Part shown: piece after piece, positions 1-64,000 of the stretch
How positions within the stretch are numbered: the first letter of the stretch is position 1
How the letters are laid out: each line of letters opens with the position of its first letter
Assembly (NCBI RefSeq): GCF_000012985.1
Contig: NC_007645.1
Span: 6,226,001 to 6,290,000 of the forward strand
Origin: Hahella chejuensis KCTC 2396
GTDB lineage: Bacteria > Pseudomonadota > Gammaproteobacteria > Pseudomonadales > Oleiphilaceae
Direction of reading: 5' to 3'
Length of the DNA: 64,000 bases
Position numbers and translations under genes: made by a program
Notes under the pieces: generated by a model
Databases searched by the model: none
What the model was told of the DNA's origin: nothing
Seen by the model: only the letters and a program-made list of their open reading frames with translations

Positions 1-1150
1 GCGGCTTGCCCCAGAACGGCTGCTCCAGCAAGCCGGACAACGTTACTTTCTTGCGCTGCAGATCAGCGCCTTCACAGATTTGCTGTAGTAAATAGTGGAG
101 ATCAATATTAACGGGGTTCTCATGCACCGTAGTGTCTTTGACGCACTGCAATGCGCCGTGCACCATGTGATCCAGGTCTTCCAGATCCTGTATGAATTTG
201 CCCCGTTGGGCGTCGTCATCCAGCATTTCCGCGCGCAAACGCAGACGGGTGATCGGCGTTTTCAGATCGTGGGAGATAGCGGAAAACAGCGTTTCCCGAT
301 CCTGAATATAACGTTGAATGCGCTCCTGCATGGAGTTGAAGGTGCGCGCCGCCGCTACCACTTCTGTACTGCCCTCTTCCGGCAGCGGGGGACGCTCGAT
401 GTCCTTGCCCAACTCATCCGCAGCCCGCGACAGCAATTTCAACGGACGGGTCAGCCAACGCACCACCACAAACAGCGACAACACCACCAGAATCACCGTG
501 ATGCCCATGAACCATAGGCGCTCAGCAGGAAGATAGTCGCCTTCGATAAGACCATCCGGGGTAGGCAGCAATGTCGCCAGATACAACCATTCATCTTTTT
601 CCAAACCTATCTGCACCACTAAGATCGGCGTTTTCTGGGGGTGCAACAGCAGACTGTGATGTCCCCATCCCGGCGGTAGATCCAGCAGCCGGATGTCGTT
701 GTTAAAAACACGCAGCGACTCAGCGAAAGAAAACTCGGAAATGATCTCCACCTGACGGCCCAGCTCCCGCTGCAGCACGGAGTCCACCTCCTCCAGCACC
801 CAGCGCTTCAAGTCAGTATCCGGCGTCGGACTGATATTGATGAGTTCGCTGTTAAAGGTGACGAAAAAGCGCGAGCCGCCCATGCGCCGCAACTGATCCA
901 GTACGATATGACGGTATTCCACCGGTAAGGATTTAAAGAAGCGAACAGTAGAGGCGATACTGAACGCCAGGTGATTGGACATGCTCAGCACGTTTTCCTG
1001 ATTACGGGTTTTAATCTGCGCCACCCAGATCAGGCTGGACAGGGCTTGCGCCGCCAGTACGGCGATAACCAGGACAATCACCATGCGCGATAATAAAGAC
1101 CTTGGGACCAGACGCGTCAGCCCCCGACGGGCGCCTCGCTTAATCCCCAT
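1..1150 (-). CDS. Sensor histidine kinase (C-terminus beyond window)
   Basis: This reading frame is open to the left edge, so about 383 residues are visible and the ATP-binding domain is missing. It starts at ATG 1150, overlapping the last 11 bases of the response-regulator gene, which implies translational coupling. Two membrane segments are visible (about residues 22-42 and 209-229) flanking a periplasmic domain, followed by a HAMP-like region and an H-box reading FSAISHDLKTPITRLRLR with the phosphoacceptor His near residue 294. This is the EnvZ/RstB-type arrangement. The stimulus cannot be read from the sequence. Confident as a membrane histidine kinase partnered with the OmpR-type regulator beside it. 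Confidence 0.9.
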   Translation of the reverse strand, partial: MGIKRGARRGLTRLVPRSLLSRMVIVLVIAVLAAQALSSLIWVAQIKTRNQENVLSMSNHLAFSIASTVRFFKSLPVEYRHIVLDQLRRMGGSRFFVTFNSELINISPTPDTDLKRWVLEEVDSVLQRELGRQVEIISEFSFAESLRVFNNDIRLLDLPPGWGHHSLLLHPQKTPILVVQIGLEKDEWLYLATLLPTPDGLIEGDYLPAERLWFMGITVILVVLSLFVVVRWLTRPLKLLSRAADELGKDIERPPLPEEGSTEVVAAARTFNSMQERIQRYIQDRETLFSAISHDLKTPITRLRLRAEMLDDDAQRGKFIQDLEDLDHMVHGALQCVKDTTVHENPVNIDLHYLLQQICEGADLQRKKVTLSGLLEQPFWGKP

Positions 1151-1868
1151 ATTCGCGCTCAACCGGAACCGCTAAGACATAGCCGGAGCCGCGCACGGTT
1201 TTGATCAAGGTGGGATTCTTGGCGTCGTCGCCCAAACGCTGGCGTAATCGACTCATATGTACGTCGATGCTACGGTCCAGCGGAGAACATTCGCGCCCGT
1301 GCAACACGTCGGATATTTCATCCCGGCTTAACACTTCATTGCCCTTTTCCAGAAACAGACACAATAAAGTGTAGTCGGCGCCGCTAATGGCGCTCTTATC
1401 GCCGTTAGGCTGCACCAGCATGCGGGACGTGGTGTCCAGAACCAGATTGCCGAAACGATAGATCTTAGGTTGCCCGGAAGGCGCGCTCTGTTTGGGCTGC
1501 ACCCGGCGCAGAATCGCCTTCATCCGCGCCAGTAACTCGCGAGGATTGAAGGGTTTGGCGATATAATCGTCAGCCCCCATTTCCAGACCGACGATACGAT
1601 CCGTGTCATCCGCATTCGCGGTCAACATAATGATGGGAACAGTGGACGACTTGCGCAGACGCTGGCAGATAGTGAAACCATCGTCGCCAGGCAGCATGAT
1701 GTCCAGAATAATCAGATCCGGCGTCACACCCTCCAGCAGTTTGAACAGCGTTTCGCCATCCTCAGCCGGAGATACGTCAAAACCATTTTTGGAAAGATAC
1801 TGGCTCAGCAATTGCCGAATTTCCAAATCGTCGTCCACAACGACTATATGCTTGTTTTTGTGGGTCAT
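1140..1868 (-). CDS. OmpR-family response regulator
   Basis: A 242-residue two-component regulator. The N-terminal receiver domain shows the acidic pocket (VVVDDD, residues 9-14), the phosphoacceptor Asp56 in LILDIMLPGDDG, the Thr of MLTANADD and the Lys of AKPF. A C-terminal winged helix of the OmpR type follows (about residues 135-235, ending RGSGYVL). It is the first gene of a two-gene operon with the histidine kinase, which starts inside its last codons. A divergent gene starts about 180 bp away. It resembles OmpR/RstA-type regulators, but the specific system is not identifiable, so no symbol is given. Confidence 0.93.
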   Translation of the reverse strand: MTHKNKHIVVVDDDLEIRQLLSQYLSKNGFDVSPAEDGETLFKLLEGVTPDLIILDIMLPGDDGFTICQRLRKSSTVPIIMLTANADDTDRIVGLEMGADDYIAKPFNPRELLARMKAILRRVQPKQSAPSGQPKIYRFGNLVLDTTSRMLVQPNGDKSAISGADYTLLCLFLEKGNEVLSRDEISDVLHGRECSPLDRSIDVHMSRLRQRLGDDAKNPTLIKTVRGSGYVLAVPVEREYGD

Positions 1869-2000
1869 CGCTGCTTAAAACTTAACCTCGTAAACTGTGC
1901 GCGATCATAACACAAAATTATCTCCGTCCCAGTTGTGATTGTACTTCTGTCGCATGCTTCGGTTGCGGACAGTCATTACTCACTTTTTGGCCATAATCTG

Positions 2001-2006
2001 TATAAT
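2001..2006 (+). promoter_or_regulatory. Probable -10 box of the TRIC gene
   Basis: A perfect TATAAT lies about 40 bases upstream of the TRIC-family start codon, in the gap divergent from the response regulator. No clear -35 hexamer is present at the expected spacing, so this is a partial promoter call. Confidence 0.5.
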
Positions 2007-2046
2007 TCGCGCACTTTTCGTCAAACCAGCCCTTTGCGGAGCTTCC

Positions 2047-2679
2047 ATGTACGTGTTTCTGGATTTCTTTGGTATTGCTGTATTCGCCATCTCCGGCGCG
2101 CTTGTCGCCGGACATAAGAAACTGGACGTTTTCGGCGTGCTTGTGGTCGCCCTGGTAACCTGTCTCGGCGGCGGCACCCTGCGCGATCTGGTGTTGAACG
2201 CTCACCCCGTCGTGTGGATAGCCAACACCACCTATCTGGGCGTGGGCATTATCTCCGCCCTCGCCACTTTCGTGCTGGTCCGGCTCAAACGCACCCCCTT
2301 GCACATGTTGGAAGTCTGCGACGCCATAGGTCTGGCCTTTTTTACTATCGCCGGTACGCAAAAAGCGCAGGCGCTGGGCCACAGCTTTGAGATTTGTTTG
2401 CTGATGGGCATCATGACCGGGGTCGCCGGCGGCGTCCTACGGGATATTATATGCAATGAGATCCCACTGATTTTTCATCGCGAGATTTACGCGACCCCGG
2501 CGATCGCCGGATCTTTTCTATATCTGACACTGAGTTATTTCAATATTGATACAGACGTCGCCGCCTTGTCAGGCATGGCGGTCACTCTGGCGTCCCGTCT
2601 TGCAGGGGTGTACTTCAATATCAGTTTGCCCGCATTTCTCTTTTCTGAAGATGGAAAGGAAAGTCCCAAGCCGGACTAG
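2047..2679 (+). CDS. TRIC/UPF0126-family membrane channel (YicG-like)
   Basis: A 210-residue inner-membrane protein made of two similar halves. Each contains a glycine-rich GGGTLRD or GGVLRDI motif, the hallmark of the bacterial trimeric intracellular cation channel (TRIC, formerly UPF0126) family. About seven hydrophobic segments are visible. I chose ATG 2047 because the hydrophobic N-terminus MYVFLDFFGIAV matches family starts and a GCGGAG-like ribosome site precedes it. A longer in-frame start at 1939 would lie upstream of the TATAAT box. The family is thought to conduct K+ or other cations; the actual substrate is unknown. It stands alone between a divergent regulator and a LysE-type gene. 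Confidence 0.85.
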   Translation: MYVFLDFFGIAVFAISGALVAGHKKLDVFGVLVVALVTCLGGGTLRDLVLNAHPVVWIANTTYLGVGIISALATFVLVRLKRTPLHMLEVCDAIGLAFFTIAGTQKAQALGHSFEICLLMGIMTGVAGGVLRDIICNEIPLIFHREIYATPAIAGSFLYLTLSYFNIDTDVAALSGMAVTLASRLAGVYFNISLPAFLFSEDGKESPKPD

Positions 2680-2779
2680 ATGGGCCGCTTTAGCTGTGAG
2701 AAAGGCTTGAATCCGCCGCTTCAGCGTACGATTATGCCTTTCTGACCGCCAGCGCATTAACTATCCAAGGAGTATGCCC

Positions 2780-3415
2780 ATGCATGAGTACTGGACCGAG
2801 TTTCTTACAGTCGCCCTCGCCCACCTTCTCGCCGTCGCCAGCCCCGGACCGGATTTCGCCGTGGTAATGCGCCAGAGTCTGTGCCGCGGACTGAAGCCCG
2901 CGTTGTGGACCAGTACAGGCATTGGAGCAGGCATACTTCTGCACATCACCTATTCATTATTAGGTATTGGACTACTGATATCGCAGTCCGTCGTCGCATT
3001 CAACGTATTAAAGTGGATCGGGGCCGCCTATCTAATCTGGGTAGGATTTCAGTGCCTGCGCGCCAAACCCCAGCCTCTTTCTGACGAGCCTCTGCAACAA
3101 ACGTTGCCTAAAGAGACCGCCTGGCAGGCGTTTCGTCTGGGCTTTCTGACCAATGTGCTTAACCCCAAAGCCACTCTGTTCTTTGTCGCCCTGTTCTCGG
3201 TCCTGATCAGCCCTGAAACGCCCAAATGGATACAAGGCGTCTACGGCGGCTGGATGTTCATAGCGACCACTCTGTGGTTCTGCGGATTCAGCTTTTTCCT
3301 CTCGGGAGAGCGCGTACGCCGCGTTTTCCAACGTTTCTCACATTGGATCGAGCGGGTAATGGGAGTAGTGTTATTCGGCTTGGCCGCCCGGCTGTTCGCG
3401 GCGACACGAGATTAA
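2780..3415 (+). CDS. LysE/RhtB-family amino-acid exporter
   Basis: A 211-residue inner-membrane protein with about six hydrophobic segments and the LysE-family N-terminal signature (ASPGPDFAVVMRQSL, near residues 20-34), then GAAYLIWVG and a mid-protein NPKATLFFVALF motif. The family exports amino acids or related metabolites by proton antiport. An earlier ATG sits two bases after AAGGAG (2767-2772). The ATG at 2780 has ideal seven-base spacing and is preferred. Substrate is unknown. The gene converges with the DAHP synthase gene, and two hairpins lie between them. Confidence 0.9.
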   Translation: MHEYWTEFLTVALAHLLAVASPGPDFAVVMRQSLCRGLKPALWTSTGIGAGILLHITYSLLGIGLLISQSVVAFNVLKWIGAAYLIWVGFQCLRAKPQPLSDEPLQQTLPKETAWQAFRLGFLTNVLNPKATLFFVALFSVLISPETPKWIQGVYGGWMFIATTLWFCGFSFFLSGERVRRVFQRFSHWIERVMGVVLFGLAARLFAATRD

Positions 3416-3457
3416 GAAGTTCGGCTAAACAATACAGGGGCCGCAGTGAAGGAATGT

Positions 3458-3510
3458 GAGAGGCGAGCGGGATATCTCGCCCCTCTCGTTTCAGCTCTCG
3501 CATTGAGAGC
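3458..3510. other. Two hairpins in the convergent gap
   Basis: Between the convergent lysE-like and DAHP synthase genes lie two stems. The first pairs GAGAGG-CGAG (3458-3467) with CTCG and CCTCTC (3476-3487), with a two-base bulge. The second pairs GCTCTC (3494-3499) with GAGAGC (3505-3510). Neither is followed by a good U-tract on either strand, so they may end transcription poorly or act as 3-prime stabilisers. Confidence 0.4.
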
Positions 3511-3537
3511 CGAATCGAACACAGAATTTTCCGGCTA

Positions 3538-4662
3538 TTACTTCGCAGGCAGCTGTTCGTACAAATCGGACAACAAACGCTCCGTTTCCCCCCAGCCTAT
3601 GCATCCATCAGTAATCGAAACGCCGTATTGCAACGGTCTGTCTGGATGCACCTTCTGATTGCCTTCCTGCAGATAACTTTCCAGCATGACGCCCATGATC
3701 GTGGAGCTGCCTGTTTTAAGCTGACGCACCACTTCATTCAGCACTTTGGATTGATTGCGGAAGTCCTTTCGGCTGTTATCGTGGCTGCAGTCGACCATCA
3801 GGCGCACTGGCAGGCCGTGTTTTTCCAGCGCTTCGCTGTATTCTCTAACGCTGCCTTCATCGTAATTGGGGTTGCCTCTACCACCGCGTAGCACTAAGTG
3901 AACGTGAGGGTTGCCGAGGGTTTTGCGCATTTGGGGACGTCCGCAGGTGGACAAGGTGGGGTAACAGTGAGGGGAGCGGCTGGACTGCATGGCTTGTATC
4001 GCCACTTCCACTCCGCCGTCCGTCCCGTTCTTGAATCCGACTGCGGAGGTCAGGCCGCTGGCCATCTCTCTGTGCAATTGACTCTCTGTGGTGCGAGCGC
4101 CAATCGCCGTCCAGGACACCAAGTCCTGCAGGTAGTCCGAGACTATAGGACTCAACGCTTCCGTCGCCAGGGGCAGGCCAAGATGAGCCAACTCGACCAT
4201 CAGCCTTCTGGCCTTGTCCAAACCGTAGGCCATGTGGTGAGAGCCATCTAATAGAGGGTCGTACACCAAACCTTTCCAGCCAACGGTAGTACGGGGCTTT
4301 TCTACGTATGCGCGCATAACGATTTGCATGCGGTCATCCAATTGCGGCTTCAGTTCCGCCAAGCGACGACCGTACTCCAACACGCCATCGGTGTCGTGTA
4401 CGGAGCAAGGGCCGACAACGACCAACAAACGCGGATCATCGCCGTGCACAATATTGTTGATGGCTGTGCGCGCATTCTCCAGCTGAGTAGCCAGATACGC
4501 GTTAACGGGGTAGCGGTGCCGAAGTTGATTGGCGGAGGGCAGGATATCGCCCATCGGCTGTATTGGTGGCTCCATATGTTTCAATGTCTCGTCGATAACT
4601 GCTCTTGCCTTGATTCCCATCGACTTTACGCCGGATTCTTTGACTGTCGCTGCCTGGTTCAT
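3538..4662 (-). CDS. aroG: DAHP synthase, class I (AroF/AroG/AroH type)
   Basis: 3-Deoxy-7-phosphoheptulonate synthase condenses phosphoenolpyruvate and erythrose 4-phosphate, the first step of aromatic amino-acid synthesis. The sequence follows E. coli AroG closely: LLVVVGPCSVHD, EKPRTTVGWKGL, the GARTTESQ motif, GFKNGTDG, the metal-binding DCSHDNS and the C-terminal SITDGCIGW. I start it at ATG 4662 (374 residues) because GGGAG lies eight bases upstream; a start at 4695 has no ribosome site. The family usually has about 350 residues, so the N-terminus is slightly long. The symbol aroG stands for the isozyme family; which aromatic inhibits it cannot be read. A leader peptide rich in Phe, Tyr and Trp plus a terminator lie upstream. 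Confidence 0.93.
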   Translation of the reverse strand: MNQAATVKESGVKSMGIKARAVIDETLKHMEPPIQPMGDILPSANQLRHRYPVNAYLATQLENARTAINNIVHGDDPRLLVVVGPCSVHDTDGVLEYGRRLAELKPQLDDRMQIVMRAYVEKPRTTVGWKGLVYDPLLDGSHHMAYGLDKARRLMVELAHLGLPLATEALSPIVSDYLQDLVSWTAIGARTTESQLHREMASGLTSAVGFKNGTDGGVEVAIQAMQSSRSPHCYPTLSTCGRPQMRKTLGNPHVHLVLRGGRGNPNYDEGSVREYSEALEKHGLPVRLMVDCSHDNSRKDFRNQSKVLNEVVRQLKTGSSTIMGVMLESYLQEGNQKVHPDRPLQYGVSITDGCIGWGETERLLSDLYEQLPAK

Positions 4663-4933
4663 TGGTTCTCTCCCGATATTACTCTGTGTCTGCATTCGAT
4701 TCGTAAGTTAGTGATTCAGTTTAAAATCAATAACTAAATCGAGACTGACACCACCATCTAGGCAGAAAGCGACCGCACACATCACTATGTTGAAGCGCCG
4801 GCGCCGGTTCCCTGTCCTCATTAGTATACGACTGATTACCCATCATGACCTTACCCTGTTGATTACCTGTTTGCTTCAATTCAACTGCCAACGACACCTT
4901 GTTGATTCGCAGCTTCCGGTCTCGCGAGGGTAT

Positions 4934-4968
4934 AAAAAAAGCCCCGGAGACATTTGCCTTCGGAGCTT
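4934..4968 (-). terminator. Attenuator terminator upstream of the DAHP synthase gene
   Basis: Read on the minus strand, AAGCTCCGAAGGC (4956-4968) pairs, with two wobbles and one mismatch, with GTCTCCGGGGCTT (from 4951 down to 4939), followed by a run of seven T (4940-4934). This is a Rho-independent terminator. It lies about 270 bases before the DAHP synthase start and about 70 bases after the end of an aromatic-rich leader ORF, in the position of an attenuator. Confidence 0.75.
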
Positions 4969-5013
4969 CTTTGAGAGTTCTTCCGGAAGGCAGTTTCGTT
5001 AAACGCGCCTTCC
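4956..5013 (-). promoter_or_regulatory. Competing stems of the attenuator
   Basis: On the minus strand GGAAGGC (5013-5007) pairs perfectly with GCCTTCC (4991-4985), giving a stem of seven pairs. The same GCCTTCC segment can instead pair with the GAAGGC (4961-4956) arm of the terminator, extended by GGA/TCC with one bulged base. Thus the upstream stem, the alternative stem and the terminator stem are mutually exclusive, the 1-2-3-4 pattern of ribosome-controlled attenuators. The first arm is about 27 bases past the leader stop codon, so the exact coupling to ribosome position is not obvious. Confidence 0.6.
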
Positions 5014-5039
5014 TGTAAACCTATGTATGCGGGGGCTCG

Positions 5040-5159
5040 TTAACGATGGTTATAAAAATAAAACCAAAAATGCCAACCGCTAAAATACGCACGAACGCCA
5101 GCAATCGCTGCATTGCTGGAGAAAGATTTGAAAATGTTGAGAGTGTTGTGCGTATTCAT
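5040..5159 (-). CDS. Leader peptide rich in Phe/Tyr/Trp codons
   Basis: A 39-codon ORF (ATG 5159, TAA 5042-5040) too short for usual gene callers. It begins MNTHNTLNIFKSF and ends YFSGWHFWFYFYNHR: nine of the twelve residues 25-36 are Phe, Tyr or Trp. It sits just upstream of competing stems and a U-tract terminator, and in front of the DAHP synthase gene. It therefore fits a leader peptide on which ribosomes stall when any aromatic aminoacyl-tRNA runs short. A possible promoter (TTGCTT, 18-base spacer, TAGTAT) would put the transcript start almost at the ATG, so translation could be leaderless; no clear ribosome site is seen. The composition is direct observation and the role is inference. 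Confidence 0.75.
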   Translation of the reverse strand: MNTHNTLNIFKSFSSNAAIAGVRAYFSGWHFWFYFYNHR

Positions 5160-5249
5160 GGATTAGATACTAACCTGCGGTTTTAACAAAAAGCAACTGC
5201 AAACGGGAAAAAAATTCGGCTGCCTCAGGCATGCTTCATTTTCTATGCC

Positions 5250-5909
5250 TTACACCACCTGTCCCAGCTGTCTCAACTTTTTCTTCAATGCGTCGTTTTC
5301 TTCCTGCAGCGCCTCCAAGCGCACCTCCAAATCCGTTATTTTCGCCTTGTAGGCGGAGATGCTGCCGGAGTCAGAAGGGGCCGCCGTCTCGACTGGTTCT
5401 ATGTCGCTGCTGAACATATGCATATAGCGCGACTCTCTCTTGCCCGGCTCGCGCGGCAGCATTACGACCAATGGTCCCAGCTTGTGTTCGAGCAGCCGCT
5501 TCAGCGTCGACTCCGTCGCCTGGACATCAGAGAACTCAGCCATTCTGCTCGCGCGTGAGCGCAGCTCTCCCGGCGTTTGCGGACCCCGTAGCAGTAGCTC
5601 GCATACAACGGCCACTTGCTGCGCATCCAGCTTTAGTTCGCCAAACTCCGTGTTGCAAAAGCGATGGTGATACTTCTCCACCCTGCTTCCATAACTACTG
5701 CCTTTAACCAGATCCTTACGTTGCAGCGCTTCCAGGGTTTGACGGACAGTCGCCTCATCCAGCTCCAGTACCGGATGGCGATTGCTTTTCTGGTTACAGG
5801 CGTTCACCAACGCATTCAATGACAACGGATATTGATCCGGCGTCGTGATTTCTTTCTCCAGCAACACCCCGACTACACGGGTTTCATAAAGCGTCAGATC
5901 TTTTTTCAT
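5250..5909 (-). CDS. yceH: YceH family protein (DUF480/UPF0502)
   Basis: A 219-residue protein of the conserved YceH family, recognisable by LTLYETRVVGVLLEKEITTP at the start, NALVNACNQKSNR, the VLVxELLLRGPQTPGELRxR-type segment and a C-terminal coiled-coil (about residues 185-215). The fold is two winged helices, suggesting nucleic-acid or regulatory binding, but no function is established. I start it at ATG 5909, eight bases after AAGGAG; the GTG at 5918 overlaps that site. It follows the J-domain gene by 40 bases and is likely the last gene of a vWA/J-domain/yceH transcript. Confidence 0.88.
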   Translation of the reverse strand: MKKDLTLYETRVVGVLLEKEITTPDQYPLSLNALVNACNQKSNRHPVLELDEATVRQTLEALQRKDLVKGSSYGSRVEKYHHRFCNTEFGELKLDAQQVAVVCELLLRGPQTPGELRSRASRMAEFSDVQATESTLKRLLEHKLGPLVVMLPREPGKRESRYMHMFSSDIEPVETAAPSDSGSISAYKAKITDLEVRLEALQEENDALKKKLRQLGQVV

Positions 5910-5949
5910 TTTCCCCACTCCTTACCCGTTACCGACTACTGATTTCATA

Positions 5950-6702
5950 TTATTGGTATCCCTGGCTGCGTAGATGGTCCAGTAGAATGCGTTTGGCTTC
6001 GTTGATTTTCGCCGCCAGATAATTACTGCCGCCGCGATCGGGATGAAACTTTTGCATCAGACGGCGATGCGCCTCCACGACCTCGTCTTCATTCAAGTCC
6101 CGATCCGTCAGGCCAAGCACATCTTTGGCGTCAGCCAGCGTCATGGCCTCGTCATGCGCCGCTACGTTATCCACATCGTCCACAGAGAATTGGGTGCGCC
6201 AGTGCACGCCATACTCGCGCTCAAAATAGGTTTCCAATAGCTCAATAGAGTCTTGATAGTCCCTCACTGCAGATCGATAAAGGCTAGCCAGGCTGGCGAC
6301 ATCCATCGCCTGTAGATTTTGCCCGGAATAACCTCCCGCCAGCACCTCGCCATCCATCTTGCCGCTGCGATGATCCAAGGTCATTCTCAATAAACTGGTT
6401 TCAATACTGGATTGTCCTCCCCCTCCGATGGCGGCCTCACGGCCTGCATTGAACAGTTTGCGCAGTAGCGGCAGCCACTGCAGAAGAGCAGGGAGTCGTT
6501 TAAACAGCAGCAGAAACGCGGCGAACAAGGCTGCGATGATATTGAGCCTGCCGGTCACCACCAGCAACAGGACAACAGCGCCGCCAACGCCCAAGGCGAG
6601 ATAGGTCAGATTTTTCTTTCTTTTTTCCGGTGGAGCCTGAAATACATGCTGCAGCAACCAGAAAAAAATTAACGCCAGCAAGAACCCCAATATCAGTTGC
6701 AC
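5950..6702 (-). CDS. Membrane-anchored J-domain protein
   Basis: A 250-residue protein starting at GTG 6702, seven bases after AAGGA. The N-terminus has membrane segments at about residues 2-20, 34-52 and 54-68. A middle region of unknown function follows. The C-terminus (about residues 190-250) is a J-domain with LMQKFHPDRGG, so the essential HPD tripeptide is intact. The J-domain at the C-terminal end after membrane helices recalls TIM14/Pam18-like proteins and suggests recruitment of DnaK to the membrane. The partner is unknown. It lies 27 bases after the vWA-domain gene and 40 bases before yceH. Confidence 0.8.
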   Translation of the reverse strand: MQLILGFLLALIFFWLLQHVFQAPPEKRKKNLTYLALGVGGAVVLLLVVTGRLNIIAALFAAFLLLFKRLPALLQWLPLLRKLFNAGREAAIGGGGQSSIETSLLRMTLDHRSGKMDGEVLAGGYSGQNLQAMDVASLASLYRSAVRDYQDSIELLETYFEREYGVHWRTQFSVDDVDNVAAHDEAMTLADAKDVLGLTDRDLNEDEVVEAHRRLMQKFHPDRGGSNYLAAKINEAKRILLDHLRSQGYQ

Positions 6703-6729
6703 TTCTCTTTCCTTATTGTCGCCGCCATG

Positions 6730-7464
6730 TCAGGGCGTTTTGGTATTTATCTTCGGCCCGGGAAGTTGTCGTCTTAACTCCAGCAAACGAGGGCCGCCTC
6801 GACGACTGTATGCCTCCAGCGCAGGCAGACCGCCGCGCGCATACTCAGCAACCGCCCCGAGCAGTTCCTTTAGCTGTTCGGCGCTGCCTTCGTCAAATTG
6901 ACACCACGCGCCGCCGGAGAGTCTTGCGATGTCTTTGTATACAGCCTCCACGCCCGCATCATAACCTTCCTGGAACATAAAGACCGGCGCGCCGATAATG
7001 CCAAGCTCCCCTGCCTGTCTCAATAAAGCAGAGGCGTCTTCTTCCAGCGCATCGCCGACGAATACCAGCGCCTGAACTTTATGTTTCAAGGATTCTGACT
7101 TAGCGTGCGTCAGCACCCGACCTATCTGTGTTTGGCCCGCCATACAATATACGGAGGCCATCGCCCGCACCAAGGCATTTGCGTCAGTCACCCAGTCCGA
7201 GCAGTTAAATTCCCGAAAGCCGCGATAATAAACAAACTGTACCTGCAGCCCTTTCACATCGCCTGCGCTCAGAAACATCTCCGCCTGCAGTTGGCTCGCC
7301 TGATCCCAAAGCCGCTGACGGCTCATCGTGGCGTCAACGGCGAATATAAGGCGGCCGCCACCGGAAGAGGACGCCAAAGGCGTTGTTTTGACCTTTTGTA
7401 AAAAGTGCTGGATAGCTTGTTTGCTAGCCGGCGGCGCATTCGGTCTCGCTGGCGTTTTATTCAT
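6730..7464 (-). CDS. vWA-like domain protein
   Basis: A 244-residue soluble protein with no signal peptide. Residues about 38-180 look like a von Willebrand factor A fold: a first strand LIFAVDATMSR, where the usual metal-site DxSxS is replaced by DATMS, a later QTQIGRVL helix and ALVFVGDALEED. The altered motif may weaken metal binding. The C-terminus is basic and Pro/Arg rich. It heads the apparent operon with the J-domain protein and YceH. The association suggests a shared chaperone-like task, but this is inference from position only. Confidence 0.7.
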   Translation of the reverse strand: MNKTPARPNAPPASKQAIQHFLQKVKTTPLASSSGGGRLIFAVDATMSRQRLWDQASQLQAEMFLSAGDVKGLQVQFVYYRGFREFNCSDWVTDANALVRAMASVYCMAGQTQIGRVLTHAKSESLKHKVQALVFVGDALEEDASALLRQAGELGIIGAPVFMFQEGYDAGVEAVYKDIARLSGGAWCQFDEGSAEQLKELLGAVAEYARGGLPALEAYSRRGGPRLLELRRQLPGPKINTKTP

Positions 7465-7618
7465 ATCATTGCCTCCGCAAACCGATTCTCTGTTAAATAT
7501 ACTAAAAAATATTGTAGGTTAAGCGCTTAAGCGACGACGCCAACGGCAAAATTAATGTTATCGCGGACTACTCCCCCCACAAACTATTAGAAAACTGGGC
7601 GGGAAGTCCTTAGAGTAC

Positions 7619-7669
7619 ATGCTTTTCTTTTTCCAAACGTCAACGCTCCCGGCGACGCTTAAAGCCTGA
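7619..7669 (+). CDS. Possible Phe-rich leader mini-ORF before pheA
   Basis: A 16-codon ORF, MLFFFQTSTLPATLKA, with three consecutive Phe codons, lies about 210 bases before the prephenate dehydratase start. Its stop codon runs into GACGCC (7668-7673), which can pair with GGCGTC (7693-7698) followed by CTGCTTTT; GCCTGA (7664-7669) can alternatively pair with TCAGGC (7683-7688). This resembles a weak attenuator. The ribosome site is poor (AGAG three bases away) and the U-tract is short, so chance is a real alternative. Confidence 0.35.
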   Translation: MLFFFQTSTLPATLKA

Positions 7670-7731
7670 CGCCAGAGTCAGTTCAGGCACGCGGCGTCCT
7701 GCTTTTCGTCCGGCTCATACTGATATGGCAA

Positions 7732-7854
7732 TGATATTGGAATGTTAATATCAGGCGCATGGATGCGCCTGCGCGGCGGCTAGCCGCGGGAGACAGGGCC
7801 TGACATGTGCAGGCCCTGTCGTTGCAGACAAATAGAAGGAAGCTGTTTGTCTGC
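7732..7854 (+). repeat. Run of five inverted repeats upstream of pheA
   Basis: Five inverted repeats follow one another within 123 bases. They are TGATATT/AATATCA (7732-7753, eight-base gap); CAGGCGCAT/ATGCGCCTG (7752-7771, two-base loop); CGCGGC/GCCGCG (7772-7788, containing the palindrome GCGGCTAGCCGC); GACAGGGCCTG/CAGGCCCTGTC (7792-7820, seven-base loop); and GCAGACAAATAG/CTGTTTGTCTGC (7824-7854, loop AAGGAAG). None is followed by a U-tract. The last ends 25 bases before the pheA start codon. They could form a structured 5-prime leader or hold operators; nothing here matches a riboswitch family I know. The rest of the gap from 7465 holds only the mini-ORF described separately. Confidence 0.7.
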
Positions 7855-7879
7855 CTGATTAATAGTTACGAGGTTCAAG

Positions 7880-8725
7880 GTGATTGTCTATCAAGGTCAT
7901 GAGGGCGCTTACTCCCATCTGGCGTGCAAGCATGTTTTTCCCGATCGTGAAGCCAGAGCGTGCAGCTCGTTTCGCGCCGCGATGGAAGAGGTGGAGCAAG
8001 GCAAAGCTGATCTGGCGATGATTCCTCTGGAGAATTCCACCGCCGGCCGAGTGGAGGAGATTTACCGCTTGATTCCGCAAATGAGCCTGCATATTCAGGA
8101 AGAGCACTTTGAAGCGGTGAATCACTGCCTTATGGCGCTTCCCGGCGCTCGTTTGGAGGACCTGCGCGTCGTCGGCTCACACCCGCAGGCGTTGGCGCAA
8201 TGCGCCGACCACATTCGTGAACTGGGCCTGGACCCCGTCGCCACCCTGGACACCGCCGGCGCAGCCCTGGAAGTCAGCCAAAGCGGCGATAAAACCAAAG
8301 CCGCTATCGCGTCCAGTCTGGCGGCGGAGCTGTATGGACTGGAGGTTCTGAAAGAGAATTTTCAGGACAAAACCGGCAACACCACCCGTTTCATCATCCT
8401 TTCCCATGAAAGCAAATTGCCGCCGCTGGAGCCGGGAGTGAAATATATCACCTCCCTGCTGTTCCGGGTGCGCAATATACCCGCCGCTTTGTACAAGGCG
8501 CTGGGTGGGTTCGCCACCAATGGCGTAAACCTGGTGAAACTGGAAAGTTATATGCCGGGCGGCACCTTGAACGCCAGTCAATTCCACGTGGACATTGAGG
8601 GTCATATCGACTCGCCGAATATGAAGCTTGCCCTGGAAGAGCTGACGTTCTTCGCCGAGGACATTCGCATGTTGGGCACTTATCGAGCGCATCCAACGCG
8701 CGCCAGCCGCAGCTTTCACGACTGA
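7880..8725 (+). CDS. pheA: Prephenate dehydratase with ACT domain
   Basis: Converts prephenate to phenylpyruvate, the committed step to phenylalanine. It is a 281-residue monofunctional enzyme with no chorismate mutase domain. The catalytic domain (about residues 1-175) has YQGHEGAYSH, PLENSTAGRV and the GNTTRF motif carrying the catalytic Thr. An ACT domain (about 190-270) follows, but the Phe-binding ESRP of the E. coli type is ESYM here, a form I associate with alphaproteobacterial enzymes, so feedback by Phe may differ. The start is GTG 7880, six bases after GAGG. The long hairpin-rich upstream region suggests special control. Confidence 0.92.
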   Translation: MIVYQGHEGAYSHLACKHVFPDREARACSSFRAAMEEVEQGKADLAMIPLENSTAGRVEEIYRLIPQMSLHIQEEHFEAVNHCLMALPGARLEDLRVVGSHPQALAQCADHIRELGLDPVATLDTAGAALEVSQSGDKTKAAIASSLAAELYGLEVLKENFQDKTGNTTRFIILSHESKLPPLEPGVKYITSLLFRVRNIPAALYKALGGFATNGVNLVKLESYMPGGTLNASQFHVDIEGHIDSPNMKLALEELTFFAEDIRMLGTYRAHPTRASRSFHD

Positions 8726-8731
8726 AGCTAC

Positions 8732-8763
8732 AGGTCCGATCGACTCTCTGGCGGATCGGACCT
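8732..8763 (+). terminator. Stem-loop after pheA
   Basis: A perfect ten-pair stem, AGGTCCGATC (8732-8741) with GATCGGACCT (8754-8763), begins six bases after the pheA stop. It is followed by TCTGTAT, a weak U-tract. Probably a terminator or 3-prime stabiliser between pheA and the next gene. Confidence 0.55.
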
Positions 8764-8794
8764 TCTGTATCACTGACCGAGGTTGATAGAACAA

Positions 8795-9604
8795 ATGACA
8801 CATTCCCTTCATGACATTTCAACGTTTGCTGTAGACCTGGGGTTGCAAGCCGGTGAACTAATGGAGAAAGAACAACGCAATGCGCAATACGAGACGAGCT
8901 TCAAAAACCACCAGGAGCTGGTCACGTCCGTTGACCTGAAAGTCGATGAGCTGATTCATAAGCGCATTCGCGCCAACTATCCGGACCACGCCATCCTGTC
9001 AGAAGAGAATATGTCCGACATAAGCAAAGTCGGCGACCTCAACGGTCCATTGTGGGTCATCGATCCCATCGACGGCACCGTCAATTTCGCCCATGGTCAT
9101 TATCAGGTGGCGGTGTCTATCGCTTACTTCGAAGATGGCGAAGCTAAAATAGGCGTCGTGCACTGTCCATTTCAGAAAGAAACCTTTCACGCCATGCGCG
9201 GCCAATATTCGCTACGCAACCACAAGCCCATCCAGATCAGCGGCGAAACCAACCTGCGGCAGGCGCTGGTCGCCACCGGCTTTCCCTATGATAAAAGCAG
9301 ACTGCCAGAGCTGATTCAGCGCCTGCAGGCGGTGATGATGGAATGCCAGGATATCCGTCGCATCGGATCAGCGGCGCTGGATATTTGCTGGGTCGCGATG
9401 GGAAGACTGGACGCCTACTATGAAACCGTCAGTCCCTGGGATTGTGCGGCGGCGCGCCTGATCGCCCAGGAAGCGGGAGCACGCTGTGGTAACTTGACGG
9501 CGGCGCCGGACGACATGCCAGCGGAGCTGTATAGTAAGGATTTGCTGATCGCCAGCCCGGCGCTATACCAGCCCTTGGCCGACATCCTGCTGAAAACCCT
9601 GTAG
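8795..9604 (+). CDS. Inositol monophosphatase-family phosphatase
   Basis: A 269-residue Mg2+/Li+-dependent sugar-phosphatase family protein. Both family signatures are present: the metal-site motif WVIDPIDGTVNFAH (near residue 86) with an upstream SEEN, and SPWDCAAARLIAQEAG near residue 210. Substrates in the family include inositol phosphate, 3-prime-phosphoadenosine phosphate and fructose bisphosphate; the sequence does not decide between them. ATG 8795 is chosen; a TTG at 8783 is possible but abuts the GAGG. It follows pheA in the same direction after a stem-loop. Confidence 0.88.
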   Translation: MTHSLHDISTFAVDLGLQAGELMEKEQRNAQYETSFKNHQELVTSVDLKVDELIHKRIRANYPDHAILSEENMSDISKVGDLNGPLWVIDPIDGTVNFAHGHYQVAVSIAYFEDGEAKIGVVHCPFQKETFHAMRGQYSLRNHKPIQISGETNLRQALVATGFPYDKSRLPELIQRLQAVMMECQDIRRIGSAALDICWVAMGRLDAYYETVSPWDCAAARLIAQEAGARCGNLTAAPDDMPAELYSKDLLIASPALYQPLADILLKTL

Positions 9605-9614
9605 CCCGCTTATT

Positions 9615-10451
9615 TCAATGTTCTTTGCCCGCTGGCGGCGTCGCCGTAGCGGGCTTCTCGTAAGCCCCGTCGCGCATGCCCCGCATATACCGCTCCCAGA
9701 CGCCCTGTCGCTTTAACAGACTCAACTGCTCATTGAAGACTCGCAATAGTTCTGGGCTGGATGGATTATCGCGAGGAAAAATGAGATGCAGGGTTTTGGA
9801 GTGAATTGGCTTAGGGTGATGGGTCAGCAGCTCTTTTTGATGGGGATACATGTGACGAACGGTGCTGTAGCCGACTTCTTTATCCTGAGGAAACAGCTTG
9901 ATACGTCCCATCATCAGCAATTGCATGTTTTTCTCGTCACTGGCGATGCGTTTCACCATCAGCTCGCCGCTGGACTCCGCCTTTTCAAAAGTTTCTCCGT
10001 AGTAGTACCCCAGCGTGGCGCCGATAGAATACCCTTTCAAATCAGACAGCTTCTCCCACTGAACTGGCACTTCCTTCAGGTGAAAGAATACCTGCTCGCC
10101 GCTGACCAGGGGGTTGCTGCAATAGAATTCCTGTTCGCGATCCGAAGAGCAATAATAAGGCATGGTGGCGTCCCAAACGCCATCTTTGACCAGTTGATAT
10201 CCCCTCGCCCAGGGAAAATTCTGAAACTTCACCTGATAACCCGCGCGGTTAAAGGCGGTAGTGATGATGTGTCCCAACGCGCCCCAGTGCGGCTGCGCCT
10301 CACTCACGTAAGGCAGCCATTCTCCGGTGGCGATGCGGACCGTTTTGCCTTCCTCAGCAGGCGTTTCCGCTCCCAAAGCTGGTACGGCGAATCCCAACCA
10401 CAAAGCAAACACGCTGCATAATGCAGCGTGCAATCGATAAAAACCCGTCAC
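9615..10451 (-). CDS. Periplasmic solute-binding protein, family 3
   Basis: A 278-residue protein with a signal peptide cleaved after about Ala28 (VPALGA). The mature part follows the extracellular solute-binding family 3 pattern: RIATGEWLPYV, a FNRAGYQVKF segment, DATMPYY, LKGYSIGATLGYYYG, a Lys/Asp-rich hinge region and a C-terminal LLKRQGVWERYMRG. Such stand-alone family 3 proteins without neighbouring permeases are common in marine gammaproteobacteria; the ligand is unknown, often a polar amino acid or a sensor input. Translation starts at GTG 10451, seven bases after GGAAA. It converges with the phosphatase gene. Confidence 0.82.
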   Translation of the reverse strand: MTGFYRLHAALCSVFALWLGFAVPALGAETPAEEGKTVRIATGEWLPYVSEAQPHWGALGHIITTAFNRAGYQVKFQNFPWARGYQLVKDGVWDATMPYYCSSDREQEFYCSNPLVSGEQVFFHLKEVPVQWEKLSDLKGYSIGATLGYYYGETFEKAESSGELMVKRIASDEKNMQLLMMGRIKLFPQDKEVGYSTVRHMYPHQKELLTHHPKPIHSKTLHLIFPRDNPSSPELLRVFNEQLSLLKRQGVWERYMRGMRDGAYEKPATATPPAGKEH

Positions 10452-10633
10452 TGGCGATTTCCAAAAACCTGTATTTGGTTGTACTTATGGCGGGAGAGTG
10501 TACCACGCAGCCCATTACATTCTTGTACAATAGTCTCAGTCCAGCCCAAAGTAATCCATAACCCGTTTGTACTACAAACGAACAATAGGAGCGCTCTGGA
10601 CTCACTTTAACATAGTTAAAAGAATAGCTGCTT

Positions 10634-11221
10634 TCAAACAAACAGGTGTTGGGAGATAAAACCCCAGTGCTCATCCCACCCCTGCAACGGGTCGATGCGG
10701 AAGCCAGAGCGGATAAAACGGTGCATATTCCCTTCGATAAGGCTTAGAAAGAGTTGCGCGCTGTCTAACTGAGTCAACTGGGTGCGCTGGCCATGCAGCA
10801 CATCTCCGTCCCGCAGCATACTGCGAAACTCTGTTTCCAAACGTTCGAAAAAAGAGGCCGCGCGAGCGCGCAACTTATCTTTTTCGCCCTGCAACGCATC
10901 ACCGAGCAACAGGCGGCACATGCCGGGGTTTCGCTGGGCGAAGGTCAGACACAACAGAACGGATTTATTGATTTTCTGGGCGGTGCTGATCTCCTCAGAG
11001 CGGATCAGCTTGATGCGGGAAAAAATGCTTTCTTCAATAAACTCAAACAACCCTTCGAACATCCTCCCTTTGCTTGGGAAGTGCCGATACAAAGCGGCTT
11101 CCGAGACGCCAACGGTCTTCGCCAGCTTGGCCGTGGTAATACGCTCCCCCGGCTCGTCCTGCAGCATTTGCGCAAGACACTGCAGAATTTGTTCTTTACG
11201 ATTGTTCCGATCTTTACTCAT
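10634..11221 (-). CDS. slmA: Nucleoid occlusion factor SlmA (TetR family)
   Basis: A 195-residue TetR-type DNA-binding protein. The N-terminal helix-turn-helix region ERITTAKLAKTVGVSEAALY, then RHFPSK, is nearly identical to E. coli SlmA, as is the following FEFIEESI, and the length agrees (198 in E. coli). SlmA binds specific chromosomal sites and blocks FtsZ assembly over the nucleoid. The start at ATG 11221 is 12 bases after AAGGAG; a longer ORF to 11260 would include the ribosome site. The gap 10452-10633 to the next gene holds nothing I can name. Confidence 0.9.
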   Translation of the reverse strand: MSKDRNNRKEQILQCLAQMLQDEPGERITTAKLAKTVGVSEAALYRHFPSKGRMFEGLFEFIEESIFSRIKLIRSEEISTAQKINKSVLLCLTFAQRNPGMCRLLLGDALQGEKDKLRARAASFFERLETEFRSMLRDGDVLHGQRTQLTQLDSAQLFLSLIEGNMHRFIRSGFRIDPLQGWDEHWGFISQHLFV

Positions 11222-11295
11222 TTTTCCCAGGTTCTCCTTGGTTAAATACAACACAACCAAACTACGGATCTAGATAGTGCGGTGCGTTGATTCCC

Positions 11296-11709
11296 TTATA
11301 ACGCCCGCTTACGCCCGCCCCATTTCAGGCGCATCGCTTCAGCCCCCCAAATCAACCACCCCAGGATGAAAGCCATGCCTCCGGTGGGTATGAATCCATT
11401 GGGAAAACTGAATTGCAACAAAGTCTTGGCGTACAATCCGCCACAGAACAAAACAAGCCCCGCAGCGAAAAAGGCCGCCACAATACCATAAGCCTTACGC
11501 GACCAAAATCCCCGCGTCAGCGCCAGAATGATAAGTCCCAAAGCATGAAGCGAGTGGTAGCGTACAGCGGTTTCAAAACTGCTCATCGCCTCGGGGCGAT
11601 AATGCGCCACCAAGTGCGCGCCGACGGCTCCCATGGCCACCGACAACCCCATGAGAATCAGGCCGGCCGCCAATATGCCCGAGCCGCCATGTTTATCTTC
11701 CTCACGCAT
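11296..11709 (-). CDS. DUF423 family membrane protein (YgdD-like)
   Basis: A 137-residue protein with four hydrophobic segments and the DUF423 hallmarks GAVGAHL, TAVRYHSLHALGL and the final PTGGMAFILGWLIWG. No biochemical function is established for the family. It overlaps the end of apaH by eight bases, so it is translated from the same message as the lptD-surA-pdxA-rsmA-apaG-apaH operon. Confidence 0.88.
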   Translation of the reverse strand: MREEDKHGGSGILAAGLILMGLSVAMGAVGAHLVAHYRPEAMSSFETAVRYHSLHALGLIILALTRGFWSRKAYGIVAAFFAAGLVLFCGGLYAKTLLQFSFPNGFIPTGGMAFILGWLIWGAEAMRLKWGGRKRAL

Positions 11710-12505
11710 GCGCCACCTCTGTCATTTCCATGGTGTCCAGATTGACGGCGCGCAGGGTTCCTCCCCACACACACCCTGTGTCCAGCGCCACAAAGCGGGC
11801 TTGCCCTGTATGTCCTTGCAGAGCCGCCCAATGGCCAAACAGGATCGTCGTATCGTCTTGCCTTGGGTAGCTGAACCAGGGGGCAAATCCCGGCGGCGCA
11901 GTTTCAATCTTTTCCTTGTGCTTGAACTCAAGACCGCCTTCTGCGTCCAGGAAACGCATGCGCGTGAAATAGTTGGTAATGCAACGCAAACGCTCCAGCC
12001 CTGTCAGGTCTTCACGCCAGCGGGCCGGTTCATTCCCGTACATACTTTGAAAGTAGGTCTTGGCGTCAGGGCCACGCAACGCCTGCTGCAACTCCATCGC
12101 CAACGTTAACGCCTGGGCGACGCTCCATTGCGGCGGCAAGCCGGCATGGCTCATAAAGATATTGCGGTCTGCGTCATAGTAAGCGAGTGGATGGCGCAGC
12201 AGCCATTGCATCAGTTCCTCGCAATCCGGCGCCTGCAAAATGCTCTGGAAGGTGTCCTTACGTTTGATTTTCTCGCCGCCGTAATACACCGCTAAAGCGT
12301 GCAAATCATGATTGCCGAGCACACTGATCGCTCTGTCGCCCAGACTTTTGATGAAGCGAAGGCATTCCAGGGACTGCGGTCCCCGGTTAATTAAGTCACC
12401 CGCAAACCAGAGCGAGTCTACTGCGGGGTCGAACCCCAACTTGTCCAGTAAGCGTTGTAAGGGCTCAAAACAACCCTGTATGTCTCCGATTGCATAGGTC
12501 GCCAT
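11702..12505 (-). CDS. apaH: Diadenosine tetraphosphatase (symmetrical)
   Basis: ApaH splits Ap4A to two ADP and also removes NpnN caps from RNA. The 267-residue protein shows the metallophosphoesterase motifs in order: YAIGDIQG near the start, FAGDLINRGP, VLGNHDLHAL and FMSHAGLPPQW. It follows apaG directly, as in E. coli and Pseudomonas. No strong ribosome site precedes ATG 12505, which fits its downstream place in the operon. Confidence 0.96.
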   Translation of the reverse strand: MATYAIGDIQGCFEPLQRLLDKLGFDPAVDSLWFAGDLINRGPQSLECLRFIKSLGDRAISVLGNHDLHALAVYYGGEKIKRKDTFQSILQAPDCEELMQWLLRHPLAYYDADRNIFMSHAGLPPQWSVAQALTLAMELQQALRGPDAKTYFQSMYGNEPARWREDLTGLERLRCITNYFTRMRFLDAEGGLEFKHKEKIETAPPGFAPWFSYPRQDDTTILFGHWAALQGHTGQARFVALDTGCVWGGTLRAVNLDTMEMTEVAHA

Positions 12506-12566
12506 AACCAGGAGTCACATCTATGTCGTTACATTTAAGGATGTCCTTCGAACGGCGCAAGAGCGC

Positions 12567-12950
12567 CTAATGCAGGACGCGGGGCGCAGCGAGTATAAAG
12601 CGGGGAATCTCCGCGTTGAACAGATGGCCATCGTCAGCCAGCATCTCGTAATGTCCTTCCATCGCGCCAACTTCCGTATCCAGCACACAGCCGCTGGAAT
12701 ATTCATAGCTTGCGCCTGGTTGAATGACCGGCTGTTGTCCCACCACGCCATCGCCGGTGACTTCCTGCTCCTTGTTGTCGCCGTCAATGATCAGCCAGCG
12801 CCGCCGTAACAGCTGCGCCGCACGCGCGCCCTCATTCAGGATGGTGATGTGATAGGCGAACACGAAGCGGTTATTGTCCGGGTCCGATTGTGACGCAATG
12901 AACTGCGTGCGCACACTTACCCGAATATCGTACAAAGACGTCTCACTCAT
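12567..12950 (-). CDS. apaG: ApaG protein
   Basis: A 127-residue single-domain beta-sandwich protein with family motifs FAYHITILNEG, RRRWLIIDGD, VTGDGVVGQQPVI and YSSGCVL. It was linked to Co2+/Mg2+ handling in enterobacteria, but its molecular role is not settled. It lies between rsmA and apaH in the conserved order. Confidence 0.95.
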   Translation of the reverse strand: MSETSLYDIRVSVRTQFIASQSDPDNNRFVFAYHITILNEGARAAQLLRRRWLIIDGDNKEQEVTGDGVVGQQPVIQPGASYEYSSGCVLDTEVGAMEGHYEMLADDGHLFNAEIPRFILAAPRVLH

Positions 12951-12998
12951 CTGCCAGGTCCCTTATGCTCAGCGGATTACACGCTGGCGCTGATACTC

Positions 12999-13820
12999 TT
13001 ATGATTCGTTTTCCAGCGGGTGATCATATACATAGTCCGCGATTCTCACAAACTCAGGCAGACCGAGTCGTTCCGGCCGGATTTGCGGATCAATGTCCAG
13101 TGACTGCAGCGCGTCTACGGTAATCAACTGCTTGAGGGTATTGCGTAAGGTCTTGCGGCGCATTGCGAACGCCTGACGCACCACCGTGGTTAGCGTCGCA
13201 ACATCTTTGCAGGCCAGCGGCGGCTCCGTGTAAGGCGTCAACCGGACAATAGCCGACCAGACCTTGGGCGCGGGCTGAAAGGCGCCCGGACCGACATTAA
13301 ACAGAGACTCCACTTTGCAGTAATACTGGGCCATGACGCCCAGACGCCCGTATGCGTCCTCACCAGGCTTCGCAGCCAGTCGATCCACCACTTCCTTCTG
13401 CAGCATGAAATACATGTCCTGCACCAGTCCACGGAAAGTCAGCAGATGAAAAATCAGCGGCGTGGAAATGTTGTACGGCAGATTGCCGATCAGACGCATT
13501 GGCCGCTCCGGCGTGGCCAGCTGCGTGAAGTCGAATTTCAGCGCATCGGCCTCAATGACATTGAACTGGGGATAATTAAAAAACTTCGTACGCAGAATAG
13601 GCGTCAGGTCCCGATCCAGCTCCACCGCCGTCACAGATCCGCCGCTCTTCAGCAGTTCTTCCGTCAACGCGCCCAGTCCTGGTCCGATTTCCACCAGATT
13701 CTGGTCGGACTTGGGGTTGATGGACCGCACGATACGGTCAATGACGCCCTGATCATGCAGGAAGTTCTGCCCAAAACGCTTGCGCGCCTGATGCCCGATG
13801 TTCTCGTTATGCCTTCCCAT
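12999..13820 (-). CDS. rsmA: 16S rRNA dimethyladenosine transferase
   Basis: RsmA (KsgA) dimethylates two adjacent adenines near the 3-prime end of 16S rRNA during small-subunit assembly. The protein opens RFGQNFLHD, then the SAM-binding [11 protein letters not shown] and the catalytic [10 protein letters not shown] motif. I start it at ATG 13820 (273 residues, the E. coli length) with GGGGAAG six bases upstream; the upstream extension of the ORF is out-of-frame pdxA sequence. It overlaps the end of pdxA by 14 bases. Confidence 0.96.
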
Positions 13821-14811
13821 GAATGCTTCCCCGACTGCGCTCAACCATATTAATTGCGTATTCCAAAGCAGTTTCCAGACTGCCGCCATCCGCCTTTCCC
13901 GTACCAGCAAGATCCAGCGCGGCGCCATGATCAACGGAAGTTCGGATAAAGGGCAGTCCCAATGTAATGTTCGCGGCGCGCCCAAAGCCCTGATACTTCA
14001 GCACCGGCAACCCCTGATCGTGGTACATGGCTAAAACAGCGTCGCCCGTTTCCAAGACTTTTGGGGTAAACAGGGTATCCGCCGGCAACGGGCCAATGAG
14101 ATTTATCCCCTGACCGCGCAAGCGTTCCAGCGCCGGCTGGATAATGTCGATTTCCTCGCGCCCCATATGGCCGCCCTCACCCGCATGGGGATTAAGGCCC
14201 GCCACAATGATGCGAGGATCAGCGATGCCGAATTTGTATCGCAGATCTTTATGCAGAACGGTAATCACCCTCTCCAGACGCTCATCCGTAATGCTGCGGG
14301 CGACTTGCGACAAAGGCAGATGGGTTGTGACCAGCGCCACCTTCATTGCATCCGACGCCAGCATCATCACGACTTGCGACGAGTTGCTGAGCTGCTGCAA
14401 GTACTCCGTATGCCCGGAAAAAGCAACGCCTGCGTCATTGATTACGCCCTTATGCACTGGCGCCGTCACCATGGCGTCAAACTCCCGTTGCAGGCAGCCT
14501 GTAATGGCGCGACGCAGGGTATTCAACACGTATTGGGAGTTGGCGGGGTTCAGCTCGCCAGGAGTCACTGGCGCGCCGCAAGATACGGGCAACACCAACG
14601 CCGATCCCGGCTGACGCGTATGAGGCGGACTATCATCCCCTGGCGAATAAATTTCCACTTTCAGCAGAATCCCCAGGCTTTCCGCCCGCTTGAGCAGCAC
14701 TTCCGGGTCGCAAACAAACACCAAATCGGCCGGCCAGCTCTTTTGCGCCAGAGCGACGCAAATATCCGGCCCGATGCCCGCAGGTTCTCCCGGTGTGATC
14801 GCTATTTTCAA
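13807..14811 (-). CDS. pdxA: 4-Hydroxythreonine-4-phosphate dehydrogenase
   Basis: PdxA oxidises 4-phosphohydroxy-L-threonine in pyridoxal phosphate synthesis. The 334-residue protein begins [16 protein letters not shown] and contains the metal ligands in [11 protein letters not shown] and SGHTEYL, then [11 protein letters not shown] and MYHDQGL. It starts at TTG 14811, eight bases after AGGAG, a rare start that matches the conserved N-terminus. Third gene of the lptD operon. Confidence 0.96.
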
Positions 14812-14877
14812 CGTCTGGCTCCTGTCCGTCGCCGTCAGTAGCGCCTCCCCATTGTGAGAAAGCGCAAGGTCAATATG

Positions 14878-16182
14878 CTATAGCTTGAGCTGAACGAACG
14901 CTTCGTCGCGGATTTCGCTCAACCAGTTCTGCAACTCTTCTTCATACTTACGGCGATGCAGTACCTGTCTGGCCTGGCTGGCCATCAGCCGGTCGCCGAT
15001 ATCCGCCTCGCGGCGATCCTGCACCTGCAGGATGTGCCAACCGAAAGTACTCTGGAACGGCTTACTGACCGCGCCGACAGGAGTTTCCCGCATCATTTGA
15101 TCGAACTCAGGCACCATATCGCCCGGGTTCACCCAGTCCAGGCTACCGCCTGCGGCTGCGCTGACAGCATCGTCGGAATAGGCCTTGGCCAATTCAGCGA
15201 AATCCTCGCCAGCCTGCACTTTGCCATAGATTTCTTCGATCAGTTTTTTCGCTGCGATTTCGTCGCGCAATTCATTTTGCTGAACCAGGATATGTCTGAC
15301 CTTTGATTGCTCAACCACCTTGCTGACGCCGCCGCGCTTTTCCAACATGGCCACGAAGTGCACGCCGCTGCTGTTGCGAATGGGCTCTGAAGTCTGGCCC
15401 GGCGCCAACTTGGGCGCAACGTCCGCAAACAGGGACGGTACCTGGTCAGGCTTACGCCAGCCCAGGTCTCCGCCTTGCGTGGCGGTAGATGCGTCTGAAT
15501 AAGTAATCGCCAGCTGTTTAAAGTCCACGCCCTGATCAAGCTGACTACGGATCTTCTCAACCTTGCTCTCCGCCTCTTTGCGCTGCGCGTCAGAGGGATT
15601 TTCCGGCAAGGCGATCAGGATATGGGCCAAGTGATATTCCTCCGCACGCTGCTCTTTGGCTGACGCGGATTTAAGAAAGTCGTTCACCTCTTTCTCCGTC
15701 ACGCGCACCCGACTGTCAACGCTGCGTTGCTGAACGCGGGAGATAATCATTTCACGACGGATCTGCTCGCGGGCGCTCTGGTAAGTCACGCCCTCCTCGC
15801 TCAATGCCTGCTGGAATTGGTCCAGGGTCATACCGTTCTGCTTGGCGATATTCTGCATGGTCTGGTTCAGCTGTGAGTCGCTGACCCGGATGCCTCCTCT
15901 GTCCGCCATCTGCATCTGGATGCTTTCCAGCACCAGTTGATCCAGTACTTTCTCGTGCAGCACAGCCTCTGGCGGTAAAGGCGTTTTTTGTTGGCGCAGC
16001 TTGTCTTTGATGCGGCTGGCGCGATCCTGCAGCTCGGAGTACAGCACGATGTCGTCGTTAACCACCGCCACTACGCGATCAAGCTCCTGCACCTGCGCGT
16101 GAGCCAGGCATCCCTGTAGCAGTAACAGCGCGCCCAGCGCTTTGAGAATGGCGGATCTGAAATTAAGTCTTAGCGTTTTCAT
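14878..16182 (-). CDS. surA: Periplasmic chaperone/peptidyl-prolyl isomerase SurA
   Basis: SurA escorts outer-membrane proteins, including LptD, through the periplasm. ATG 16182 gives 434 residues with a signal peptide cleaved after AHA near residue 29. The N-terminal chaperone region follows (VQELDRVVAVVNDDIVLYSEL), then two parvulin domains, each beginning with a YHLAHILI or VRHILVQQ strand (about residues 175-275 and 285-390), and a C-terminal helix. AGGG lies five bases before the start. It follows lptD by about 90 bases, the classical gene pair. Confidence 0.95.
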   Translation of the reverse strand: MKTLRLNFRSAILKALGALLLLQGCLAHAQVQELDRVVAVVNDDIVLYSELQDRASRIKDKLRQQKTPLPPEAVLHEKVLDQLVLESIQMQMADRGGIRVSDSQLNQTMQNIAKQNGMTLDQFQQALSEEGVTYQSAREQIRREMIISRVQQRSVDSRVRVTEKEVNDFLKSASAKEQRAEEYHLAHILIALPENPSDAQRKEAESKVEKIRSQLDQGVDFKQLAITYSDASTATQGGDLGWRKPDQVPSLFADVAPKLAPGQTSEPIRNSSGVHFVAMLEKRGGVSKVVEQSKVRHILVQQNELRDEIAAKKLIEEIYGKVQAGEDFAELAKAYSDDAVSAAAGGSLDWVNPGDMVPEFDQMMRETPVGAVSKPFQSTFGWHILQVQDRREADIGDRLMASQARQVLHRRKYEEELQNWLSEIRDEAFVQLKL

Positions 16183-16274
16183 GAAACCCTGTATATCTGA
16201 ATAAAACTGTACTTTGATCAACTCTGTTCATCGCCGGCCGTCAACGTGGCGAGAGACGGGCCCACAATGCGGTC

Positions 16275-18668
16275 TTACCATTGATAGCGCTCCGCGCGGT
16301 AGGTTTCGCGCTCGTTAAAGTTGCGCATTTCCTTAGCCATCACGTCTTCAAAGCGACTGCCTATATTACCCAGGCCGCGCAATTGGAAACGCAGAAAGAC
16401 GCCGTGATCCAGCTCGCTGTTCTCGGTATCGTCCGCATCTTTCAGGAAGCTTCTGGCGATAACCTGAAAGCGCCAGCAGCAGTCGTTGTATTCTACACCG
16501 GCCATAGTACCGATGGTACGGTGATTGACCAGATCAAAAAACCAGCGGCCCAACACGCTGACGGAATCCGTCACGGGGAAAAGCACGGACACATCCGTCT
16601 GTTCCAGGTCGTTATGGGTATAACGATGGCTCAGGTTGAGCAATTTGCGATATTCCGGATCGTGGAACGCCAACGTGGTGGCGCCTTTTTCAGTTTGGCG
16701 CTCCTGCCAATCCCACAGCCCTTCCACTTTGAAGTCGAATCTGTCGTTAGGACGCCAGACCAGCTCTCCCGCCCAGGGCGATTCGCTTTCATCGCTGAGG
16801 CCTTCCGTCCCCAGACCGACCTGTTGATCTTCATAGTAGAAGATCTGGCCGACGCTGGCGCGGAGGCGCTCTGCGCCGGTGGCGCGGTCGTTAAAACGCG
16901 AGGTCACGCCCAGTGTGAGACGGTTGTTATCGCCAACGCGGTCGCCGCCGACAAAGCGGTCTTCTTTATAGAGCTGAGAATAACTGAATGTCGCAACGGA
17001 AGTGTCGAAGTCAGGAATATCGTCCTGATCCTGCTCCGGGGAATAAACGTAAAACAAGCGCGGCTCGAGGCTCTGATTGTATTCATCGCCAAATAAGCTC
17101 AGCGTGCGATCAAAATACATGCCCGCGTCCAGACTGTAGAAAGGCACTGTGCGACTGATGGACTCATCCAGCCCCGTCACGCGCTGCTCCAGTTGATAAT
17201 CAGTATGATCAAGACGCAGTTTCGGCGTCAGGTAACCCCAGGTCGTGGACAGCGGCAGCGTCAGGCTCGGCTGCGTACGCCAGCGAGCGCCCACTACCTG
17301 TTGGTCCCTGGCCGGATCGAGATTCTCATCGTCACGCCAGAAATAGGTAAACTCCGACTCCAGTCCGAAAGCCACCGGGTCGAAATCACGCTCCCATCCA
17401 AAGCTCAGCTGCGGCAGCAGCATATAAGGCCGGTCGTTATCCACGATATCGTCGTCGACAGTCTGGTAGCCCTGCACATGGCTCTTGAAACTGAAACCGC
17501 CGCCCAGATAGGCCACGTCCCAAGAACGCTTGATGTGCGTTTCCTGCTGGATTTCCAGGGTACGGTTAAGATCGTTGAGATAGTCCTTGTCACTGACTAC
17601 GTTGTAATCAATGGTGGAGCGCCAGTTTTCACTCACGTCATAACGATTGGTGAAGTCCAACGCCCAACGGCGGCCGCTTTCGTCAGGGTTCTCTTTGCTG
17701 AACTCACTATCGTGAGCGATGTAGCCGAGGCGCACTTCGCTATATGTGTCCTCGGTCAGCCAGCGCCCTTCCAACTCAGACAGCAGGCCGCGGCCATGCA
17801 TGTACAACGGCGAATAGGTCGCGTCATAGTTGGGGGCCAGGTTGAAATAGTAAGGTATGCCGAAAGACATGCCCCGGCCGGTGTTGGACGTTCCGATAGT
17901 CGGATATAAAAAGCCGCTCTTGCGACGGTCGTCAATAGGAAAGCGCAAGTAGGGGAAATACATCACAGGGACATCTTTGATCCGCAGCGTCATGTGTTTA
18001 GCCGCGCCCTCGCCCTGCTCACGATCCAGAATGATCTCACTGGCGGCGATGGACCAGTCATTATGCGTCGGGTCACAGGTGGTGTAGCTGCCGTCTTCGA
18101 TGCGCACCAACTGGGCGTCGGCGCTGCTTATCCGTTCAGCGTCGCCACGGGCGTGTCGTTGGTGTATCAGGTAACTGGCGTCGGACAGGCTGAAATCCTT
18201 GGTGTCCAGGTTATAACGAGCCGTGTCGCCGTGTAGAAGCAGTCCCGGGGCCCTGGCGGCCTTTAGCCCTTGCAGATCCACCACATTTGTCTGGCGATCC
18301 AGCTCAACCTGGTCCGCTTCCAGCCACCAGGCGCCTTGCTGCGCTTTGACATTGCCTTGCAGGCGCATGGCGGATTCACTGGGAGAAACCAACGTGTCGG
18401 AACGAGCCCGTAGCGCCTCGTTATCAGGAGTTGAGGTAGTAGAAGGAGCATTGACGAAGCCATATTCCGGCTCGACATAGGTTCCTCTGCATTGAGGCTC
18501 CAATGTCGTCATTTGCTGCGGGGTCAGGAATTCGCGCATTCGCCAGTCCAGCATGGCGGCGGACTGTGGCTCGGAATCCGCACGCGAGGACCCTGTCGAA
18601 GCCACACCGACCACTCCGGCGAGCATGTAACAATAGCCGGCGCGCAGACGCTTCCGCCCTTCCTTCAT
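16275..18668 (-). CDS. lptD: LPS-assembly outer-membrane protein LptD
   Basis: LptD forms, with LptE, the outer-membrane translocon that inserts lipopolysaccharide. ATG 18668 gives 797 residues with a signal peptide of about 30 residues. The periplasmic OstA/jellyroll region is near residues 85-210 (GNVKAQQGAWWLEADQVEL), then a long beta-barrel rich in aromatic strands. Cysteines occur near the N-terminal C-R-G-T-Y-V-E-P region, at the SYTTCDP segment and near the end as CC, consistent with the long-range disulfides of LptD. AAGGGG precedes the start. It is the first gene of the operon to apaH. Confidence 0.95.
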   Translation of the reverse strand: MKEGRKRLRAGYCYMLAGVVGVASTGSSRADSEPQSAAMLDWRMREFLTPQQMTTLEPQCRGTYVEPEYGFVNAPSTTSTPDNEALRARSDTLVSPSESAMRLQGNVKAQQGAWWLEADQVELDRQTNVVDLQGLKAARAPGLLLHGDTARYNLDTKDFSLSDASYLIHQRHARGDAERISSADAQLVRIEDGSYTTCDPTHNDWSIAASEIILDREQGEGAAKHMTLRIKDVPVMYFPYLRFPIDDRRKSGFLYPTIGTSNTGRGMSFGIPYYFNLAPNYDATYSPLYMHGRGLLSELEGRWLTEDTYSEVRLGYIAHDSEFSKENPDESGRRWALDFTNRYDVSENWRSTIDYNVVSDKDYLNDLNRTLEIQQETHIKRSWDVAYLGGGFSFKSHVQGYQTVDDDIVDNDRPYMLLPQLSFGWERDFDPVAFGLESEFTYFWRDDENLDPARDQQVVGARWRTQPSLTLPLSTTWGYLTPKLRLDHTDYQLEQRVTGLDESISRTVPFYSLDAGMYFDRTLSLFGDEYNQSLEPRLFYVYSPEQDQDDIPDFDTSVATFSYSQLYKEDRFVGGDRVGDNNRLTLGVTSRFNDRATGAERLRASVGQIFYYEDQQVGLGTEGLSDESESPWAGELVWRPNDRFDFKVEGLWDWQERQTEKGATTLAFHDPEYRKLLNLSHRYTHNDLEQTDVSVLFPVTDSVSVLGRWFFDLVNHRTIGTMAGVEYNDCCWRFQVIARSFLKDADDTENSELDHGVFLRFQLRGLGNIGSRFEDVMAKEMRNFNERETYRAERYQW

Positions 18669-18910
18669 AAAACCCCTTGATTCATTTTTAGAAATGCCCG
18701 CCACCCAACGAACTCCCCCGATGACGGCAGCTGTAATTTGGAACCGGACATGATAGCGGCGCAGACAACGTCAGTACAGCCGCAATATTCGGAGAACCGG
18801 CGAGGACCGCGGCGTCCGGCAAAACCTTAAAGATAGCATCCGGATGCATTGTGTTATGCTAATTTCTAAGCAACAGACAAAAACAAACAACCATACGTTC
18901 AGGGGGCGCT

Positions 18911-20050
18911 GTGTCTCAAACTTCCCAAACCGCAGGATTAGTGTTAACCGGCGGTGGAGCGCGAGCAGCTTATCAGGTAGGGGTATTGAAAGCCATTTCC
19001 GATCAGTTACCGGATCTTCATTATCCGTTTCCGATCATTTGCGGCGCCTCCGCCGGCGGTATTAACGCAGTCGGCCTGGCCAGTAGCGGCGATATTTTCC
19101 GACATAGCGTCGAACGCCTGGACAGCCTGTGGAGCGAACTGCGTACTGAACAGGTATATCGCTCCGACTTCTGGGGCATGGCCAAACGCATGGGTCACTT
19201 CGTAAAGTCGTTTCTAAGCGGCGATGATAAAGAAATCCCCGCCTCCATGCTGGATAACGCCCCATTACGAGACTTCCTGGTCACGCATACTGATTTCACC
19301 CGCCTGCGGGAAGCTATCGCCAGTCCGGAAGGCATTCGCGCCGTTTGCCTCACCGCCTGCGGCTATCGCAGCGGCCAAAGCGTCAGCTTTTTCGAGGCTT
19401 CGCCTGACGTTCAGGGGTGGCACTTGGGGCAGCGGGTCGGCGTGCGTTGTGAGCTGGAAGTCGATCACCTGCTGGCGTCAGCGGCCATCCCGACGATTTT
19501 TCCTCCCGTACGAATCAACCGGGAGTATTTCGGCGACGGCGTTGTCCGCAATATGGCGCCGCTCAGTCCGGCCGTGCATCTCGGGTGCGACCGCATACTG
19601 GTCATTGGCGTCAGCGCTAATCGGGTCTGCGCCCCTGTGCGCCGCACAAGCGGCAAGTACCCCTCTTTGGCGCAGATCATGGAACATATGCTGAACGGCG
19701 CATTCATTGACACCATGGAGAATGACATCGACCGCGCCCTTATTATTAATCAGCTGTTGAAACTGGTCCCGGAGGAAAGCTTACGCGAGGCTGGCATCAG
19801 CATGCGTCCTTTGGAGATGCTGGTGATTTCCCCGAGCCAGCCCATTGATGAGATCGCCGCTCGTCATGCAGGGGAGCTACCCAAAGCCGTAAGGCAGTTT
19901 CTGGGTCAAGGCAAGCCCAATCAGGAAGGCGGCGCCAGTCTGGCCAGTTATCTGCTGTTTGAAGGCCCCTTTATGCGGGACCTGATAAAATTGGGCTATC
20001 AGGACGCCCAGGCTCATGCACGACAGATTGAGAATTTTTTCAGCCAGTAG
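18911..20050 (+). CDS. Patatin-like phospholipase
   Basis: A 379-residue patatin-family serine hydrolase. The oxyanion motif GGGARAAYQ is near residue 14, and the nucleophile elbow GASAGG gives the catalytic Ser near residue 49. The catalytic Asp lies in FGDGVVRNMAP near residue 212; the third position of the usual DG-G/A motif is Val. It resembles RssA/YchK-like bacterial patatins that deacylate phospholipids. Starts at GTG 18911 four bases after AGGGGG. Divergent from lptD; the 240-base gap shows no feature I can name. Confidence 0.87.
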   Translation: MSQTSQTAGLVLTGGGARAAYQVGVLKAISDQLPDLHYPFPIICGASAGGINAVGLASSGDIFRHSVERLDSLWSELRTEQVYRSDFWGMAKRMGHFVKSFLSGDDKEIPASMLDNAPLRDFLVTHTDFTRLREAIASPEGIRAVCLTACGYRSGQSVSFFEASPDVQGWHLGQRVGVRCELEVDHLLASAAIPTIFPPVRINREYFGDGVVRNMAPLSPAVHLGCDRILVIGVSANRVCAPVRRTSGKYPSLAQIMEHMLNGAFIDTMENDIDRALIINQLLKLVPEESLREAGISMRPLEMLVISPSQPIDEIAARHAGELPKAVRQFLGQGKPNQEGGASLASYLLFEGPFMRDLIKLGYQDAQAHARQIENFFSQ

Positions 20051-20149
20051 GCGCAGCCAGTTGCAGCCGGTCGGAAAAGCGGCATAATCAGGGGCCTTTG
20101 GCCTGCATGCCCGGTAGCAGTTGTACATCTTTAGAGCTCAAGAGATTCC

Positions 20150-21184
20150 ATGACCCAACGTCCTGATTTAATCCGCCACTGGCTCGCCGCGTATTTCGGC
20201 GATGACCAGTTCGACGTCAGCTTTTTATCCGGCGACGCCAGTTTCAGACGTTATTTTCGCGTCACCCGCGAACAACGCGTGTTTGTATTGATGGACGCCC
20301 CTCCGGCTCAGGAAGATTGCCGTCCTTTTATCGCCATCGCCCGCAGTTGGCGCGCAAGAGGCATCCGGGTTCCTGAAATTTATGCAGAAAACCTCGAAGA
20401 CGGCTTTCTATTATTAGAGGATTTTGGCGATCGCCTGTTCGGGAACGCCATCGCCAACGCGCCGGAGTTACAGGTGGACACACTGTATCGGCAGGCGATT
20501 GACGCGTTGCTTCCCATTCAGAAAGCCGCGGACATACAGGGCTACGCGCTGCCTTCTTATGATGAAACCATGCTGCGCTTTGAGATGAGCATCTTCCGCG
20601 AGTGGCTGCTGGAGAAAAAGCTGGGCTTCAACCTTGACGCTACCGAAACGGAATACCTGGACCACTGCATGAACCGCCTGGTGGAAAGCGCCCTGGAGCA
20701 GCCGCGGGTGGTCACTCACCGCGACTACCACTCCCGCAACCTGCTCATTCCTGACCAAGGCGATCTGGGCGTCATCGATTTTCAGGGCGCGGTCAAAGGG
20801 CCACTGGCCTATGACTTGGCATCACTGCTGAGAGACTGCTACGTAAAATGGCCCTGTGAAAAAGTGGAAGCCTGGAGCCGTTACTATTATGAACAGGTAG
20901 ATCCCGTCCTCTTAAACGGAGCGGACTTCGCCACATTCACCCGTTGGTTCGACTGGATCGGCGTACAGCGTCACCTGAAAGCCGCCGGTTTATTCGCGCG
21001 CCTGTCGCTTCGGGACGGAAAACACGGCTATCTGGCCGATATCCCGCGCACGCTCAACTACATTATTGAAGTAGCGAGCAAATACGATGAGTTCACCGAA
21101 ATAAACGAATGGATACAGGAACGTCTGGTTCCCGCTGTCAGACTACTGGAAAGCAACCCGGAGGTTGTCCTATGCGCGCAATGA
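20150..21184 (+). CDS. amgK: N-acetylmuramate/N-acetylglucosamine kinase AmgK
   Basis: An aminoglycoside-phosphotransferase-fold kinase of 344 residues. The catalytic loop is HRDYHSRNLL near residue 188 and the metal-binding motif is VIDFQGA. In Pseudomonas, AmgK phosphorylates the anomeric carbon of MurNAc and works with MurU in a peptidoglycan-recycling shortcut that bypasses de novo UDP-MurNAc synthesis. The gene overlaps murU by 13 bases and lies close to lptD, the same context as in Pseudomonas, which supports the assignment over a generic kinase. Confidence 0.9.
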   Translation: MTQRPDLIRHWLAAYFGDDQFDVSFLSGDASFRRYFRVTREQRVFVLMDAPPAQEDCRPFIAIARSWRARGIRVPEIYAENLEDGFLLLEDFGDRLFGNAIANAPELQVDTLYRQAIDALLPIQKAADIQGYALPSYDETMLRFEMSIFREWLLEKKLGFNLDATETEYLDHCMNRLVESALEQPRVVTHRDYHSRNLLIPDQGDLGVIDFQGAVKGPLAYDLASLLRDCYVKWPCEKVEAWSRYYYEQVDPVLLNGADFATFTRWFDWIGVQRHLKAAGLFARLSLRDGKHGYLADIPRTLNYIIEVASKYDEFTEINEWIQERLVPAVRLLESNPEVVLCAQ

Positions 21185-21861
21185 TTCTAGCCGCAGGTCT
21201 CGGAACGCGCATGCGGCCATTGACCGAAAATCTACCTAAGCCGCTTTTACAGGCGGGAGATAAGTCCCTGATCGAACATATTATCGATGCGCTGAAGCGC
21301 GCCGGCGTCACCGAGCTGGTTATCAATCACGCTTGGCACGGAGATAAACTTGAGCAGTTTCTGGGTGACGGATCGGGATTTGGGGTAAGCATTCACTACT
21401 CCCCGGAAGGCTCGCCATTGGAGACCGCCGGCGGTATAAAGAAAGCCTTGCCGCTATTGGACGATGGCGCGGACAGTCCATTCGTGGTGGTGAATGGCGA
21501 CATTTGGAGCAACTACAATTTCTCCGGCTTGGTTAATCGCCCACTTTCAAGCGAAGACCTTGCCCATCTGGTGCTGGTGGATAACCCCTCCCACAACCAA
21601 ACCGGCGACTTCCAGCTGGGCGATGGCGAGCGAGTTCTTCCCCGCGGACCAAGCAAACTGACCTTTTCAGGCATAGGCGTATACCGCCCCAGCCTGTTCA
21701 CCGGCGTACCCAATGGCGTTTATCCATTGGCTCCCGTTCTGCGGGCGGCGATCACCAAAGGCAAAGTCAGCGGCGAGCGTTTCAATGGACTATGGTTTGA
21801 TATCGGCACGCCGGATCGTTTGCAGTGGCTGGATGAACAGTTGACGAAAGCCGCCTTTTGA
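21172..21861 (+). CDS. murU: N-acetylmuramate-1-phosphate uridylyltransferase MurU
   Basis: A 229-residue nucleotidyltransferase that makes UDP-MurNAc from MurNAc-1-phosphate. It has the sugar-nucleotidyltransferase start AMILAAGLGTRMRPLTENLP followed by the KP dipeptide, then ETAGGIKKAL and VVNGDIW with the metal-binding Asp, and FDIGTPDRL near the end. ATG 21172 has GGAGG eight bases upstream and overlaps the amgK end, so the pair is translated together. Confidence 0.92.
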   Translation: MRAMILAAGLGTRMRPLTENLPKPLLQAGDKSLIEHIIDALKRAGVTELVINHAWHGDKLEQFLGDGSGFGVSIHYSPEGSPLETAGGIKKALPLLDDGADSPFVVVNGDIWSNYNFSGLVNRPLSSEDLAHLVLVDNPSHNQTGDFQLGDGERVLPRGPSKLTFSGIGVYRPSLFTGVPNGVYPLAPVLRAAITKGKVSGERFNGLWFDIGTPDRLQWLDEQLTKAAF

Positions 21862-21945
21862 TCGCATTCTGCACAAGCACTTTTTAAGAGTTCATTCAGG
21901 CGCAGCTGTAAACGCCATGGCCGCAATCACGCACAGGAGCGCACG

Positions 21946-22734
21946 ATGTGGTGGGGTAAGTTTTTCGGCAGTGTAATGGGATTCATGTCCGGCGGTCCTT
22001 TCGGCGCCGCCTTCGGCATCTGGCTGGGCGACAAATTTGACCAGACCATGCAACCTTTCACCCCGGGATGGCGCTTCAGTTTCAATCATCACGACAGCGC
22101 CCGCACCCTGAACAGCCTGTTCCGCATACTGGGGGGAATCAGCCGCTCGATGGAAGCGCATAAAGACGACGCGCAAACTGTTCTGGCAGCCCGCGCCATG
22201 AGTCTCGCCCACTTTCTTGACCTGGACGCAACGCGTCAAAAACGCAGCCGCGAAGCTTTTTTCAGAGGCGCCGCCAGAGATTTCGATTTGGCGACGGAAG
22301 CTCGCGCGTTTCGCCAGGCGAATCGCTTCCATCCCTATAACATCGCCTTGCTGCTGAACCTGTCCATTCAAGTGGCGATCTCGGAGGGCGATCCGGGCCC
22401 GGCCACACGCAACGCTCTGGAAACGCTGCGACAGGGTCTGGGAATCAGCCACAGTGAGTTCGAGTTCATCTTTCAGGAAATCCTCAAGGCGCGTCATCAG
22501 CAAGGCCATTCACAAAAGCATAGCCTCAGCGATGCTTATCGCATTCTTGGAATCAGCGAAAACGCCAACGCACAGCAGATCAAACAAGCCTATCGCCGCC
22601 TGATGAATCAGTTCCATCCCGATAAACTCACGGCGCGCGGGGCGCCGATTAATGAAGTGGAACGCGCCAAAGTAACGGCGCAACAGATTCAGCAGGCCTA
22701 CGCCCAAATCAAAAGCGCGCTCAAAGCCGTTTAG
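21946..22734 (+). CDS. djlA: Membrane co-chaperone DjlA
   Basis: A 262-residue J-domain protein. Residues about 5-30 form a glycine-rich membrane segment (SVMGFMSGGPFGAAFGIWLG), characteristic of DjlA. Residues about 45-180 are the TerB-like helical domain and residues about 195-262 are the J-domain with FHPDKL. DjlA stimulates DnaK at the inner membrane. AGGAG lies five bases before the start. Its end overlaps the convergent DUF3530 gene by 14 bases. Confidence 0.9.
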   Translation: MWWGKFFGSVMGFMSGGPFGAAFGIWLGDKFDQTMQPFTPGWRFSFNHHDSARTLNSLFRILGGISRSMEAHKDDAQTVLAARAMSLAHFLDLDATRQKRSREAFFRGAARDFDLATEARAFRQANRFHPYNIALLLNLSIQVAISEGDPGPATRNALETLRQGLGISHSEFEFIFQEILKARHQQGHSQKHSLSDAYRILGISENANAQQIKQAYRRLMNQFHPDKLTARGAPINEVERAKVTAQQIQQAYAQIKSALKAV

Positions 22735-23821
22735 TCTGCTTCTTCATGCCTGGCGCATGAAAAGTCAGCCAACTTTCCACCTTTCGCGTCACCTGTCCAT
22801 TCTCAGACGAGGGAATCAGGCTCAGCCCACTCATTCCCTCGACTCGATAGCCTTCCATGCCGTTGCGGCGTGCGAAATCCCGTCGCTGCATGGCGTTCCG
22901 GCTTTGCAGGTCCAGAGCGGAGTCATACAGATCAAGCACTTGCAACGAGAAAAAGCCCTGCGCTTTTTCTTTAATTTCGTCCAGCAGCCCCTCACTGACC
23001 TCCGCATTGATCCATACCATGGATAGTCCTGAAGCCATGCTTTGCGGATTCGCCAGAACATAGCGCAGCATAGCGTCAACACCGCTGCCAACGCCGAGCA
23101 GCACCTTGTTTTCCTGCCCGAACGCACTCAGCTGCTGCATGCCCAACTCGATCCTTTCAGTATTTCCAACAGTCGCTTCCACAGGCTTCTCTGCAGTCTC
23201 TTCGACCGTATCCCCTTCCCCGCTGACATCAATATCCACACCTTCAACCGCCTGCTGCTGTTCGAGCTGTTCGGTCGCTTCATTGGTCTCCGCCAGTTGC
23301 TCCGGCGTTAACGTTTCCAACTGGCGTGTACTGCTTTTCTCCGGGGCGTTATCTGCCGCAGGCTTCTTCGGCGCATAGGGAAACTCTTTATCGCTCGCTG
23401 ACAGCAAAACGCGCTTTGGCGTTTTAGCCTCTGCCGGAGGAGTAAGCGCAATAGACAGCGTGTGCCAGCCTTCATCCGGCAACTCATTTCGCAGCGAGTG
23501 GATAAACTGCGGCCAGTCAGGATGCTGTCCGCGATCATGCAGCAACATAACCGCACCTTGTTGCTCCGCCACATTCGCAGGTCGGTATAAGGCCAGCATG
23601 GCGCTGGCGTCGCCCTGTTTGCCGTTGAGCCATAACACTTGACTGCCCGGAAGACTCTTCGCCAGGGAAAGCAGCATATTTACCTGTGGATTCGGCGCCG
23701 AGTCTCTCTGGTTCGTTACAGGCGCAGATTTCTTTTCCGCACCAGCCTTTTCCTCCGCATACGCGGGAACATGGCCAAAGACCAAACACCCCAAAATAAT
23801 TCCGGCGAGCATTTTCGTCAT
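22721..23821 (-). CDS. DUF3530-type alpha/beta-hydrolase-like protein
   Basis: A 366-residue exported protein (signal peptide MTKMLAGIILGCLVFGHVPAYA). The core has GAVMLLHDRGQHPDW, GWHTLSIALTPP, a long acidic/Gln-rich insert (about residues 160-210) and VLLGVGSGVDAMLRYV, an alpha/beta-hydrolase-like GxGxG elbow in which the expected nucleophile position is not clearly catalytic. This agrees with DUF3530, found next to djlA and rpe in Pseudomonas. Function unknown. I start at the ATG 23821 in front of the signal peptide; an upstream extension to 23938 has no export signal. Confidence 0.75.
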   Translation of the reverse strand: MTKMLAGIILGCLVFGHVPAYAEEKAGAEKKSAPVTNQRDSAPNPQVNMLLSLAKSLPGSQVLWLNGKQGDASAMLALYRPANVAEQQGAVMLLHDRGQHPDWPQFIHSLRNELPDEGWHTLSIALTPPAEAKTPKRVLLSASDKEFPYAPKKPAADNAPEKSSTRQLETLTPEQLAETNEATEQLEQQQAVEGVDIDVSGEGDTVEETAEKPVEATVGNTERIELGMQQLSAFGQENKVLLGVGSGVDAMLRYVLANPQSMASGLSMVWINAEVSEGLLDEIKEKAQGFFSLQVLDLYDSALDLQSRNAMQRRDFARRNGMEGYRVEGMSGLSLIPSSENGQVTRKVESWLTFHAPGMKKQTKRL

Positions 23822-23977
23822 AAAACAGCGCCCATACGCTTGCTGCACATTTCGACCAGCGCTTTGCGCCGACCTGTGTTTTGAAAGCATAGCACGATAC
23901 AATACCCCGCATTTCAAGCGACCGCGACCGGACGCCAATGCGGCGACGGCGCCTCAATCTTACCGGAGACTTTTCCC

Positions 23978-24655
23978 ATGGCTGATCCATTGATCGCTCC
24001 TTCGATTTTGTCCGCAGACTTCGCCAGATTAGGCGAGGAAGTTGTCAACGTGCTGGAAGCGGGAGCGGACATCGTGCATTTCGATGTCATGGACAATCAC
24101 TATGTGCCGAATCTCACCATTGGCCCAATGGTGTGTTCAGCCTTGAGGAAACATGGCGTGACAGCCCCTATCGACGTGCATCTGATGGTCAAGCCGGTTG
24201 ACGCGATGATCGCTTCCTTCATTGAAGCCGGCGCGACCTATATTACCTTTCATCCGGAAGCCTCCGAACACATTGACCGCTCCCTGCAACTGATTCGTGA
24301 TGGCGGCTGTAAAGCCGGCCTGGTGTTCAACCCCGCCTCGCCCTTGCATTATATGGATTATGTAATGGATAAGTTGGATATGGTGCTATTAATGTCCGTC
24401 AACCCCGGCTTCGGCGGACAGGCTTTCATCCCCGCGACCCTGAACAAATTGCGTGAGGCGCGCGCAAAAATCGACGCCAGCGGCTTACCAATTCGCCTGG
24501 AAATCGATGGCGGCGTGAAAGTGGACAACATCCGCGAAATCGCGGCCGCTGGGGCAGATACCTTTGTCGCTGGCTCCGCCATCTTCAATACCGACGACTA
24601 CGCCGCGACCATCGCCAAAATGCGCGACCAGATTGCTTTGGCGCAGTCCGTTTAA
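23978..24655 (+). CDS. rpe: Ribulose-phosphate 3-epimerase
   Basis: Interconverts ribulose 5-phosphate and xylulose 5-phosphate in the pentose phosphate pathway. The 225-residue TIM barrel has [16 protein letters not shown], the metal and catalytic residues in [29 protein letters not shown], the phosphate loop [10 protein letters not shown] and [12 protein letters not shown]. It is followed after 29 bases by gph, the usual rpe-gph pair. Confidence 0.97.
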
Positions 24656-24684
24656 ACCAGTAGCGACAAGGAAATAACGGAAGC

Positions 24685-25380
24685 ATGCCAGACCTTTTGA
24701 TCCCCAGTTATGAAAACGGCCTGCCACAATTGGCGTTATTCGATCTGGACGGCACGCTGATTGACTCAGCGCCTGATTTGGCGGATGCGGTAGATTTCAT
24801 GTTGCTGGAATCCGGTTTCAGCGCAGCGGGAGAAGCGTTAGTGCGGGAATGGGTGGGCAATGGTGCGCCGATGCTGATCAAACGGGCATTGGCGCACGCA
24901 TTGGAGCTGGAAGAGCCACAACAGGTTGCAGAGGCGCAATTCCAGAGTGCGGCGTCGATCTTCTATGATCGCTATGACGAATACTGCTGCGTGCGCACCC
25001 GCATTTATCCTGGCGCGGAAGAGTTGTTGCAACATTGGCGCGATCAAGGCGTTGCGATGGGGATTGTCACCAACAAGCCCGCCCGCTTCACTCAACCGAT
25101 ACTGCAGGCCCTCAAACTGGAGCAGTACTTCGCCATCAGTTTGTCCGGCGACTCCCTGCCCGTCAAAAAGCCAGACCCAACCCCACTCTTGCATGCATGC
25201 GAAGCCTTACAGGCGCAGCCAGGCTCTACGTTGATGATTGGCGACTCCATCAATGATGTACTGGCCGCCCGTCACGCGAATATGAAAATCGCCTGCGTCA
25301 CTTACGGCTACAACCACGGCGAAGACATCCGCGACGCCAATCCGGATTGGGTCATGGACTCGCTCATTGAGTTGAAGTAA
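24685..25380 (+). CDS. gph: Phosphoglycolate phosphatase
   Basis: A 231-residue HAD-superfamily phosphatase that removes phosphate from 2-phosphoglycolate. HAD motifs: LFDLDGTLIDSAPDL (motif I), GIVTNKPARF (motif II), KKPDPTPLL (motif III) and MIGDSINDVLAARHA (motif IV). It ends the rpe-gph unit and is followed by a strong terminator. In Pseudomonas trpE follows directly; here about 20 kb of other genes intervene. Confidence 0.95.
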   Translation: MPDLLIPSYENGLPQLALFDLDGTLIDSAPDLADAVDFMLLESGFSAAGEALVREWVGNGAPMLIKRALAHALELEEPQQVAEAQFQSAASIFYDRYDEYCCVRTRIYPGAEELLQHWRDQGVAMGIVTNKPARFTQPILQALKLEQYFAISLSGDSLPVKKPDPTPLLHACEALQAQPGSTLMIGDSINDVLAARHANMKIACVTYGYNHGEDIRDANPDWVMDSLIELK

Positions 25381-25407
25381 CTCAAACCAAGATTCATCAG
25401 AAAAACA

Positions 25408-25447
25408 AAGGCCGTCCCTGCAGCAATAGCAGAAGACGGCCTTTTTT
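25408..25447 (+). terminator. Rho-independent terminator after gph
   Basis: AAGGCCGTC (25408-25416) pairs with GACGGCCTT (25435-25443), within a T-rich end (TTTTTT). It lies in the convergent gap with the RTX gene and the A-run before it could let it also serve the minus strand. Confidence 0.85.
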
Positions 25448-25503
25448 ATTTGCAGTTAGCAGAGAGAAACAGGCGCTAAGACGCCTGCTTCAAACGAGAT
25501 AGA

Positions 25504-28500
25504 TCAGGAAGGTTGCCAAGCCGCAGCTATCGCCGCGTTCACCTGACTGCGCTCTTCGTCAGTCAACGTAATCTCTCCACCTGATGGCGCGCCGAAAGCG
25601 GCCATGGCGTTGACTAGCGCCTCCACTTTGGAGTGGTCAAGCATGGCGTCCTGGGTGTGGATTTCTTCGATTTGGTAATAGCTATTTGCGTACCAATTAT
25701 TGATACGAACGCTATCACCGGAAGAGCCGAGTAGTTGAATATCAAGGGCATTACCATTGCGAGTGAGCCAAAGGTTTTCAGCTTCGATTCCCTCTCCAAG
25801 GTTAAGACGGTTTGTCAAACTGTGATCGTCATCGTAGTTATGGATCTGATCCTGGCCGTCGCCCAGGTTGAACTCAAAGACGTCCGCGCCACGCTCTCCA
25901 TTCAGCACGTCATTGCCTGCGCCGCCGTGCAGAATGTCCGCGCCCATGCCGCCCACCAGCACGTCATCGCCCGCGCCGCCCAGCAACACGTCGTCGCCCT
26001 CTTTTCCTTCCAAACGGTCGTTTCCTTCCCCGCCTTCCAGACGGTCGTCACCCAAGCCGCCATTCAGCGTGTCGTCGCCCGCGCCGCCCAGCAGCTCGTC
26101 ATCTCCGCCTTCGCCTATCAGGATGTCGTTCCCGCCCAACCCTTCCATGCGATTACGCTCGTTCGTCCCATACGCCACGTCATTCCCTTCCGTCAGACCC
26201 GCGATCTTCACTTCGCTCTGCTCTTTCAACAGGTCCTGCAGCAGCATCGCCGTTCCTTCGATCTCGATCTCTTCAACCTGATACTCAACTCGACGGGAGT
26301 AGTGGTTCTTCATCGTCACCTGCTCGCCGCCGGTTCCTATCGTGATCACCAGGTCCTCGCCATGACGCGTAAAGCTCAGGTCCTCTTTCTTGATCCCCGC
26401 GCCTAACTTCAGGCGGTTCACCAGACTGTGATCGTCGTCATAGTTGTGGATCAGGTCCTGACCGTCGCCCAGGTTGAACTCAAAGACGTCCGCGCCCCGC
26501 TCTCCGTTCAGCACGTCATTGCCTGCGCCGCCGTGCAACACGTCCGCGCCCATGCCGCCCACCAGCACGTCATCGCCCGCGCCGCCCAGCAATACGTCGT
26601 CGCCCTCTTTTCCTTCCAAACGGTCGTTTCCTTCCCCGCCTTCCAGACGGTCGTCACCCAAGCCGCCATTCAGCGTGTCGTCGCCCGCGCCGCCCAGCAG
26701 CTCGTCATCTCCGCCTTCGCCTATCAGGATGTCGTTCCCGCCCAACCCTTCCATGCGATTACGCTCGTTCGTCCCATACGCCACGTCATTCCCTTCCGTC
26801 AGACCCGCAATCTTCACTTCGCTCTGCTCTTTCAACAGATCCTGCAGCAGCATCGCCGTTCCTGCGATCTCGATCTCTTCAACCTGATACTCAACTCGAC
26901 GGGAGTAGTGGCTCTTCATCGTCACCTGCTCGCCGCCGGTTCCGATCGTTATCACCAGATCCTCGCCATGGCGCGCAAAGCTCAGGTCCTCTTTCTTGAT
27001 CCCCGCGCCTAACTTCAGGCGATTCACCAAACTATGGTCATCGTCATAGTTGTGAATCAGGTCCTGGCCATCGCCCAAGTTGAACTCAAAGACGTCCGCG
27101 CCACGCTCTCCGTTCAGCACGTCATTGCCTGCGCCGCCGTGCAACACGTCCGCGCCCATGCCGCCCACCAGCACGTCATCGCCCGCGCCGCCCAACAGCA
27201 CGTCATCGCCGTTGCCGCCTTCCAAGCGGTCGTTTCCTTCTCCGCCTTCCAGACGGTCGTCGCCCAACTCGCCTTTCAGCGTGTCGTCGCCCGCGCCCCC
27301 TAGCAGCTCGTCATCACCGCCCTGGGCCATCAGGATGTCATTCCCGCCCAAGCCTTCCATGCGATTGCGCTCGTGCGTTCCATACACCGTGTCATTCCCT
27401 TCCGTCAGGCCCGCAATCTTCACTTCGCTCTGTTCTTTCAACAGATCCTGCAGCAGCATCGCCGTTCCTGCGATCTCGATCTCTTCAACCTGATACTCAA
27501 CCCGACTGGAGTAGTGGTTCTTCATCCTCACCTGCTCGCCGCCGGTTCCTATCGTGATCACCAGGTCCTCGCCATGACGCGTAAAGCTCAGGTCCTCTTT
27601 CTTGATCCCCGCGCCTAACTTCAGGCGGTTCACCAGACTGTGATCATCGTCATAGTTGTGGATCAGGTCCTGACCGTCGCCCAGGTTGAACTCAAAGACG
27701 TCCGCGCCCCGCTCTCCGTTCAGCACGTCATTGCCTGCGCCGCCGTGCAACACGTCCGCGCCCAAGCCGCCCACCAGCATGTCGTCGCCGTCGCCGCCCA
27801 ACAGCACGTCATCGCCGTTGCCGCCTTCCAAGCGGTCATTGCCAGCTAAGCCGATTAAAATGTTAAAACCAGAATCGCCTTTTTCTGTGGTATCTGCATC
27901 GGATAAGTTGGAGATATCGCCGCTAAATCTATTGATATGCTGAACTAGTTCATCAAACGCCGCATCGCCATTAAGGCTCCGCAAGCGCTCAAGTTGAGAT
28001 TCAAGTATGGCGACGCCATTGCGCCATCCAGCTTTAAAAAGCCTTTCTCCATTAAAGTGAAATAATTCAGCAACGTCATAAGTAGTGTTTAATAAATCAA
28101 CACCTTCTTTCTGCTTTATAAATTCTTCTAGGCCACTAAAGTCTACACCTAGTTCACCATGCTCATTGATGTTAAGTTGCAATTTATCCAGATAAGGCTT
28201 AAGGCGAGTCTGATTAGCCAATGAGGAATATATCGAAGATGATAAAAGCTGATATGATTTATCTATAAAGCCTATTTGCTGTTCACTAAAACCAAAGGCT
28301 TTTTGCGTAATAATAACAGGCCCAAAAGCCAGGCCCATTTTATATCGGCGTCCAGTACTTCCAACACTAAGTTGCACATCAGAGATTCCTTTCTTTTGAT
28401 CTTCTTCAAATCCGAATTCGAAAAAGTTTTCACCATTAAATACTTCCAGAACTCGAATCTTAGCCAGAGTGTTTAGCTGAGCATCAGCTGCATAGTCTCC

Positions 28501-29925
28501 GACTTTTAAGCCATATCCGGGGACTGTATCGAGGTAATTAGGCCGATCCGATGCGCCTCCAGAGCTGCTATTGCTATCCTTATCAACAATCCATACATCT
28601 GCAGTAATTGTCGACTCAGGACTCGATATTCTAAACTCAACATCCCGAATTCCCATCTTGGCGTCAGCGATGCGCTCCAACCAGTCATCGAAGTCGGCGC
28701 TATCCGCCCATACATCAATCAGCTTATCCAGCAGCCCGAGTTGCGCATCTCTAGTCGATGCATTTGCATATTCAGTTAACACTTCCGCCAGGTCTGAATT
28801 TAATGTCGCAGCCTCAATCAGGTCGCGCACGGCGCCTGATCCCGCCATATCAGGCAACCCTTGAAGGGCTTCAGGGATCGCAATCGTGTCCGTGAATTCT
28901 CTATAAAAATTATTCGATGACAAGTTTAAGCTTTCCGCCGCTCCCGTTTCCCCAGTTGTTCCGTCAGACTTCGTAAATTGACCTTGCGCTATTGACTGGT
29001 TGCCATTTCCAACATTAATGGTCCCTTCCTTATGGGATGTACCAATTGCAGTGATACCCAAATCTGACAGTTTGAAAAGTTCATTGACCTGACTTTCGCC
29101 GTCCTGATTCAAATCTCTCCATACACGAAGATCCCCAAACTGGGCGTCACTTGCATTAACAACACCGTCACCGTTGCTATCCATATCAGCCAACGCCTCA
29201 AAGCCGTTCTTGGCTTTATCTCCATTAGCCTTGATGGTGTTACCTCCAAACAACTCGGAGCCATTATCCACAACGCCATTGCCGTTACGATCAAGAACTA
29301 ATATGCCATCATCGGACTTAATCCAGCCTGACGCATTCTTAATGCCATCGCCATCATGATCGAAAAGGACAGAGCCATCCGCTGGAGTTGTTTCTATACC
29401 ATCGCCGTCTAAATCCAATATCAAGGGATCTTTTCGTGGTACCCAATTTAAAGCGTCTTGGAAAAATTCGCCTACTGCATCAGCCACACTTCCAGTTAAT
29501 TCAGCAAAGAAATTATTTAGCGCTTCATTATCTACCAACACATCCCAGGCGGCTTCAACTCCCTTTGATATCAGATAACCAGCAACCACACCAGCCAGTA
29601 CTCCTGCTATTACAACTCCACCAGTTGCTGCACCACCCAATAGCCAAACCGCAGTAGCACCACCTAATTCACCGCCGAGTATTCCTGCAACAGCTCCAAA
29701 CGTAGTTCTGAGCCCTTCAGCAGTCCCTCCTGTTGCTGAAGCCACAAAAATATCAGCAAGAGCAGCTCCTCCTCCAACAATATTACCTACTATACGTGCT
29801 GTCTTGTTCCAAAACTCAGCAGAACTTCTCTCTGTTTTATAGTAAGTAGATAGATCGTTAGTCATTGAGCTTAATCTTTCCATTGTTGCCAGCTTATGCT
29901 GGTCTATAACACTGGATGGATCCAT
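25504..29925 (-). CDS. Large RTX protein, type I secretion substrate
   Basis: A 1473-residue RTX protein. Residues 1-45 are helical; about 47-135 is a glycine-rich hydrophobic stretch (VGGGAALADIFVA, then GLRTTFGAVAGILGGELGGA) that could insert in membranes. Residues 165-310 hold Ca-binding DLDGDGIE, FDHDGDGI and MDSNGDGV motifs. Residues about 310-680 are unassigned. From about 680, RTX nonapeptides (GGxGxDxL) alternate with FNLGDGQDLIHNYDDDH modules, including three 202-residue repeats (762-1367). The C-terminus (VEALVNAMAAFGAP) is a typical secretion signal region. HlyD/HlyB-type exporters lie just upstream; no outer-membrane TolC gene is in the window. ATG 29925 has no ribosome site, and the frame continues upstream for ten codons to a TGA that ends the 68-residue ORF, so the true gene may begin at 30162. 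Confidence 0.85.
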   Translation of the reverse strand: MDPSSVIDQHKLATMERLSSMTNDLSTYYKTERSSAEFWNKTARIVGNIVGGGAALADIFVASATGGTAEGLRTTFGAVAGILGGELGGATAVWLLGGAATGGVVIAGVLAGVVAGYLISKGVEAAWDVLVDNEALNNFFAELTGSVADAVGEFFQDALNWVPRKDPLILDLDGDGIETTPADGSVLFDHDGDGIKNASGWIKSDDGILVLDRNGNGVVDNGSELFGGNTIKANGDKAKNGFEALADMDSNGDGVVNASDAQFGDLRVWRDLNQDGESQVNELFKLSDLGITAIGTSHKEGTINVGNGNQSIAQGQFTKSDGTTGETGAAESLNLSSNNFYREFTDTIAIPEALQGLPDMAGSGAVRDLIEAATLNSDLAEVLTEYANASTRDAQLGLLDKLIDVWADSADFDDWLERIADAKMGIRDVEFRISSPESTITADVWIVDKDSNSSSGGASDRPNYLDTVPGYGLKVGDYAADAQLNTLAKIRVLEVFNGENFFEFGFEEDQKKGISDVQLSVGSTGRRYKMGLAFGPVIITQKAFGFSEQQIGFIDKSYQLLSSSIYSSLANQTRLKPYLDKLQLNINEHGELGVDFSGLEEFIKQKEGVDLLNTTYDVAELFHFNGERLFKAGWRNGVAILESQLERLRSLNGDAAFDELVQHINRFSGDISNLSDADTTEKGDSGFNILIGLAGNDRLEGGNGDDVLLGGDGDDMLVGGLGADVLHGGAGNDVLNGERGADVFEFNLGDGQDLIHNYDDDHSLVNRLKLGAGIKKEDLSFTRHGEDLVITIGTGGEQVRMKNHYSSRVEYQVEEIEIAGTAMLLQDLLKEQSEVKIAGLTEGNDTVYGTHERNRMEGLGGNDILMAQGGDDELLGGAGDDTLKGELGDDRLEGGEGNDRLEGGNGDDVLLGGAGDDVLVGGMGADVLHGGAGNDVLNGERGADVFEFNLGDGQDLIHNYDDDHSLVNRLKLGAGIKKEDLSFARHGEDLVITIGTGGEQVTMKSHYSRRVEYQVEEIEIAGTAMLLQDLLKEQSEVKIAGLTEGNDVAYGTNERNRMEGLGGNDILIGEGGDDELLGGAGDDTLNGGLGDDRLEGGEGNDRLEGKEGDDVLLGGAGDDVLVGGMGADVLHGGAGNDVLNGERGADVFEFNLGDGQDLIHNYDDDHSLVNRLKLGAGIKKEDLSFTRHGEDLVITIGTGGEQVTMKNHYSRRVEYQVEEIEIEGTAMLLQDLLKEQSEVKIAGLTEGNDVAYGTNERNRMEGLGGNDILIGEGGDDELLGGAGDDTLNGGLGDDRLEGGEGNDRLEGKEGDDVLLGGAGDDVLVGGMGADILHGGAGNDVLNGERGADVFEFNLGDGQDQIHNYDDDHSLTNRLNLGEGIEAENLWLTRNGNALDIQLLGSSGDSVRINNWYANSYYQIEEIHTQDAMLDHSKVEALVNAMAAFGAPSGGEITLTDEERSQVNAAIAAAWQPS
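25822..27639 (-). repeat. Three 606-bp tandem repeats inside the RTX gene
   Basis: Units 25822-26427, 26428-27033 and 27034-27639 are near identical, each encoding 202 residues: a GDGQDLIHNYDDDHSL segment, a beta-rich KKEDLSF...VTMKSHY part, an EQSEVKIAGLTEGND spacer, and a block of RTX nonapeptides. Partial fourth and fifth ends flank them. Differences are mostly silent or conservative, such as T/A or R/K exchanges, pointing to recent duplication or gene conversion. Confidence 0.9.
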
Positions 29926-29955
29926 CTTTTGAGCAAAATCACTAGCTCTTTTTAA

Positions 29956-30162
29956 TCAGTCTTGTGCCGCCTGAGCATAATTTTCAGGTTTAGTGCCCAA
30001 CTCCTTGAGATAATTAGCTGTATGGTCTACTAATTCGCCAAGAGCCTCGCATGTTACATAAGCCTCCAACCCATAATAATCCCATTCATCAGGGTTCGCA
30101 GCCAACTCGAGCGCTCTATTTAAGTACTCATTTACTTTATCAGCATATATTTCCGACACCAA
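29956..30162 (-). CDS. 68-residue ORF, possibly the true N-terminus of the RTX protein
   Basis: Starts at TTG 30162 (or GTG 30159), six to nine bases after AAAGGAG, three bases after the stop of the membrane-protein gene. It encodes an acidic helical protein (MVSEIYADKVNEYLNRALEL...). It ends at TGA 29958-29956, and the next ten codons (LKRASDFAQK) run open and in the same frame straight into the RTX ATG. The two parts read as one continuous helix. Either this is a separate small protein translated before the RTX protein, or a nonsense mutation has split one gene. I cannot decide from one sequence. Confidence 0.6.
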   Translation of the reverse strand: MVSEIYADKVNEYLNRALELAANPDEWDYYGLEAYVTCEALGELVDHTANYLKELGTKPENYAQAAQD

Positions 30163-30165
30163 CCA

Positions 30166-30696
30166 TTACTCCTTTCTCAAAAACGTATATATCAGCACTA
30201 CAATAAAGCTTAAAAAAAGTGTTAAGGTTACCCACACACTTCCTAAAACCATCAGAAATCCAAACATAGAAGTGTTTGCACAATGCCTTCTACAACTAGC
30301 TGGATCAACGCCTAAAAACTGAGTTGCTAGCACCAATAAAATTGTCATTACAACTATAACAGGTATAAATTTACGCCCCTCGCTAGACTTCGCCATTTCC
30401 AAAACCCTTTTTCTTTGCCATATATTTCCCCAAAAAAAACATACAAAAGCTACTGGAGACCATACATATAAGAGCAAATAAAACCCACTAACAGAACCAT
30501 CAAAATTTTTACTCGCTTCGAACAGCTTAAGCATTGGCATTAATTCATAAAAAAAAGAGTTTATAACTTTAAAAAAATAATAATCAGAAACATCAACCCC
30601 TCCTTTTAACAGAAAGTATCCAAAAGCCAATGGAGATATAAACAACCACCCTAAAATCCTTGAAAAAAAGTTTGCTTTGCCATTCTCAACGCTCAT
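30166..30696 (-). CDS. Small multi-pass membrane protein, possible immunity factor
   Basis: A 176-residue protein with about four to five hydrophobic segments (near residues 13-30, 65-87, 108-127, and 145-172) and no recognisable family. It is AT-rich and A-rich in codons, unlike the housekeeping genes around. It lies between the HlyD-type gene and the RTX gene, on the same strand, and abuts the 68-residue ORF. Its position recalls immunity proteins of pore-forming bacteriocins, but nothing in the sequence proves that. Confidence 0.65.
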   Translation of the reverse strand: MSVENGKANFFSRILGWLFISPLAFGYFLLKGGVDVSDYYFFKVINSFFYELMPMLKLFEASKNFDGSVSGFYLLLYVWSPVAFVCFFWGNIWQRKRVLEMAKSSEGRKFIPVIVVMTILLVLATQFLGVDPASCRRHCANTSMFGFLMVLGSVWVTLTLFLSFIVVLIYTFLRKE

Positions 30697-30711
30697 ATAA
30701 AAAACCCAAAA

Positions 30712-30798
30712 CTATATAGCCACACTAAAACATAAATGAATACAAACAGCCAAACCTAAAATCCATGCCTCAACTATGAGATAAAAATTATCTTTCAT
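30712..30798 (-). CDS. Candidate 28-residue hydrophobic peptide
   Basis: A 29-codon frame, beginning MKDNFYLIVEAWILGLAVCI, with AAGAGG nine bases before the ATG at 30798. Most of it could span a membrane once. It ends 15 bases before the next membrane-protein gene, whose own ribosome site is weak, so coupling is possible. Small and AT-rich, so chance is not excluded. The remainder of the gap 30697-30930 is AT-rich spacer. Confidence 0.4.
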   Translation of the reverse strand: MKDNFYLIVEAWILGLAVCIHLCFSVAI

Positions 30799-30930
30799 TT
30801 TTATTAACCTCTTACACAGACAGTTGTCTTTTTGAACCATCACCCACGCCTTCATTAATTTTTAGGGAAACTACCCAAACTTAGGCTTTACTCTTCTACA
30901 GGAGCTAGTATTTACGAAATTAATAAACTC

Positions 30931-32301
30931 TCACCTCTCCCCCAAACTCTCCTGCTTATACCGCAGCAATGGCGACAGGAAGTATTCAATTAATCGTCTT
31001 TGACCGGTTTTTATTTCACTGGTGACGGACATGCCGGGGCTTAGCCGGACGTATTTGTTTTCCACCGTCAGTCCATCTTGTTTGAGTTTGAGTCTGGCTT
31101 TGTAAACCAAGCCGAGGTTTTCGTCCTGAATGGCGTCGTCGGACAGGTCGACGAGTTCCGCGTCGATGATTCCATACTTGGTGAAGTTGAAGGTATCTAC
31201 CTTCACTTCTGCGAAGTGTCCTTCCTGAACGAAGCCGATGTCTTTGTTGAGCACCAGCGCTTCCACTTCCATTTCGCTGTGTTCTGGAACGATCAGCATC
31301 AGCTCCTGTGCAGGAGTAACGACGCCGCCGACGGTGTGCACCGCCAATTGCTGAACTGTTCCGTCGATGGGGGCGGTCAGGCGGGTTTGGCGGCTGCGTT
31401 GGTCCGCTTTGATACGCTCTTCCTGCAACGAGGCGGCGCGGGTGTCCGCTTCCCGCCATTGCGCCAGTGTATTTTTATACTGTTCATGCAACAGGGTTTC
31501 TTGCTGAGCTTCATTGGCGGCGAGAGATGCTCCAAGCTGCTTCAAACGCGCTTGTTGCACCGCCAGATCCTGTTCGACTTCAATCAGCTCCTGCTTGAGC
31601 TCCAGATACTGAACACGGGAGCCAAGCTTGCGATTTTGCATGACGTCCAGCGCATTCACCCGCTCTCGCAATACTTCCATGATCCGGCTTTGCTTGGTGA
31701 TTTCAGCAACGGTCATCTCATGCTCCGCATTGAGACGCGCCGCTTCACGCTTCAACGCGTTCAATCGAGCGGTGAATTCTGCTGCCTCCTGCTGCAACAG
31801 GTTGCGATGTTGTTGCTGCAGACTGGCCGGGAGCGCATCATTCTCCGGCATGACCGGAGAGCCTGCACGCTCTTGCTGCAGCCAGTCAGCCATGGCTTTA
31901 TAGCGTTGCGATTGCGCGGCGCTTTCCCGCCACTCTCCGTCCAATCGACGCAAGTCCGCTTCCGCCTGCGCGCCGTCCAAGGTAATCAACAAATCGCCCG
32001 CTTTCACTTGCTGACCATCGCTGACATGAATTTTAGAGATGACGGCAGTTTCCAGCGGCTGAATAGTTTTGACCCTTTCGCTGGGAATGACCTTACCCTG
32101 AGTAACGGCGACGATGTCTATCTTGCCAAAACAAGCCCATATCACTGCAATAGTGAACAACAATACGATCGCCCAGAGAATGGCTCTACCCAGCGGGGAC
32201 GCGGGTGTTTGCTCAATTTCGATTGCTGCCGGCAGAAACTCCAGAATCTCTTGCTGGGATAAAACTTCTTTTTTCTTTGGTTGCGGTTGCGCCTGACTCA
32301 T
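30931..32301 (-). CDS. HlyD-family membrane fusion protein
   Basis: The 456-residue periplasmic adaptor of a type I secretion system. One membrane helix is near residues 41-62 (AILWAIVLLFTIAVIWACFG). A lipoyl-like half-motif (VSDGQQVKAGDLLITLDGAQ) follows, then a long coiled coil (about 110-305), a second lipoyl half (RLTAPIDGTVQQLAVHTVGG) and a C-terminal beta domain ending in MSVTSEIKTGQRRLIEYF. Its ATG overlaps the stop of the ABC transporter gene (ATGA), so the two are co-translated. It should link the ABC exporter to a TolC-type pore encoded elsewhere. Confidence 0.93.
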   Translation of the reverse strand: MSQAQPQPKKKEVLSQQEILEFLPAAIEIEQTPASPLGRAILWAIVLLFTIAVIWACFGKIDIVAVTQGKVIPSERVKTIQPLETAVISKIHVSDGQQVKAGDLLITLDGAQAEADLRRLDGEWRESAAQSQRYKAMADWLQQERAGSPVMPENDALPASLQQQHRNLLQQEAAEFTARLNALKREAARLNAEHEMTVAEITKQSRIMEVLRERVNALDVMQNRKLGSRVQYLELKQELIEVEQDLAVQQARLKQLGASLAANEAQQETLLHEQYKNTLAQWREADTRAASLQEERIKADQRSRQTRLTAPIDGTVQQLAVHTVGGVVTPAQELMLIVPEHSEMEVEALVLNKDIGFVQEGHFAEVKVDTFNFTKYGIIDAELVDLSDDAIQDENLGLVYKARLKLKQDGLTVENKYVRLSPGMSVTSEIKTGQRRLIEYFLSPLLRYKQESLGER

Positions 32302-34517
32302 TGCGCGCCTCCCTTCTCAGCGTTGCCGATTACCGCATCCGCCGGAGCAGTCGTCTCCACTTTGCGTATTGCAGGGGTATGATTCTGATAGCTGTAGAGC
32401 TTGGTGTAGTAACCGCCCTGCTGCAGCAATTGATCGTGATTGCCGCTTTCCACGATTTCGCCCTTATCCACCACAATAATGCGATCCGCCTGACGAACGG
32501 TGGAAAGCCGGTGCGCAATAATGAACACCGTGCGCCCACGACACATATGCCGCATGTTCTCCTGAATAACCCGCTCGGATTCATAATCTAGGGCGCTGGT
32601 GGCTTCATCAAAAATCAGAATGCGCGGATTGCAGATCAACGCCCGAGCAATGGCGATGCGCTGACGCTGGCCTCCAGACAGAGACGCGCCCTGCTCGCCC
32701 ACGATCGTGTCGTAACCTTGCGGCAGCTGCACGATAAATTCATGAGCGCCAGCCAGTTTCGCGGCCTGGATAACGCGCTCCATGGGTAAACTTGGGTCAA
32801 CCAGGGCAATGTTGTCTTTCACCGACCGGTTAAACAGGCGGTTTTCCTGTAACACGACACCGACCTGACGGCGCAGCCAGGCGGGCTCCATTTGCGCCAG
32901 GTCCACGCCGTCCACCAGCACTCTGCCGGCTTCAGGCACATAGAGACGTTGGACCAGTTTGGTTAGCGTACTCTTCCCTGAGCCGGAGCGGCCGACAATG
33001 CCGATCACCTCTCCCGGTTTCACATCCAGGGACAGGTTACGGAGAATATGAGGCTGATCCGGGCTGTAGCGGAATGATACGTTCTCCAAGCTGACCTGCC
33101 CCTGAATCTGCTGGAGCGTCGTGCGATTCGGGTTATGTCCTGGCTCGGTCGGCGTATTGAGAATATCACCCAACCTTGCAATAGAGATTCCCGCCTGCTG
33201 GAAGTCCTGCCAGAGTTGCACGAGTTTCAGAATGGGACCGCTGACGCGCCCCGCGATCATGTTAAATGCGATGAGCTGGCCGATGCTCAACTCGTTTTGC
33301 ATCACCAACGTCGCTCCAATCCACAGAATTAATACCGTTACGATTTTATTAATCAACTGCGCCGACTGGCTGGCGATATTGCCAAGGTTATTGGCCTTAA
33401 AAGAAGCCGCGACATACGCCGCCAGATTTTCTTCCCAGCGACGCTGCATCTGCGGCTCCACCGCCATGGCTTTAACGGTTTCCATGCCAGAAACGGATTC
33501 GGTGAGAAACGCTTGATTCTCAGCGCCGCGCTTGAACTTCTCGTCCAGACGATTGCGCAGGATTGGGGTGATATAGACGGACAGCGCCACATAGAAAGGT
33601 ATCGAGCCCAGCACCACCCAGGTCAGTGTCGGGCTGTAAAAGTACATCACCACAAAAAAGACAATGGTGAAGAACAGGTCGATCACCAAGGTTAACGCCG
33701 AGCTGGTGATAAAGTTGCGGATCGTATCCAGTTCCCGCACTCGGGCTACGGTATTGCCTACCTGGCGCATCAGGAAGTAGGAAATCGGCAGATGAATCAG
33801 GTGGTGATACAGCTTAGAGCCAAGCGTCACATCGACCCGGTTGGTGGTATGACTGAACACATAGTTCCGCAGACCGTTCAACACCACATCAAATATAGAG
33901 AGGACAATCAGACCAAAAGCAAGCACATCCAGTGTGGTTAAGCCCTTATGCACCAATACTTTATCGATGATCACCTGGAAAAACAGCGGCGTAATCAATG
34001 CGAAAAGCTGAATGAAAAACGAGGCGATGATGACATCCCGCAACAGGGATTTATATTTGAGAATAGCGGGAATAAACCAACTGATATCGAACTTCCCGCT
34101 CATGCCCGGCAACACTGAACGTTTTGTAATGAGAATCAGGCGACCTGACCAGCGTTCCATAAACTCTTCTTTGGATAAAGTCTGCGGTCCCTGACCCGCC
34201 GGGTCCTGAATCAGAACTTTGTCTTCCGCTGCGCGCGCGAGCACAACATAGTGTCCGTCTTGCGTCGCAGCTATCGCAGGCAAAGCGATATGCGCCAGTT
34301 TCTCCCAGGAAGAAGTAAAGGCTTTGGCTTTCAGTTTGAGATGTCGGGAAGCACGGATAAGCGCCTGTTCAGTAAAGGCGTTTTCGTGAGTACCGAAGTG
34401 GTGTTGAATCTGGGCGGGATCGGCGGCGACCTGGTGAAACCGGGCCAACATCACCAACGCAGCGAGGCCGGTATCCAACCTCCCTGTGGAATTTGTTTCA
34501 GACATCCTGACTACCAT
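32298..34517 (-). CDS. HlyB-type ABC exporter with catalytically dead C39 domain
   Basis: A 739-residue type I secretion ATPase. Residues about 10-130 are a C39 peptidase-like domain in which the active-site Cys is absent (TGLAALVMLARFH where peptidases have a DCGxAC motif), the feature of HlyB-class exporters of RTX proteins. Six membrane helices span about 165-440. The ATPase domain (about 490-720) has GRSGSGKST, SLSGGQRQRIA and ILIFDEATSALD. First gene of the secretion operon with the HlyD-type adaptor; the RTX protein downstream is the likely cargo. The 200-base gap before it holds the terminator of the preceding operon and presumably the promoter. Confidence 0.93.
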   Translation of the reverse strand: MVVRMSETNSTGRLDTGLAALVMLARFHQVAADPAQIQHHFGTHENAFTEQALIRASRHLKLKAKAFTSSWEKLAHIALPAIAATQDGHYVVLARAAEDKVLIQDPAGQGPQTLSKEEFMERWSGRLILITKRSVLPGMSGKFDISWFIPAILKYKSLLRDVIIASFFIQLFALITPLFFQVIIDKVLVHKGLTTLDVLAFGLIVLSIFDVVLNGLRNYVFSHTTNRVDVTLGSKLYHHLIHLPISYFLMRQVGNTVARVRELDTIRNFITSSALTLVIDLFFTIVFFVVMYFYSPTLTWVVLGSIPFYVALSVYITPILRNRLDEKFKRGAENQAFLTESVSGMETVKAMAVEPQMQRRWEENLAAYVAASFKANNLGNIASQSAQLINKIVTVLILWIGATLVMQNELSIGQLIAFNMIAGRVSGPILKLVQLWQDFQQAGISIARLGDILNTPTEPGHNPNRTTLQQIQGQVSLENVSFRYSPDQPHILRNLSLDVKPGEVIGIVGRSGSGKSTLTKLVQRLYVPEAGRVLVDGVDLAQMEPAWLRRQVGVVLQENRLFNRSVKDNIALVDPSLPMERVIQAAKLAGAHEFIVQLPQGYDTIVGEQGASLSGGQRQRIAIARALICNPRILIFDEATSALDYESERVIQENMRHMCRGRTVFIIAHRLSTVRQADRIIVVDKGEIVESGNHDQLLQQGGYYTKLYSYQNHTPAIRKVETTAPADAVIGNAEKGGAQ

Positions 34518-34692
34518 GAAAACTAACGGTGGGTGAGCGGGGGGCGGATTATATTTTGATCACCCGCCTCTATCAACTAGAAAAATAACAAACTGCAACG
34601 ACGTTCCCGTCGCCGGTGTCCGTGCTACAAGGCGAAGAAATTATGTCAAAGTAAAACGACAGGTGTTGACGAAATAAAAGAAAGGCATGCTC

Positions 34693-34715
34693 AAAAAAGC
34701 CTGACGGAAGCAGGC
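34693..34715 (-). terminator. Terminator of the DUF1266 operon
   Basis: On the minus strand GCCTG (34715-34711) pairs with CAGGC (34703-34699) and is followed by six T (34698-34693). It begins five bases after the stop of the DUF1266 gene and separates that operon from the type I secretion genes. Confidence 0.7.
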
Positions 34716-34719
34716 GCGG

Positions 34720-35904
34720 TTAATGCACCGCGCTGTGGTTTTCTTCTTTTTCGCCGCCAAGATCAAGGTCCCAAGGCAGCCTCACCCAATAGCTGTCGGG
34801 ACTGACTGTCTGGCGTCGCAGCAAATTGAAAAACTTTGTCATATGCTCATCGCTGGCGTCGGATTGCCAGTACATACGACCAACAACGTAACCCAGGCCC
34901 ATTTGGCGCCAGCTATGATACATACCCTGCACCGCTCGCGCCGCATGCAGGATGCGCTCCCAGGCTTCCTCTTCGGTCAGCATACCCACCAGATACCCCC
35001 AACGGCACAGGGAGATGTAACGCCCGATATCCCAGGAGGCGATACCGGGTTCTCCCAGCGCGTTGGAATAGCGACGAATGATTTTCATATTGGCGCGCAA
35101 CTCTTCATCTTCATTCGCTTCCCAGGCCGCCTGATACTGCTCTGAGTCCAGTTGCATGACCTGCTCGCGCAGCTTGTTAAACCCTGCCCGGTGTCCACCT
35201 TCCAATAACCAATCCAGAGTTTCCAGCAAACTCTCCCTGTCCGTCACCGACCACCAGTCTTTAAGTCCTTCTTTCCAGGACTGAATACTCTCCGGCGTAG
35301 TAACTTCGCTACCTAACAGGTCATGCCGGGCGCGATTAAACTCAGTGAGAATAGCGGGAACCGCCAACGCCCACAGCTGGCTATCCGACAAAGGCTTTGG
35401 TTTACGAGTGGAAACCGCCAATTCAGCAGGACTGCAAGGAGATGGGTTGGTGAAAGCGCGCCAGCTTCCATCTTTCTGGTGAGCCCAAAGCGATTCAATA
35501 GGCCCCAGAAAACGCTCCACGCCTTGAGGCGTCAGCCCCGCCAAGGTCCAGGCCCATTGTTGCATATCCGTTGACGGCCATTCCTCTTCACCTGCGTCGC
35601 GGCGGGTTCGAAGGTGTTCCGCCACAGTTTCAATATCGCAGTGCGTCCACAGGATGCAGCCCATGAGGGCGTCGTTACCGAGCCACTCCTGAAACAGAGC
35701 GCCGTCCACTCGCAGAGGCAACAAGTAGTACTGTCCTTTTTCCAGATTGTACTGCCAGCGAATCGTGTGCAGGCCCAGCGATATTTGCCCCACACGGTGA
35801 TAGGGAACCTCTTCCGCCGGGCTCACCAGCCAGTAGGGCTGCCACACTGGATCGTCCACGACACGCTGGATGACGGCTTCACTGATTTCGTTACGACTAA
35901 TCAT
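34720..35904 (-). CDS. DUF1266 domain protein
   Basis: A 394-residue protein without signal peptide or membrane helix. Its second half (about residues 165-385) has the DUF1266 pattern: a LWALAVPAILTEFNRARHDLL helix, GIASWDIGRYISLCRWGYLVGMLTEEEAW, then YHSWRQMGLGYVVGRMYW. The first half has several Trp-rich segments and is unassigned. DUF1266 proteins have no established function. Its start overlaps the stop of the 1124-residue zinc-ribbon gene by four bases (ATGA), so the two proteins are probably made in fixed proportion. A terminator follows. Confidence 0.8.
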   Translation of the reverse strand: MISRNEISEAVIQRVVDDPVWQPYWLVSPAEEVPYHRVGQISLGLHTIRWQYNLEKGQYYLLPLRVDGALFQEWLGNDALMGCILWTHCDIETVAEHLRTRRDAGEEEWPSTDMQQWAWTLAGLTPQGVERFLGPIESLWAHQKDGSWRAFTNPSPCSPAELAVSTRKPKPLSDSQLWALAVPAILTEFNRARHDLLGSEVTTPESIQSWKEGLKDWWSVTDRESLLETLDWLLEGGHRAGFNKLREQVMQLDSEQYQAAWEANEDEELRANMKIIRRYSNALGEPGIASWDIGRYISLCRWGYLVGMLTEEEAWERILHAARAVQGMYHSWRQMGLGYVVGRMYWQSDASDEHMTKFFNLLRRQTVSPDSYWVRLPWDLDLGGEKEENHSAVH

Positions 35905-38900
35905 TGCAGCGTTCCTTTGTACTGTTGCGACATCGCCCGCCAGGTATCGTCGGAGAGGGCTTCAAACATCTGGTTAAGGTTAAACTCATAGACTTGACCA
36001 CGCTCCCGCGCCTGATGAAATTCGGCTAATTGCAGCATGTAGGGGTAGCGAAAAGGACTGCCCTCCGCCAGTTGTTGAAACAGGGTCAGCGCCTGATAAA
36101 AAATCGTCATGCCTTCGTCTTCCGGCAAATCGCCGGCATGGGCCACCAACCGGGTTAATTGAGCGAACAGCGTATTCGCCACACCCGGAAAGTTCGTTAC
36201 AGTCTGCTTCAGTTCGCCAACCTGGCCGTGCATGCTACCAAGCAATACAGGCAGGGCTTCATCCTCTGGCGCGAACAAGCGCTCTACGGCTTCCGTCAGC
36301 CAGGTTTCCGAGGCATCGCAACGGGCGGCGAGCTCAATTAATGTAGCAGGAGCGTCCTCCTGCATTTCTTCCTCACAGACCGTCTCTTCATTCGAATCTA
36401 CAACGGACGCTTCGACCGGCGTTGCTTGCGTCTCTTCTGGCTGAGAAGCCACCCATGTCTCTCCCCACTCCGCCCAGAAGTCCTTGAGCACATAAAGCAG
36501 ACTGGAATTAACCGCCGGATGCTCCATTAAAGCCTGGGTCATGTTGGCGCAGGTTTGCGGATTTTGTTCCGCAAGCCAGCGCAGCGAGCGGGCCAACATA
36601 TTTTCTATGTAGTAATGCATGTCCGAAGTGATATCCGGCAAAGTCGACAGGCGCCAGATAAGTTCTTCCGAGACATAACTTTCATCAAACGCTTTTTGCG
36701 TGGCGCGACTGAGGTAATTGCGCCAATGTGAGTTGTCTTCATCCAGATCTTTGAAACGCAGCAGATTCAGCGCTGCGCACATGAAGTAGATAGCGGCGTT
36801 GGGTCGCTCCGCAAGCAATGTCGCCAGGTAGTTATCCTCATCTTCACGCACCACTTTCTCCACAAACCATGCTGCGGAGATAGAGGGCTGCGGTGCGTAA
36901 AACAGATTGATCAGACTTTGCAGAAAGTAACCCTCATCGTGGAACATGTCCGTGATCCACTGAGCGCTGAGTTTACATGGCCGCTCTTCGCCATCCGGCG
37001 TGATCCGGTAGCGGTGCAGCGCCAGAGAGAGGTTGCGCGCCCATCGCGCAGCGCGACGGGTTAAAGTTGTAGATTCGTAGGTCAACGCCATCGTCAACAA
37101 GGTGCGTAACCCATGATAAGCACCAACTCCGCGACGATAAGCCTGGTATTCGAAGAACTGCGCCATCTTGCGATCAGTCTCATCATCTTCTTGCGTAATG
37201 GCGAATTCCACGATTTTTTCCACCAGCTTAGCGGAGTACTCGCCGCAATCCTCCCCGTCCAGAATCACCTCCAGGTTATCGGCGTTGATACTGACCGTCT
37301 CCAGAGCTTTTACCAGCGGTGAAATCGTTCCAGCCGGGGCTTGAAACATAAATCTGGCGATTTTTCTGCGATCATAGTCGCCATGACCTGATCGAGTAAC
37401 CAGTTGCAATGCAAGTCGCTCCAGCAACATGTGTCTGGCGGGCGTTATCTGCATCCAGATACTGTCTTGAACACCGCCAAAGTTGGTGCGATCCAACCGC
37501 TCCAGCACCCAGTTCCACACCAGCATATCGTCCGCCCGGGAAATGAGTTCACAAAAGAGTGTGGCGAATAGATCCGCAGAGCCAAAGAAATGGCGCGCGA
37601 ACTCTGGCCCCATCTCCAACTCAATCATGGAGCCGTTTTCTGGCGAACGATAGGTCATGCGCGTTCCCGCTGAGTCGCGCAATAGCTCGAAACAGGCGTT
37701 TGCATACAGTGGCGCTTTGGCGTTAAAACTCTGCTGCAAAATAAAGCGCAAACACAGAAAACCTTCATGGCCGTCCAGATTAATCTGCCCGCAAAGAATC
37801 TGTCCCAGGGCTTTACTATGTTGATCCAGCGTTCCGGCGCCAATCGCCTCCAGTATAAATTTACGCCAGGCCTCAATCATATTCAGCGGCATAGGCGTGC
37901 GGGAGGCGGCGTAAGCGATGGCCTCCAGATACTGCGGCAGTATCGGATACTCTCCCATCGCCTCCAGGGCGCAACGCTGAGCGCCTGCGTCGCCAACAGC
38001 CAGCATCGTGTACAGCCCATCCAACATCTGACTGCGCTGACAAATCGCCGCTATACGCGAGTCATCCCGCTTTTCCTGTGGCAGCGCCAGGAGTATCTGA
38101 ATCGCGTATCGACGCGAGCGTTCCCCTACAGTCTCGTCTTCCAGTAGCCCCCAAAGGGATAGCGTTAGCGCCGCCGGCAAAGCCGAAAGTCTTTCCTCTA
38201 TCAAACGCCACAACAGAAACTCACAGTGATCGCCGCGGCGGGACACATAAGCAGCCAGCGAGGCTGAGCCTTGGCGCGCCAATACGACAATTGCTTTGCA
38301 TACAAGGGAGGACAGCGGCGAATTGAGGCATTCGGCAAGCACCGCCTCGTCCTCCAGCAACAAAGCGGCCGAGCAACGAAGGTCAGCCTCCGCAGACGTC
38401 AAGGCCTCGTTGACCAGGGAAATAACGCCTTCCTGCTCAGCTTGAGGCAGATTCAACTCGCAGAGTCTGGAAAGATGCAAAAGTGCGCAGGCCAGCCAGG
38501 GGCTTCCAGCGTCTGACTGCGACTTCCATAATCTGAACATAGCCTGCAGACATTCTTGTGCGCGCTCAGGTTGCTTTAGCGGCCCGGACTCAGCCAGACG
38601 TCCCTGCGCCCGCCAGTGACCAAGGACATTAAACGCCTCCGCCGCAATGACGCCGCCGACCTGCATAGCCGCCAACACTGCGTCAAACCAATGGCTTTCC
38701 AACTCTTCATTGATTTCAATTGTCGGGCAGCGCACCCACGCGATGAAAGCGAGAATTCGGGTAGAGGACAAGGGACTTGCAGCGGCGATTTCGGGAAGTC
38801 GTTCAATCTGATTTTCGAAAGGACCTTGCGGCCCCGACTTCATCAAGGCGGCCTGCTGATCATTCCAGGGCAAATGGCCAATCAGCTCATTTTCCAGATT

Positions 38901-39275
38901 GAAAACATGTTCCTTCAGCGTCAGATAACGCTGGCATAAGCGCAACTCGTCAATGCGATTCAGAGCCAGGGTGAGGTGCTGATTGTACAGGCTGTTGTAA
39001 TGGTCGACACGATCCTGCGGCAGGCTCAGCAAACGCTCCCTTAATTGCAATTGATCCACTCCGGCCTGCTTCAACATACGAGCGACGCCGTAGTGCTCCG
39101 CATCTGTCATTTCAAAGCCGCATTGCCGACAGAACTTGCCCGGCGCCGTCAGCTTCGCGCACCAGCCGCAGCGCACATCGAAGCGCACAACTCCACCGCA
39201 CTCCACACAACTGTCGCCAGCGCGCCAATCATTAGGCTGCTTCGCGTGGCATTGCTCGCAATACATTACATCCAT
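35901..39275 (-). CDS. Zinc-ribbon protein with long helical-repeat body
   Basis: A 1124-residue protein starting at ATG 39275. The first 53 residues hold four CxxC pairs (Cys 6/9, 23/26, 36/39, 49/52), a double zinc ribbon. A short helical segment (GVARMLKQAGVDQLQLRERL) follows, shared with the 193-residue neighbour. The remaining thousand residues are almost all helix, in a pattern of repeated amphipathic pairs resembling an ARM/HEAT-like solenoid, with an acidic linker near residues 950-990. No signal peptide, enzyme motif or membrane span was found. It would serve as a cytoplasmic scaffold. I do not recognise a named family. Middle gene of a three-gene operon with the small zinc-ribbon protein and DUF1266. 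Confidence 0.75.
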   Translation of the reverse strand: MDVMYCEQCHAKQPNDWRAGDSCVECGGVVRFDVRCGWCAKLTAPGKFCRQCGFEMTDAEHYGVARMLKQAGVDQLQLRERLLSLPQDRVDHYNSLYNQHLTLALNRIDELRLCQRYLTLKEHVFNLENELIGHLPWNDQQAALMKSGPQGPFENQIERLPEIAAASPLSSTRILAFIAWVRCPTIEINEELESHWFDAVLAAMQVGGVIAAEAFNVLGHWRAQGRLAESGPLKQPERAQECLQAMFRLWKSQSDAGSPWLACALLHLSRLCELNLPQAEQEGVISLVNEALTSAEADLRCSAALLLEDEAVLAECLNSPLSSLVCKAIVVLARQGSASLAAYVSRRGDHCEFLLWRLIEERLSALPAALTLSLWGLLEDETVGERSRRYAIQILLALPQEKRDDSRIAAICQRSQMLDGLYTMLAVGDAGAQRCALEAMGEYPILPQYLEAIAYAASRTPMPLNMIEAWRKFILEAIGAGTLDQHSKALGQILCGQINLDGHEGFLCLRFILQQSFNAKAPLYANACFELLRDSAGTRMTYRSPENGSMIELEMGPEFARHFFGSADLFATLFCELISRADDMLVWNWVLERLDRTNFGGVQDSIWMQITPARHMLLERLALQLVTRSGHGDYDRRKIARFMFQAPAGTISPLVKALETVSINADNLEVILDGEDCGEYSAKLVEKIVEFAITQEDDETDRKMAQFFEYQAYRRGVGAYHGLRTLLTMALTYESTTLTRRAARWARNLSLALHRYRITPDGEERPCKLSAQWITDMFHDEGYFLQSLINLFYAPQPSISAAWFVEKVVREDEDNYLATLLAERPNAAIYFMCAALNLLRFKDLDEDNSHWRNYLSRATQKAFDESYVSEELIWRLSTLPDITSDMHYYIENMLARSLRWLAEQNPQTCANMTQALMEHPAVNSSLLYVLKDFWAEWGETWVASQPEETQATPVEASVVDSNEETVCEEEMQEDAPATLIELAARCDASETWLTEAVERLFAPEDEALPVLLGSMHGQVGELKQTVTNFPGVANTLFAQLTRLVAHAGDLPEDEGMTIFYQALTLFQQLAEGSPFRYPYMLQLAEFHQARERGQVYEFNLNQMFEALSDDTWRAMSQQYKGTLQ

Positions 39276-39380
39276 TGGAAACACCTTACTGAATCATGAC
39301 GCAACCCGTCTCACGTCAATCGATGATGCAAATAGATACGCAGCGCGCCGGCGCTGCGCAGAAAGCGGAATAGCCAGCGC

Positions 39381-39962
39381 TTAAGAGTGACCGCGCAGAC
39401 TACGAATGCGCCCCCACAGGGTGTCTTTTTCATCTGCGGACAGATCACGCACCCGTTGCGCGATTTGGTCTTTGGCGACGCCTTCTCGCTTGAGCAATAC
39501 CGCGATTTCAAAGTCCGCCACCGGTACGAACTCCGCGCCGCAGGAACGGCAGAAATTACCGGGACCGGACGCCGCACACCAATGGCAGGTGGCGAAACGT
39601 TCAACCTGACGTCCGCAGGAGACGCAAAGGTCGCCGCTTTTGTAGTCTTTAGGCTGGCGATGCTGACAATGGGCGCACTTCACGATGTCCGCGCTTTCAA
39701 CAACAACGGAAGGATTTAAAACAGATGCGGAAGAAGTTGAAGAAGACGAGGTCGTAGAAGCCGCTTGAGGGCCAATCGCCCAAACCATGACTTCGGCGGC
39801 GACACTTTGTTCAAGGCCGGACAGTGCGGCCAGCGTGCCGGCGTCGCCAACGGTCTGGAAGTCCTGTTTGCTTTCTATCCCTGCGTCCACTAACGCCTGA
39901 ATGTTGTCTTCGCTGAGGCCTTTCGCTTTCAGTATGTTCTGTTCAAGTTTGGAAAACGCCAT
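39381..39962 (-). CDS. Small zinc-ribbon protein, partner of the solenoid protein
   Basis: A 193-residue soluble protein. Residues 1-65 look like helix-hairpin-helix repeats (LSEDNIQALVDAGIESKQDF), a Ser/Thr-rich linker follows (68-85), and residues 92-190 carry four CxxC pairs (Cys 96/99, 113/116, 126/129, 138/141) with a QPKDYKSGDLCVSCG core. A helical tail follows, LLKREGVAKDQIAQRV. The last hundred residues align throughout with the N-terminus of the 1124-residue neighbour, so the module has been duplicated. First gene of the operon; 105 bases separate it from the next start. Function unknown. Confidence 0.75.
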   Translation of the reverse strand: MAFSKLEQNILKAKGLSEDNIQALVDAGIESKQDFQTVGDAGTLAALSGLEQSVAAEVMVWAIGPQAASTTSSSSTSSASVLNPSVVVESADIVKCAHCQHRQPKDYKSGDLCVSCGRQVERFATCHWCAASGPGNFCRSCGAEFVPVADFEIAVLLKREGVAKDQIAQRVRDLSADEKDTLWGRIRSLRGHS

Positions 39963-40131
39963 AACTTCTCATCCGTTGTTCAAGGTAAAGGAGGGAATGT
40001 TTAGAAAGAGCATGTCTAAACTTAGCAGAGCCCAATCGTCAAACATAGGCTCTGTTTTTCATGTCGATACGCCCTGCGCATTTTTAGGCGATAGCACAGC
40101 CAAACCAAGCGGCGTTTTTACCCATAACCCG

Positions 40132-41001
40132 TCATCCGCCAGCGCGTTCCTGGGTCCCCGCCTCTTCCCATCGCCTTAGACACAATCCTTGCAGACAGGC
40201 CAAAGGCCCTTCCATGGCGCGCTTTTTCGGATACGCCAGACCAATTTCCAGCTCTAACTTAACATCGACCAGAGGGCGCAATACGATGTCCTTACGTTCG
40301 CGGGTTTCCGGCCAGTCCGGAGCCAGCGCGGCGCCCACTCCGGCGCTGACCAGGCCCAACGCATACTCGATTGTGCGGATATTCGCCCGTGTCAGAAAGC
40401 TGATTTTGCGATGTCGCAATTCCTGCTGCAGACTTTCCAGGGCGTCACATGGACTGCGATGAATAAAGGGCAGATTATCCAGCTCTTCCAATGACACTTG
40501 CTCCTGCAAGCTAAGCGAATGCCCCGCCGGCAACGCCAGCAGATAGCGGTCGAGCCAGATCGGCTGAAAGCGTTCGTCTTCCCGCAGATAAGCTGGCGTA
40601 ATGATGCGGGCGTCGCAGGGCTCCTCAGGATTCACCAGACTCAGCTCAAGCGACTCCACTGACTGAATAAGCTCTTTCAACAAAAAACTCATGCGCTCCG
40701 CCCCCAAAGACCGCATCAGGCCAAGAGAGAAGGGCATCGGCTGGGGCTTGTTGCGAAACAGTTGCGAGATCGCTTGCGCCTCACTGGTGAGCTTCTTCGC
40801 CAGTGGATAAAGACGCTGCGCCGAGTCACTGGGATAAACGCCCTTGCTGTGACGGGAAAACAGCAGCGTATCCAGATGGCTTTCCAGATGCTGAATAGCA
40901 GCGGAGATAGAAGGCTGCGCCACATAACATCGCCTCGCAGCGGCGGAGATAGAGCCTAGTTCATACACCGCTATGAAGTACCGCAGTTCTCGTAAATCCA
41001 T
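40132..41001 (-). CDS. LysR-family regulator, probably of gcdH
   Basis: A 289-residue LysR-type regulator: N-terminal helix-turn-helix (LRELRYFIAVYELGSISAAA, then YVAQPSIS), effector domain from about residue 90. It is divergent from glutaryl-CoA dehydrogenase, the arrangement in which Pseudomonas has its gcdH regulator, so it likely responds to a lysine or glutarate breakdown product. ATG 41001 is preferred over a GTG at 41010. The 142-base shared promoter region is AT-rich with several T-N11-A candidates, none decisive. Confidence 0.88.
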   Translation of the reverse strand: MDLRELRYFIAVYELGSISAAARRCYVAQPSISAAIQHLESHLDTLLFSRHSKGVYPSDSAQRLYPLAKKLTSEAQAISQLFRNKPQPMPFSLGLMRSLGAERMSFLLKELIQSVESLELSLVNPEEPCDARIITPAYLREDERFQPIWLDRYLLALPAGHSLSLQEQVSLEELDNLPFIHRSPCDALESLQQELRHRKISFLTRANIRTIEYALGLVSAGVGAALAPDWPETRERKDIVLRPLVDVKLELEIGLAYPKKRAMEGPLACLQGLCLRRWEEAGTQERAGG

Positions 41002-41143
41002 GGCTGACACTCAGGGCTTTGGTATAGGACTTAACTATATCACATGCATATAAATAATATTTCTACTTTACCAACAGCGCTCGTATGCTAGACCTAAAAT
41101 GGCGCGCGTATGGCGCGAACCCAATTCAGGAAAAGGTGATCCA

Positions 41144-42331
<1,188 letters not shown>

Positions 42332-42400
42332 GCGCCGGCTCCACGCCATCAAGATATAAACAGCTTTTCCGACAACTGAATCAGGCTGAGGTAGCTCTTC

Positions 42401-44638
42401 ATGCAAAACCGGGCTGAAGTGGTGGAACAAAACTTTCTTCGTCGCGTCAGCACAGGGGATCTACCCGCCCCGCTGTCCGACACCTCCCCGCAACAGGCTG
42501 GCTTGAGTCCAGCGCAGGCGGCGGCGATATTCGAATCCCAGGCGCTGTCGCGCATTCTGGATCTGCACTCGCGCAAACTGCAGGCCCGGGGAGAAAGTTT
42601 TTACACCATCGGCAGCTCCGGACATGAAGGCAACGCCGCCATTGCTGCGGCGTTCCGGCACAACGACATGGCCTTTCTGCATTACCGGGACGCCGCCTTT
42701 ATGATTCAACGCAGCAAACAGGTTCCTGGGCAGACCATCGCCTGGGATTTTTTGCTCAGCTTCGCGGCGTCTTCGGAAGACCCTATCGCCGGCGGTCGTC
42801 ATAAGGTTTTGGGTTCGAAATCCCTGTTCATTCCGCCGCAGACCAGCACCATCGCCTCGCACTTGCCGAAGGCAGTGGGCGCGGCATACAGCATCGGTCT
42901 CAATCGTCGCCTCAGGCTTAATGGCGAAATGCCTGACGACGCAGTGGTTCTGTGCAGCTTTGGCGACGCGTCGCTGAACCACTCAACCGCTCAGGGGGCC
43001 ATTAACACTTCATGCTGGACCGCTTACCAGCGCGTGCCGCTGCCCTTATTGTGGGTCTGCGAAGACAACGGCATCGGCATTTCCGTACGCACCCCCCAAG
43101 GGTGGGTCGAAGCGAATATGAGCCGCCGCCCCGGTTTGCACTATCTGCGTTGCGACGGACTGAATTTTGCGGATGTCTACGCTACGGCCCACCGCGCTGA
43201 GAGCATCGTCAGAAAGCGCCGTGAACCTGCATTCCTGCACATGTCCTGCGTGCGGCTAATGGGACATGCCGGCTCCGATGCCCAGCAAGCCTACCTGAGC
43301 ATGAAAGAAATCGAAGCCCATGAGGCGCAGGACCCCTTACTGCACTCTGCGCGCCTTCTCATTGAACACGGGATATTGAGCGCCCACGACATTATCGAGC
43401 TGTATCAAGCCACCACTGAGCGGGTGGTGAAGGTGGCGGAGGAGGCGATCCAGCGCCCCAAATTGCTGACCAGCAAATCCGTGATGGCCAGTCTGACGCC
43501 GCCACGCCGCATCGCGGAGCCTCAAAAGGAATACGACGACGCTTACCAGGAAGCGCGCGAGCGTATATTCGCCCGCGAGCGCGTACAAATGGAGTCGCCG
43601 CAACACACCGCCCGCCTGATTAACTGGGCGCTCAGCGACTTGATGCTGAGCCATCAGGAAATCATCCTGGCCGGCGAAGACGTCGGTCGCAAAGGCGGTG
43701 TATACGGCGTCACCCAGAAGCTACAGGAGAAGTTCGGCTCCCACCGCGTCATCGACACGCTGTTGGACGAACAAAGCATTCTCGGCCTGGGCATCGGCGT
43801 CGCCCACAATCGTCTACTGCCCATTGTGGAAATCCAGTTTCTCGCCTACGTGCACAACGCCGAAGATCAGTTACGCGGCGAAGCCGCCACCCTGAGCTTT
43901 TTCTCGCAGGGGCAATTCACCAATCCCATGGTGGTGCGCATCGCCGGCCTGGCCTACCAGAAAGGATTTGGCGGCCACTTCCATAACGACAACTCCTTTA
44001 ACGTGTTTCGCGATATCCCCGGCCTGATTGTGGCTTGCCCCTCCAACGGCTGGGATGCGGTGTCCATGCTGCGAGAATCCGTCCGCCTTGCCCGTGAAGA
44101 ACAACGCGTGGTGATATTCCTTGAGCCCATCGCCCTGTACATGACCCGCGATTTGCATGAAGAAGGCGACGGACAGTGGACTTACCCCTACTTACCGCCG
44201 CAGGAAAATCAACACATCGGATTCGGGCAAGTTGGTCAATGGGGCAAGGGGAAAGATCTGGCGATCATCACCTACGGCAATGGCTACTACCTGAGCCGTC
44301 AGGCGGCGAAGGCGCTGGAGCAGGATGGCGTTCGCCTGCGCATCATCGACCTGCGCTGGCTGTTACCGCTGCCCGAGGACGCATTATTGGAAGCCGTAGA
44401 AGGCTGTGAGCGGATTTTGGTGGTGGATGAATGTCGACGCACAGGATCTGTCAGCGAAGAAATCATGACCCTGCTCATGGAGTCCGGTTGGGACCGCACG
44501 CAAGTCAGCCGTCTGTGCGCGGAAGACTCCTTCATTCCCCTGGGTCGCGCCGCCACCTGTACGTTGCCCGACAGAGACGGCATCGTCGAGGCGGCCAGGG
44601 CTCTGCTCGGCCATATCCTACTAGCCAAAGCGGAATAA
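42401..44638 (+). CDS. Fused alpha-beta E1 of a 2-oxoacid dehydrogenase
   Basis: A 745-residue thiamine-diphosphate enzyme that joins the E1 alpha (about residues 30-370) and E1 beta (about 400-740) subunits in one chain. The alpha part has the ThDP motif GDASLNHSTAQGAIN and HYRDAAFMIQR. The beta part has ILAGEDVGRKGGVYGVT, RVIDTLLDEQSILGLGIG, EIQFLAYVHNAEDQ and the C-terminal transketolase-like AKALEQDGVRLRIIDLRWLLPLPED. No E2 or E3 gene lies nearby. The substrate is not evident; branched-chain 2-oxoacids are usual for the family, but neighbouring gcdH makes 2-oxoadipate a thought. GAGG lies eight bases before the start. Confidence 0.85.
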   Translation: MQNRAEVVEQNFLRRVSTGDLPAPLSDTSPQQAGLSPAQAAAIFESQALSRILDLHSRKLQARGESFYTIGSSGHEGNAAIAAAFRHNDMAFLHYRDAAFMIQRSKQVPGQTIAWDFLLSFAASSEDPIAGGRHKVLGSKSLFIPPQTSTIASHLPKAVGAAYSIGLNRRLRLNGEMPDDAVVLCSFGDASLNHSTAQGAINTSCWTAYQRVPLPLLWVCEDNGIGISVRTPQGWVEANMSRRPGLHYLRCDGLNFADVYATAHRAESIVRKRREPAFLHMSCVRLMGHAGSDAQQAYLSMKEIEAHEAQDPLLHSARLLIEHGILSAHDIIELYQATTERVVKVAEEAIQRPKLLTSKSVMASLTPPRRIAEPQKEYDDAYQEARERIFARERVQMESPQHTARLINWALSDLMLSHQEIILAGEDVGRKGGVYGVTQKLQEKFGSHRVIDTLLDEQSILGLGIGVAHNRLLPIVEIQFLAYVHNAEDQLRGEAATLSFFSQGQFTNPMVVRIAGLAYQKGFGGHFHNDNSFNVFRDIPGLIVACPSNGWDAVSMLRESVRLAREEQRVVIFLEPIALYMTRDLHEEGDGQWTYPYLPPQENQHIGFGQVGQWGKGKDLAIITYGNGYYLSRQAAKALEQDGVRLRIIDLRWLLPLPEDALLEAVEGCERILVVDECRRTGSVSEEIMTLLMESGWDRTQVSRLCAEDSFIPLGRAATCTLPDRDGIVEAARALLGHILLAKAE

Positions 44639-44693
44639 CTGGAAAAAAATCGGAATAACTCGCAGAGACGATTAACAGCGTGCGGAACATAAG

Positions 44694-45737
44694 ATGAAAG
44701 AGAGAATCGCCATAGTCTGCCCCGGTCGCGGCACCTACAACCAAAATGAATTGGGCTACCTGAAACGCCATCATGGCGACCGATTCACCCTGCTCAGCGA
44801 ATTCGACACCTACCGCGCGCAGCAGGGACAGGTGACGCTCAGCGACCTTGATGGTCGCGACAAATACTCCCTGAAAGAACACTCGTCCGGAGACAACGCC
44901 TCCGCCCTTATTTACGCCTGCGCCTACGCGGACTTTCTCAGCATCGACCGGGATCGCTATGAGATCGTCGCCGTCACCGGCAACAGCATGGGCTGGTATA
45001 TCGCCCTCGCCTGCGCCGGCGCGCTGGCGCCGATGGACGCCCTGCATCTGATCAACTACATGGGTTTGGCGATGCACAACGCGCTTATTGGCGGCCAGTT
45101 GGTCTACACCCTGCTCGATCCGCAATGGAATCCGCTTCCCGGTCGGCGCGAGCAGGTCCTGGCGCTGCTTAACGACATCAATGACGAACTGGGCGCAGAA
45201 GAAGCCTTTGTCTCCATTGAGCTGGGCGGCATGCTGGTGCTGGCCGGCAGCGATCGCGCCTGCAAAATGATGATGGCGCAGTTACCGCCGGAGCAAGAAC
45301 GTTTTCCCATGAAGCTGCACAACCACGCCGCTTTCCACACCCCATTGCAGAACCCCGTTATGCAACAGGCGCGCGGGGAACTCCCATCAGCGCCGTTCCG
45401 CGCGCCGCAGGCGCCTTTAGTGGATGGTCGCGGCGTTATCTGGACGCCTTGGAGCACGGATACCCAAGCCCTGTGGGATTACACACTGGGGCATCAAGTG
45501 GTCGAGCCCTATGATTTCACCAAGGCCGTGGAAGTTACGCTGAAAGAATTCGCCCCTGACCGCGTCGTCGTGCTCGGCCCCGGCGATACCCTGGGCGGCT
45601 CAGTGGCGCAAACCATGGCGCGCATTCACTGGCGCGGCGTCGAGGATAAACACAGCTTCTCCGCAAGACAGAGCGCCGATCCGGTTCTGTTGGCCATGGG
45701 ACGTGAAGAACAAGCGGCTCCCCTGCGTAAAAAATAA
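44694..45737 (+). CDS. FabD-like acyl/malonyltransferase
   Basis: A 347-residue protein of the ACP S-malonyltransferase fold. It opens IAIVCPGRGTYN (FabD has a PGQG motif here), the nucleophile elbow is GNSMGWY near residue 101, and a histidine-rich segment HNHAAFHTPLQNP near residue 212 could supply the catalytic His. It is divergent from housekeeping FabD and lies outside any fatty-acid cluster. It follows the fused E1 gene by 55 bases and is likely co-transcribed; together they may make and transfer an acyl group, which is inference only. Confidence 0.72.
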   Translation: MKERIAIVCPGRGTYNQNELGYLKRHHGDRFTLLSEFDTYRAQQGQVTLSDLDGRDKYSLKEHSSGDNASALIYACAYADFLSIDRDRYEIVAVTGNSMGWYIALACAGALAPMDALHLINYMGLAMHNALIGGQLVYTLLDPQWNPLPGRREQVLALLNDINDELGAEEAFVSIELGGMLVLAGSDRACKMMMAQLPPEQERFPMKLHNHAAFHTPLQNPVMQQARGELPSAPFRAPQAPLVDGRGVIWTPWSTDTQALWDYTLGHQVVEPYDFTKAVEVTLKEFAPDRVVVLGPGDTLGGSVAQTMARIHWRGVEDKHSFSARQSADPVLLAMGREEQAAPLRKK

Positions 45738-45761
45738 CGCCGGGGATTTTGCCTGTTGATT

Positions 45762-45808
45762 CACCGCCAGAGCTTTTGTAAGCTACTGGGCGGTTACGAT
45801 ATTGTTCA
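45762..45808 (+). promoter_or_regulatory. Hairpin and candidate promoter of the trp leader
   Basis: ACCGCC (45763-45768) pairs with GGCGGT near 45789-45794, with an inner AGCTT/AAGCT stem, about 25 bases after the acyltransferase stop. Overlapping its right arm, TTGTAA and TATTGT 18 bases apart could be the -35 and -10 boxes of the trp leader transcript, starting near 45812. The hairpin may also end the preceding message, though no U-tract follows. Confidence 0.4.
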
Positions 45809-45830
45809 TGCACCAGAGACCCAGGTTTCA

Positions 45831-45893
45831 GTGAATATAAAAAACGTCCTGAACATCTTTCTTCCCTCCTCCGTCTGGACTCGATGGCGCTAG
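45831..45893 (+). CDS. trpL: Candidate trp leader peptide with two Trp codons
   Basis: A 20-codon ORF starting at GTG 45831, five bases after AGG, reading MNIKNVLNIFLPSSVWTRWR and ending at TAG 45891-45893. It carries two Trp codons in its last five sense codons and sits about 100 bases before trpE, the position and make-up of trp operon leader peptides. trpE of Pseudomonas is known to be attenuated. Its start resembles that of the aromatic leader before the DAHP synthase (N-x-L-N-I-F). The start codon choice is an inference. Confidence 0.65.
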   Translation: MNIKNVLNIFLPSSVWTRWR

Positions 45894-45912
45894 GCGCCGC
45901 ACATCTTTTTTT
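45883..45912 (+). terminator. Candidate trp attenuator terminator
   Basis: GGCGC (45886-45890) pairs with GCGCC (45894-45898) across the stop codon, with GAT/ATC outside across a four-base bulge, and seven T follow at once (45906-45912). The stem overlaps the second Trp codon and stop of the leader, so a ribosome stalled at the Trp codons would block it. A further small stem, TGCCG/CGGCA (45912-45927), lies downstream. Confidence 0.5.
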
Positions 45913-45992
45913 GCCGTTTCATCGGCATGCCTATATTTCAAATCTTTGTATTTTAGTGCTTAGCTTATTCGAGCTCGGAGGCGAGATTCATC

Positions 45993-47468
45993 ATGACACC
46001 CGAACAATTGGCCGCCTATCATCAGGCGGGATATAACCGCGTCCCGGTCGTCCGCGAAGTAATGGCGGACCTGGACACCCCGCTGTCCACCTATCTGAAA
46101 CTGGCCAACGCGCCCTATACCTACTTACTGGAGTCCGTTCAGGGCGGCGACAAATGGGGGCGCTACTCCATTATCGGCCTGCCCTGCCGCAGCGTGCTCA
46201 AGGTCAACGGCCATCAGATCAACCTCTATGATAACAACGCGCTGACGGAATCCACCGAATGCGCAGACCCGCTGGCCTACATCGAAACCTTTCAGCAACG
46301 TTTCAAGGTGCCGGACGTAGAGGGCCTGCCCCGTTTCAACGGCGGCCTGGTGGGCTACTTCGGCTATGACACCATCCGCTATATCGAGCCGAAGCTGGCC
46401 AAGAGCACGCCTCCCGATCCGTTGGGAACGCCGGATATTCTGTTGATGGTCTCGGATGAGCTGGTTGTGTTCGATAACCTGAGCGGCCGTCTGATGTTAA
46501 TACATCATGTCGATCCCGGCGCAGCGGAAGCCAGCGAACGCGCCCAGGCGCGTCTGGATGAGTTGGAAACCCTGCTGCGACGACCGATCCCCGAGCATAA
46601 TCTGCATGTCCAGCAAGACCTGCAGATTGCCGAGGAGGATTTCGCTTCAGGTTTCACGCAGCCGAACTTCGAAGCCGCCGTGGAGAAGATCAAGGAATAC
46701 GTACTGGCTGGGGATGTTATGCAAACGGTGATCTCCCAACGTATGTCCGTCCCCTTCACCGCCGAGCCCATCAACCTGTATCGTTCTCTCCGCTGTCTCA
46801 ACCCCTCTCCTTATATGTACCACCTGGATCTCGGCGATTTCCATGTGGTCGGCTCCTCACCAGAAATTCTGGCGCACCTGGAAGATGGCGTCGCCACCGT
46901 GCGGCCCATCGCCGGCACCCGTAAACGGGGCGCCACCGAGGCGGAAGACAAAGCGCTGGAAGAAGAGCTGCTGGCGGACCCCAAAGAACTCGCCGAGCAC
47001 CTGATGCTGATCGACCTGGGCCGCAACGATGTCGGCCGCGTCAGCGATATCGGCAGCGTCGAACTGACCGACAAGATGGTGATCGAACGCTACTCTCATG
47101 TGATGCATATCGTCTCCAACGTCACCGGCAAACTACGCCAGGGCTTGAGCGCCATTGACGTGCTGCGCGCCACTCTGCCCGCCGGCACGTTGAGCGGAGC
47201 CCCGAAAATCCGCGCCATGGAGATCATCGACGAACTGGAGCCGGTAAAACGCGGCGTTTACGGCGGCGCCATCGGATATCTGTCCTGGAACGGCAACATG
47301 GATACCGCCATCGCCATTCGCACCGCGGTTATCAAGGACAAGACGCTTTATATTCAGGCCGGGGCCGGCGTAGTCGCCGATTCCGCGCCGCGCCTGGAAT
47401 GGAAGGAAACCCTCAACAAAGGCCGCGCCGTGTTCCGCGCCGTGGCTATGGCGCAAAAAGGGCTATGA
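45993..47468 (+). CDS. trpE: Anthranilate synthase component I
   Basis: Makes anthranilate from chorismate with TrpG, the first step of tryptophan synthesis. A 491-residue protein with the Trp feedback site [18 protein letters not shown] near residue 41, and the chorismate-binding C-terminal domain: [55 protein letters not shown] and [21 protein letters not shown] lies 11 bases before the ATG. Preceded by a leader ORF and candidate attenuator; followed after 52 bases by trpG. Confidence 0.98.
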
Positions 47469-47520
47469 GCCTGCGATCACATGACGGCGAATACACAGAC
47501 AGAATTTTGAGGGTTAGAAC

Positions 47521-48111
47521 ATGTTGGTGATGATTGATAATTACGACTCTTTTACATACAACGTCGTGCAGTATCTGGGCGAACTGGGCGCCGACGTGCG
47601 CGTCTATCGTAACGATGAAATCACGGTAGAAGAAATTGAAGCGCTGCAACCGCAGCATCTGGTGATCTCTCCCGGGCCCTGCACGCCCAACGAAGCGGGG
47701 ATTTCCGTCGCGGCGATCAAGCACTTTGCAGGCAAGCTTCCCATTTTAGGCGTATGCCTGGGCCATCAAAGCATTGGCCAGGCCTTTGGAGGCGAAGTGA
47801 TTCGCGCCGGCAAAGTCATGCATGGCAAGACTTCCAAGGTGTACCACAACGACGTCGGCGTATTCAAAGGCCTCAACAATCCGTTTGAGGCAACGCGCTA
47901 TCACTCACTGGTCATCCGCGCGGACACACTGCCAGATTGCCTGGAAGTCACCGCCTGGACCCAGAATGACGACGGCGATCTGGAAGAAATCATGGGCGTG
48001 CGTCACAAGGAACTGGCGATAGAAGGCGTGCAATTCCATCCAGAGTCCATTCTCACGGAGCAGGGCCACGACTTACTGCGTAACTTCTTGCAGCAATCGG
48101 TCAGCCACTGA
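47521..48111 (+). CDS. trpG: Anthranilate synthase component II (glutamine amidotransferase)
   Basis: A 196-residue class I glutamine amidotransferase that feeds ammonia to TrpE. Begins [31 protein letters not shown], the nucleophile Cys in [11 protein letters not shown] and the His-Glu pair in [13 protein letters not shown] are intact. Unlike P. aeruginosa, where a pyocin cluster separates trpE from trpG, the two are adjacent here. In this clade TrpG may also serve p-aminobenzoate synthase. Confidence 0.97.
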
Positions 48112-48200
48112 GTCAGAGATCAGCCAACGGCGTAAGCTTAGGTTTAATTGCGCGCCGAAAAAGAAAACAACATAGTCTAAAAACTACGAGGAATTGCGCC

Positions 48201-49241
48201 ATGGATATCAAAGCCGCTATCGCCAAGGTTGTCGATAGAAAAGACCTCACCACCGAAGAAATGATTGAGGTCATGCAGCAGATCATGACCGGACAGGCCA
48301 CTCCCGCACAGATTGGCGGGTTCTTGGTGGCGCTGAGATTTAAAAGTGAAAGCGTCGGCGAAATCACCGGCGCCGCCCAGGTGATGCGTCAACTGGCCAG
48401 CAAAGTCGATATCGATGATCCACACCTCGTGGACACCTGCGGCACCGGGGGCGACGGCTCTAACCTGTTTAACGTCAGCACCGCCGCCGCCTTTGTGGTG
48501 GCCGCCGCCGGCGGTAAAGTCGCCAAGCACGGCAACCGCAGCGTCAGCAGCCGCTCCGGCAGCGCCGATGTGCTGGAAGCCGCCGGCATCAATCTGGACA
48601 TGACCGCCGAGCAGGTCGCCCGCGCCATCAAGGAAATCGGCGTCGGCTTTCTATTCGCGCCAGCCCATCACAGCGCCATGAAGCACGCGATCGGGCCGCG
48701 CCGGGAAATGGGCATTCGCACCATCTTTAATATGCTGGGCCCCCTGACCAACCCCGCCGGCGTGACCAAGCAGGTCATTGGCGTATTCAACCCATTGCTG
48801 TGCCTGCCTCTGGCGGAAGTGCTGCAACGACTGGGCAGCACACACGTTTTAGTCGTTTCCGCAGCGGACGGCCTGGACGAAATCAGCCTCGCCTGTGAAA
48901 CCCATGTGGCGGAACTGAAAGACGGTAAAATCTCCGAATACACGCTTACTCCAGAAGACGCTGGAATAATGCGCCGCTCTCTGGACGGTTTGACTGTCGC
49001 CAGCGCTGAGGAAAGTCTCACACTCATTGAGGCCGCATTGACCAAAGTGACGGATCAAACGTCGCAAAAAGCCCGGGACATTGTCGCCCTGAACGCTGGG
49101 GCGGCGATTTACGCCGCAGACCTGGCCAGCTCTTTCAAAGAAGGAGTGGAAATGGCTCAGGACGCGATAGGTTCCGGGCTGGCCTTTGCTAAACTAAAAG
49201 AGCTGGCCAGTTTTTCGGCCTGCTTTAAGGAAGAGGAATAA
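48201..49241 (+). CDS. trpD: Anthranilate phosphoribosyltransferase
   Basis: Transfers phosphoribose from PRPP to anthranilate. The 346-residue protein has the glycine-rich PRPP site [50 protein letters not shown] and [14 protein letters not shown], all family hallmarks. GAGGA precedes the ATG by about eight bases. Third gene of trpEGDC. Confidence 0.98.
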
Positions 49242-49251
49242 AGGTCAACCT

Positions 49252-50049
49252 ATGAACGACACGCCTACGATTCTGAGAAAGATCATTGACCGTAAAAAAC
49301 AGGAAGTGGAAGCGCGCAAGATGCGCCAGCCTTTGTCCGTGCTGAAAGACAGTCTGCATCGGGCGGGCCCGGTGCGTGGCTTCGCCCGCGCCATCGAAAA
49401 GCGGTTTCAGCACAATGCGCCGGCGGTTATCGCTGAAATCAAGAAGGCGTCTCCCAGCAAAGGGGTGATCCGGGAAAATTTCGATCCCGAGGCCATCGCC
49501 AAAAGTTATGAACAAGGCGGCGCCGCCTGTCTTTCCGTGCTGACTGACATTGACTTCTTTCAGGGCGCCGATCAGTACCTGATCCAGGCTCGCAGCGCTA
49601 CGTCGCTGCCGGTGCTGCGCAAGGATTTCATTGTGGATGAATATCAGGTGTATGAAAGCCGCCTGCTCAATGCGGACTGTATTCTGTTGATCGCTGCAGC
49701 GCTAACGCCGCAGCAAATGAAAAGCTACTGCGCCAAAGCCAGAGAGATCGACCTGGATGTGCTGGTGGAAGTGCATAACGCCCAGGAACTGGAATACGCT
49801 CTGGAATTGAATACGCCGCTTGTGGGCATCAATAATCGCGATCTGCACACCTTTGACGTCTCTCTTGATACAACGATCAACCTGCTTGATCGCATTCCGG
49901 AAGATCGCATCGTGGTGACGGAAAGCGGCATCCATACACCAGAGGACGTGGCGCTGATGCAGCACCACCGGGTCAATACCTTCCTGGTGGGTGAGTCCTT
50001 CATGCGCGCGGACGATCCCGGCGCCAAGCTGCGCGAGCTGTTCCTCTAG
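49252..50049 (+). CDS. trpC: Indole-3-glycerol-phosphate synthase
   Basis: A 265-residue TIM-barrel enzyme forming the indole ring. Monofunctional, without the TrpF domain found fused in E. coli. Motifs: [14 protein letters not shown] with the catalytic Lys, [37 protein letters not shown] and [12 protein letters not shown]. It starts ten bases after trpD. trpF, trpB and trpA are not in the window. Confidence 0.98.
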
Positions 50050-50090
50050 ACCCAGCCGCGCCGGGTTTTCCACCTGCTACTTCCCATTGA

Positions 50091-50993
50091 CTACGCGCCG
50101 CCCTGCTGCGGCGCTGAAGCCGCTTCAATCTCTTGCTGCAGCCACTGGGTGAAATGCCTTAACGCCGCATTGCCGCGGGAGCGTGTTGGCATGACCAGCA
50201 AATAGCGCTGGTCTATCTTCAAACTAAAATCGAACAGTCTTACCAAGCGTCCCGCACTCAGTTCTTCTTGCACCAGTATCCTGCGCACCAATGCAACCGC
50301 CTGTCCCGCCAGGGCAAGTCGAATCACCTGACTGGAGTCAGAGATGATAATGCGGCGACGCGGCTCCAGGTCAGGATGTCCCGCGGCTTTCTTCCAGGCG
50401 CTCCAGTTGAAACTGTCCGGCGCATCCGAATCCACCAGCACATGATCTTTCAATACGCGAAAGTCGCTACCAATGCCCTTGGCCAGTTCCGGACTCGCGG
50501 CGAGAAAGATTTCCTCTTCCGCCAGGTCTTTCACAATCAGTTCTGGAAAGGTACGGGAACTGAAACGTATGCCGGCGTCCACATCCACATCACGAAAGTC
50601 CACCACTTCATTGGACATAGCGATGCGGATATCAACGTCAGGAAACTCAGCGTTGAATTTATGCAATCGGGGAATGAGCCAGGCGCTGGCGAAGGAAGGC
50701 AATACGCTAACGGTAATCTGATTACAGCAACGGCGAATCGCCTCTACGCCTTCTTCCAGATGATCGAATCCTTTACGTAGATGCGGTCCCAGTCGCAGCG
50801 CCGTTTGCGTCGGCGTCAGACTTCTCGCGCCACGCTCAAACAGGGGGCCAAACTCTTCTTCCAGAGTCTTGATATGTTGACTGACCGCAGACTGAGTCAC
50901 GCTCAGTCTCTCCGCCGCCGCTGTAAAGGAGCCGCTGCGCAACACCACATCCAAGACCCACAAGGACTTTAACTGATGAACCAACCTACTCAT
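50091..50993 (-). CDS. LysR-family regulator (GcvA-like)
   Basis: A 300-residue LysR regulator with the helix-turn-helix SGSFTAAAERLSVTQSAVSQ, then HIKTLEEEFG, near residues 23-55, and an effector domain resembling GcvA/AmpR-type proteins (FRDVDVDAGIRFSSR, LALAGQAVALVRR). ATG 50993 is chosen; the longer ORF adds non-family sequence. It is divergent from a DUF1127 gene 86 bases away, which it may control, as LysR/DUF1127 pairs are common. Confidence 0.88.
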   Translation of the reverse strand: MSRLVHQLKSLWVLDVVLRSGSFTAAAERLSVTQSAVSQHIKTLEEEFGPLFERGARSLTPTQTALRLGPHLRKGFDHLEEGVEAIRRCCNQITVSVLPSFASAWLIPRLHKFNAEFPDVDIRIAMSNEVVDFRDVDVDAGIRFSSRTFPELIVKDLAEEEIFLAASPELAKGIGSDFRVLKDHVLVDSDAPDSFNWSAWKKAAGHPDLEPRRRIIISDSSQVIRLALAGQAVALVRRILVQEELSAGRLVRLFDFSLKIDQRYLLVMPTRSRGNAALRHFTQWLQQEIEAASAPQQGGA

Positions 50994-51079
50994 AAGTTTT
51001 ACTAATCCATGAATTAGAACATATCGTTTTAACGCCAAGTCTGGCCGCCTTACTATTTTCATAAAATAGGAGGCAAGAT

Positions 51080-51289
51080 ATGAAAACCGCAATCAGATTA
51101 GCACAGAACGCACAGCAAGCAGAGCCATTAGATTTCCTAACCAGACTTAGAAGCTTGACGCAGCAATGGAGAAAACAGGCGAGAACACGGCGCGAACTGG
51201 CCAATTTGAATGACCATCTGCTAAAGGATCTGGGAATTACTGAAGGCGATCGCCGCCAGGAAGCCAGTAAACCCTTCTGGAGAAGCTGA
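51080..51289 (+). CDS. DUF1127 small protein (YjiS-like)
   Basis: A 69-residue basic protein with the DUF1127 C-terminal pattern TRRELANLNDHLLKDLGITEGDRRQEA. Short proteins of this class act in RNA turnover and phosphate or carbon metabolism in alphaproteobacteria; the role here is unknown. AGGAGG lies six bases before the ATG. Divergent from a GcvA-like regulator. Confidence 0.85.
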   Translation: MKTAIRLAQNAQQAEPLDFLTRLRSLTQQWRKQARTRRELANLNDHLLKDLGITEGDRRQEASKPFWRS

Positions 51290-51434
51290 ATGAGGCGTCG
51301 GATTATTCGCCAAGTTGTAGAACGCCGTTAGCCCCATAATCTCCTTTACAGACAAACGACTGGCGCTGTCGCCGCAAAAATTAGAACATTTTCCGAGCAA
51401 ATCTGTGAGAACCGCCTATACTTATTTATTGTCA

Positions 51435-51504
51435 GGCAGACGTCTCGTCTGCCCGCTTTTCGTCAATAAATACAACGATCCCCGCTGGCCCTTTCGCGCC
51501 AGCC
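51435..51504 (+). other. Hairpins in the gap after the DUF1127 gene
   Basis: GGCAGACG (51435-51442) pairs perfectly with CGTCTGCC (51446-51453) and is followed by CGCTTTTCG, a likely weak terminator. A second stem, GCTGGC/GCCAGC, lies at about 51485-51504. The rest of the 280-base gap shows nothing else I can support. Confidence 0.5.
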
Positions 51505-51568
51505 ACTTACACCGCTCTATTAATAAATGCCTTGCAAGGCTTCTGTTTTATTAGGGAGTGCAGTGACA

Positions 51569-52321
51569 ATGAAAACCAACCTCAAAGTCTGCTTGACGGC
51601 GTCAACCCTGTTCCTGTCCGCAACCGCTACGCATGCGGCGATGATCAATCAGGTGGACTATTTCAGCTTATCCGGCAATGTCCTCATCGATTTTGAGTCC
51701 GTTACAGGCGGCGCGGCGCCGGGTACCAATTACGATGGCGTCATCGACTTGGTCGGCGCCTCGTTCGCCGAAAAGTTTGAAGGCCAAACGCTTTCCACCA
51801 GCGGCAATTCGGACATTCTCAGTGGTGCGCCGACAGGCGGGGGATTGACCCTATCGCTTGGAGCCGCCGGTCGTAACCTCAACGTCTTCACCTATAGCGG
51901 CGACGGCAACGTTCTCACCGGTCTCGGACATCTGGGGTGGCCCAATTTCGACGCCATCGGCGAAGGCGCCGTCGCCATCCTGTTCGACAACGACCAGTCC
52001 GAATTCGGATTCCAGTCAGTAGGCGGCAACCTCGGTTCAGCCGTGTTTGAGTTCTGGGCGCGTGACGGTTCGCTCCTGGACACCATCATGCCAACCAGCC
52101 TCGGCACGGACTATTTTGGATTCGCCCGGGAAGGCGGGCTTCAGGATATCGCCGGGATTTCTATCTATAACACTGATCCGGCTGGCATTGGTTTCGACGA
52201 CATCATCTTTGACGTTCCCGGGCCGGATGATCCACGTAATGTTCCCGAGCCTCCGGTTCTGGCTCTGCTGCTACTGGGCTTATTGGGTCTGCGCCTGACG
52301 CCGCGCCGTCAGAAACCCTGA
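51569..52321 (+). CDS. PEP-CTERM sorted exported protein
   Basis: A 250-residue protein with an N-terminal signal peptide (MKTNLKVCLTASTLFLSATATHA) and a C-terminal sorting signal: a VPEPP motif, a hydrophobic helix LALLLLGLLGL and a basic end TPRRQ. This PEP-CTERM layout marks it for an exosortase in the inner membrane; none is in the window. The mature part is beta-rich and acidic (VLIDFESVTGG, TFSGDGN-like turns), without a named domain. ATG 51569 is preferred; a GTG six bases earlier is possible. A strong terminator follows. Confidence 0.82.
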   Translation: MKTNLKVCLTASTLFLSATATHAAMINQVDYFSLSGNVLIDFESVTGGAAPGTNYDGVIDLVGASFAEKFEGQTLSTSGNSDILSGAPTGGGLTLSLGAAGRNLNVFTYSGDGNVLTGLGHLGWPNFDAIGEGAVAILFDNDQSEFGFQSVGGNLGSAVFEFWARDGSLLDTIMPTSLGTDYFGFAREGGLQDIAGISIYNTDPAGIGFDDIIFDVPGPDDPRNVPEPPVLALLLLGLLGLRLTPRRQKP

Positions 52322-52332
52322 CTGTTATGCAT

Positions 52333-52361
52333 AAAAAAACGGCGCCTCGCGCCGTTTTTTT
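52333..52361. terminator. Bidirectional terminator between PEP-CTERM gene and crp
   Basis: An A7-CGGCG stem arm (52333-52344), a CCTCG loop, and CGCCG-T7 form a symmetrical stem usable on both strands, placed exactly between the convergent genes. Confidence 0.9.
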
Positions 52362-52382
52362 ATTCCAATCGCTCGCAGGGCG

Positions 52383-53030
52383 TTAACGGGTGCCGTACAC
52401 CACCATGGTTTTGCCTTTGACCTGCACCAGGCCCTGGTCTTCCAGCGCCTTCAATACGCGCCCGACCATTTCCCGCGAACATCCGACGATGCGGCCGATT
52501 TCCTGGCGGGTGATTTTGATTTGCATGCCATCCGGATGCGTCATCGCGTCCGGCTCCTTACACAGGTCAAGCAAGGTGCGCGCAACCCGGCCCGTCACGT
52601 CGAGAAACGCAAGGTCGCCAACCTTACGGGTGGTCTGCCGTAAGCGCGAGGCCATCTGCTCGCCGATGAAATACAGTACGCGGGGGTCTTCTTGTGCGAT
52701 TTCACGGAATTTCGTGTAGCTGATCTCCGCCACTTCACACTCGGTCTTGGCTTTGACCCAGGCGCTGCGGGAGCCCATTTGATCCTGATCGAACAATCCC
52801 ATTTCGCCAAAAAAGTCTCCGGCGTTCAAATACGCCATGATCATTTCACGACCGTCGTCGTCTTCGATGATGACCGTCACGGACCCTTTGACGATGTAAA
52901 ACAGTGAATCGCTCTTATCGCCAGCATAAATAATGGTGCTTTTGCTGGGATAGCGGCGACGATGACACTGCGACAGGAAGTAATCCAGATGTTTGGTTTT
53001 ATGCTCGACCGGTTTAGCAATCGTGACCAT
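52383..53030 (-). CDS. vfr: cAMP receptor protein (Crp/Vfr)
   Basis: A 215-residue CRP-family regulator. The cAMP-binding domain has [10 protein letters not shown] and the [15 protein letters not shown] strand; the C-terminal helix-turn-helix reads [20 protein letters not shown], matching the CRP recognition helix. By synteny (trpEGDC, then an osmC-like gene and speD) it corresponds to Pseudomonas Vfr. Its 565-base upstream gap is shared with the divergent osmC-like gene. Confidence 0.95.
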
Positions 53031-53594
53031 GTTAATGTCCCATTCATTACCTTAGGCGCAGAAACTTATCCGCCTTGGATGTTTCGCTGAGTTCGGTATA
53101 ACGTTTTTCTAATTGTTTAATAACCATCACAGGCGTTTCGACTCCGGTATCCGGCGCTTTGGAGTCGCTCCGAAGCCGATCGGCGCTTGGCCGCAACCGC
53201 TTAATTATCAAGATGTTCCTTAAATTAAGCACGAATAATCGCTTTAGGCAAGAGACGCCGCGCCCTTAGCCACGCGCCTGACGGAGATCAGGGGACGTCA
53301 ATGCGGCCTGGATCACATAAGTGTGAATATCTCGCCGGCCGGCCAACTTTCATTTCAACATTTTTCAGTTATTTCAACATTTCAGTTTGCCGGACGCCGG
53401 TGATCGTGTTTCACCGTCATGCGACGATCAGGCGTAAATATCCGCCTGCAGGCGTTTACTGCGGGTTACTATCCCCTAGTATAGACCATCTTTTGTGAAA
53501 CATTTTCCACGACAAGGAGTTATGCTACTCTGACCGCCCCGCGCAGTTGCGGCCATAGCGCATAGCGAGTCAGAAAATCCAGTGGGAGTATGAG
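53031..53594. other. Divergent intergenic region between crp and the osmC-like gene
   Basis: This 564-base gap must hold both promoters. TGTGAAACATTTTCCA near 53494-53509 is a half-match to the CRP site TGTGA-N6-TCACA. TCACATAAGTGTGA (53313-53326) is a perfect palindrome, but with the half-sites turned outward relative to CRP sites. CATTTCAACATTTTTCAG and TTTCAACATTTCAG are a short direct repeat near 53350-53386. A 61-codon ORF on the minus strand (53047-53232) has no convincing ribosome site. No gene can be supported. Confidence 0.45.
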
Positions 53595-54026
53595 ATGAAA
53601 GCGACCATTACCTGGGGCGGCGACGCCAAGTTCATCGGAAAGTCCGGCTCCGGCCATGACGTAGTGATGGACGGCCCTCCCGATCACGGCGGCCAGAATC
53701 AAGGCCCGCGCCCGATGGAAATGCTGTTGCTAGGACTTGGCGGTTGCACCTCTTTTGACGTCATGAGCATCCTGACGAAAGCCCGCGCCGACGTCACCGA
53801 CTGCGTAGCTGAAATCACTGCGGAGCGCGCCGACGCAGTGCCTGCGGTCTTCACTAAAATTCATATCCACTTCATCGTTACCGGCCGGGATCTGCGCGAT
53901 CCAGTGGTGAAACGCGCCGTGGACCTGTCCGCCGAAAAGTACTGCTCCGCCTCCATCATGTTGGAGAAAGGCGGCGTGGAGATCACCCACGACTTTGAAA
54001 TTCGCGCCCCTGAGGACGCCCAGTAA
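53595..54026 (+). CDS. OsmC/YhfA-family protein
   Basis: A 143-residue OsmC-fold protein: residues MEMLLLGLGGCTSFDVMSIL include the reactive Cys, and the second Cys is in DLSAEKYCSASIMLEKG. Family members reduce organic peroxides or act as thiol-dependent redox proteins. It is divergent from crp, as yhfA is next to crp in E. coli. GGGAG precedes the ATG by eight bases. Confidence 0.9.
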   Translation: MKATITWGGDAKFIGKSGSGHDVVMDGPPDHGGQNQGPRPMEMLLLGLGGCTSFDVMSILTKARADVTDCVAEITAERADAVPAVFTKIHIHFIVTGRDLRDPVVKRAVDLSAEKYCSASIMLEKGGVEITHDFEIRAPEDAQ

Positions 54027-54384
54027 GCGGTTTATTAAAAACTCCACCGTCCTCAAATATTTACACTGTCACCATCGATTACTCTTTATACGGGCGCAAC
54101 AAGCCGCCCGTTTAATGAAGTTGATAATCGCCCGCCCGGTTTTAATAAGAAAAACTCATAAACGCGACATTAAATTGCACTATCCAACGGCTATCATAGC
54201 CTGCATAATATGCGGCTTTTCCGCAGCCGGGACAAATGCCGTCCGGGACCTCTTTTCCGGGCAGTCGTCCGGCGCATTCTCCGGTTTCGCCGGATTGTCT
54301 GAAGAGCAGGTCTGAACACTGTGTGAATGTAGGCGCCGGATCTTCCGGCGATGTGTTGAACAGCAAATCTACTGAGGGTCTGAG
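54027..54384 (+). other. Leader region before speD
   Basis: A 358-base gap. CGCCGGA-TCT-TCCGGCG (about 54334-54350) is a perfect seven-pair hairpin ending 35 bases before the speD start. Several GTCCGG/CCGG-rich repeats (54237-54295) could form further stems. No U-tract terminator, riboswitch match or ORF with a ribosome site is visible. Confidence 0.4.
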
Positions 54385-55179
54385 ATGTCTGAAAAGCTCA
54401 AACTCCACGGTTTCAACAATCTGACGAAATCGCTAAGTTTCAATATTTACGACATTTGCTACGCGCAATCGGAGAAACACCGACAGGAATATATTGCTTA
54501 TATTGATGAGCAATATAATGCCGAGCGCCTCACACAAATTCTGACCGACGTTGTGGAAATTATCGGAGCCCACATTCTAAACGTATCCAGGCAGGATTAT
54601 GATCCACACGGCGCCAGCGTCACCATGCTGATCGCCGAACACGAAGTGCCCCCGCCTGCGGACTCCAGCGAAGAATCGCCCGGACCGCTCCCCGACGCAG
54701 TGGTCGCTCACCTGGATAAAAGCCATGTGACCGTACACACCTATCCAGAAAGTCATCCCGACAACGGCATCAGCACATTCCGCGCGGACATCGACGTGTC
54801 CACCTGCGGTCTGATCTCTCCGTTGAAGGCGCTGAACTACCTGATTCACAGTTTCGACTCCGACATTGTCACCATCGACTACCGCGTACGCGGTTTCACC
54901 CGTGACATCGACGGCGCCAAGCTGTATATCGACCACGACATCAACTCGATCCAAAACTTCCTTAGTGAAGACACTCAGGAAGCCTATCAGATGATTGACG
55001 TGAACGTGTATCAGGAGAACCTGTTCCACACCAAGATGATTCTGAAGGAATTTAATCTGGATAATTATCTGTTTGGGACCGGCGTCAGCGAACTGAACGC
55101 CAACGAAGCCTCCAACATCAGGGAACGTCTGCAAAAGGAAATGCTGGAGATTTTCTATTCCCGCAATATGCCTTACTGA
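54385..55179 (+). CDS. speD: S-adenosylmethionine decarboxylase proenzyme
   Basis: Provides decarboxylated SAM for spermidine synthesis. A 264-residue E. coli-type enzyme that cuts itself to create a pyruvoyl group; the cleavage site is in [16 protein letters not shown], between Lys112 and Ser113, matching E. coli Lys111/Ser112. The catalytic Cys is in [16 protein letters not shown] lies about seven bases before the ATG. Followed after 44 bases by the rhombosortase gene. Confidence 0.96.
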
Positions 55180-55223
55180 TCCATTCAGTCAGGACAGGCA
55201 TAAGTTCGACGGAACAGGCATAA

Positions 55224-55814
55224 ATGAGTAATCGCGTATCTTTATCCCTGACGTTGAACAAGATTGGGCTGCTTTTCGCAGCCCTTCTTGTTTTAATGCA
55301 AGTCATCTCTCACTGGTACGGCTATCTGCTCAATTTCAATCGCCCGGAAATCATGAGCGGCGATTATTGGCGTTTGATCAGCGGCCATTTCGTGCATCTG
55401 AGTTGGGTTCATCTGGCCCTGAACGCTGTTGCGGCCTATCTGATTTACGACTCTTTCGACCACAATTTCAAAAACTGGCGTTTTCCTCTCTATCTGGGAC
55501 TGCTGAGTCTTTTGATATCCATCGGATTATTGCTGTTTTACAAGACCACCCGCACCTATGTCGGTCTATCCGGCGTATTACACGGATTGCTTGTGCTCGG
55601 CGTACTGGCGGGCGGACGCTTTCCACGCTGGGTGTTGATCGCGCTGTTCGTCGGCGTCACCGCCAAGATTATCTGGGAACAAACGCCCTACTACGATGAA
55701 GGCCAGATTGCACGCCTGATTGGCGGCCCCGTGGCGGAACAGGCCCACTTGCTCGGCTATTTCAGCGGCTTGATTATCGCCGTAGTCGTACGTTTTCTCG
55801 GTAAATTTCGCTGA
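55224..55814 (+). CDS. rrtA: Rhombosortase
   Basis: A 196-residue membrane protease of the rhomboid superfamily with six hydrophobic segments. Key residues: the GHFVHLSWVHLALN segment in the second helix, the catalytic Ser in VGLSGVLHGLLV and a His near the C-terminal helix (AEQAHLLGYFSG). Rhombosortases process proteins with a GlyGly-CTERM tail in gammaproteobacteria. No such target lies in this window. It follows speD, with which it may be co-transcribed. Confidence 0.88.
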   Translation: MSNRVSLSLTLNKIGLLFAALLVLMQVISHWYGYLLNFNRPEIMSGDYWRLISGHFVHLSWVHLALNAVAAYLIYDSFDHNFKNWRFPLYLGLLSLLISIGLLLFYKTTRTYVGLSGVLHGLLVLGVLAGGRFPRWVLIALFVGVTAKIIWEQTPYYDEGQIARLIGGPVAEQAHLLGYFSGLIIAVVVRFLGKFR

Positions 55815-55845
55815 GTGCGCGTCAGCCCTGGAGCGCTTTTCAGGG

Positions 55846-56709
55846 CTAAGTCCGACTGCGCTCGATCATCTCCAGCACCATAGGCCGGATAATCAGGTCA
55901 ATGGCCAGCGCCAGCTTGTTGCCGGGCACCACCAGAGTATCGTGACGGGACGCGAAGGCGTTGGCGATCATGTTGATCAGATAGGGAAAGTCCACTTCCC
56001 GGGGATTACGGAAACGGATCACCACAAAACTTTCGTCATGGCTGGGAACCTCCCGCATGATAAAGGGATTGGAGGTGTCCACCGTCGGCACCCGCTGAAA
56101 GTTGATATGGGTGTGGGAGAACTGCGGGACGATGCAGCGCACATAGTCCTCCATACGATTGAGAATCGTCGCCACCACCGCTTCCTGGCTGTAACCGCGA
56201 TCATGCGTATCGCGATGAATCTTCTGAATCCACTCCAGGTTGACGATGGGAGTCACGCCGATCAACAAGTCCACATGGCTGGCGATATCATAATCGTCAG
56301 TACTGACGCCTCCATGCAGCCCTTCATAAAACAGACAGTCCGTCTGCCTGGGCAGCGATTGCCAGGGCGTAAACGTGCCCGGCGCCCCCCCGCCGCGAAT
56401 CAAGTCCAGGTCGTCGTCATGAATATAATGGCGAAACCGACCCTGACCGTTCTGGCCGTAATCGCAGAATAACTCTTCCAGCTTATCAATATGATTGGCG
56501 GCCAGAGAGAAGTGATTCCACTGTCCGTAGCGCCCCTGTTTGGCCAGCTCCGCCATTTGTTCTCGGGTGTAGCGATGAAAACTGTCGCCCTCCACAATAG
56601 CGACGTTCACGCCCTCTTCCACGAAGATCTTCTGCATGGTGCGGCTGGCGGTAGTGGTGCCGGCGCCGGAAGATCCGGTCAGGGCGATGATGGGATGGCG
56701 GGCGGACAT
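55846..56709 (-). CDS. prkB: Phosphoribulokinase (PrkB type)
   Basis: A 287-residue kinase with Walker A GSSGAGTTTAS near residue 12, then VEGDSFHRYTREQM, the FYEGLHGGVSTDDYDIASHVDLLIGV strand (shown in part) and RFRNPREVDFPYL. This is the chromosomal PrkB family of heterotrophic gammaproteobacteria, found near crp and yhfA in E. coli as here. No RuBisCO gene is nearby, so its metabolic role is not the Calvin cycle and remains unclear. Converges with rrtA. Confidence 0.92.
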   Translation of the reverse strand: MSARHPIIALTGSSGAGTTTASRTMQKIFVEEGVNVAIVEGDSFHRYTREQMAELAKQGRYGQWNHFSLAANHIDKLEELFCDYGQNGQGRFRHYIHDDDLDLIRGGGAPGTFTPWQSLPRQTDCLFYEGLHGGVSTDDYDIASHVDLLIGVTPIVNLEWIQKIHRDTHDRGYSQEAVVATILNRMEDYVRCIVPQFSHTHINFQRVPTVDTSNPFIMREVPSHDESFVVIRFRNPREVDFPYLINMIANAFASRHDTLVVPGNKLALAIDLIIRPMVLEMIERSRT

Positions 56710-56877
56710 GACTGCGTATCCTTCTGTAGCTCCCGGTCGGTGAGCCTTATACGTTTCTGTTTCCGTGCGTTTACTGAACTGGTTGCGCGCGGCGTTTCAT
56801 GCCGGAGCTGAGGCTATGGTAATCTTGCTTTCAGGATAAACACAACCTTGACGATACCGCAGAGAGCAGAGGCGCCT

Positions 56878-58365
56878 ATGCCCGAAGTACATGACCTGGG
56901 ACTGATGATTGACTCCCGGATTCCCCTGATTGTGATTCAAAGCCACGAAGAAACCCGGGTGCTGGATACCGTTACCCGTCTGGCGATAAAAAAAAGCCTG
57001 CCGCTGTTCTCCTGGACAGTGACGGATGGCCTGAAACGACTGGGTTTCGGCTTTGACCTGGAACAGGAAGATATGCTGAAGGACCCGGAAAAGGTTCTGG
57101 AGCATATCAAGCGCAGTCATACCGCCAGCCTCTTTGTTCTTTGCGACTATCATCCCTTTTTGGATGACGAGCCCAAACATATCCGCCTGCTCAAGGATAT
57201 CGCCCTCACCCATCGTAACAACGGGCACACGGTGATCCTGCTGAGTCATTCTCTGGAGATTCCGGGTGAGCTCAGACATCTCAGCGCGAATTTCAAAATG
57301 CGCCTCCCCAACGCGGATCAGTTGATCAATATCGTGCGCGAAGAAGCCGCGCGCTGGTCGCAACAGCACTACGGCGAGAAGGTGAAAACCGACAACAAGA
57401 CTCTGCAGCAATTGGTGCGCAATATGTCTGGGGTCACCTTCGAAGAAGCCCGTCGTCTGGCTCGCGGCGCTATCTTCGATGACGGAGCCATCACCCAATC
57501 GGATATTCCGGAAGTCAATCGCGCCAAGTTTGAACTGATGGAGATGGAAGGCGTGTTAAGTTTTGAATACGACACCGCCAAGTTCACCGACGTGGGGGGA
57601 TTGGAGTCCCTCAAGAAATGGTTGCAACAACGTCGGGTCGCCTTCGTCGAAGGCAAGTCGGAGGCGCAACTTGATCCACCCAAAGGCATCATGTTGCTGG
57701 GCGTGCAAGGCGGCGGCAAGAGTCTCGCCGCCAAAGCCGTCGCCGGTATGTGGGGCTTACCGCTGCTGCGCATGGATATGGGGGCGCTGTACAACAAGTT
57801 CTTCGGCGAAACTGAGAGAAACATGCGCGAGGCGCTGCAGCTGGCGGAATTGATGTCCCCCTGCGTATTGTGGATTGATGAGATCGAAAAAGGTCTGGGG
57901 CAGGACGGCAATGACCAGGGCGTCTCCAAGCGGGTGCTGGGCACGCTGCTTACCTGGATGTCGGAGAACAAGCACCCGGTCTTCCTGGTCGCCACCGCCA
58001 ACAATATCAAAGCGCTGCCGCCGGAACTGATGCGCAAGGGCCGTATCGACGAGATTTTCTTCGTGGATCTGCCGACATTGGAGGTGCGCAATATCATCTT
58101 CAGTATTCACTTGCAAAAACGCGGACTCGCCCCCGCCAACTTCGATTGCGCTCTATTGGCTGAATCCACCGACGGCTTCACCGGCGCGGAAATCGAACAG
58201 GCCGTGGTATCCGCCCTCTACTCCGCCGCCGCTCTGGGGCAACCACTGACGACTGAGTTGGTGCTGGAGGAAATCAGCAACACCCAACCGCTCTCCGTCG
58301 TGATGGCGGAAGACATGTTCGCCCTGCGCGCCTGGGCCGCCGCCCGCTGCGTCCCGGCGGACTGA
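56878..58365 (+). CDS. AAA ATPase, Ycf46-like
   Basis: A 495-residue protein. The first 220 residues are a family-specific domain (LMIDSRIPLIVIQSHEETRVLDT, split). The AAA module follows: DVGGLESLKKWL, Walker A GVQGGGKS near residue 275, MDMGALYNKFFGETERN, Walker B CVLWIDEIEK, the ATANNI sensor 1, and an R-K-G-R-I-DEIFFVDLP second region of homology. These match cyanobacterial and chloroplast Ycf46, linked to CO2 utilisation in cyanobacteria, though its bacterial role elsewhere is unknown. ATG 56878, five bases after AGAGG, is preferred to a TTG at 56848. Divergent from prkB. Confidence 0.88.
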   Translation: MPEVHDLGLMIDSRIPLIVIQSHEETRVLDTVTRLAIKKSLPLFSWTVTDGLKRLGFGFDLEQEDMLKDPEKVLEHIKRSHTASLFVLCDYHPFLDDEPKHIRLLKDIALTHRNNGHTVILLSHSLEIPGELRHLSANFKMRLPNADQLINIVREEAARWSQQHYGEKVKTDNKTLQQLVRNMSGVTFEEARRLARGAIFDDGAITQSDIPEVNRAKFELMEMEGVLSFEYDTAKFTDVGGLESLKKWLQQRRVAFVEGKSEAQLDPPKGIMLLGVQGGGKSLAAKAVAGMWGLPLLRMDMGALYNKFFGETERNMREALQLAELMSPCVLWIDEIEKGLGQDGNDQGVSKRVLGTLLTWMSENKHPVFLVATANNIKALPPELMRKGRIDEIFFVDLPTLEVRNIIFSIHLQKRGLAPANFDCALLAESTDGFTGAEIEQAVVSALYSAAALGQPLTTELVLEEISNTQPLSVVMAEDMFALRAWAAARCVPAD

Positions 58366-58490
58366 GCCGTTTCCCGATACTGACATGGCGGCGGCCGCCC
58401 CAAGCCCGCCGCCTTTTCTTTGACTTCCCCCTACACCTCATCACCTAAGACCAACCGAGAGGCGCCTGTGAGCCCTGAAAACACCCACCC

Positions 58491-58627
58491 CGTTCGCCCT
58501 GAGCCTGTCGAAGGGCGTTATGCAATGCAGGCGTATCAAGGGTTAACCCGCTCTAAAATTTACTGAAGTAAACCAGCGGTGGGGTCTGGCGCTCTGGGAG
58601 GTCCTTCGACAAGCTCAGGACGAACGG
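58491..58627. repeat. REP-type inverted pair
   Basis: CGTTCGCCCTGAGCCTGTCG-AAGGGCG (58491-58517) and GTCCTTCGACAAGCTCAGGA-CGAACGG (58601-58627) are inverted copies about 80 bases apart. Each has its own dyad, GCCCT/AGGGC in the first and GTCCT/AGGAC in the second, so the stem change is compensated on both sides. This is the common Pseudomonas/Xanthomonas-type REP sequence, of the kind moved by RAYT transposases, here between the AAA gene and mshQ. Confidence 0.8.
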
Positions 58628-58656
58628 GGGAATTTTGGAGGGAGGTGGTCCAGTCC

Positions 58657-61600
58657 TTATTGGGTTACTTCTCGCCAGTAGATGATACGGTCGTGGCCCC
58701 GGTATTGCCCAAAGGTGGCGGTGGCGGAAGGGTTGTCGAGGCTGTTGTCGCCATCCCAGTCGAAACGTAGCCACAGATCGGTGTTGTAGCGCAGGCTCAC
58801 TGTTCCCTCGTTGCCAATGCCGGGACTGGTCAGGTAGACCTCCTGCCCGTCAGGATAGACGGCGGAGGCGAAGGCGCCGCCGGCGCCGGGATTGCCGGCG
58901 ACTTCCGCCCGGGTTTCGCCGGAATTGAGATTGCCGCTGTATCCGCTCATCGTCAGCGTGACGGGGCTGCTGCTGTAGCTGGTGCAACTGTCCGCAGCGT
59001 TTTCGACGAAGCGTGCGCTATTCCAGTGCTCAATGTACATGGGCAGTTCCAGACTGGACGTTTCCGGCCCATAGGCGTTTTCCATGCGCAGGCGGCCATA
59101 ACGGATTTCTGTTCCGGCAATGCCGGTGATGGTGAAGTTCAGACAGGCGTCCGCATCGCTGGTTTTGTAACAGGCGCCGTCGCTGTCCTGCAGGTCCGCT
59201 GCGGCGAAAGTAAGATTCACATTGGCGGCGAAGGGATCGTCATCCGCCAAGGGCGGTGAATTGGATTTCTGATAGGTAAACGTATCGCCGGAGAGGGACA
59301 GCGTTCCTGTCCCGTCATACGCCGCGCCGGTATTCAACGACAATGAAGCGCCGCTGCTGTCGAAGCTGAGTATCGAACTGCGTCCGCTGACGTCGCTGTA
59401 ACTTCGGTTGCTTTGCAGCGAGTTGTTGAATTTAAAGTAGGCGGCGTCGTAGTTCAGCGTCGTGGCTCCCGCTACATTTTTACCAACCAGCGTCAACACC
59501 GGACTCACGTCATAGGGGAAACTCTGATCCTGATACGTGAACGCGCAAGCCCAGGGCGGTGTGAATGTCGGCGTGTTGGCGGACACCGCCAGATAGGCGG
59601 GGTAAAAACGTCCGATATCACCGCTGGCGCCACTGATTTTCGCGGTTCTGGCTGAACCTGCGCCCAGATAATTACTATCGTCGATGACTGCGCTCAAATT
59701 AATGACGCCCACCTCACTGAACTGATAGGCGCCGCTGGCCTGACCGCTGGAGAACAACGTCGAGCCCCCCGGCAGACTTAAATCTCCCGCCAGGGAACCA
59801 TTCGAGGCCGGCGCAATGCTCGATACGGACAACTGCACCGTCTCCCCTTCATTGCCGAACGACGGAGCCAGACCATTGCCGGACAAATCAGCTCCGGCGT
59901 CCGCCTGTCCATCGCCATCCAGATCATCCGCCGCCTGATACAGTACGCCTCCCACATTCAATGTAAAGTCCGCCCCGGCCTTGCGATAGGCCCCGCCACT
60001 GGGCCCCACGGCGGCGGGATTGCCCACCGCATCGACCCGAATGACGAACGGCCTGACGATCCAGGGCGCGGAGGCGTTGTCGCTGGCGATAGTCAGTGGA
60101 TTATCCGACTCGTCCAGAATCAGCCCGCTGCTGTCATCCTGCAGATTCAACACATAGGCGCCCACATCGGACGTATCCCATGCAAAGGTTGCTTCGCCGC
60201 TGGTGAAACTCAGGTTGATGTTGGCGCTCGCCGGCTGGGTATCAGGAAGCGTCGCGGTGTTATTGCCTACGATCTGCGGCGCTGCGCCACCAGGATCAGC
60301 CCCAGTGCGACTGAGCCAGGCCTTCAGGTTAACGCCGCCATTGTATTCCTCCACCGGCCCACAGCTACCGGCTGCGCCGGGGTCCTTGGCGATCAGCGAG
60401 ACTTTGAAGTTATGACGACGCCCCGTAATCAGGTCGTAATCAAGGCTGTCGTTCTCTTCGATATACAGAATATTGTCGAGGAACTGGATCGGGCCGCCCG
60501 CGCCGCTGATGGAAACGTCCGCATCCGTCGCCGTCAGAGTCAGCGACTCCGCCAGATTATTGCTGAGAGTCAGTTCCGCCACCCCCGCATCCGTCGCGGA
60601 AAAGGTATAGGAGGCGGCCCCGTCGTCACTGCTATCCGGATCGGGAGACAAGGTCCCCGCGCCAGTCTGCACCGCCCATACGCCGCGCGAGCGGGAGGTC
60701 GTCAACGCTACCGTGCCGGCATAGGTCGATAAGGTGGCGCCGCTGGCGTCCTGGGCTTCGATGCGCACTGTGTGCGGCAGGCAGGTGCTGGCGGTGGCGC
60801 CAGTGGTAATAACAAAACGATTCAAGGCGCCGACACTGCACAACGCGCCATAATCCAGCGCGGAAACACTGCCGGAATTGTAGGTGACGTCGACGTCGCT
60901 GTTGCTGCTCACATCCTCCGCCGTCATAGCGCCGTAGATCTTGTTCTGATAACCCAGACTCACATCTCCTGCGCTATAGAGCACACCGGAAAATGTCACG
61001 GCGGAGCTGAAGGTCACATTGCTATAGGCGTACAGTAAAAATCGACTGGCGTTGGAAGGTGAGCCGCCGGGGGCGTTCAGATAGTCCTGATAACCAATCG
61101 ATAAGGACTGATTGACAAAAAGACGCGCCGTCCCCGAGCCGGACACATTGATTTCCACCTCGCTTCCCAGCGTGAGCTGGTTAATCCAGTAGTCCCCTGG
61201 TTGCAGGTTAACCTTGCCCTGATAGCCAATGCTCAACTGGTTGATAAAATACTCGGAATAGGCGCTCGACACGTTCATGACCGAGGCGTCGCTGACGGAC
61301 ACCGTGCGATACAGGTTGGTGGCGCCGCCCAGTACGCCCGCCCCGCTCACACTCAAATCCGTCACATAGACGCTGGTGTCGGGAAAGGTCCCCGGATTCA
61401 GCGTATCCACCGAGTCCCCAGAAGCGACGCAGGTGGTGGCGGTGCAGCTCAACACCGAGGAACCGCCATTCACCGTCACGGTTCCTGCATCCAGGATGTT
61501 ATCGGGGCTATCGATAACCTGGGAATTATAACCAAAGCTGACGGTTCCACTGGAGTGACTGGAGATAGCGTCCGGGAAAGTTCCAAGACAGGCGCCGCTT

Positions 61601-63696
61601 CCCGCACAGGGGTGCGTTTCCGCATACAGATCGCCGACTTCCGTCGCGGACAGTGTCTTGTTGTATATCTGCACTTCGTCGATGCGCCCGCTGAAGTAGC
61701 GCACGGAGTAGCCCTGATCCTGACCGATCTGCAGCGGATCGGAATTGCTCAACAAGGTTCCAGTATAAGAAGCGGAGCCGCGGGCCACGCCATTCACATA
61801 GACTCTCTGCGCGCCGCTTTCGTAGGTGATGACGATATGCCGCCAGGCGTTGGCGACAATATTGGCGCCGCTGGTAGTGATCGAACGCACCGTACCGCCG
61901 CTATCGTTCCACCACCAGTATATTTCACCGGCGCTATCGATATGGAACTCGTAGTTCTCGTCTTTGGAGAGGATGGTTTTCAATTCCGACGCCGGAATCT
62001 GCGTGGGATAGATCCAGGCGCTCACCGTCAGGTTATCGGTGATGTCCAGCAGATTGTTATCAGCGATTTCAATGTACTGTGAGCTGCCGTTAAACTCCGC
62101 ATAGGCGCAGGTGCCGGGGTCGCCGGCGATCGCCGGGGCTGTATCCAGTGTCTGCGCGCCGTTATAGGCGCGGCCGCTCAGGTTGTTGCCGCTGGCGTCG
62201 CTGACTTCGCCAGCGGAGCCGTTCCAGACCTCATCCTCCATGCGCCAGATGGCGATGGCGGAAAACCCACACGCGCTGGGCGCGCCGCTGGCGGCGATAT
62301 TAACGTTATCGATATCCATGAACTCGTTAGAGCTATTGTAACGACTATTGATGCGAAAACGGATGCGGGTATTGGCGGAAAGATAGGGCGTCAGATCGAT
62401 CGTCGCTGTTCCACTTACATCATTACTGTAGGACGCCACCACCGTGTAGCTGGCGCCGCCATTGGCCGACACCGCAACATCAAAGCGGTCCGAGCCTTCG
62501 AGATTACCTGAAGTAGAATAGCTATAGGTCAAGGTCGCAGAAGTGTAAGCAGAAAGGTTGACCTCCCGGTCCAAGCCAGGGAGCCCGGAAGAAAAATAGC
62601 CATTGAATCGCGCCGCACCTCCAGTTACCTGCACATAGCCTGAACCGGCGCTTCCATTATCATCGACTTCCTGCCAACTACCGCTCCAGCTTCCTAAGCC
62701 TCCGCTGTAATCGCCAGAACTGAAGTCATCGCTAAACTCACCAGTAGTGGAATCATCCAAAGTAAACGTAACGCTTTGCGTGGGATAGGTGGTTTGCAGC
62801 GTATAGGTCACGCCCGTGCTCAACGAACTCGTGGTGAGCAGCACCGTATCTGAGTCCACCAGGGACGCGCTCAAGACGGAGGCGCCGTTATCCAGGCTGT
62901 AATTAGAGGCGTCCACCGCCCGCGCCGGCGAAACCGGTGCGGCGAAATCCACGGTGACCTGAGTGGGCGTCGTACAACTGGCTGCGGCGGCGGACAAGGC
63001 GGGAAACTCTCGTCGCCACAGCAAATCAGTGGCGTCATTGACCGAAGCGGCGTCAAAGGAATACTGGGTGTAATCGGAATTATCCACCTCGATACCAATA
63101 GTGGCGCTGGCGCCATTGGCGTTGTCATTGCCGTAACGGAACAGCACATTGCCGTTTTCATACAGCACGATCTGTATGGAATAGCTGGCGCCGGCGCCGT
63201 TATAGCGGGGAACGCCATTCCAGGAGGCAACGAACCGCCGGTTGGGCGCAGTCCCGGATGTTCCGTAGGTAACGCTGCCTCCCAGAGAGGGCTCCAGATC
63301 GTCCCAGTAACCCAGGATGGCTCGGTCGGCGGGCTCTTCATAACCCGGACAGGTCCCGGTGCAGGCCCCTTCTATTGGCAGCGCTTCATTGGTGTAGTCT
63401 TTGTAAAACCCCTGGTCTGCGCCAAAATGCAGCGCGCCGTTGGAGAGAATCCGCACCTGGGTATAGCCGGTCTGCCCCAGATAAAACGTGAAGCCGATAT
63501 TGACCAGTTGGAAGTCGTCATCGCGCGGGTAACCAGTCAATGAGCTATCCCGATTCCAGGTGACTGTCGATGAAGTCGAGTCAAAGGCTGTGCCGGACAC
63601 CGTCTCCACCACATAGGCGGCAAGCGCGCCCGCACCATGTCCACCCAGACAGACCAGCGCCGTCAGCGTTAACAGAATCCGGCGCAACCGACGCAT
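58657..63696 (-). CDS. mshQ: MSHA pilus biogenesis protein MshQ
   Basis: A 1679-residue exported protein (signal peptide ending GALA near residue 27). Residues about 30-230 form a nidogen-like beta domain (NIGFTFYLGQTGYTQVRILSNG, split); about 480-694 is a LamG/concanavalin-like domain (VSAWIYPTQIPA, RHIVITYESGAQRVYVNGV, GRIDEVQIYNK); several beta-rich repeats with VSLGYQNKIYG follow; the last 600 residues match the C-terminal DUF6701 of MshQ. Probably a large surface or pilus-tip protein of the mannose-sensitive haemagglutinin type IV pilus. Its ATG overlaps the stop of the mshP-like gene (ATGA). It is the last gene of that locus; the rest lies beyond the right edge. Confidence 0.88.
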   Translation of the reverse strand: MRRLRRILLTLTALVCLGGHGAGALAAYVVETVSGTAFDSTSSTVTWNRDSSLTGYPRDDDFQLVNIGFTFYLGQTGYTQVRILSNGALHFGADQGFYKDYTNEALPIEGACTGTCPGYEEPADRAILGYWDDLEPSLGGSVTYGTSGTAPNRRFVASWNGVPRYNGAGASYSIQIVLYENGNVLFRYGNDNANGASATIGIEVDNSDYTQYSFDAASVNDATDLLWRREFPALSAAAASCTTPTQVTVDFAAPVSPARAVDASNYSLDNGASVLSASLVDSDTVLLTTSSLSTGVTYTLQTTYPTQSVTFTLDDSTTGEFSDDFSSGDYSGGLGSWSGSWQEVDDNGSAGSGYVQVTGGAARFNGYFSSGLPGLDREVNLSAYTSATLTYSYSTSGNLEGSDRFDVAVSANGGASYTVVASYSNDVSGTATIDLTPYLSANTRIRFRINSRYNSSNEFMDIDNVNIAASGAPSACGFSAIAIWRMEDEVWNGSAGEVSDASGNNLSGRAYNGAQTLDTAPAIAGDPGTCAYAEFNGSSQYIEIADNNLLDITDNLTVSAWIYPTQIPASELKTILSKDENYEFHIDSAGEIYWWWNDSGGTVRSITTSGANIVANAWRHIVITYESGAQRVYVNGVARGSASYTGTLLSNSDPLQIGQDQGYSVRYFSGRIDEVQIYNKTLSATEVGDLYAETHPCAGSGACLGTFPDAISSHSSGTVSFGYNSQVIDSPDNILDAGTVTVNGGSSVLSCTATTCVASGDSVDTLNPGTFPDTSVYVTDLSVSGAGVLGGATNLYRTVSVSDASVMNVSSAYSEYFINQLSIGYQGKVNLQPGDYWINQLTLGSEVEINVSGSGTARLFVNQSLSIGYQDYLNAPGGSPSNASRFLLYAYSNVTFSSAVTFSGVLYSAGDVSLGYQNKIYGAMTAEDVSSNSDVDVTYNSGSVSALDYGALCSVGALNRFVITTGATASTCLPHTVRIEAQDASGATLSTYAGTVALTTSRSRGVWAVQTGAGTLSPDPDSSDDGAASYTFSATDAGVAELTLSNNLAESLTLTATDADVSISGAGGPIQFLDNILYIEENDSLDYDLITGRRHNFKVSLIAKDPGAAGSCGPVEEYNGGVNLKAWLSRTGADPGGAAPQIVGNNTATLPDTQPASANINLSFTSGEATFAWDTSDVGAYVLNLQDDSSGLILDESDNPLTIASDNASAPWIVRPFVIRVDAVGNPAAVGPSGGAYRKAGADFTLNVGGVLYQAADDLDGDGQADAGADLSGNGLAPSFGNEGETVQLSVSSIAPASNGSLAGDLSLPGGSTLFSSGQASGAYQFSEVGVINLSAVIDDSNYLGAGSARTAKISGASGDIGRFYPAYLAVSANTPTFTPPWACAFTYQDQSFPYDVSPVLTLVGKNVAGATTLNYDAAYFKFNNSLQSNRSYSDVSGRSSILSFDSSGASLSLNTGAAYDGTGTLSLSGDTFTYQKSNSPPLADDDPFAANVNLTFAAADLQDSDGACYKTSDADACLNFTITGIAGTEIRYGRLRMENAYGPETSSLELPMYIEHWNSARFVENAADSCTSYSSSPVTLTMSGYSGNLNSGETRAEVAGNPGAGGAFASAVYPDGQEVYLTSPGIGNEGTVSLRYNTDLWLRFDWDGDNSLDNPSATATFGQYRGHDRIIYWREVTQ

Positions 63697-64000
63697 CAGT
63701 GCGCCCTCACTTCAATGGTGCGCGACGCTGTTTCATCGCCGCCGCCGCAGCTTCCCGTGCTGCGGAGGGTGAAATAGTCGTCCCCGCCAGCCGAGTCCGT
63801 CAGACACACCACCGATGCGGAACATCCCGCCAGGCCGTCTGCGGTGAAAGTTAAATCCGGAAACCCCACGGAACAATCGTTGTCGGCGCCGCCGGCAGGA
63901 AACAAGCGCCCCAACGCCGCCTGCGCGCCGGTTTCCGCCGCGTAGAAGGCGCGCGTGGAGAGTATGTCCATGGATACGCCTTCCGCCGTAGAGCGCTCCA
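63696..64000 (-). CDS. mshP: MSHA biogenesis protein MshP (N-terminus beyond window)
   Basis: The frame is open at the right edge; about 101 C-terminal residues are visible, beginning ERSTAEGVSMDILSTRAFYAAETGAQ (first part). RAFYAAETGAQAAL is characteristic of MshP and PilX-like minor pilins just after the N-terminal helix. Four Cys residues (CSVGF, GCSAS, VCLTD, SCGGG) could form disulfides. Co-translated with mshQ through an ATGA overlap. Confidence 0.82.
   Translation of the reverse strand, partial: ERSTAEGVSMDILSTRAFYAAETGAQAALGRLFPAGGADNDCSVGFPDLTFTADGLAGCSASVVCLTDSAGGDDYFTLRSTGSCGGGDETASRTIEVRAH

What the first reader, a model, noticed from the sequence alone, without database searches (positions are those of the whole stretch)
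4934..5159. A DAHP synthase leader peptide carrying Phe, Tyr and Trp codons, with attenuator stems
A 39-codon ORF ends YFSGWHFWFYFYNHR and is followed by mutually exclusive stems and a stem with seven T, all before a DAHP synthase gene. All three aromatic residues in one run would let one attenuator sense total aromatic supply at the first step of the pathway. Leaders I know for such genes usually sense one amino acid. Seen in sequence: ORF, stems and U-tract. Established: attenuation of trp and phe operons. Inference: this controls the DAHP synthase.
Basis: partly seen in the sequence, partly recalled or inferred. Interest (0 to 1): 0.85.

Follow-up and report, generated by a model that had tools for sequence, protein, structure and literature searches.

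The report
Aromatic-sensing leader before DAHP synthase
Upstream of the gene for the first enzyme of aromatic amino acid synthesis lies a short coding sequence packed with phenylalanine, tyrosine and tryptophan codons plus an RNA switch that would let the cell turn the gene up when any of the three runs short; the same arrangement is kept in many related bacteria.

Summary
On the minus strand a 39-codon ORF (5159-5040) with the run YFSGWHFWFYFY is followed by alternative stems and a terminator with seven U (4972-4935), ahead of a class-I DAHP synthase gene. Such an ORF precedes 62 of the 80 best DAHP synthase relatives; the other 18 are 17 loci titled as cyanobacteria, Desulfosarcina or Nitrospira, and one cut contig. 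Best reading: a six-segment ribosome-mediated attenuator, built like the his leader. In 60 of 62 leaders folded (61 relatives and the window) the antiterminator is favoured while the ribosome stands on aromatic codons and lost near the stop; all 62 hold Phe, Trp and Tyr. Leader-bearing DAHP synthases form one branch, and Rfam 'sRNA P15' is the corresponding leader in Pseudomonas-like genomes. Two extras: the leader mRNA looks leaderless, and a second aromatic-rich ORF (window 4846-4727), elsewhere with an invariant TGGCGATTT, often lies before the gene, mechanism unknown. DAHP synthase leaders are known elsewhere (Corynebacterium AroR, Phe-Tyr-Phe), so this is a new variant of a known kind. 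Sensing of all three amino acids is inferred, not shown.

The parts
5167..5196 (-). promoter-like site: TTGCTT (5196-5191), 18-nt spacer, TAGTAT (5172-5167), then 7 nt to the leader ATG
   Evidence: Read by eye, using the geometry (-10 hexamer ends 7 nt before the ATG in 58 of 63 leaders). For the window itself the script chose another hexamer (d=2), and the strict scan found none: weak evidence here.
5040..5159 (-). leader peptide ORF 1, 39 aa, MNTHNTLNIFKSFSSNAAIAGVRAYFSGWHFWFYFYNHR
   Evidence: excess of synonymous change in the N-terminal half of relatives
5052..5087 (-). aromatic run Y F S G W H F W F Y F Y (codons 5087-5052)
   Evidence: F, W and Y in 62 of 62 leaders folded
4996..5046 (-). 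segments 2 and 3: 5046-5040 pairs with 5002-4996 (also 5039-5038/5005-5004 and 5036-5034/5009-5007) when the ribosome stands in the run
   Evidence: A site at 5072 and at 5063
4985..5013 (-). segments 3 and 4: 5013-5006 pairs with 4992-4985 (anti-antiterminator) when the ribosome is past the run
   Evidence: A site at 5051 and at the stop codon
4955..4992 (-). antiterminator, segments 4 and 5: 4992-4986 pairs with 4961-4955, 4984-4982 with 4964-4962
   Evidence: 13.2 predicted pairs on aromatic codons against 2.5 at the end of the ORF, 0 of 30 shuffles as good (window row)
4935..4972 (-). intrinsic terminator, segments 5 and 6, with U-tract 4941-4935
   Evidence: terminator motif in 61 of 62 relatives with the ORF
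4727..4846 (-). candidate second leader ORF, ends ...GRFLPRWWCQSRFSY; no U-tract terminator seen after it
   Evidence: counterparts in L002 and L004 end ...RWEPYHFYWIRWWCQSRFSY/H
3538..4662 (-). class-I DAHP synthase gene (start 4662 has GGGAGAG before it; the longest ORF starts at 4695)

Best explanation
This is a ribosome-mediated transcription attenuator of the DAHP synthase gene with six RNA segments, built like the his leader. RNA polymerase starts at or next to the leader AUG and a ribosome follows it. If charged Phe-, Tyr- or Trp-tRNA is short, the ribosome stalls in the run YFSGWHFWFYFY; segment 2 then pairs with 3, which frees 4 to pair with 5 (antiterminator), and polymerase reads on into the gene. 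If all three are in supply, the ribosome reaches the stop codon and covers segment 2, so 3 pairs with 4 and 5 with 6, and transcription ends at the U-tract. Shown by computation: the ORF, its conservation, a coding signal in its N-terminal half, the segments, the position-dependent switch, and the link to one DAHP synthase branch. Inferred: that it works in the cell, and that each of the three amino acids counts.
For: ORF in 62 of 80 loci, terminator motif in 61 of the 62. F, W and Y in 62 of 62 leaders folded. Antiterminator pairing high on the run and low at its end in 60 of 62, mean 12.1 against 4.1 pairs. By codon, at least 8 antiterminator pairs at 267 of 275 F, 120 of 122 W and 134 of 135 Y positions, but at 37 of 347 codons well beyond the run. 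Change on both sides in 11 of 39 pairs of the terminator state, 0 of 500 shuffles as many. Coding signal in codons 2-24: 1620 of 5592 codon differences synonymous in frame against 600 of 5611 and 432 of 5372 in shifted frames (45-residue leaders). The 14 DAHP synthases labelled as leader-bearing, of 113 in the order, fall on one branch, support 99/99. 27 of the 30 covariance-model loci returned from 390 genomes hold a DAHP synthase.
Against: No transcript or expression data. The alternative state (2:3, 4:5) shows weak covariation: both-side change in 3 of 15 pairs, 6 of 500 shuffles as many. L002 (Hahella ganghwensis) goes the wrong way and L013 shows no clear switch at the standard footprint. 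The real fall beat all 30 shuffles in only 24 of 62 leaders (at most 1 shuffle reached it in 45 of 62). In three loci of family f36 (L126, L127, L253) pairing stays high to the stop, as it largely does in L104. In the run and tail themselves the coding test is not met: one shifted frame has the larger synonymous share in both length groups, and the 44-residue group gives a weaker N-terminal signal. The strict promoter scan found nothing. Most of the relatives are Marinobacter and not independent. C. glutamicum AroR has a Tyr codon but no Tyr response.
Confidence: 0.87

Rival explanations
1. The leader is an attenuator but effectively senses only one or two of the amino acids (for example Phe, the most frequent codon), the other codons being passengers.
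For: C. glutamicum AroR holds Phe-Tyr-Phe but does not respond to Tyr (PMC11802643, passage seen). F is the most frequent aromatic codon in the leaders (275 F, 122 W, 135 Y).
Against: All three kinds are present in 62 of 62 leaders and in 20 of 20 further ones that could be analysed (4 of the 24 asked for gave none). W and Y positions lie in the zone where a stall favours the antiterminator (120 of 122 W, 134 of 135 Y).
Confidence: 0.3
2. The hairpin is an ordinary terminator of the upstream DUF480 gene (5918-5250) and the DAHP synthase has its own promoter between 4934 and 4695; the ORF is chance.
For: The upstream gene is on the same strand. No promoter passed the strict scan of 4600-5400.
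Against: The aromatic ORF, its N-terminal coding signal and the switch are kept in relatives; the run did not arise in simulated windows; in relatives a conserved promoter-like site precedes the leader ATG.
Confidence: 0.04
3. The terminated leader acts mainly as a trans-acting small RNA (as Rfam's name for P15 implies) or its peptide acts in trans, like rnTrpL and peTrpL of Sinorhizobium; cis attenuation is secondary.
For: P15 is filed as a Pseudomonas sRNA, and PMC2375449 (passage) counts it among sRNAs detected by Livny et al., though that study itself did not identify it. Trans roles exist for the S. meliloti trp leader (PMC7298713, passages).
Against: The element lies upstream of a DAHP synthase in 3 of 3 P15 hits (read) and in 27 of 30 R1 loci, and the switch geometry is explained by cis attenuation. 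A short RNA is what attenuation itself makes. The two roles do not exclude each other.
Confidence: 0.1
4. In one relative (L003) the last hairpin covers the ribosome binding site instead of ending in a U-tract, so the leader may control translation there, and possibly also elsewhere through the second ORF.
For: L003 keeps the aromatic ORF but has a stem ACTCTCT...AGAGAGT over the GGAGAG before the ATG.
Against: One contig of a MAG only. Predicted accessibility changes little with ribosome position there, and not consistently for the second ORF in 25 loci.
Confidence: 0.15

Closest known systems
Corynebacterium glutamicum aroR-aroF attenuator (Neshat et al. 2014; known here from passages of PMC11802643 and PMC4046766, original not seen)
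   Same: Leader peptide with aromatic codons before a DAHP synthase gene; ribosome-mediated attenuation
   Different: Actinobacterial; run is Phe-Tyr-Phe and responds to Phe, not Tyr. Here 9 aromatics in 12 with all three kinds, in Gammaproteobacteria.
Escherichia coli his operon leader (recalled)
   Same: Six alternating segments: 1:2, 3:4, 5:6 against 2:3, 4:5
   Different: Histidine codons and a different gene. Rfam His_leader is not matched in the window; one sub-threshold hit on the opposite strand of L002 is not taken as homology.
Rfam RF00627 'Pseudomonas sRNA P15'
   Same: In Pseudomonas-like genomes it covers the aromatic run and terminator before a DAHP synthase; four of the six loci over the cut-off are in the tree and on the leader branch
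   Different: The P15 model has no match over its cut-off in the window. Five P15-type leaders read have a Shine-Dalgarno sequence, whereas Hahella and Marinobacter leaders look leaderless.
Acholeplasma uORFC-13-1 motif upstream of aroF (PMC8632094, passage)
   Same: uORF and terminator before a DAHP synthase gene
   Different: Phe only, as the passage describes it; genus Acholeplasma and environmental sequences; a different structure
E. coli aroF-tyrA attenuation hypothesis (Camakaris 1980, cited in PMC2659441 and PMC8632094, original not seen) and Shewanella aroF/aroH predictions (PMC2659441, passages)
   Same: Attenuation proposed at a DAHP synthase gene in Gammaproteobacteria
   Different: aroF: Tyr-tRNA; aroH: 'possible transcription termination'; no three-amino-acid run in the passages seen
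Sinorhizobium meliloti trpL (PMC7298713, passages)
   Same: Leader mRNA whose 5' end is the ATG of the leader peptide (leaderless)
   Different: Trp leader of the trp operon, Alphaproteobacteria; here the start is only inferred from promoter spacing

Membership tests
ribosome-mediated transcription attenuators (trp/his/phe type) | short translated ORF upstream with codons for the end product of the regulated pathway | tested here: met
   run of 9 aromatics in 12; coding signal in the N-terminal half of relatives, not separable in the run itself; translation not testable
ribosome-mediated transcription attenuators (trp/his/phe type) | intrinsic terminator between ORF and gene | tested here: met
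   stem and 7 U at 4972-4935; motif in 61 of 62 relatives with the ORF; the simple scanner did not list it on this strand
ribosome-mediated transcription attenuators (trp/his/phe type) | antiterminator exclusive with the terminator and dependent on ribosome position | tested here: met
   60 of 62 leaders including the window; not in L002 and L013, nor in three loci of family f36
ribosome-mediated transcription attenuators (trp/his/phe type) | expression rises on starvation for the encoded amino acids | not testable with these tools
   needs reporter or RNA-seq
Rfam RF00627 P15 | covariance model score over the gathering cut-off | tested here: not met
   window: no match. Over the cut-off in L118, L120, L121, L128, L261, L266; under it in L117, L126, L127; not listed at E 0.1 in L123, L200, L206
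Rfam Trp_leader, Phe_leader, His_leader | covariance model score over the gathering cut-off | tested here: not met
   0 matches of any family in the window
leaderless leader-peptide mRNAs | transcript begins at the leader AUG | tested here: inconclusive
   -10 hexamer ends 7 nt before the ATG in 58 of 63, Shine-Dalgarno-like sequence in 1 of 63; the ATG was picked by promoter score; window fits by eye only; no 5' end mapped

The most novel reading that the evidence does not exclude
DAHP synthase in this order is governed by two aromatic-coded leaders in series. A leaderless three-amino-acid attenuator ends transcription; then a second, separately conserved ORF with codons such as YYR..YRYDWRFS, and an invariant TGGCGATTT whose rare CGA Arg codon slows the ribosome, adds a second checkpoint just before the start codon by a mechanism not yet known.
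Probability: 0.3. Interest if true: 0.75.

Novelty: new variant of a known kind. Interest (0 to 1): 0.64.

Why it matters
If true, one RNA switch reads the pooled supply of all three aromatic amino acids at the committed step of their common pathway, a logic that single-amino-acid leaders cannot give; E. coli is recalled to use three isozymes and two repressors instead. It would give a function to Rfam's P15, described in our outputs only as a 'Pseudomonas sRNA'. It would also supply a leaderless leader peptide in Gammaproteobacteria, and a second conserved ORF with constraint at the nucleotide level that this work could not explain.

Tried and rejected
Rejected: that P15 belongs to the other DAHP synthase paralogue. 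I first read it so (note), but the trees put P15-type and Marinobacter/Hahella-type genes on one branch. The genome's own second DAHP synthase (G000:C1:2574275-2575279) shows no aromatic leader in the 800 nt before it, read by eye; it is the one place of the 114 listed that I left out of the 113-row set.

Tried without result: Shine-Dalgarno accessibility as a function of ribosome position on the second ORF (25 loci, no consistent change) and for L003. Three A-site labels printed are wrong in my script ('W first', 'W2' and 'last Y' are the His codon 5072, the Phe codon 5063 and the Asn codon 5051); the coordinates are right and are used here. In one search the count of second-ORF motifs took the first match in 420 nt, which in 4 of 22 loci was another site; I use instead. 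Eight further DAHP synthases had weaker aromatic ORFs (5-6 of 10 residues; L137, L142, L150, L164, L168, L171, L185, L213) and were not counted as leaders. L117 was labelled a leader after reading although the script missed it. For other orders of the class, the 29 new loci fetched gave 0 with 7 or more aromatics in 12 and one with 6 (L295); one search listed more places than I fetched.

Weak covariance-model hits (139 of 390 genomes at E 0.01) are largely bare terminators and were not counted. In one search, 36 of 84 loci held no DAHP synthase. Papers searched inside without a relevant passage: PMC2965389 (no hit for aroF, aroG, aromatic, deoxyheptonate or DAHP in its main text), PMC3937554. 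Older comparative papers on attenuators (recalled: Panina, Vitreschak) did not appear in my searches and were not looked up by id, so 'not in print' cannot be claimed; my ten searches listed no paper that I recognised as describing this leader.

Full report
What is there. On the minus strand of the window an ORF of 39 codons (5159-5040) ends in the run Y F S G W H F W F Y F Y N H R. After its stop come a hairpin and an intrinsic terminator with seven U (4941-4935). The class-I DAHP synthase gene follows, 239 nt on if it starts at 4695 (longest ORF), 272 nt on if it starts at 4662, where a Shine-Dalgarno sequence stands. The genome holding the window has 7,215,267 bases in one contig; its nearest named relative by this protein is Hahella sp. 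HN01, 98%. That it is Hahella chejuensis is recalled from the genome size, not tested.

Chance. A run of 9 aromatics in 12 occurs once in the six frames of the window and in none of 40 Markov-simulated windows.

Conservation. A scan of genome contigs found 216 relatives of the DAHP synthase, of which the best 80 were kept. In 62 of 80 an ORF with at least 7 aromatics in 12 lies within 800 nt upstream, and 61 of those 62 have a GGGG(C/T)TTT terminator motif after it. The 18 others are 17 loci titled Pseudanabaena, cyanobacterium, Prochlorococcus, Desulfosarcina or Nitrospira, and L011, whose sequence starts 103 nt before the match. Typical runs are VFFWWFGYGFYFSQSPGRP (Marinobacter), VYFQWFGFGYFHSHTPGHV (Vreelandella) and WAWFGFGFYYRQSSGRL (MAGs titled Pseudomonas and Pseudomonadaceae).

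Coding. For 31 distinct 45-residue leaders, codons 2-24 differ in 5592 codon pairs, of which 1620 are synonymous; the two shifted frames give 600 of 5611 and 432 of 5372. For 23 distinct 44-residue leaders the signal is weaker: 645 of 3705 against 435 of 3621 and 345 of 3632. In the run and tail there is no such excess: 608 of 2969 in frame against 524 of 3199 and 856 of 3008, and 203 of 2329 against 51 of 2281 and 658 of 2656, as one might expect where RNA structure overlaps. These are pairwise counts over related sequences, so they show direction rather than significance.

Anatomy of the switch in the window. With the A site at the His codon 5072 or the Phe codon 5063, the free RNA up to the terminator's 3' arm folds as 2:3 (5046-5040 with 5002-4996) plus the antiterminator 4:5 (4992-4986 with 4961-4955; 4984-4982 with 4964-4962). 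With the A site at the Asn codon 5051 or at the stop, 3:4 forms instead (5013-5006 with 4992-4985), which lets the terminator 5:6 form (4972-4961 with 4946-4935). The footprint used was 10 nt beyond the A-site codon.

Generality. The same calculation on 61 relatives and the window gave, on average, 12.1 antiterminator pairs on aromatic codons and 4.1 at the last codon and stop. The fall exceeds 3 pairs in 60 of 62 (58 and 57 of 62 with footprints of 8 and 13 nt). With the stretch between run and terminator shuffled (30 shuffles each; every third aromatic codon scored), no shuffle reached the real fall for 24 leaders and at most one did for 45 of 62. The window gives 13.2 against 2.5, with 0 of 30. 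L002 runs the wrong way and L013 barely falls. By codon, 267 of 275 Phe, 120 of 122 Trp and 134 of 135 Tyr positions give at least 8 antiterminator pairs, against 37 of 347 codons well beyond the run. All 62 leaders hold all three amino acids, and in 61 each of the three has such a position. I asked for 24 more leaders from the order; 20 could be analysed (one absent, three without a recognised leader and terminator). All 20 hold the three amino acids, and 17 have a position with at least 7 pairs for each. In several the pairing collapses exactly at the Ser codon after the last Phe (L120: W11 F10 S0 Q0). It does not collapse in L126, L127 and L253 (family f36) nor clearly in L104, and 29 of 105 codons beyond the run stay at 7 or more. 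L101 there has nearly the same profile as L016, so it is not independent of the first set.

Covariation. On 22 aligned leaders the terminator-state pairs show change on both sides in 11 of 39 pairs (shuffled mean 4.8, 0 of 500 as high), 91.3% of cells paired. The alternative pairs are weaker: 3 of 15 with both-side change, 6 of 500 shuffles as high, 87.2% paired.

Distribution. A covariance model (R1), searched in 390 genomes of the order, matches all 18 genomes of the window's family at E 4.2e-10 or better; the model was built from this family's relatives, so this is partly circular. Of the 30 loci returned, 27 hold a DAHP synthase. Among 113 DAHP synthases of the order (of 114 places in 84 genomes), the 14 labelled as leader-bearing lie on one branch with support 99/99, in 100% of 200 bootstrap trees. 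Cautions: the window's gene has a very long branch, the tree program warns of long branches meeting, the bootstrap had not fully settled, and one label (L117) rests on my reading. Of 29 DAHP synthase loci newly fetched from other orders of the class, none has 7 aromatics in 12.

Rfam P15. RF00627, called 'Pseudomonas sRNA P15', scores above its cut-off in six loci (L118, L120, L121, L128, L261, L266) over the aromatic run and terminator upstream of a DAHP synthase; their leaders end in ...YYFGYWFS...YFFYGYWFS and the like. Four of the six are in the tree and on the leader branch; L261 and L266 were not put in it. P15 stays under the cut-off in L117, L126 and L127 and has no match over its cut-off in the window. 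One paper suspected from synteny that P15 may be a riboswitch (PMC2527527, passage). Another counts it among sRNAs detected by Livny et al. but did not itself identify it (PMC2375449, passage). A short RNA fits an attenuated leader.

Leaderless start. In 58 of 63 leaders the best -10 hexamer ends exactly 7 nt before the leader ATG, typically TTGC(A/C)A-18 nt-TATATT-7 nt-ATG, and 1 of 63 has a Shine-Dalgarno-like sequence. The script picked the ATG by promoter score but not by distance. Transcription would then begin at or about one base before the AUG (general sigma-70 spacing, recalled). In the window TTGCTT-18-TAGTAT-7-ATG fits by eye, though the script picked another hexamer and the strict scan found none. 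Five P15-type leaders read (L117, L118, L120, L121, L128) have a GGAG instead. A leaderless leader peptide is known in S. meliloti (PMC7298713, passage).

A second aromatic ORF. Between terminator and gene a further short ORF recurs in several families: MNRYYRNYRYDWRFS..., MNRYYRNFALFCYWRFS..., MQHSASKSVSWWYAFGICWRFYRY, and in Hahella ...RWEPYHFYWIRWWCQSRFSY (window 4846-4727...GRFLPRWWCQSRFSY). 26 of 218 distinct DAHP synthase loci passed a test for (W/S)-R-F with any CGN and TTT/TTC codon and at least 4 aromatics. Four are Hahella; the other 22, near-duplicates included, all read TGGCGATTT. Ten of these 22 places were reached without the motif; the others came from a search for it. In the genes of 22 such loci Arg is CGA in 21 of 566 and Phe is TTT in 8 of 59 codons. 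The 13-mer CTGGCGATTTAGC occurs in 70 of 390 genomes, its reverse in 12 by my count of the table. Of 38 hits that I held as loci, 16 sit before a DAHP synthase (9 of 30 and 7 of 8); three more were already known, and the remaining hits were not fetched. Marinobacter loci L087-L100, L117 and the two f7 loci have no such motif between terminator and gene. Ribosome position on this ORF did not change predicted Shine-Dalgarno accessibility consistently, so its role is unexplained.

Comparison with the known. DAHP synthase leaders exist in C. glutamicum (AroR: Phe-Tyr-Phe, responds to Phe, not Tyr; PMC11802643; PMC4046766) and in Acholeplasma (uORFC-13-1, Phe; PMC8632094), and were hypothesised or predicted for E. 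coli and Shewanella (PMC2659441). I found none with all three amino acids, but the library lacks most subscription papers. It is therefore a new variant of a known kind; three-fold sensing is the natural reading of the anatomy and needs the starvation experiment.

Noticed in passing
window 4846-4727 (-): Second short aromatic-rich ORF between the terminator and DAHP synthase, ending WWCQSRFSY; counterparts in other families carry TGGCGATTT (Trp-Arg-Phe with a rare CGA codon).
   Followed up: partly
L118, L120, L121, L128, L261, L266: Rfam RF00627 (Pseudomonas sRNA P15) covers the leader of a DAHP synthase and encodes a ...GYWFS leader peptide.
   Followed up: yes
L003:2293-2440: Leader with the aromatic run but a final hairpin over the ribosome binding site in place of a terminator: possible translational variant, one MAG contig only.
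   Followed up: partly
L249, L250, L251, L252, L253, L112 (family f36): The second ORF ends within 4 nt of the DAHP synthase start codon, suggesting translational coupling.
   Followed up: no
L295 upstream of its DAHP synthase: 16-residue ORF MVVRFWFDWFVWNGKT outside the order: perhaps an independent Phe/Trp leader.
   Followed up: no
L137 upstream of its DAHP synthase (family f39): Short ORF ending GWWFTYFKS before a DAHP synthase that sat next to the leader branch in the quick tree (weak support); not counted as a leader.
   Followed up: no
window 7880-8725 (+): A prephenate dehydratase gene (Pfam PDT) lies about 3 kb from the DAHP synthase start, on the other strand; not examined for a leader.
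   Followed up: no
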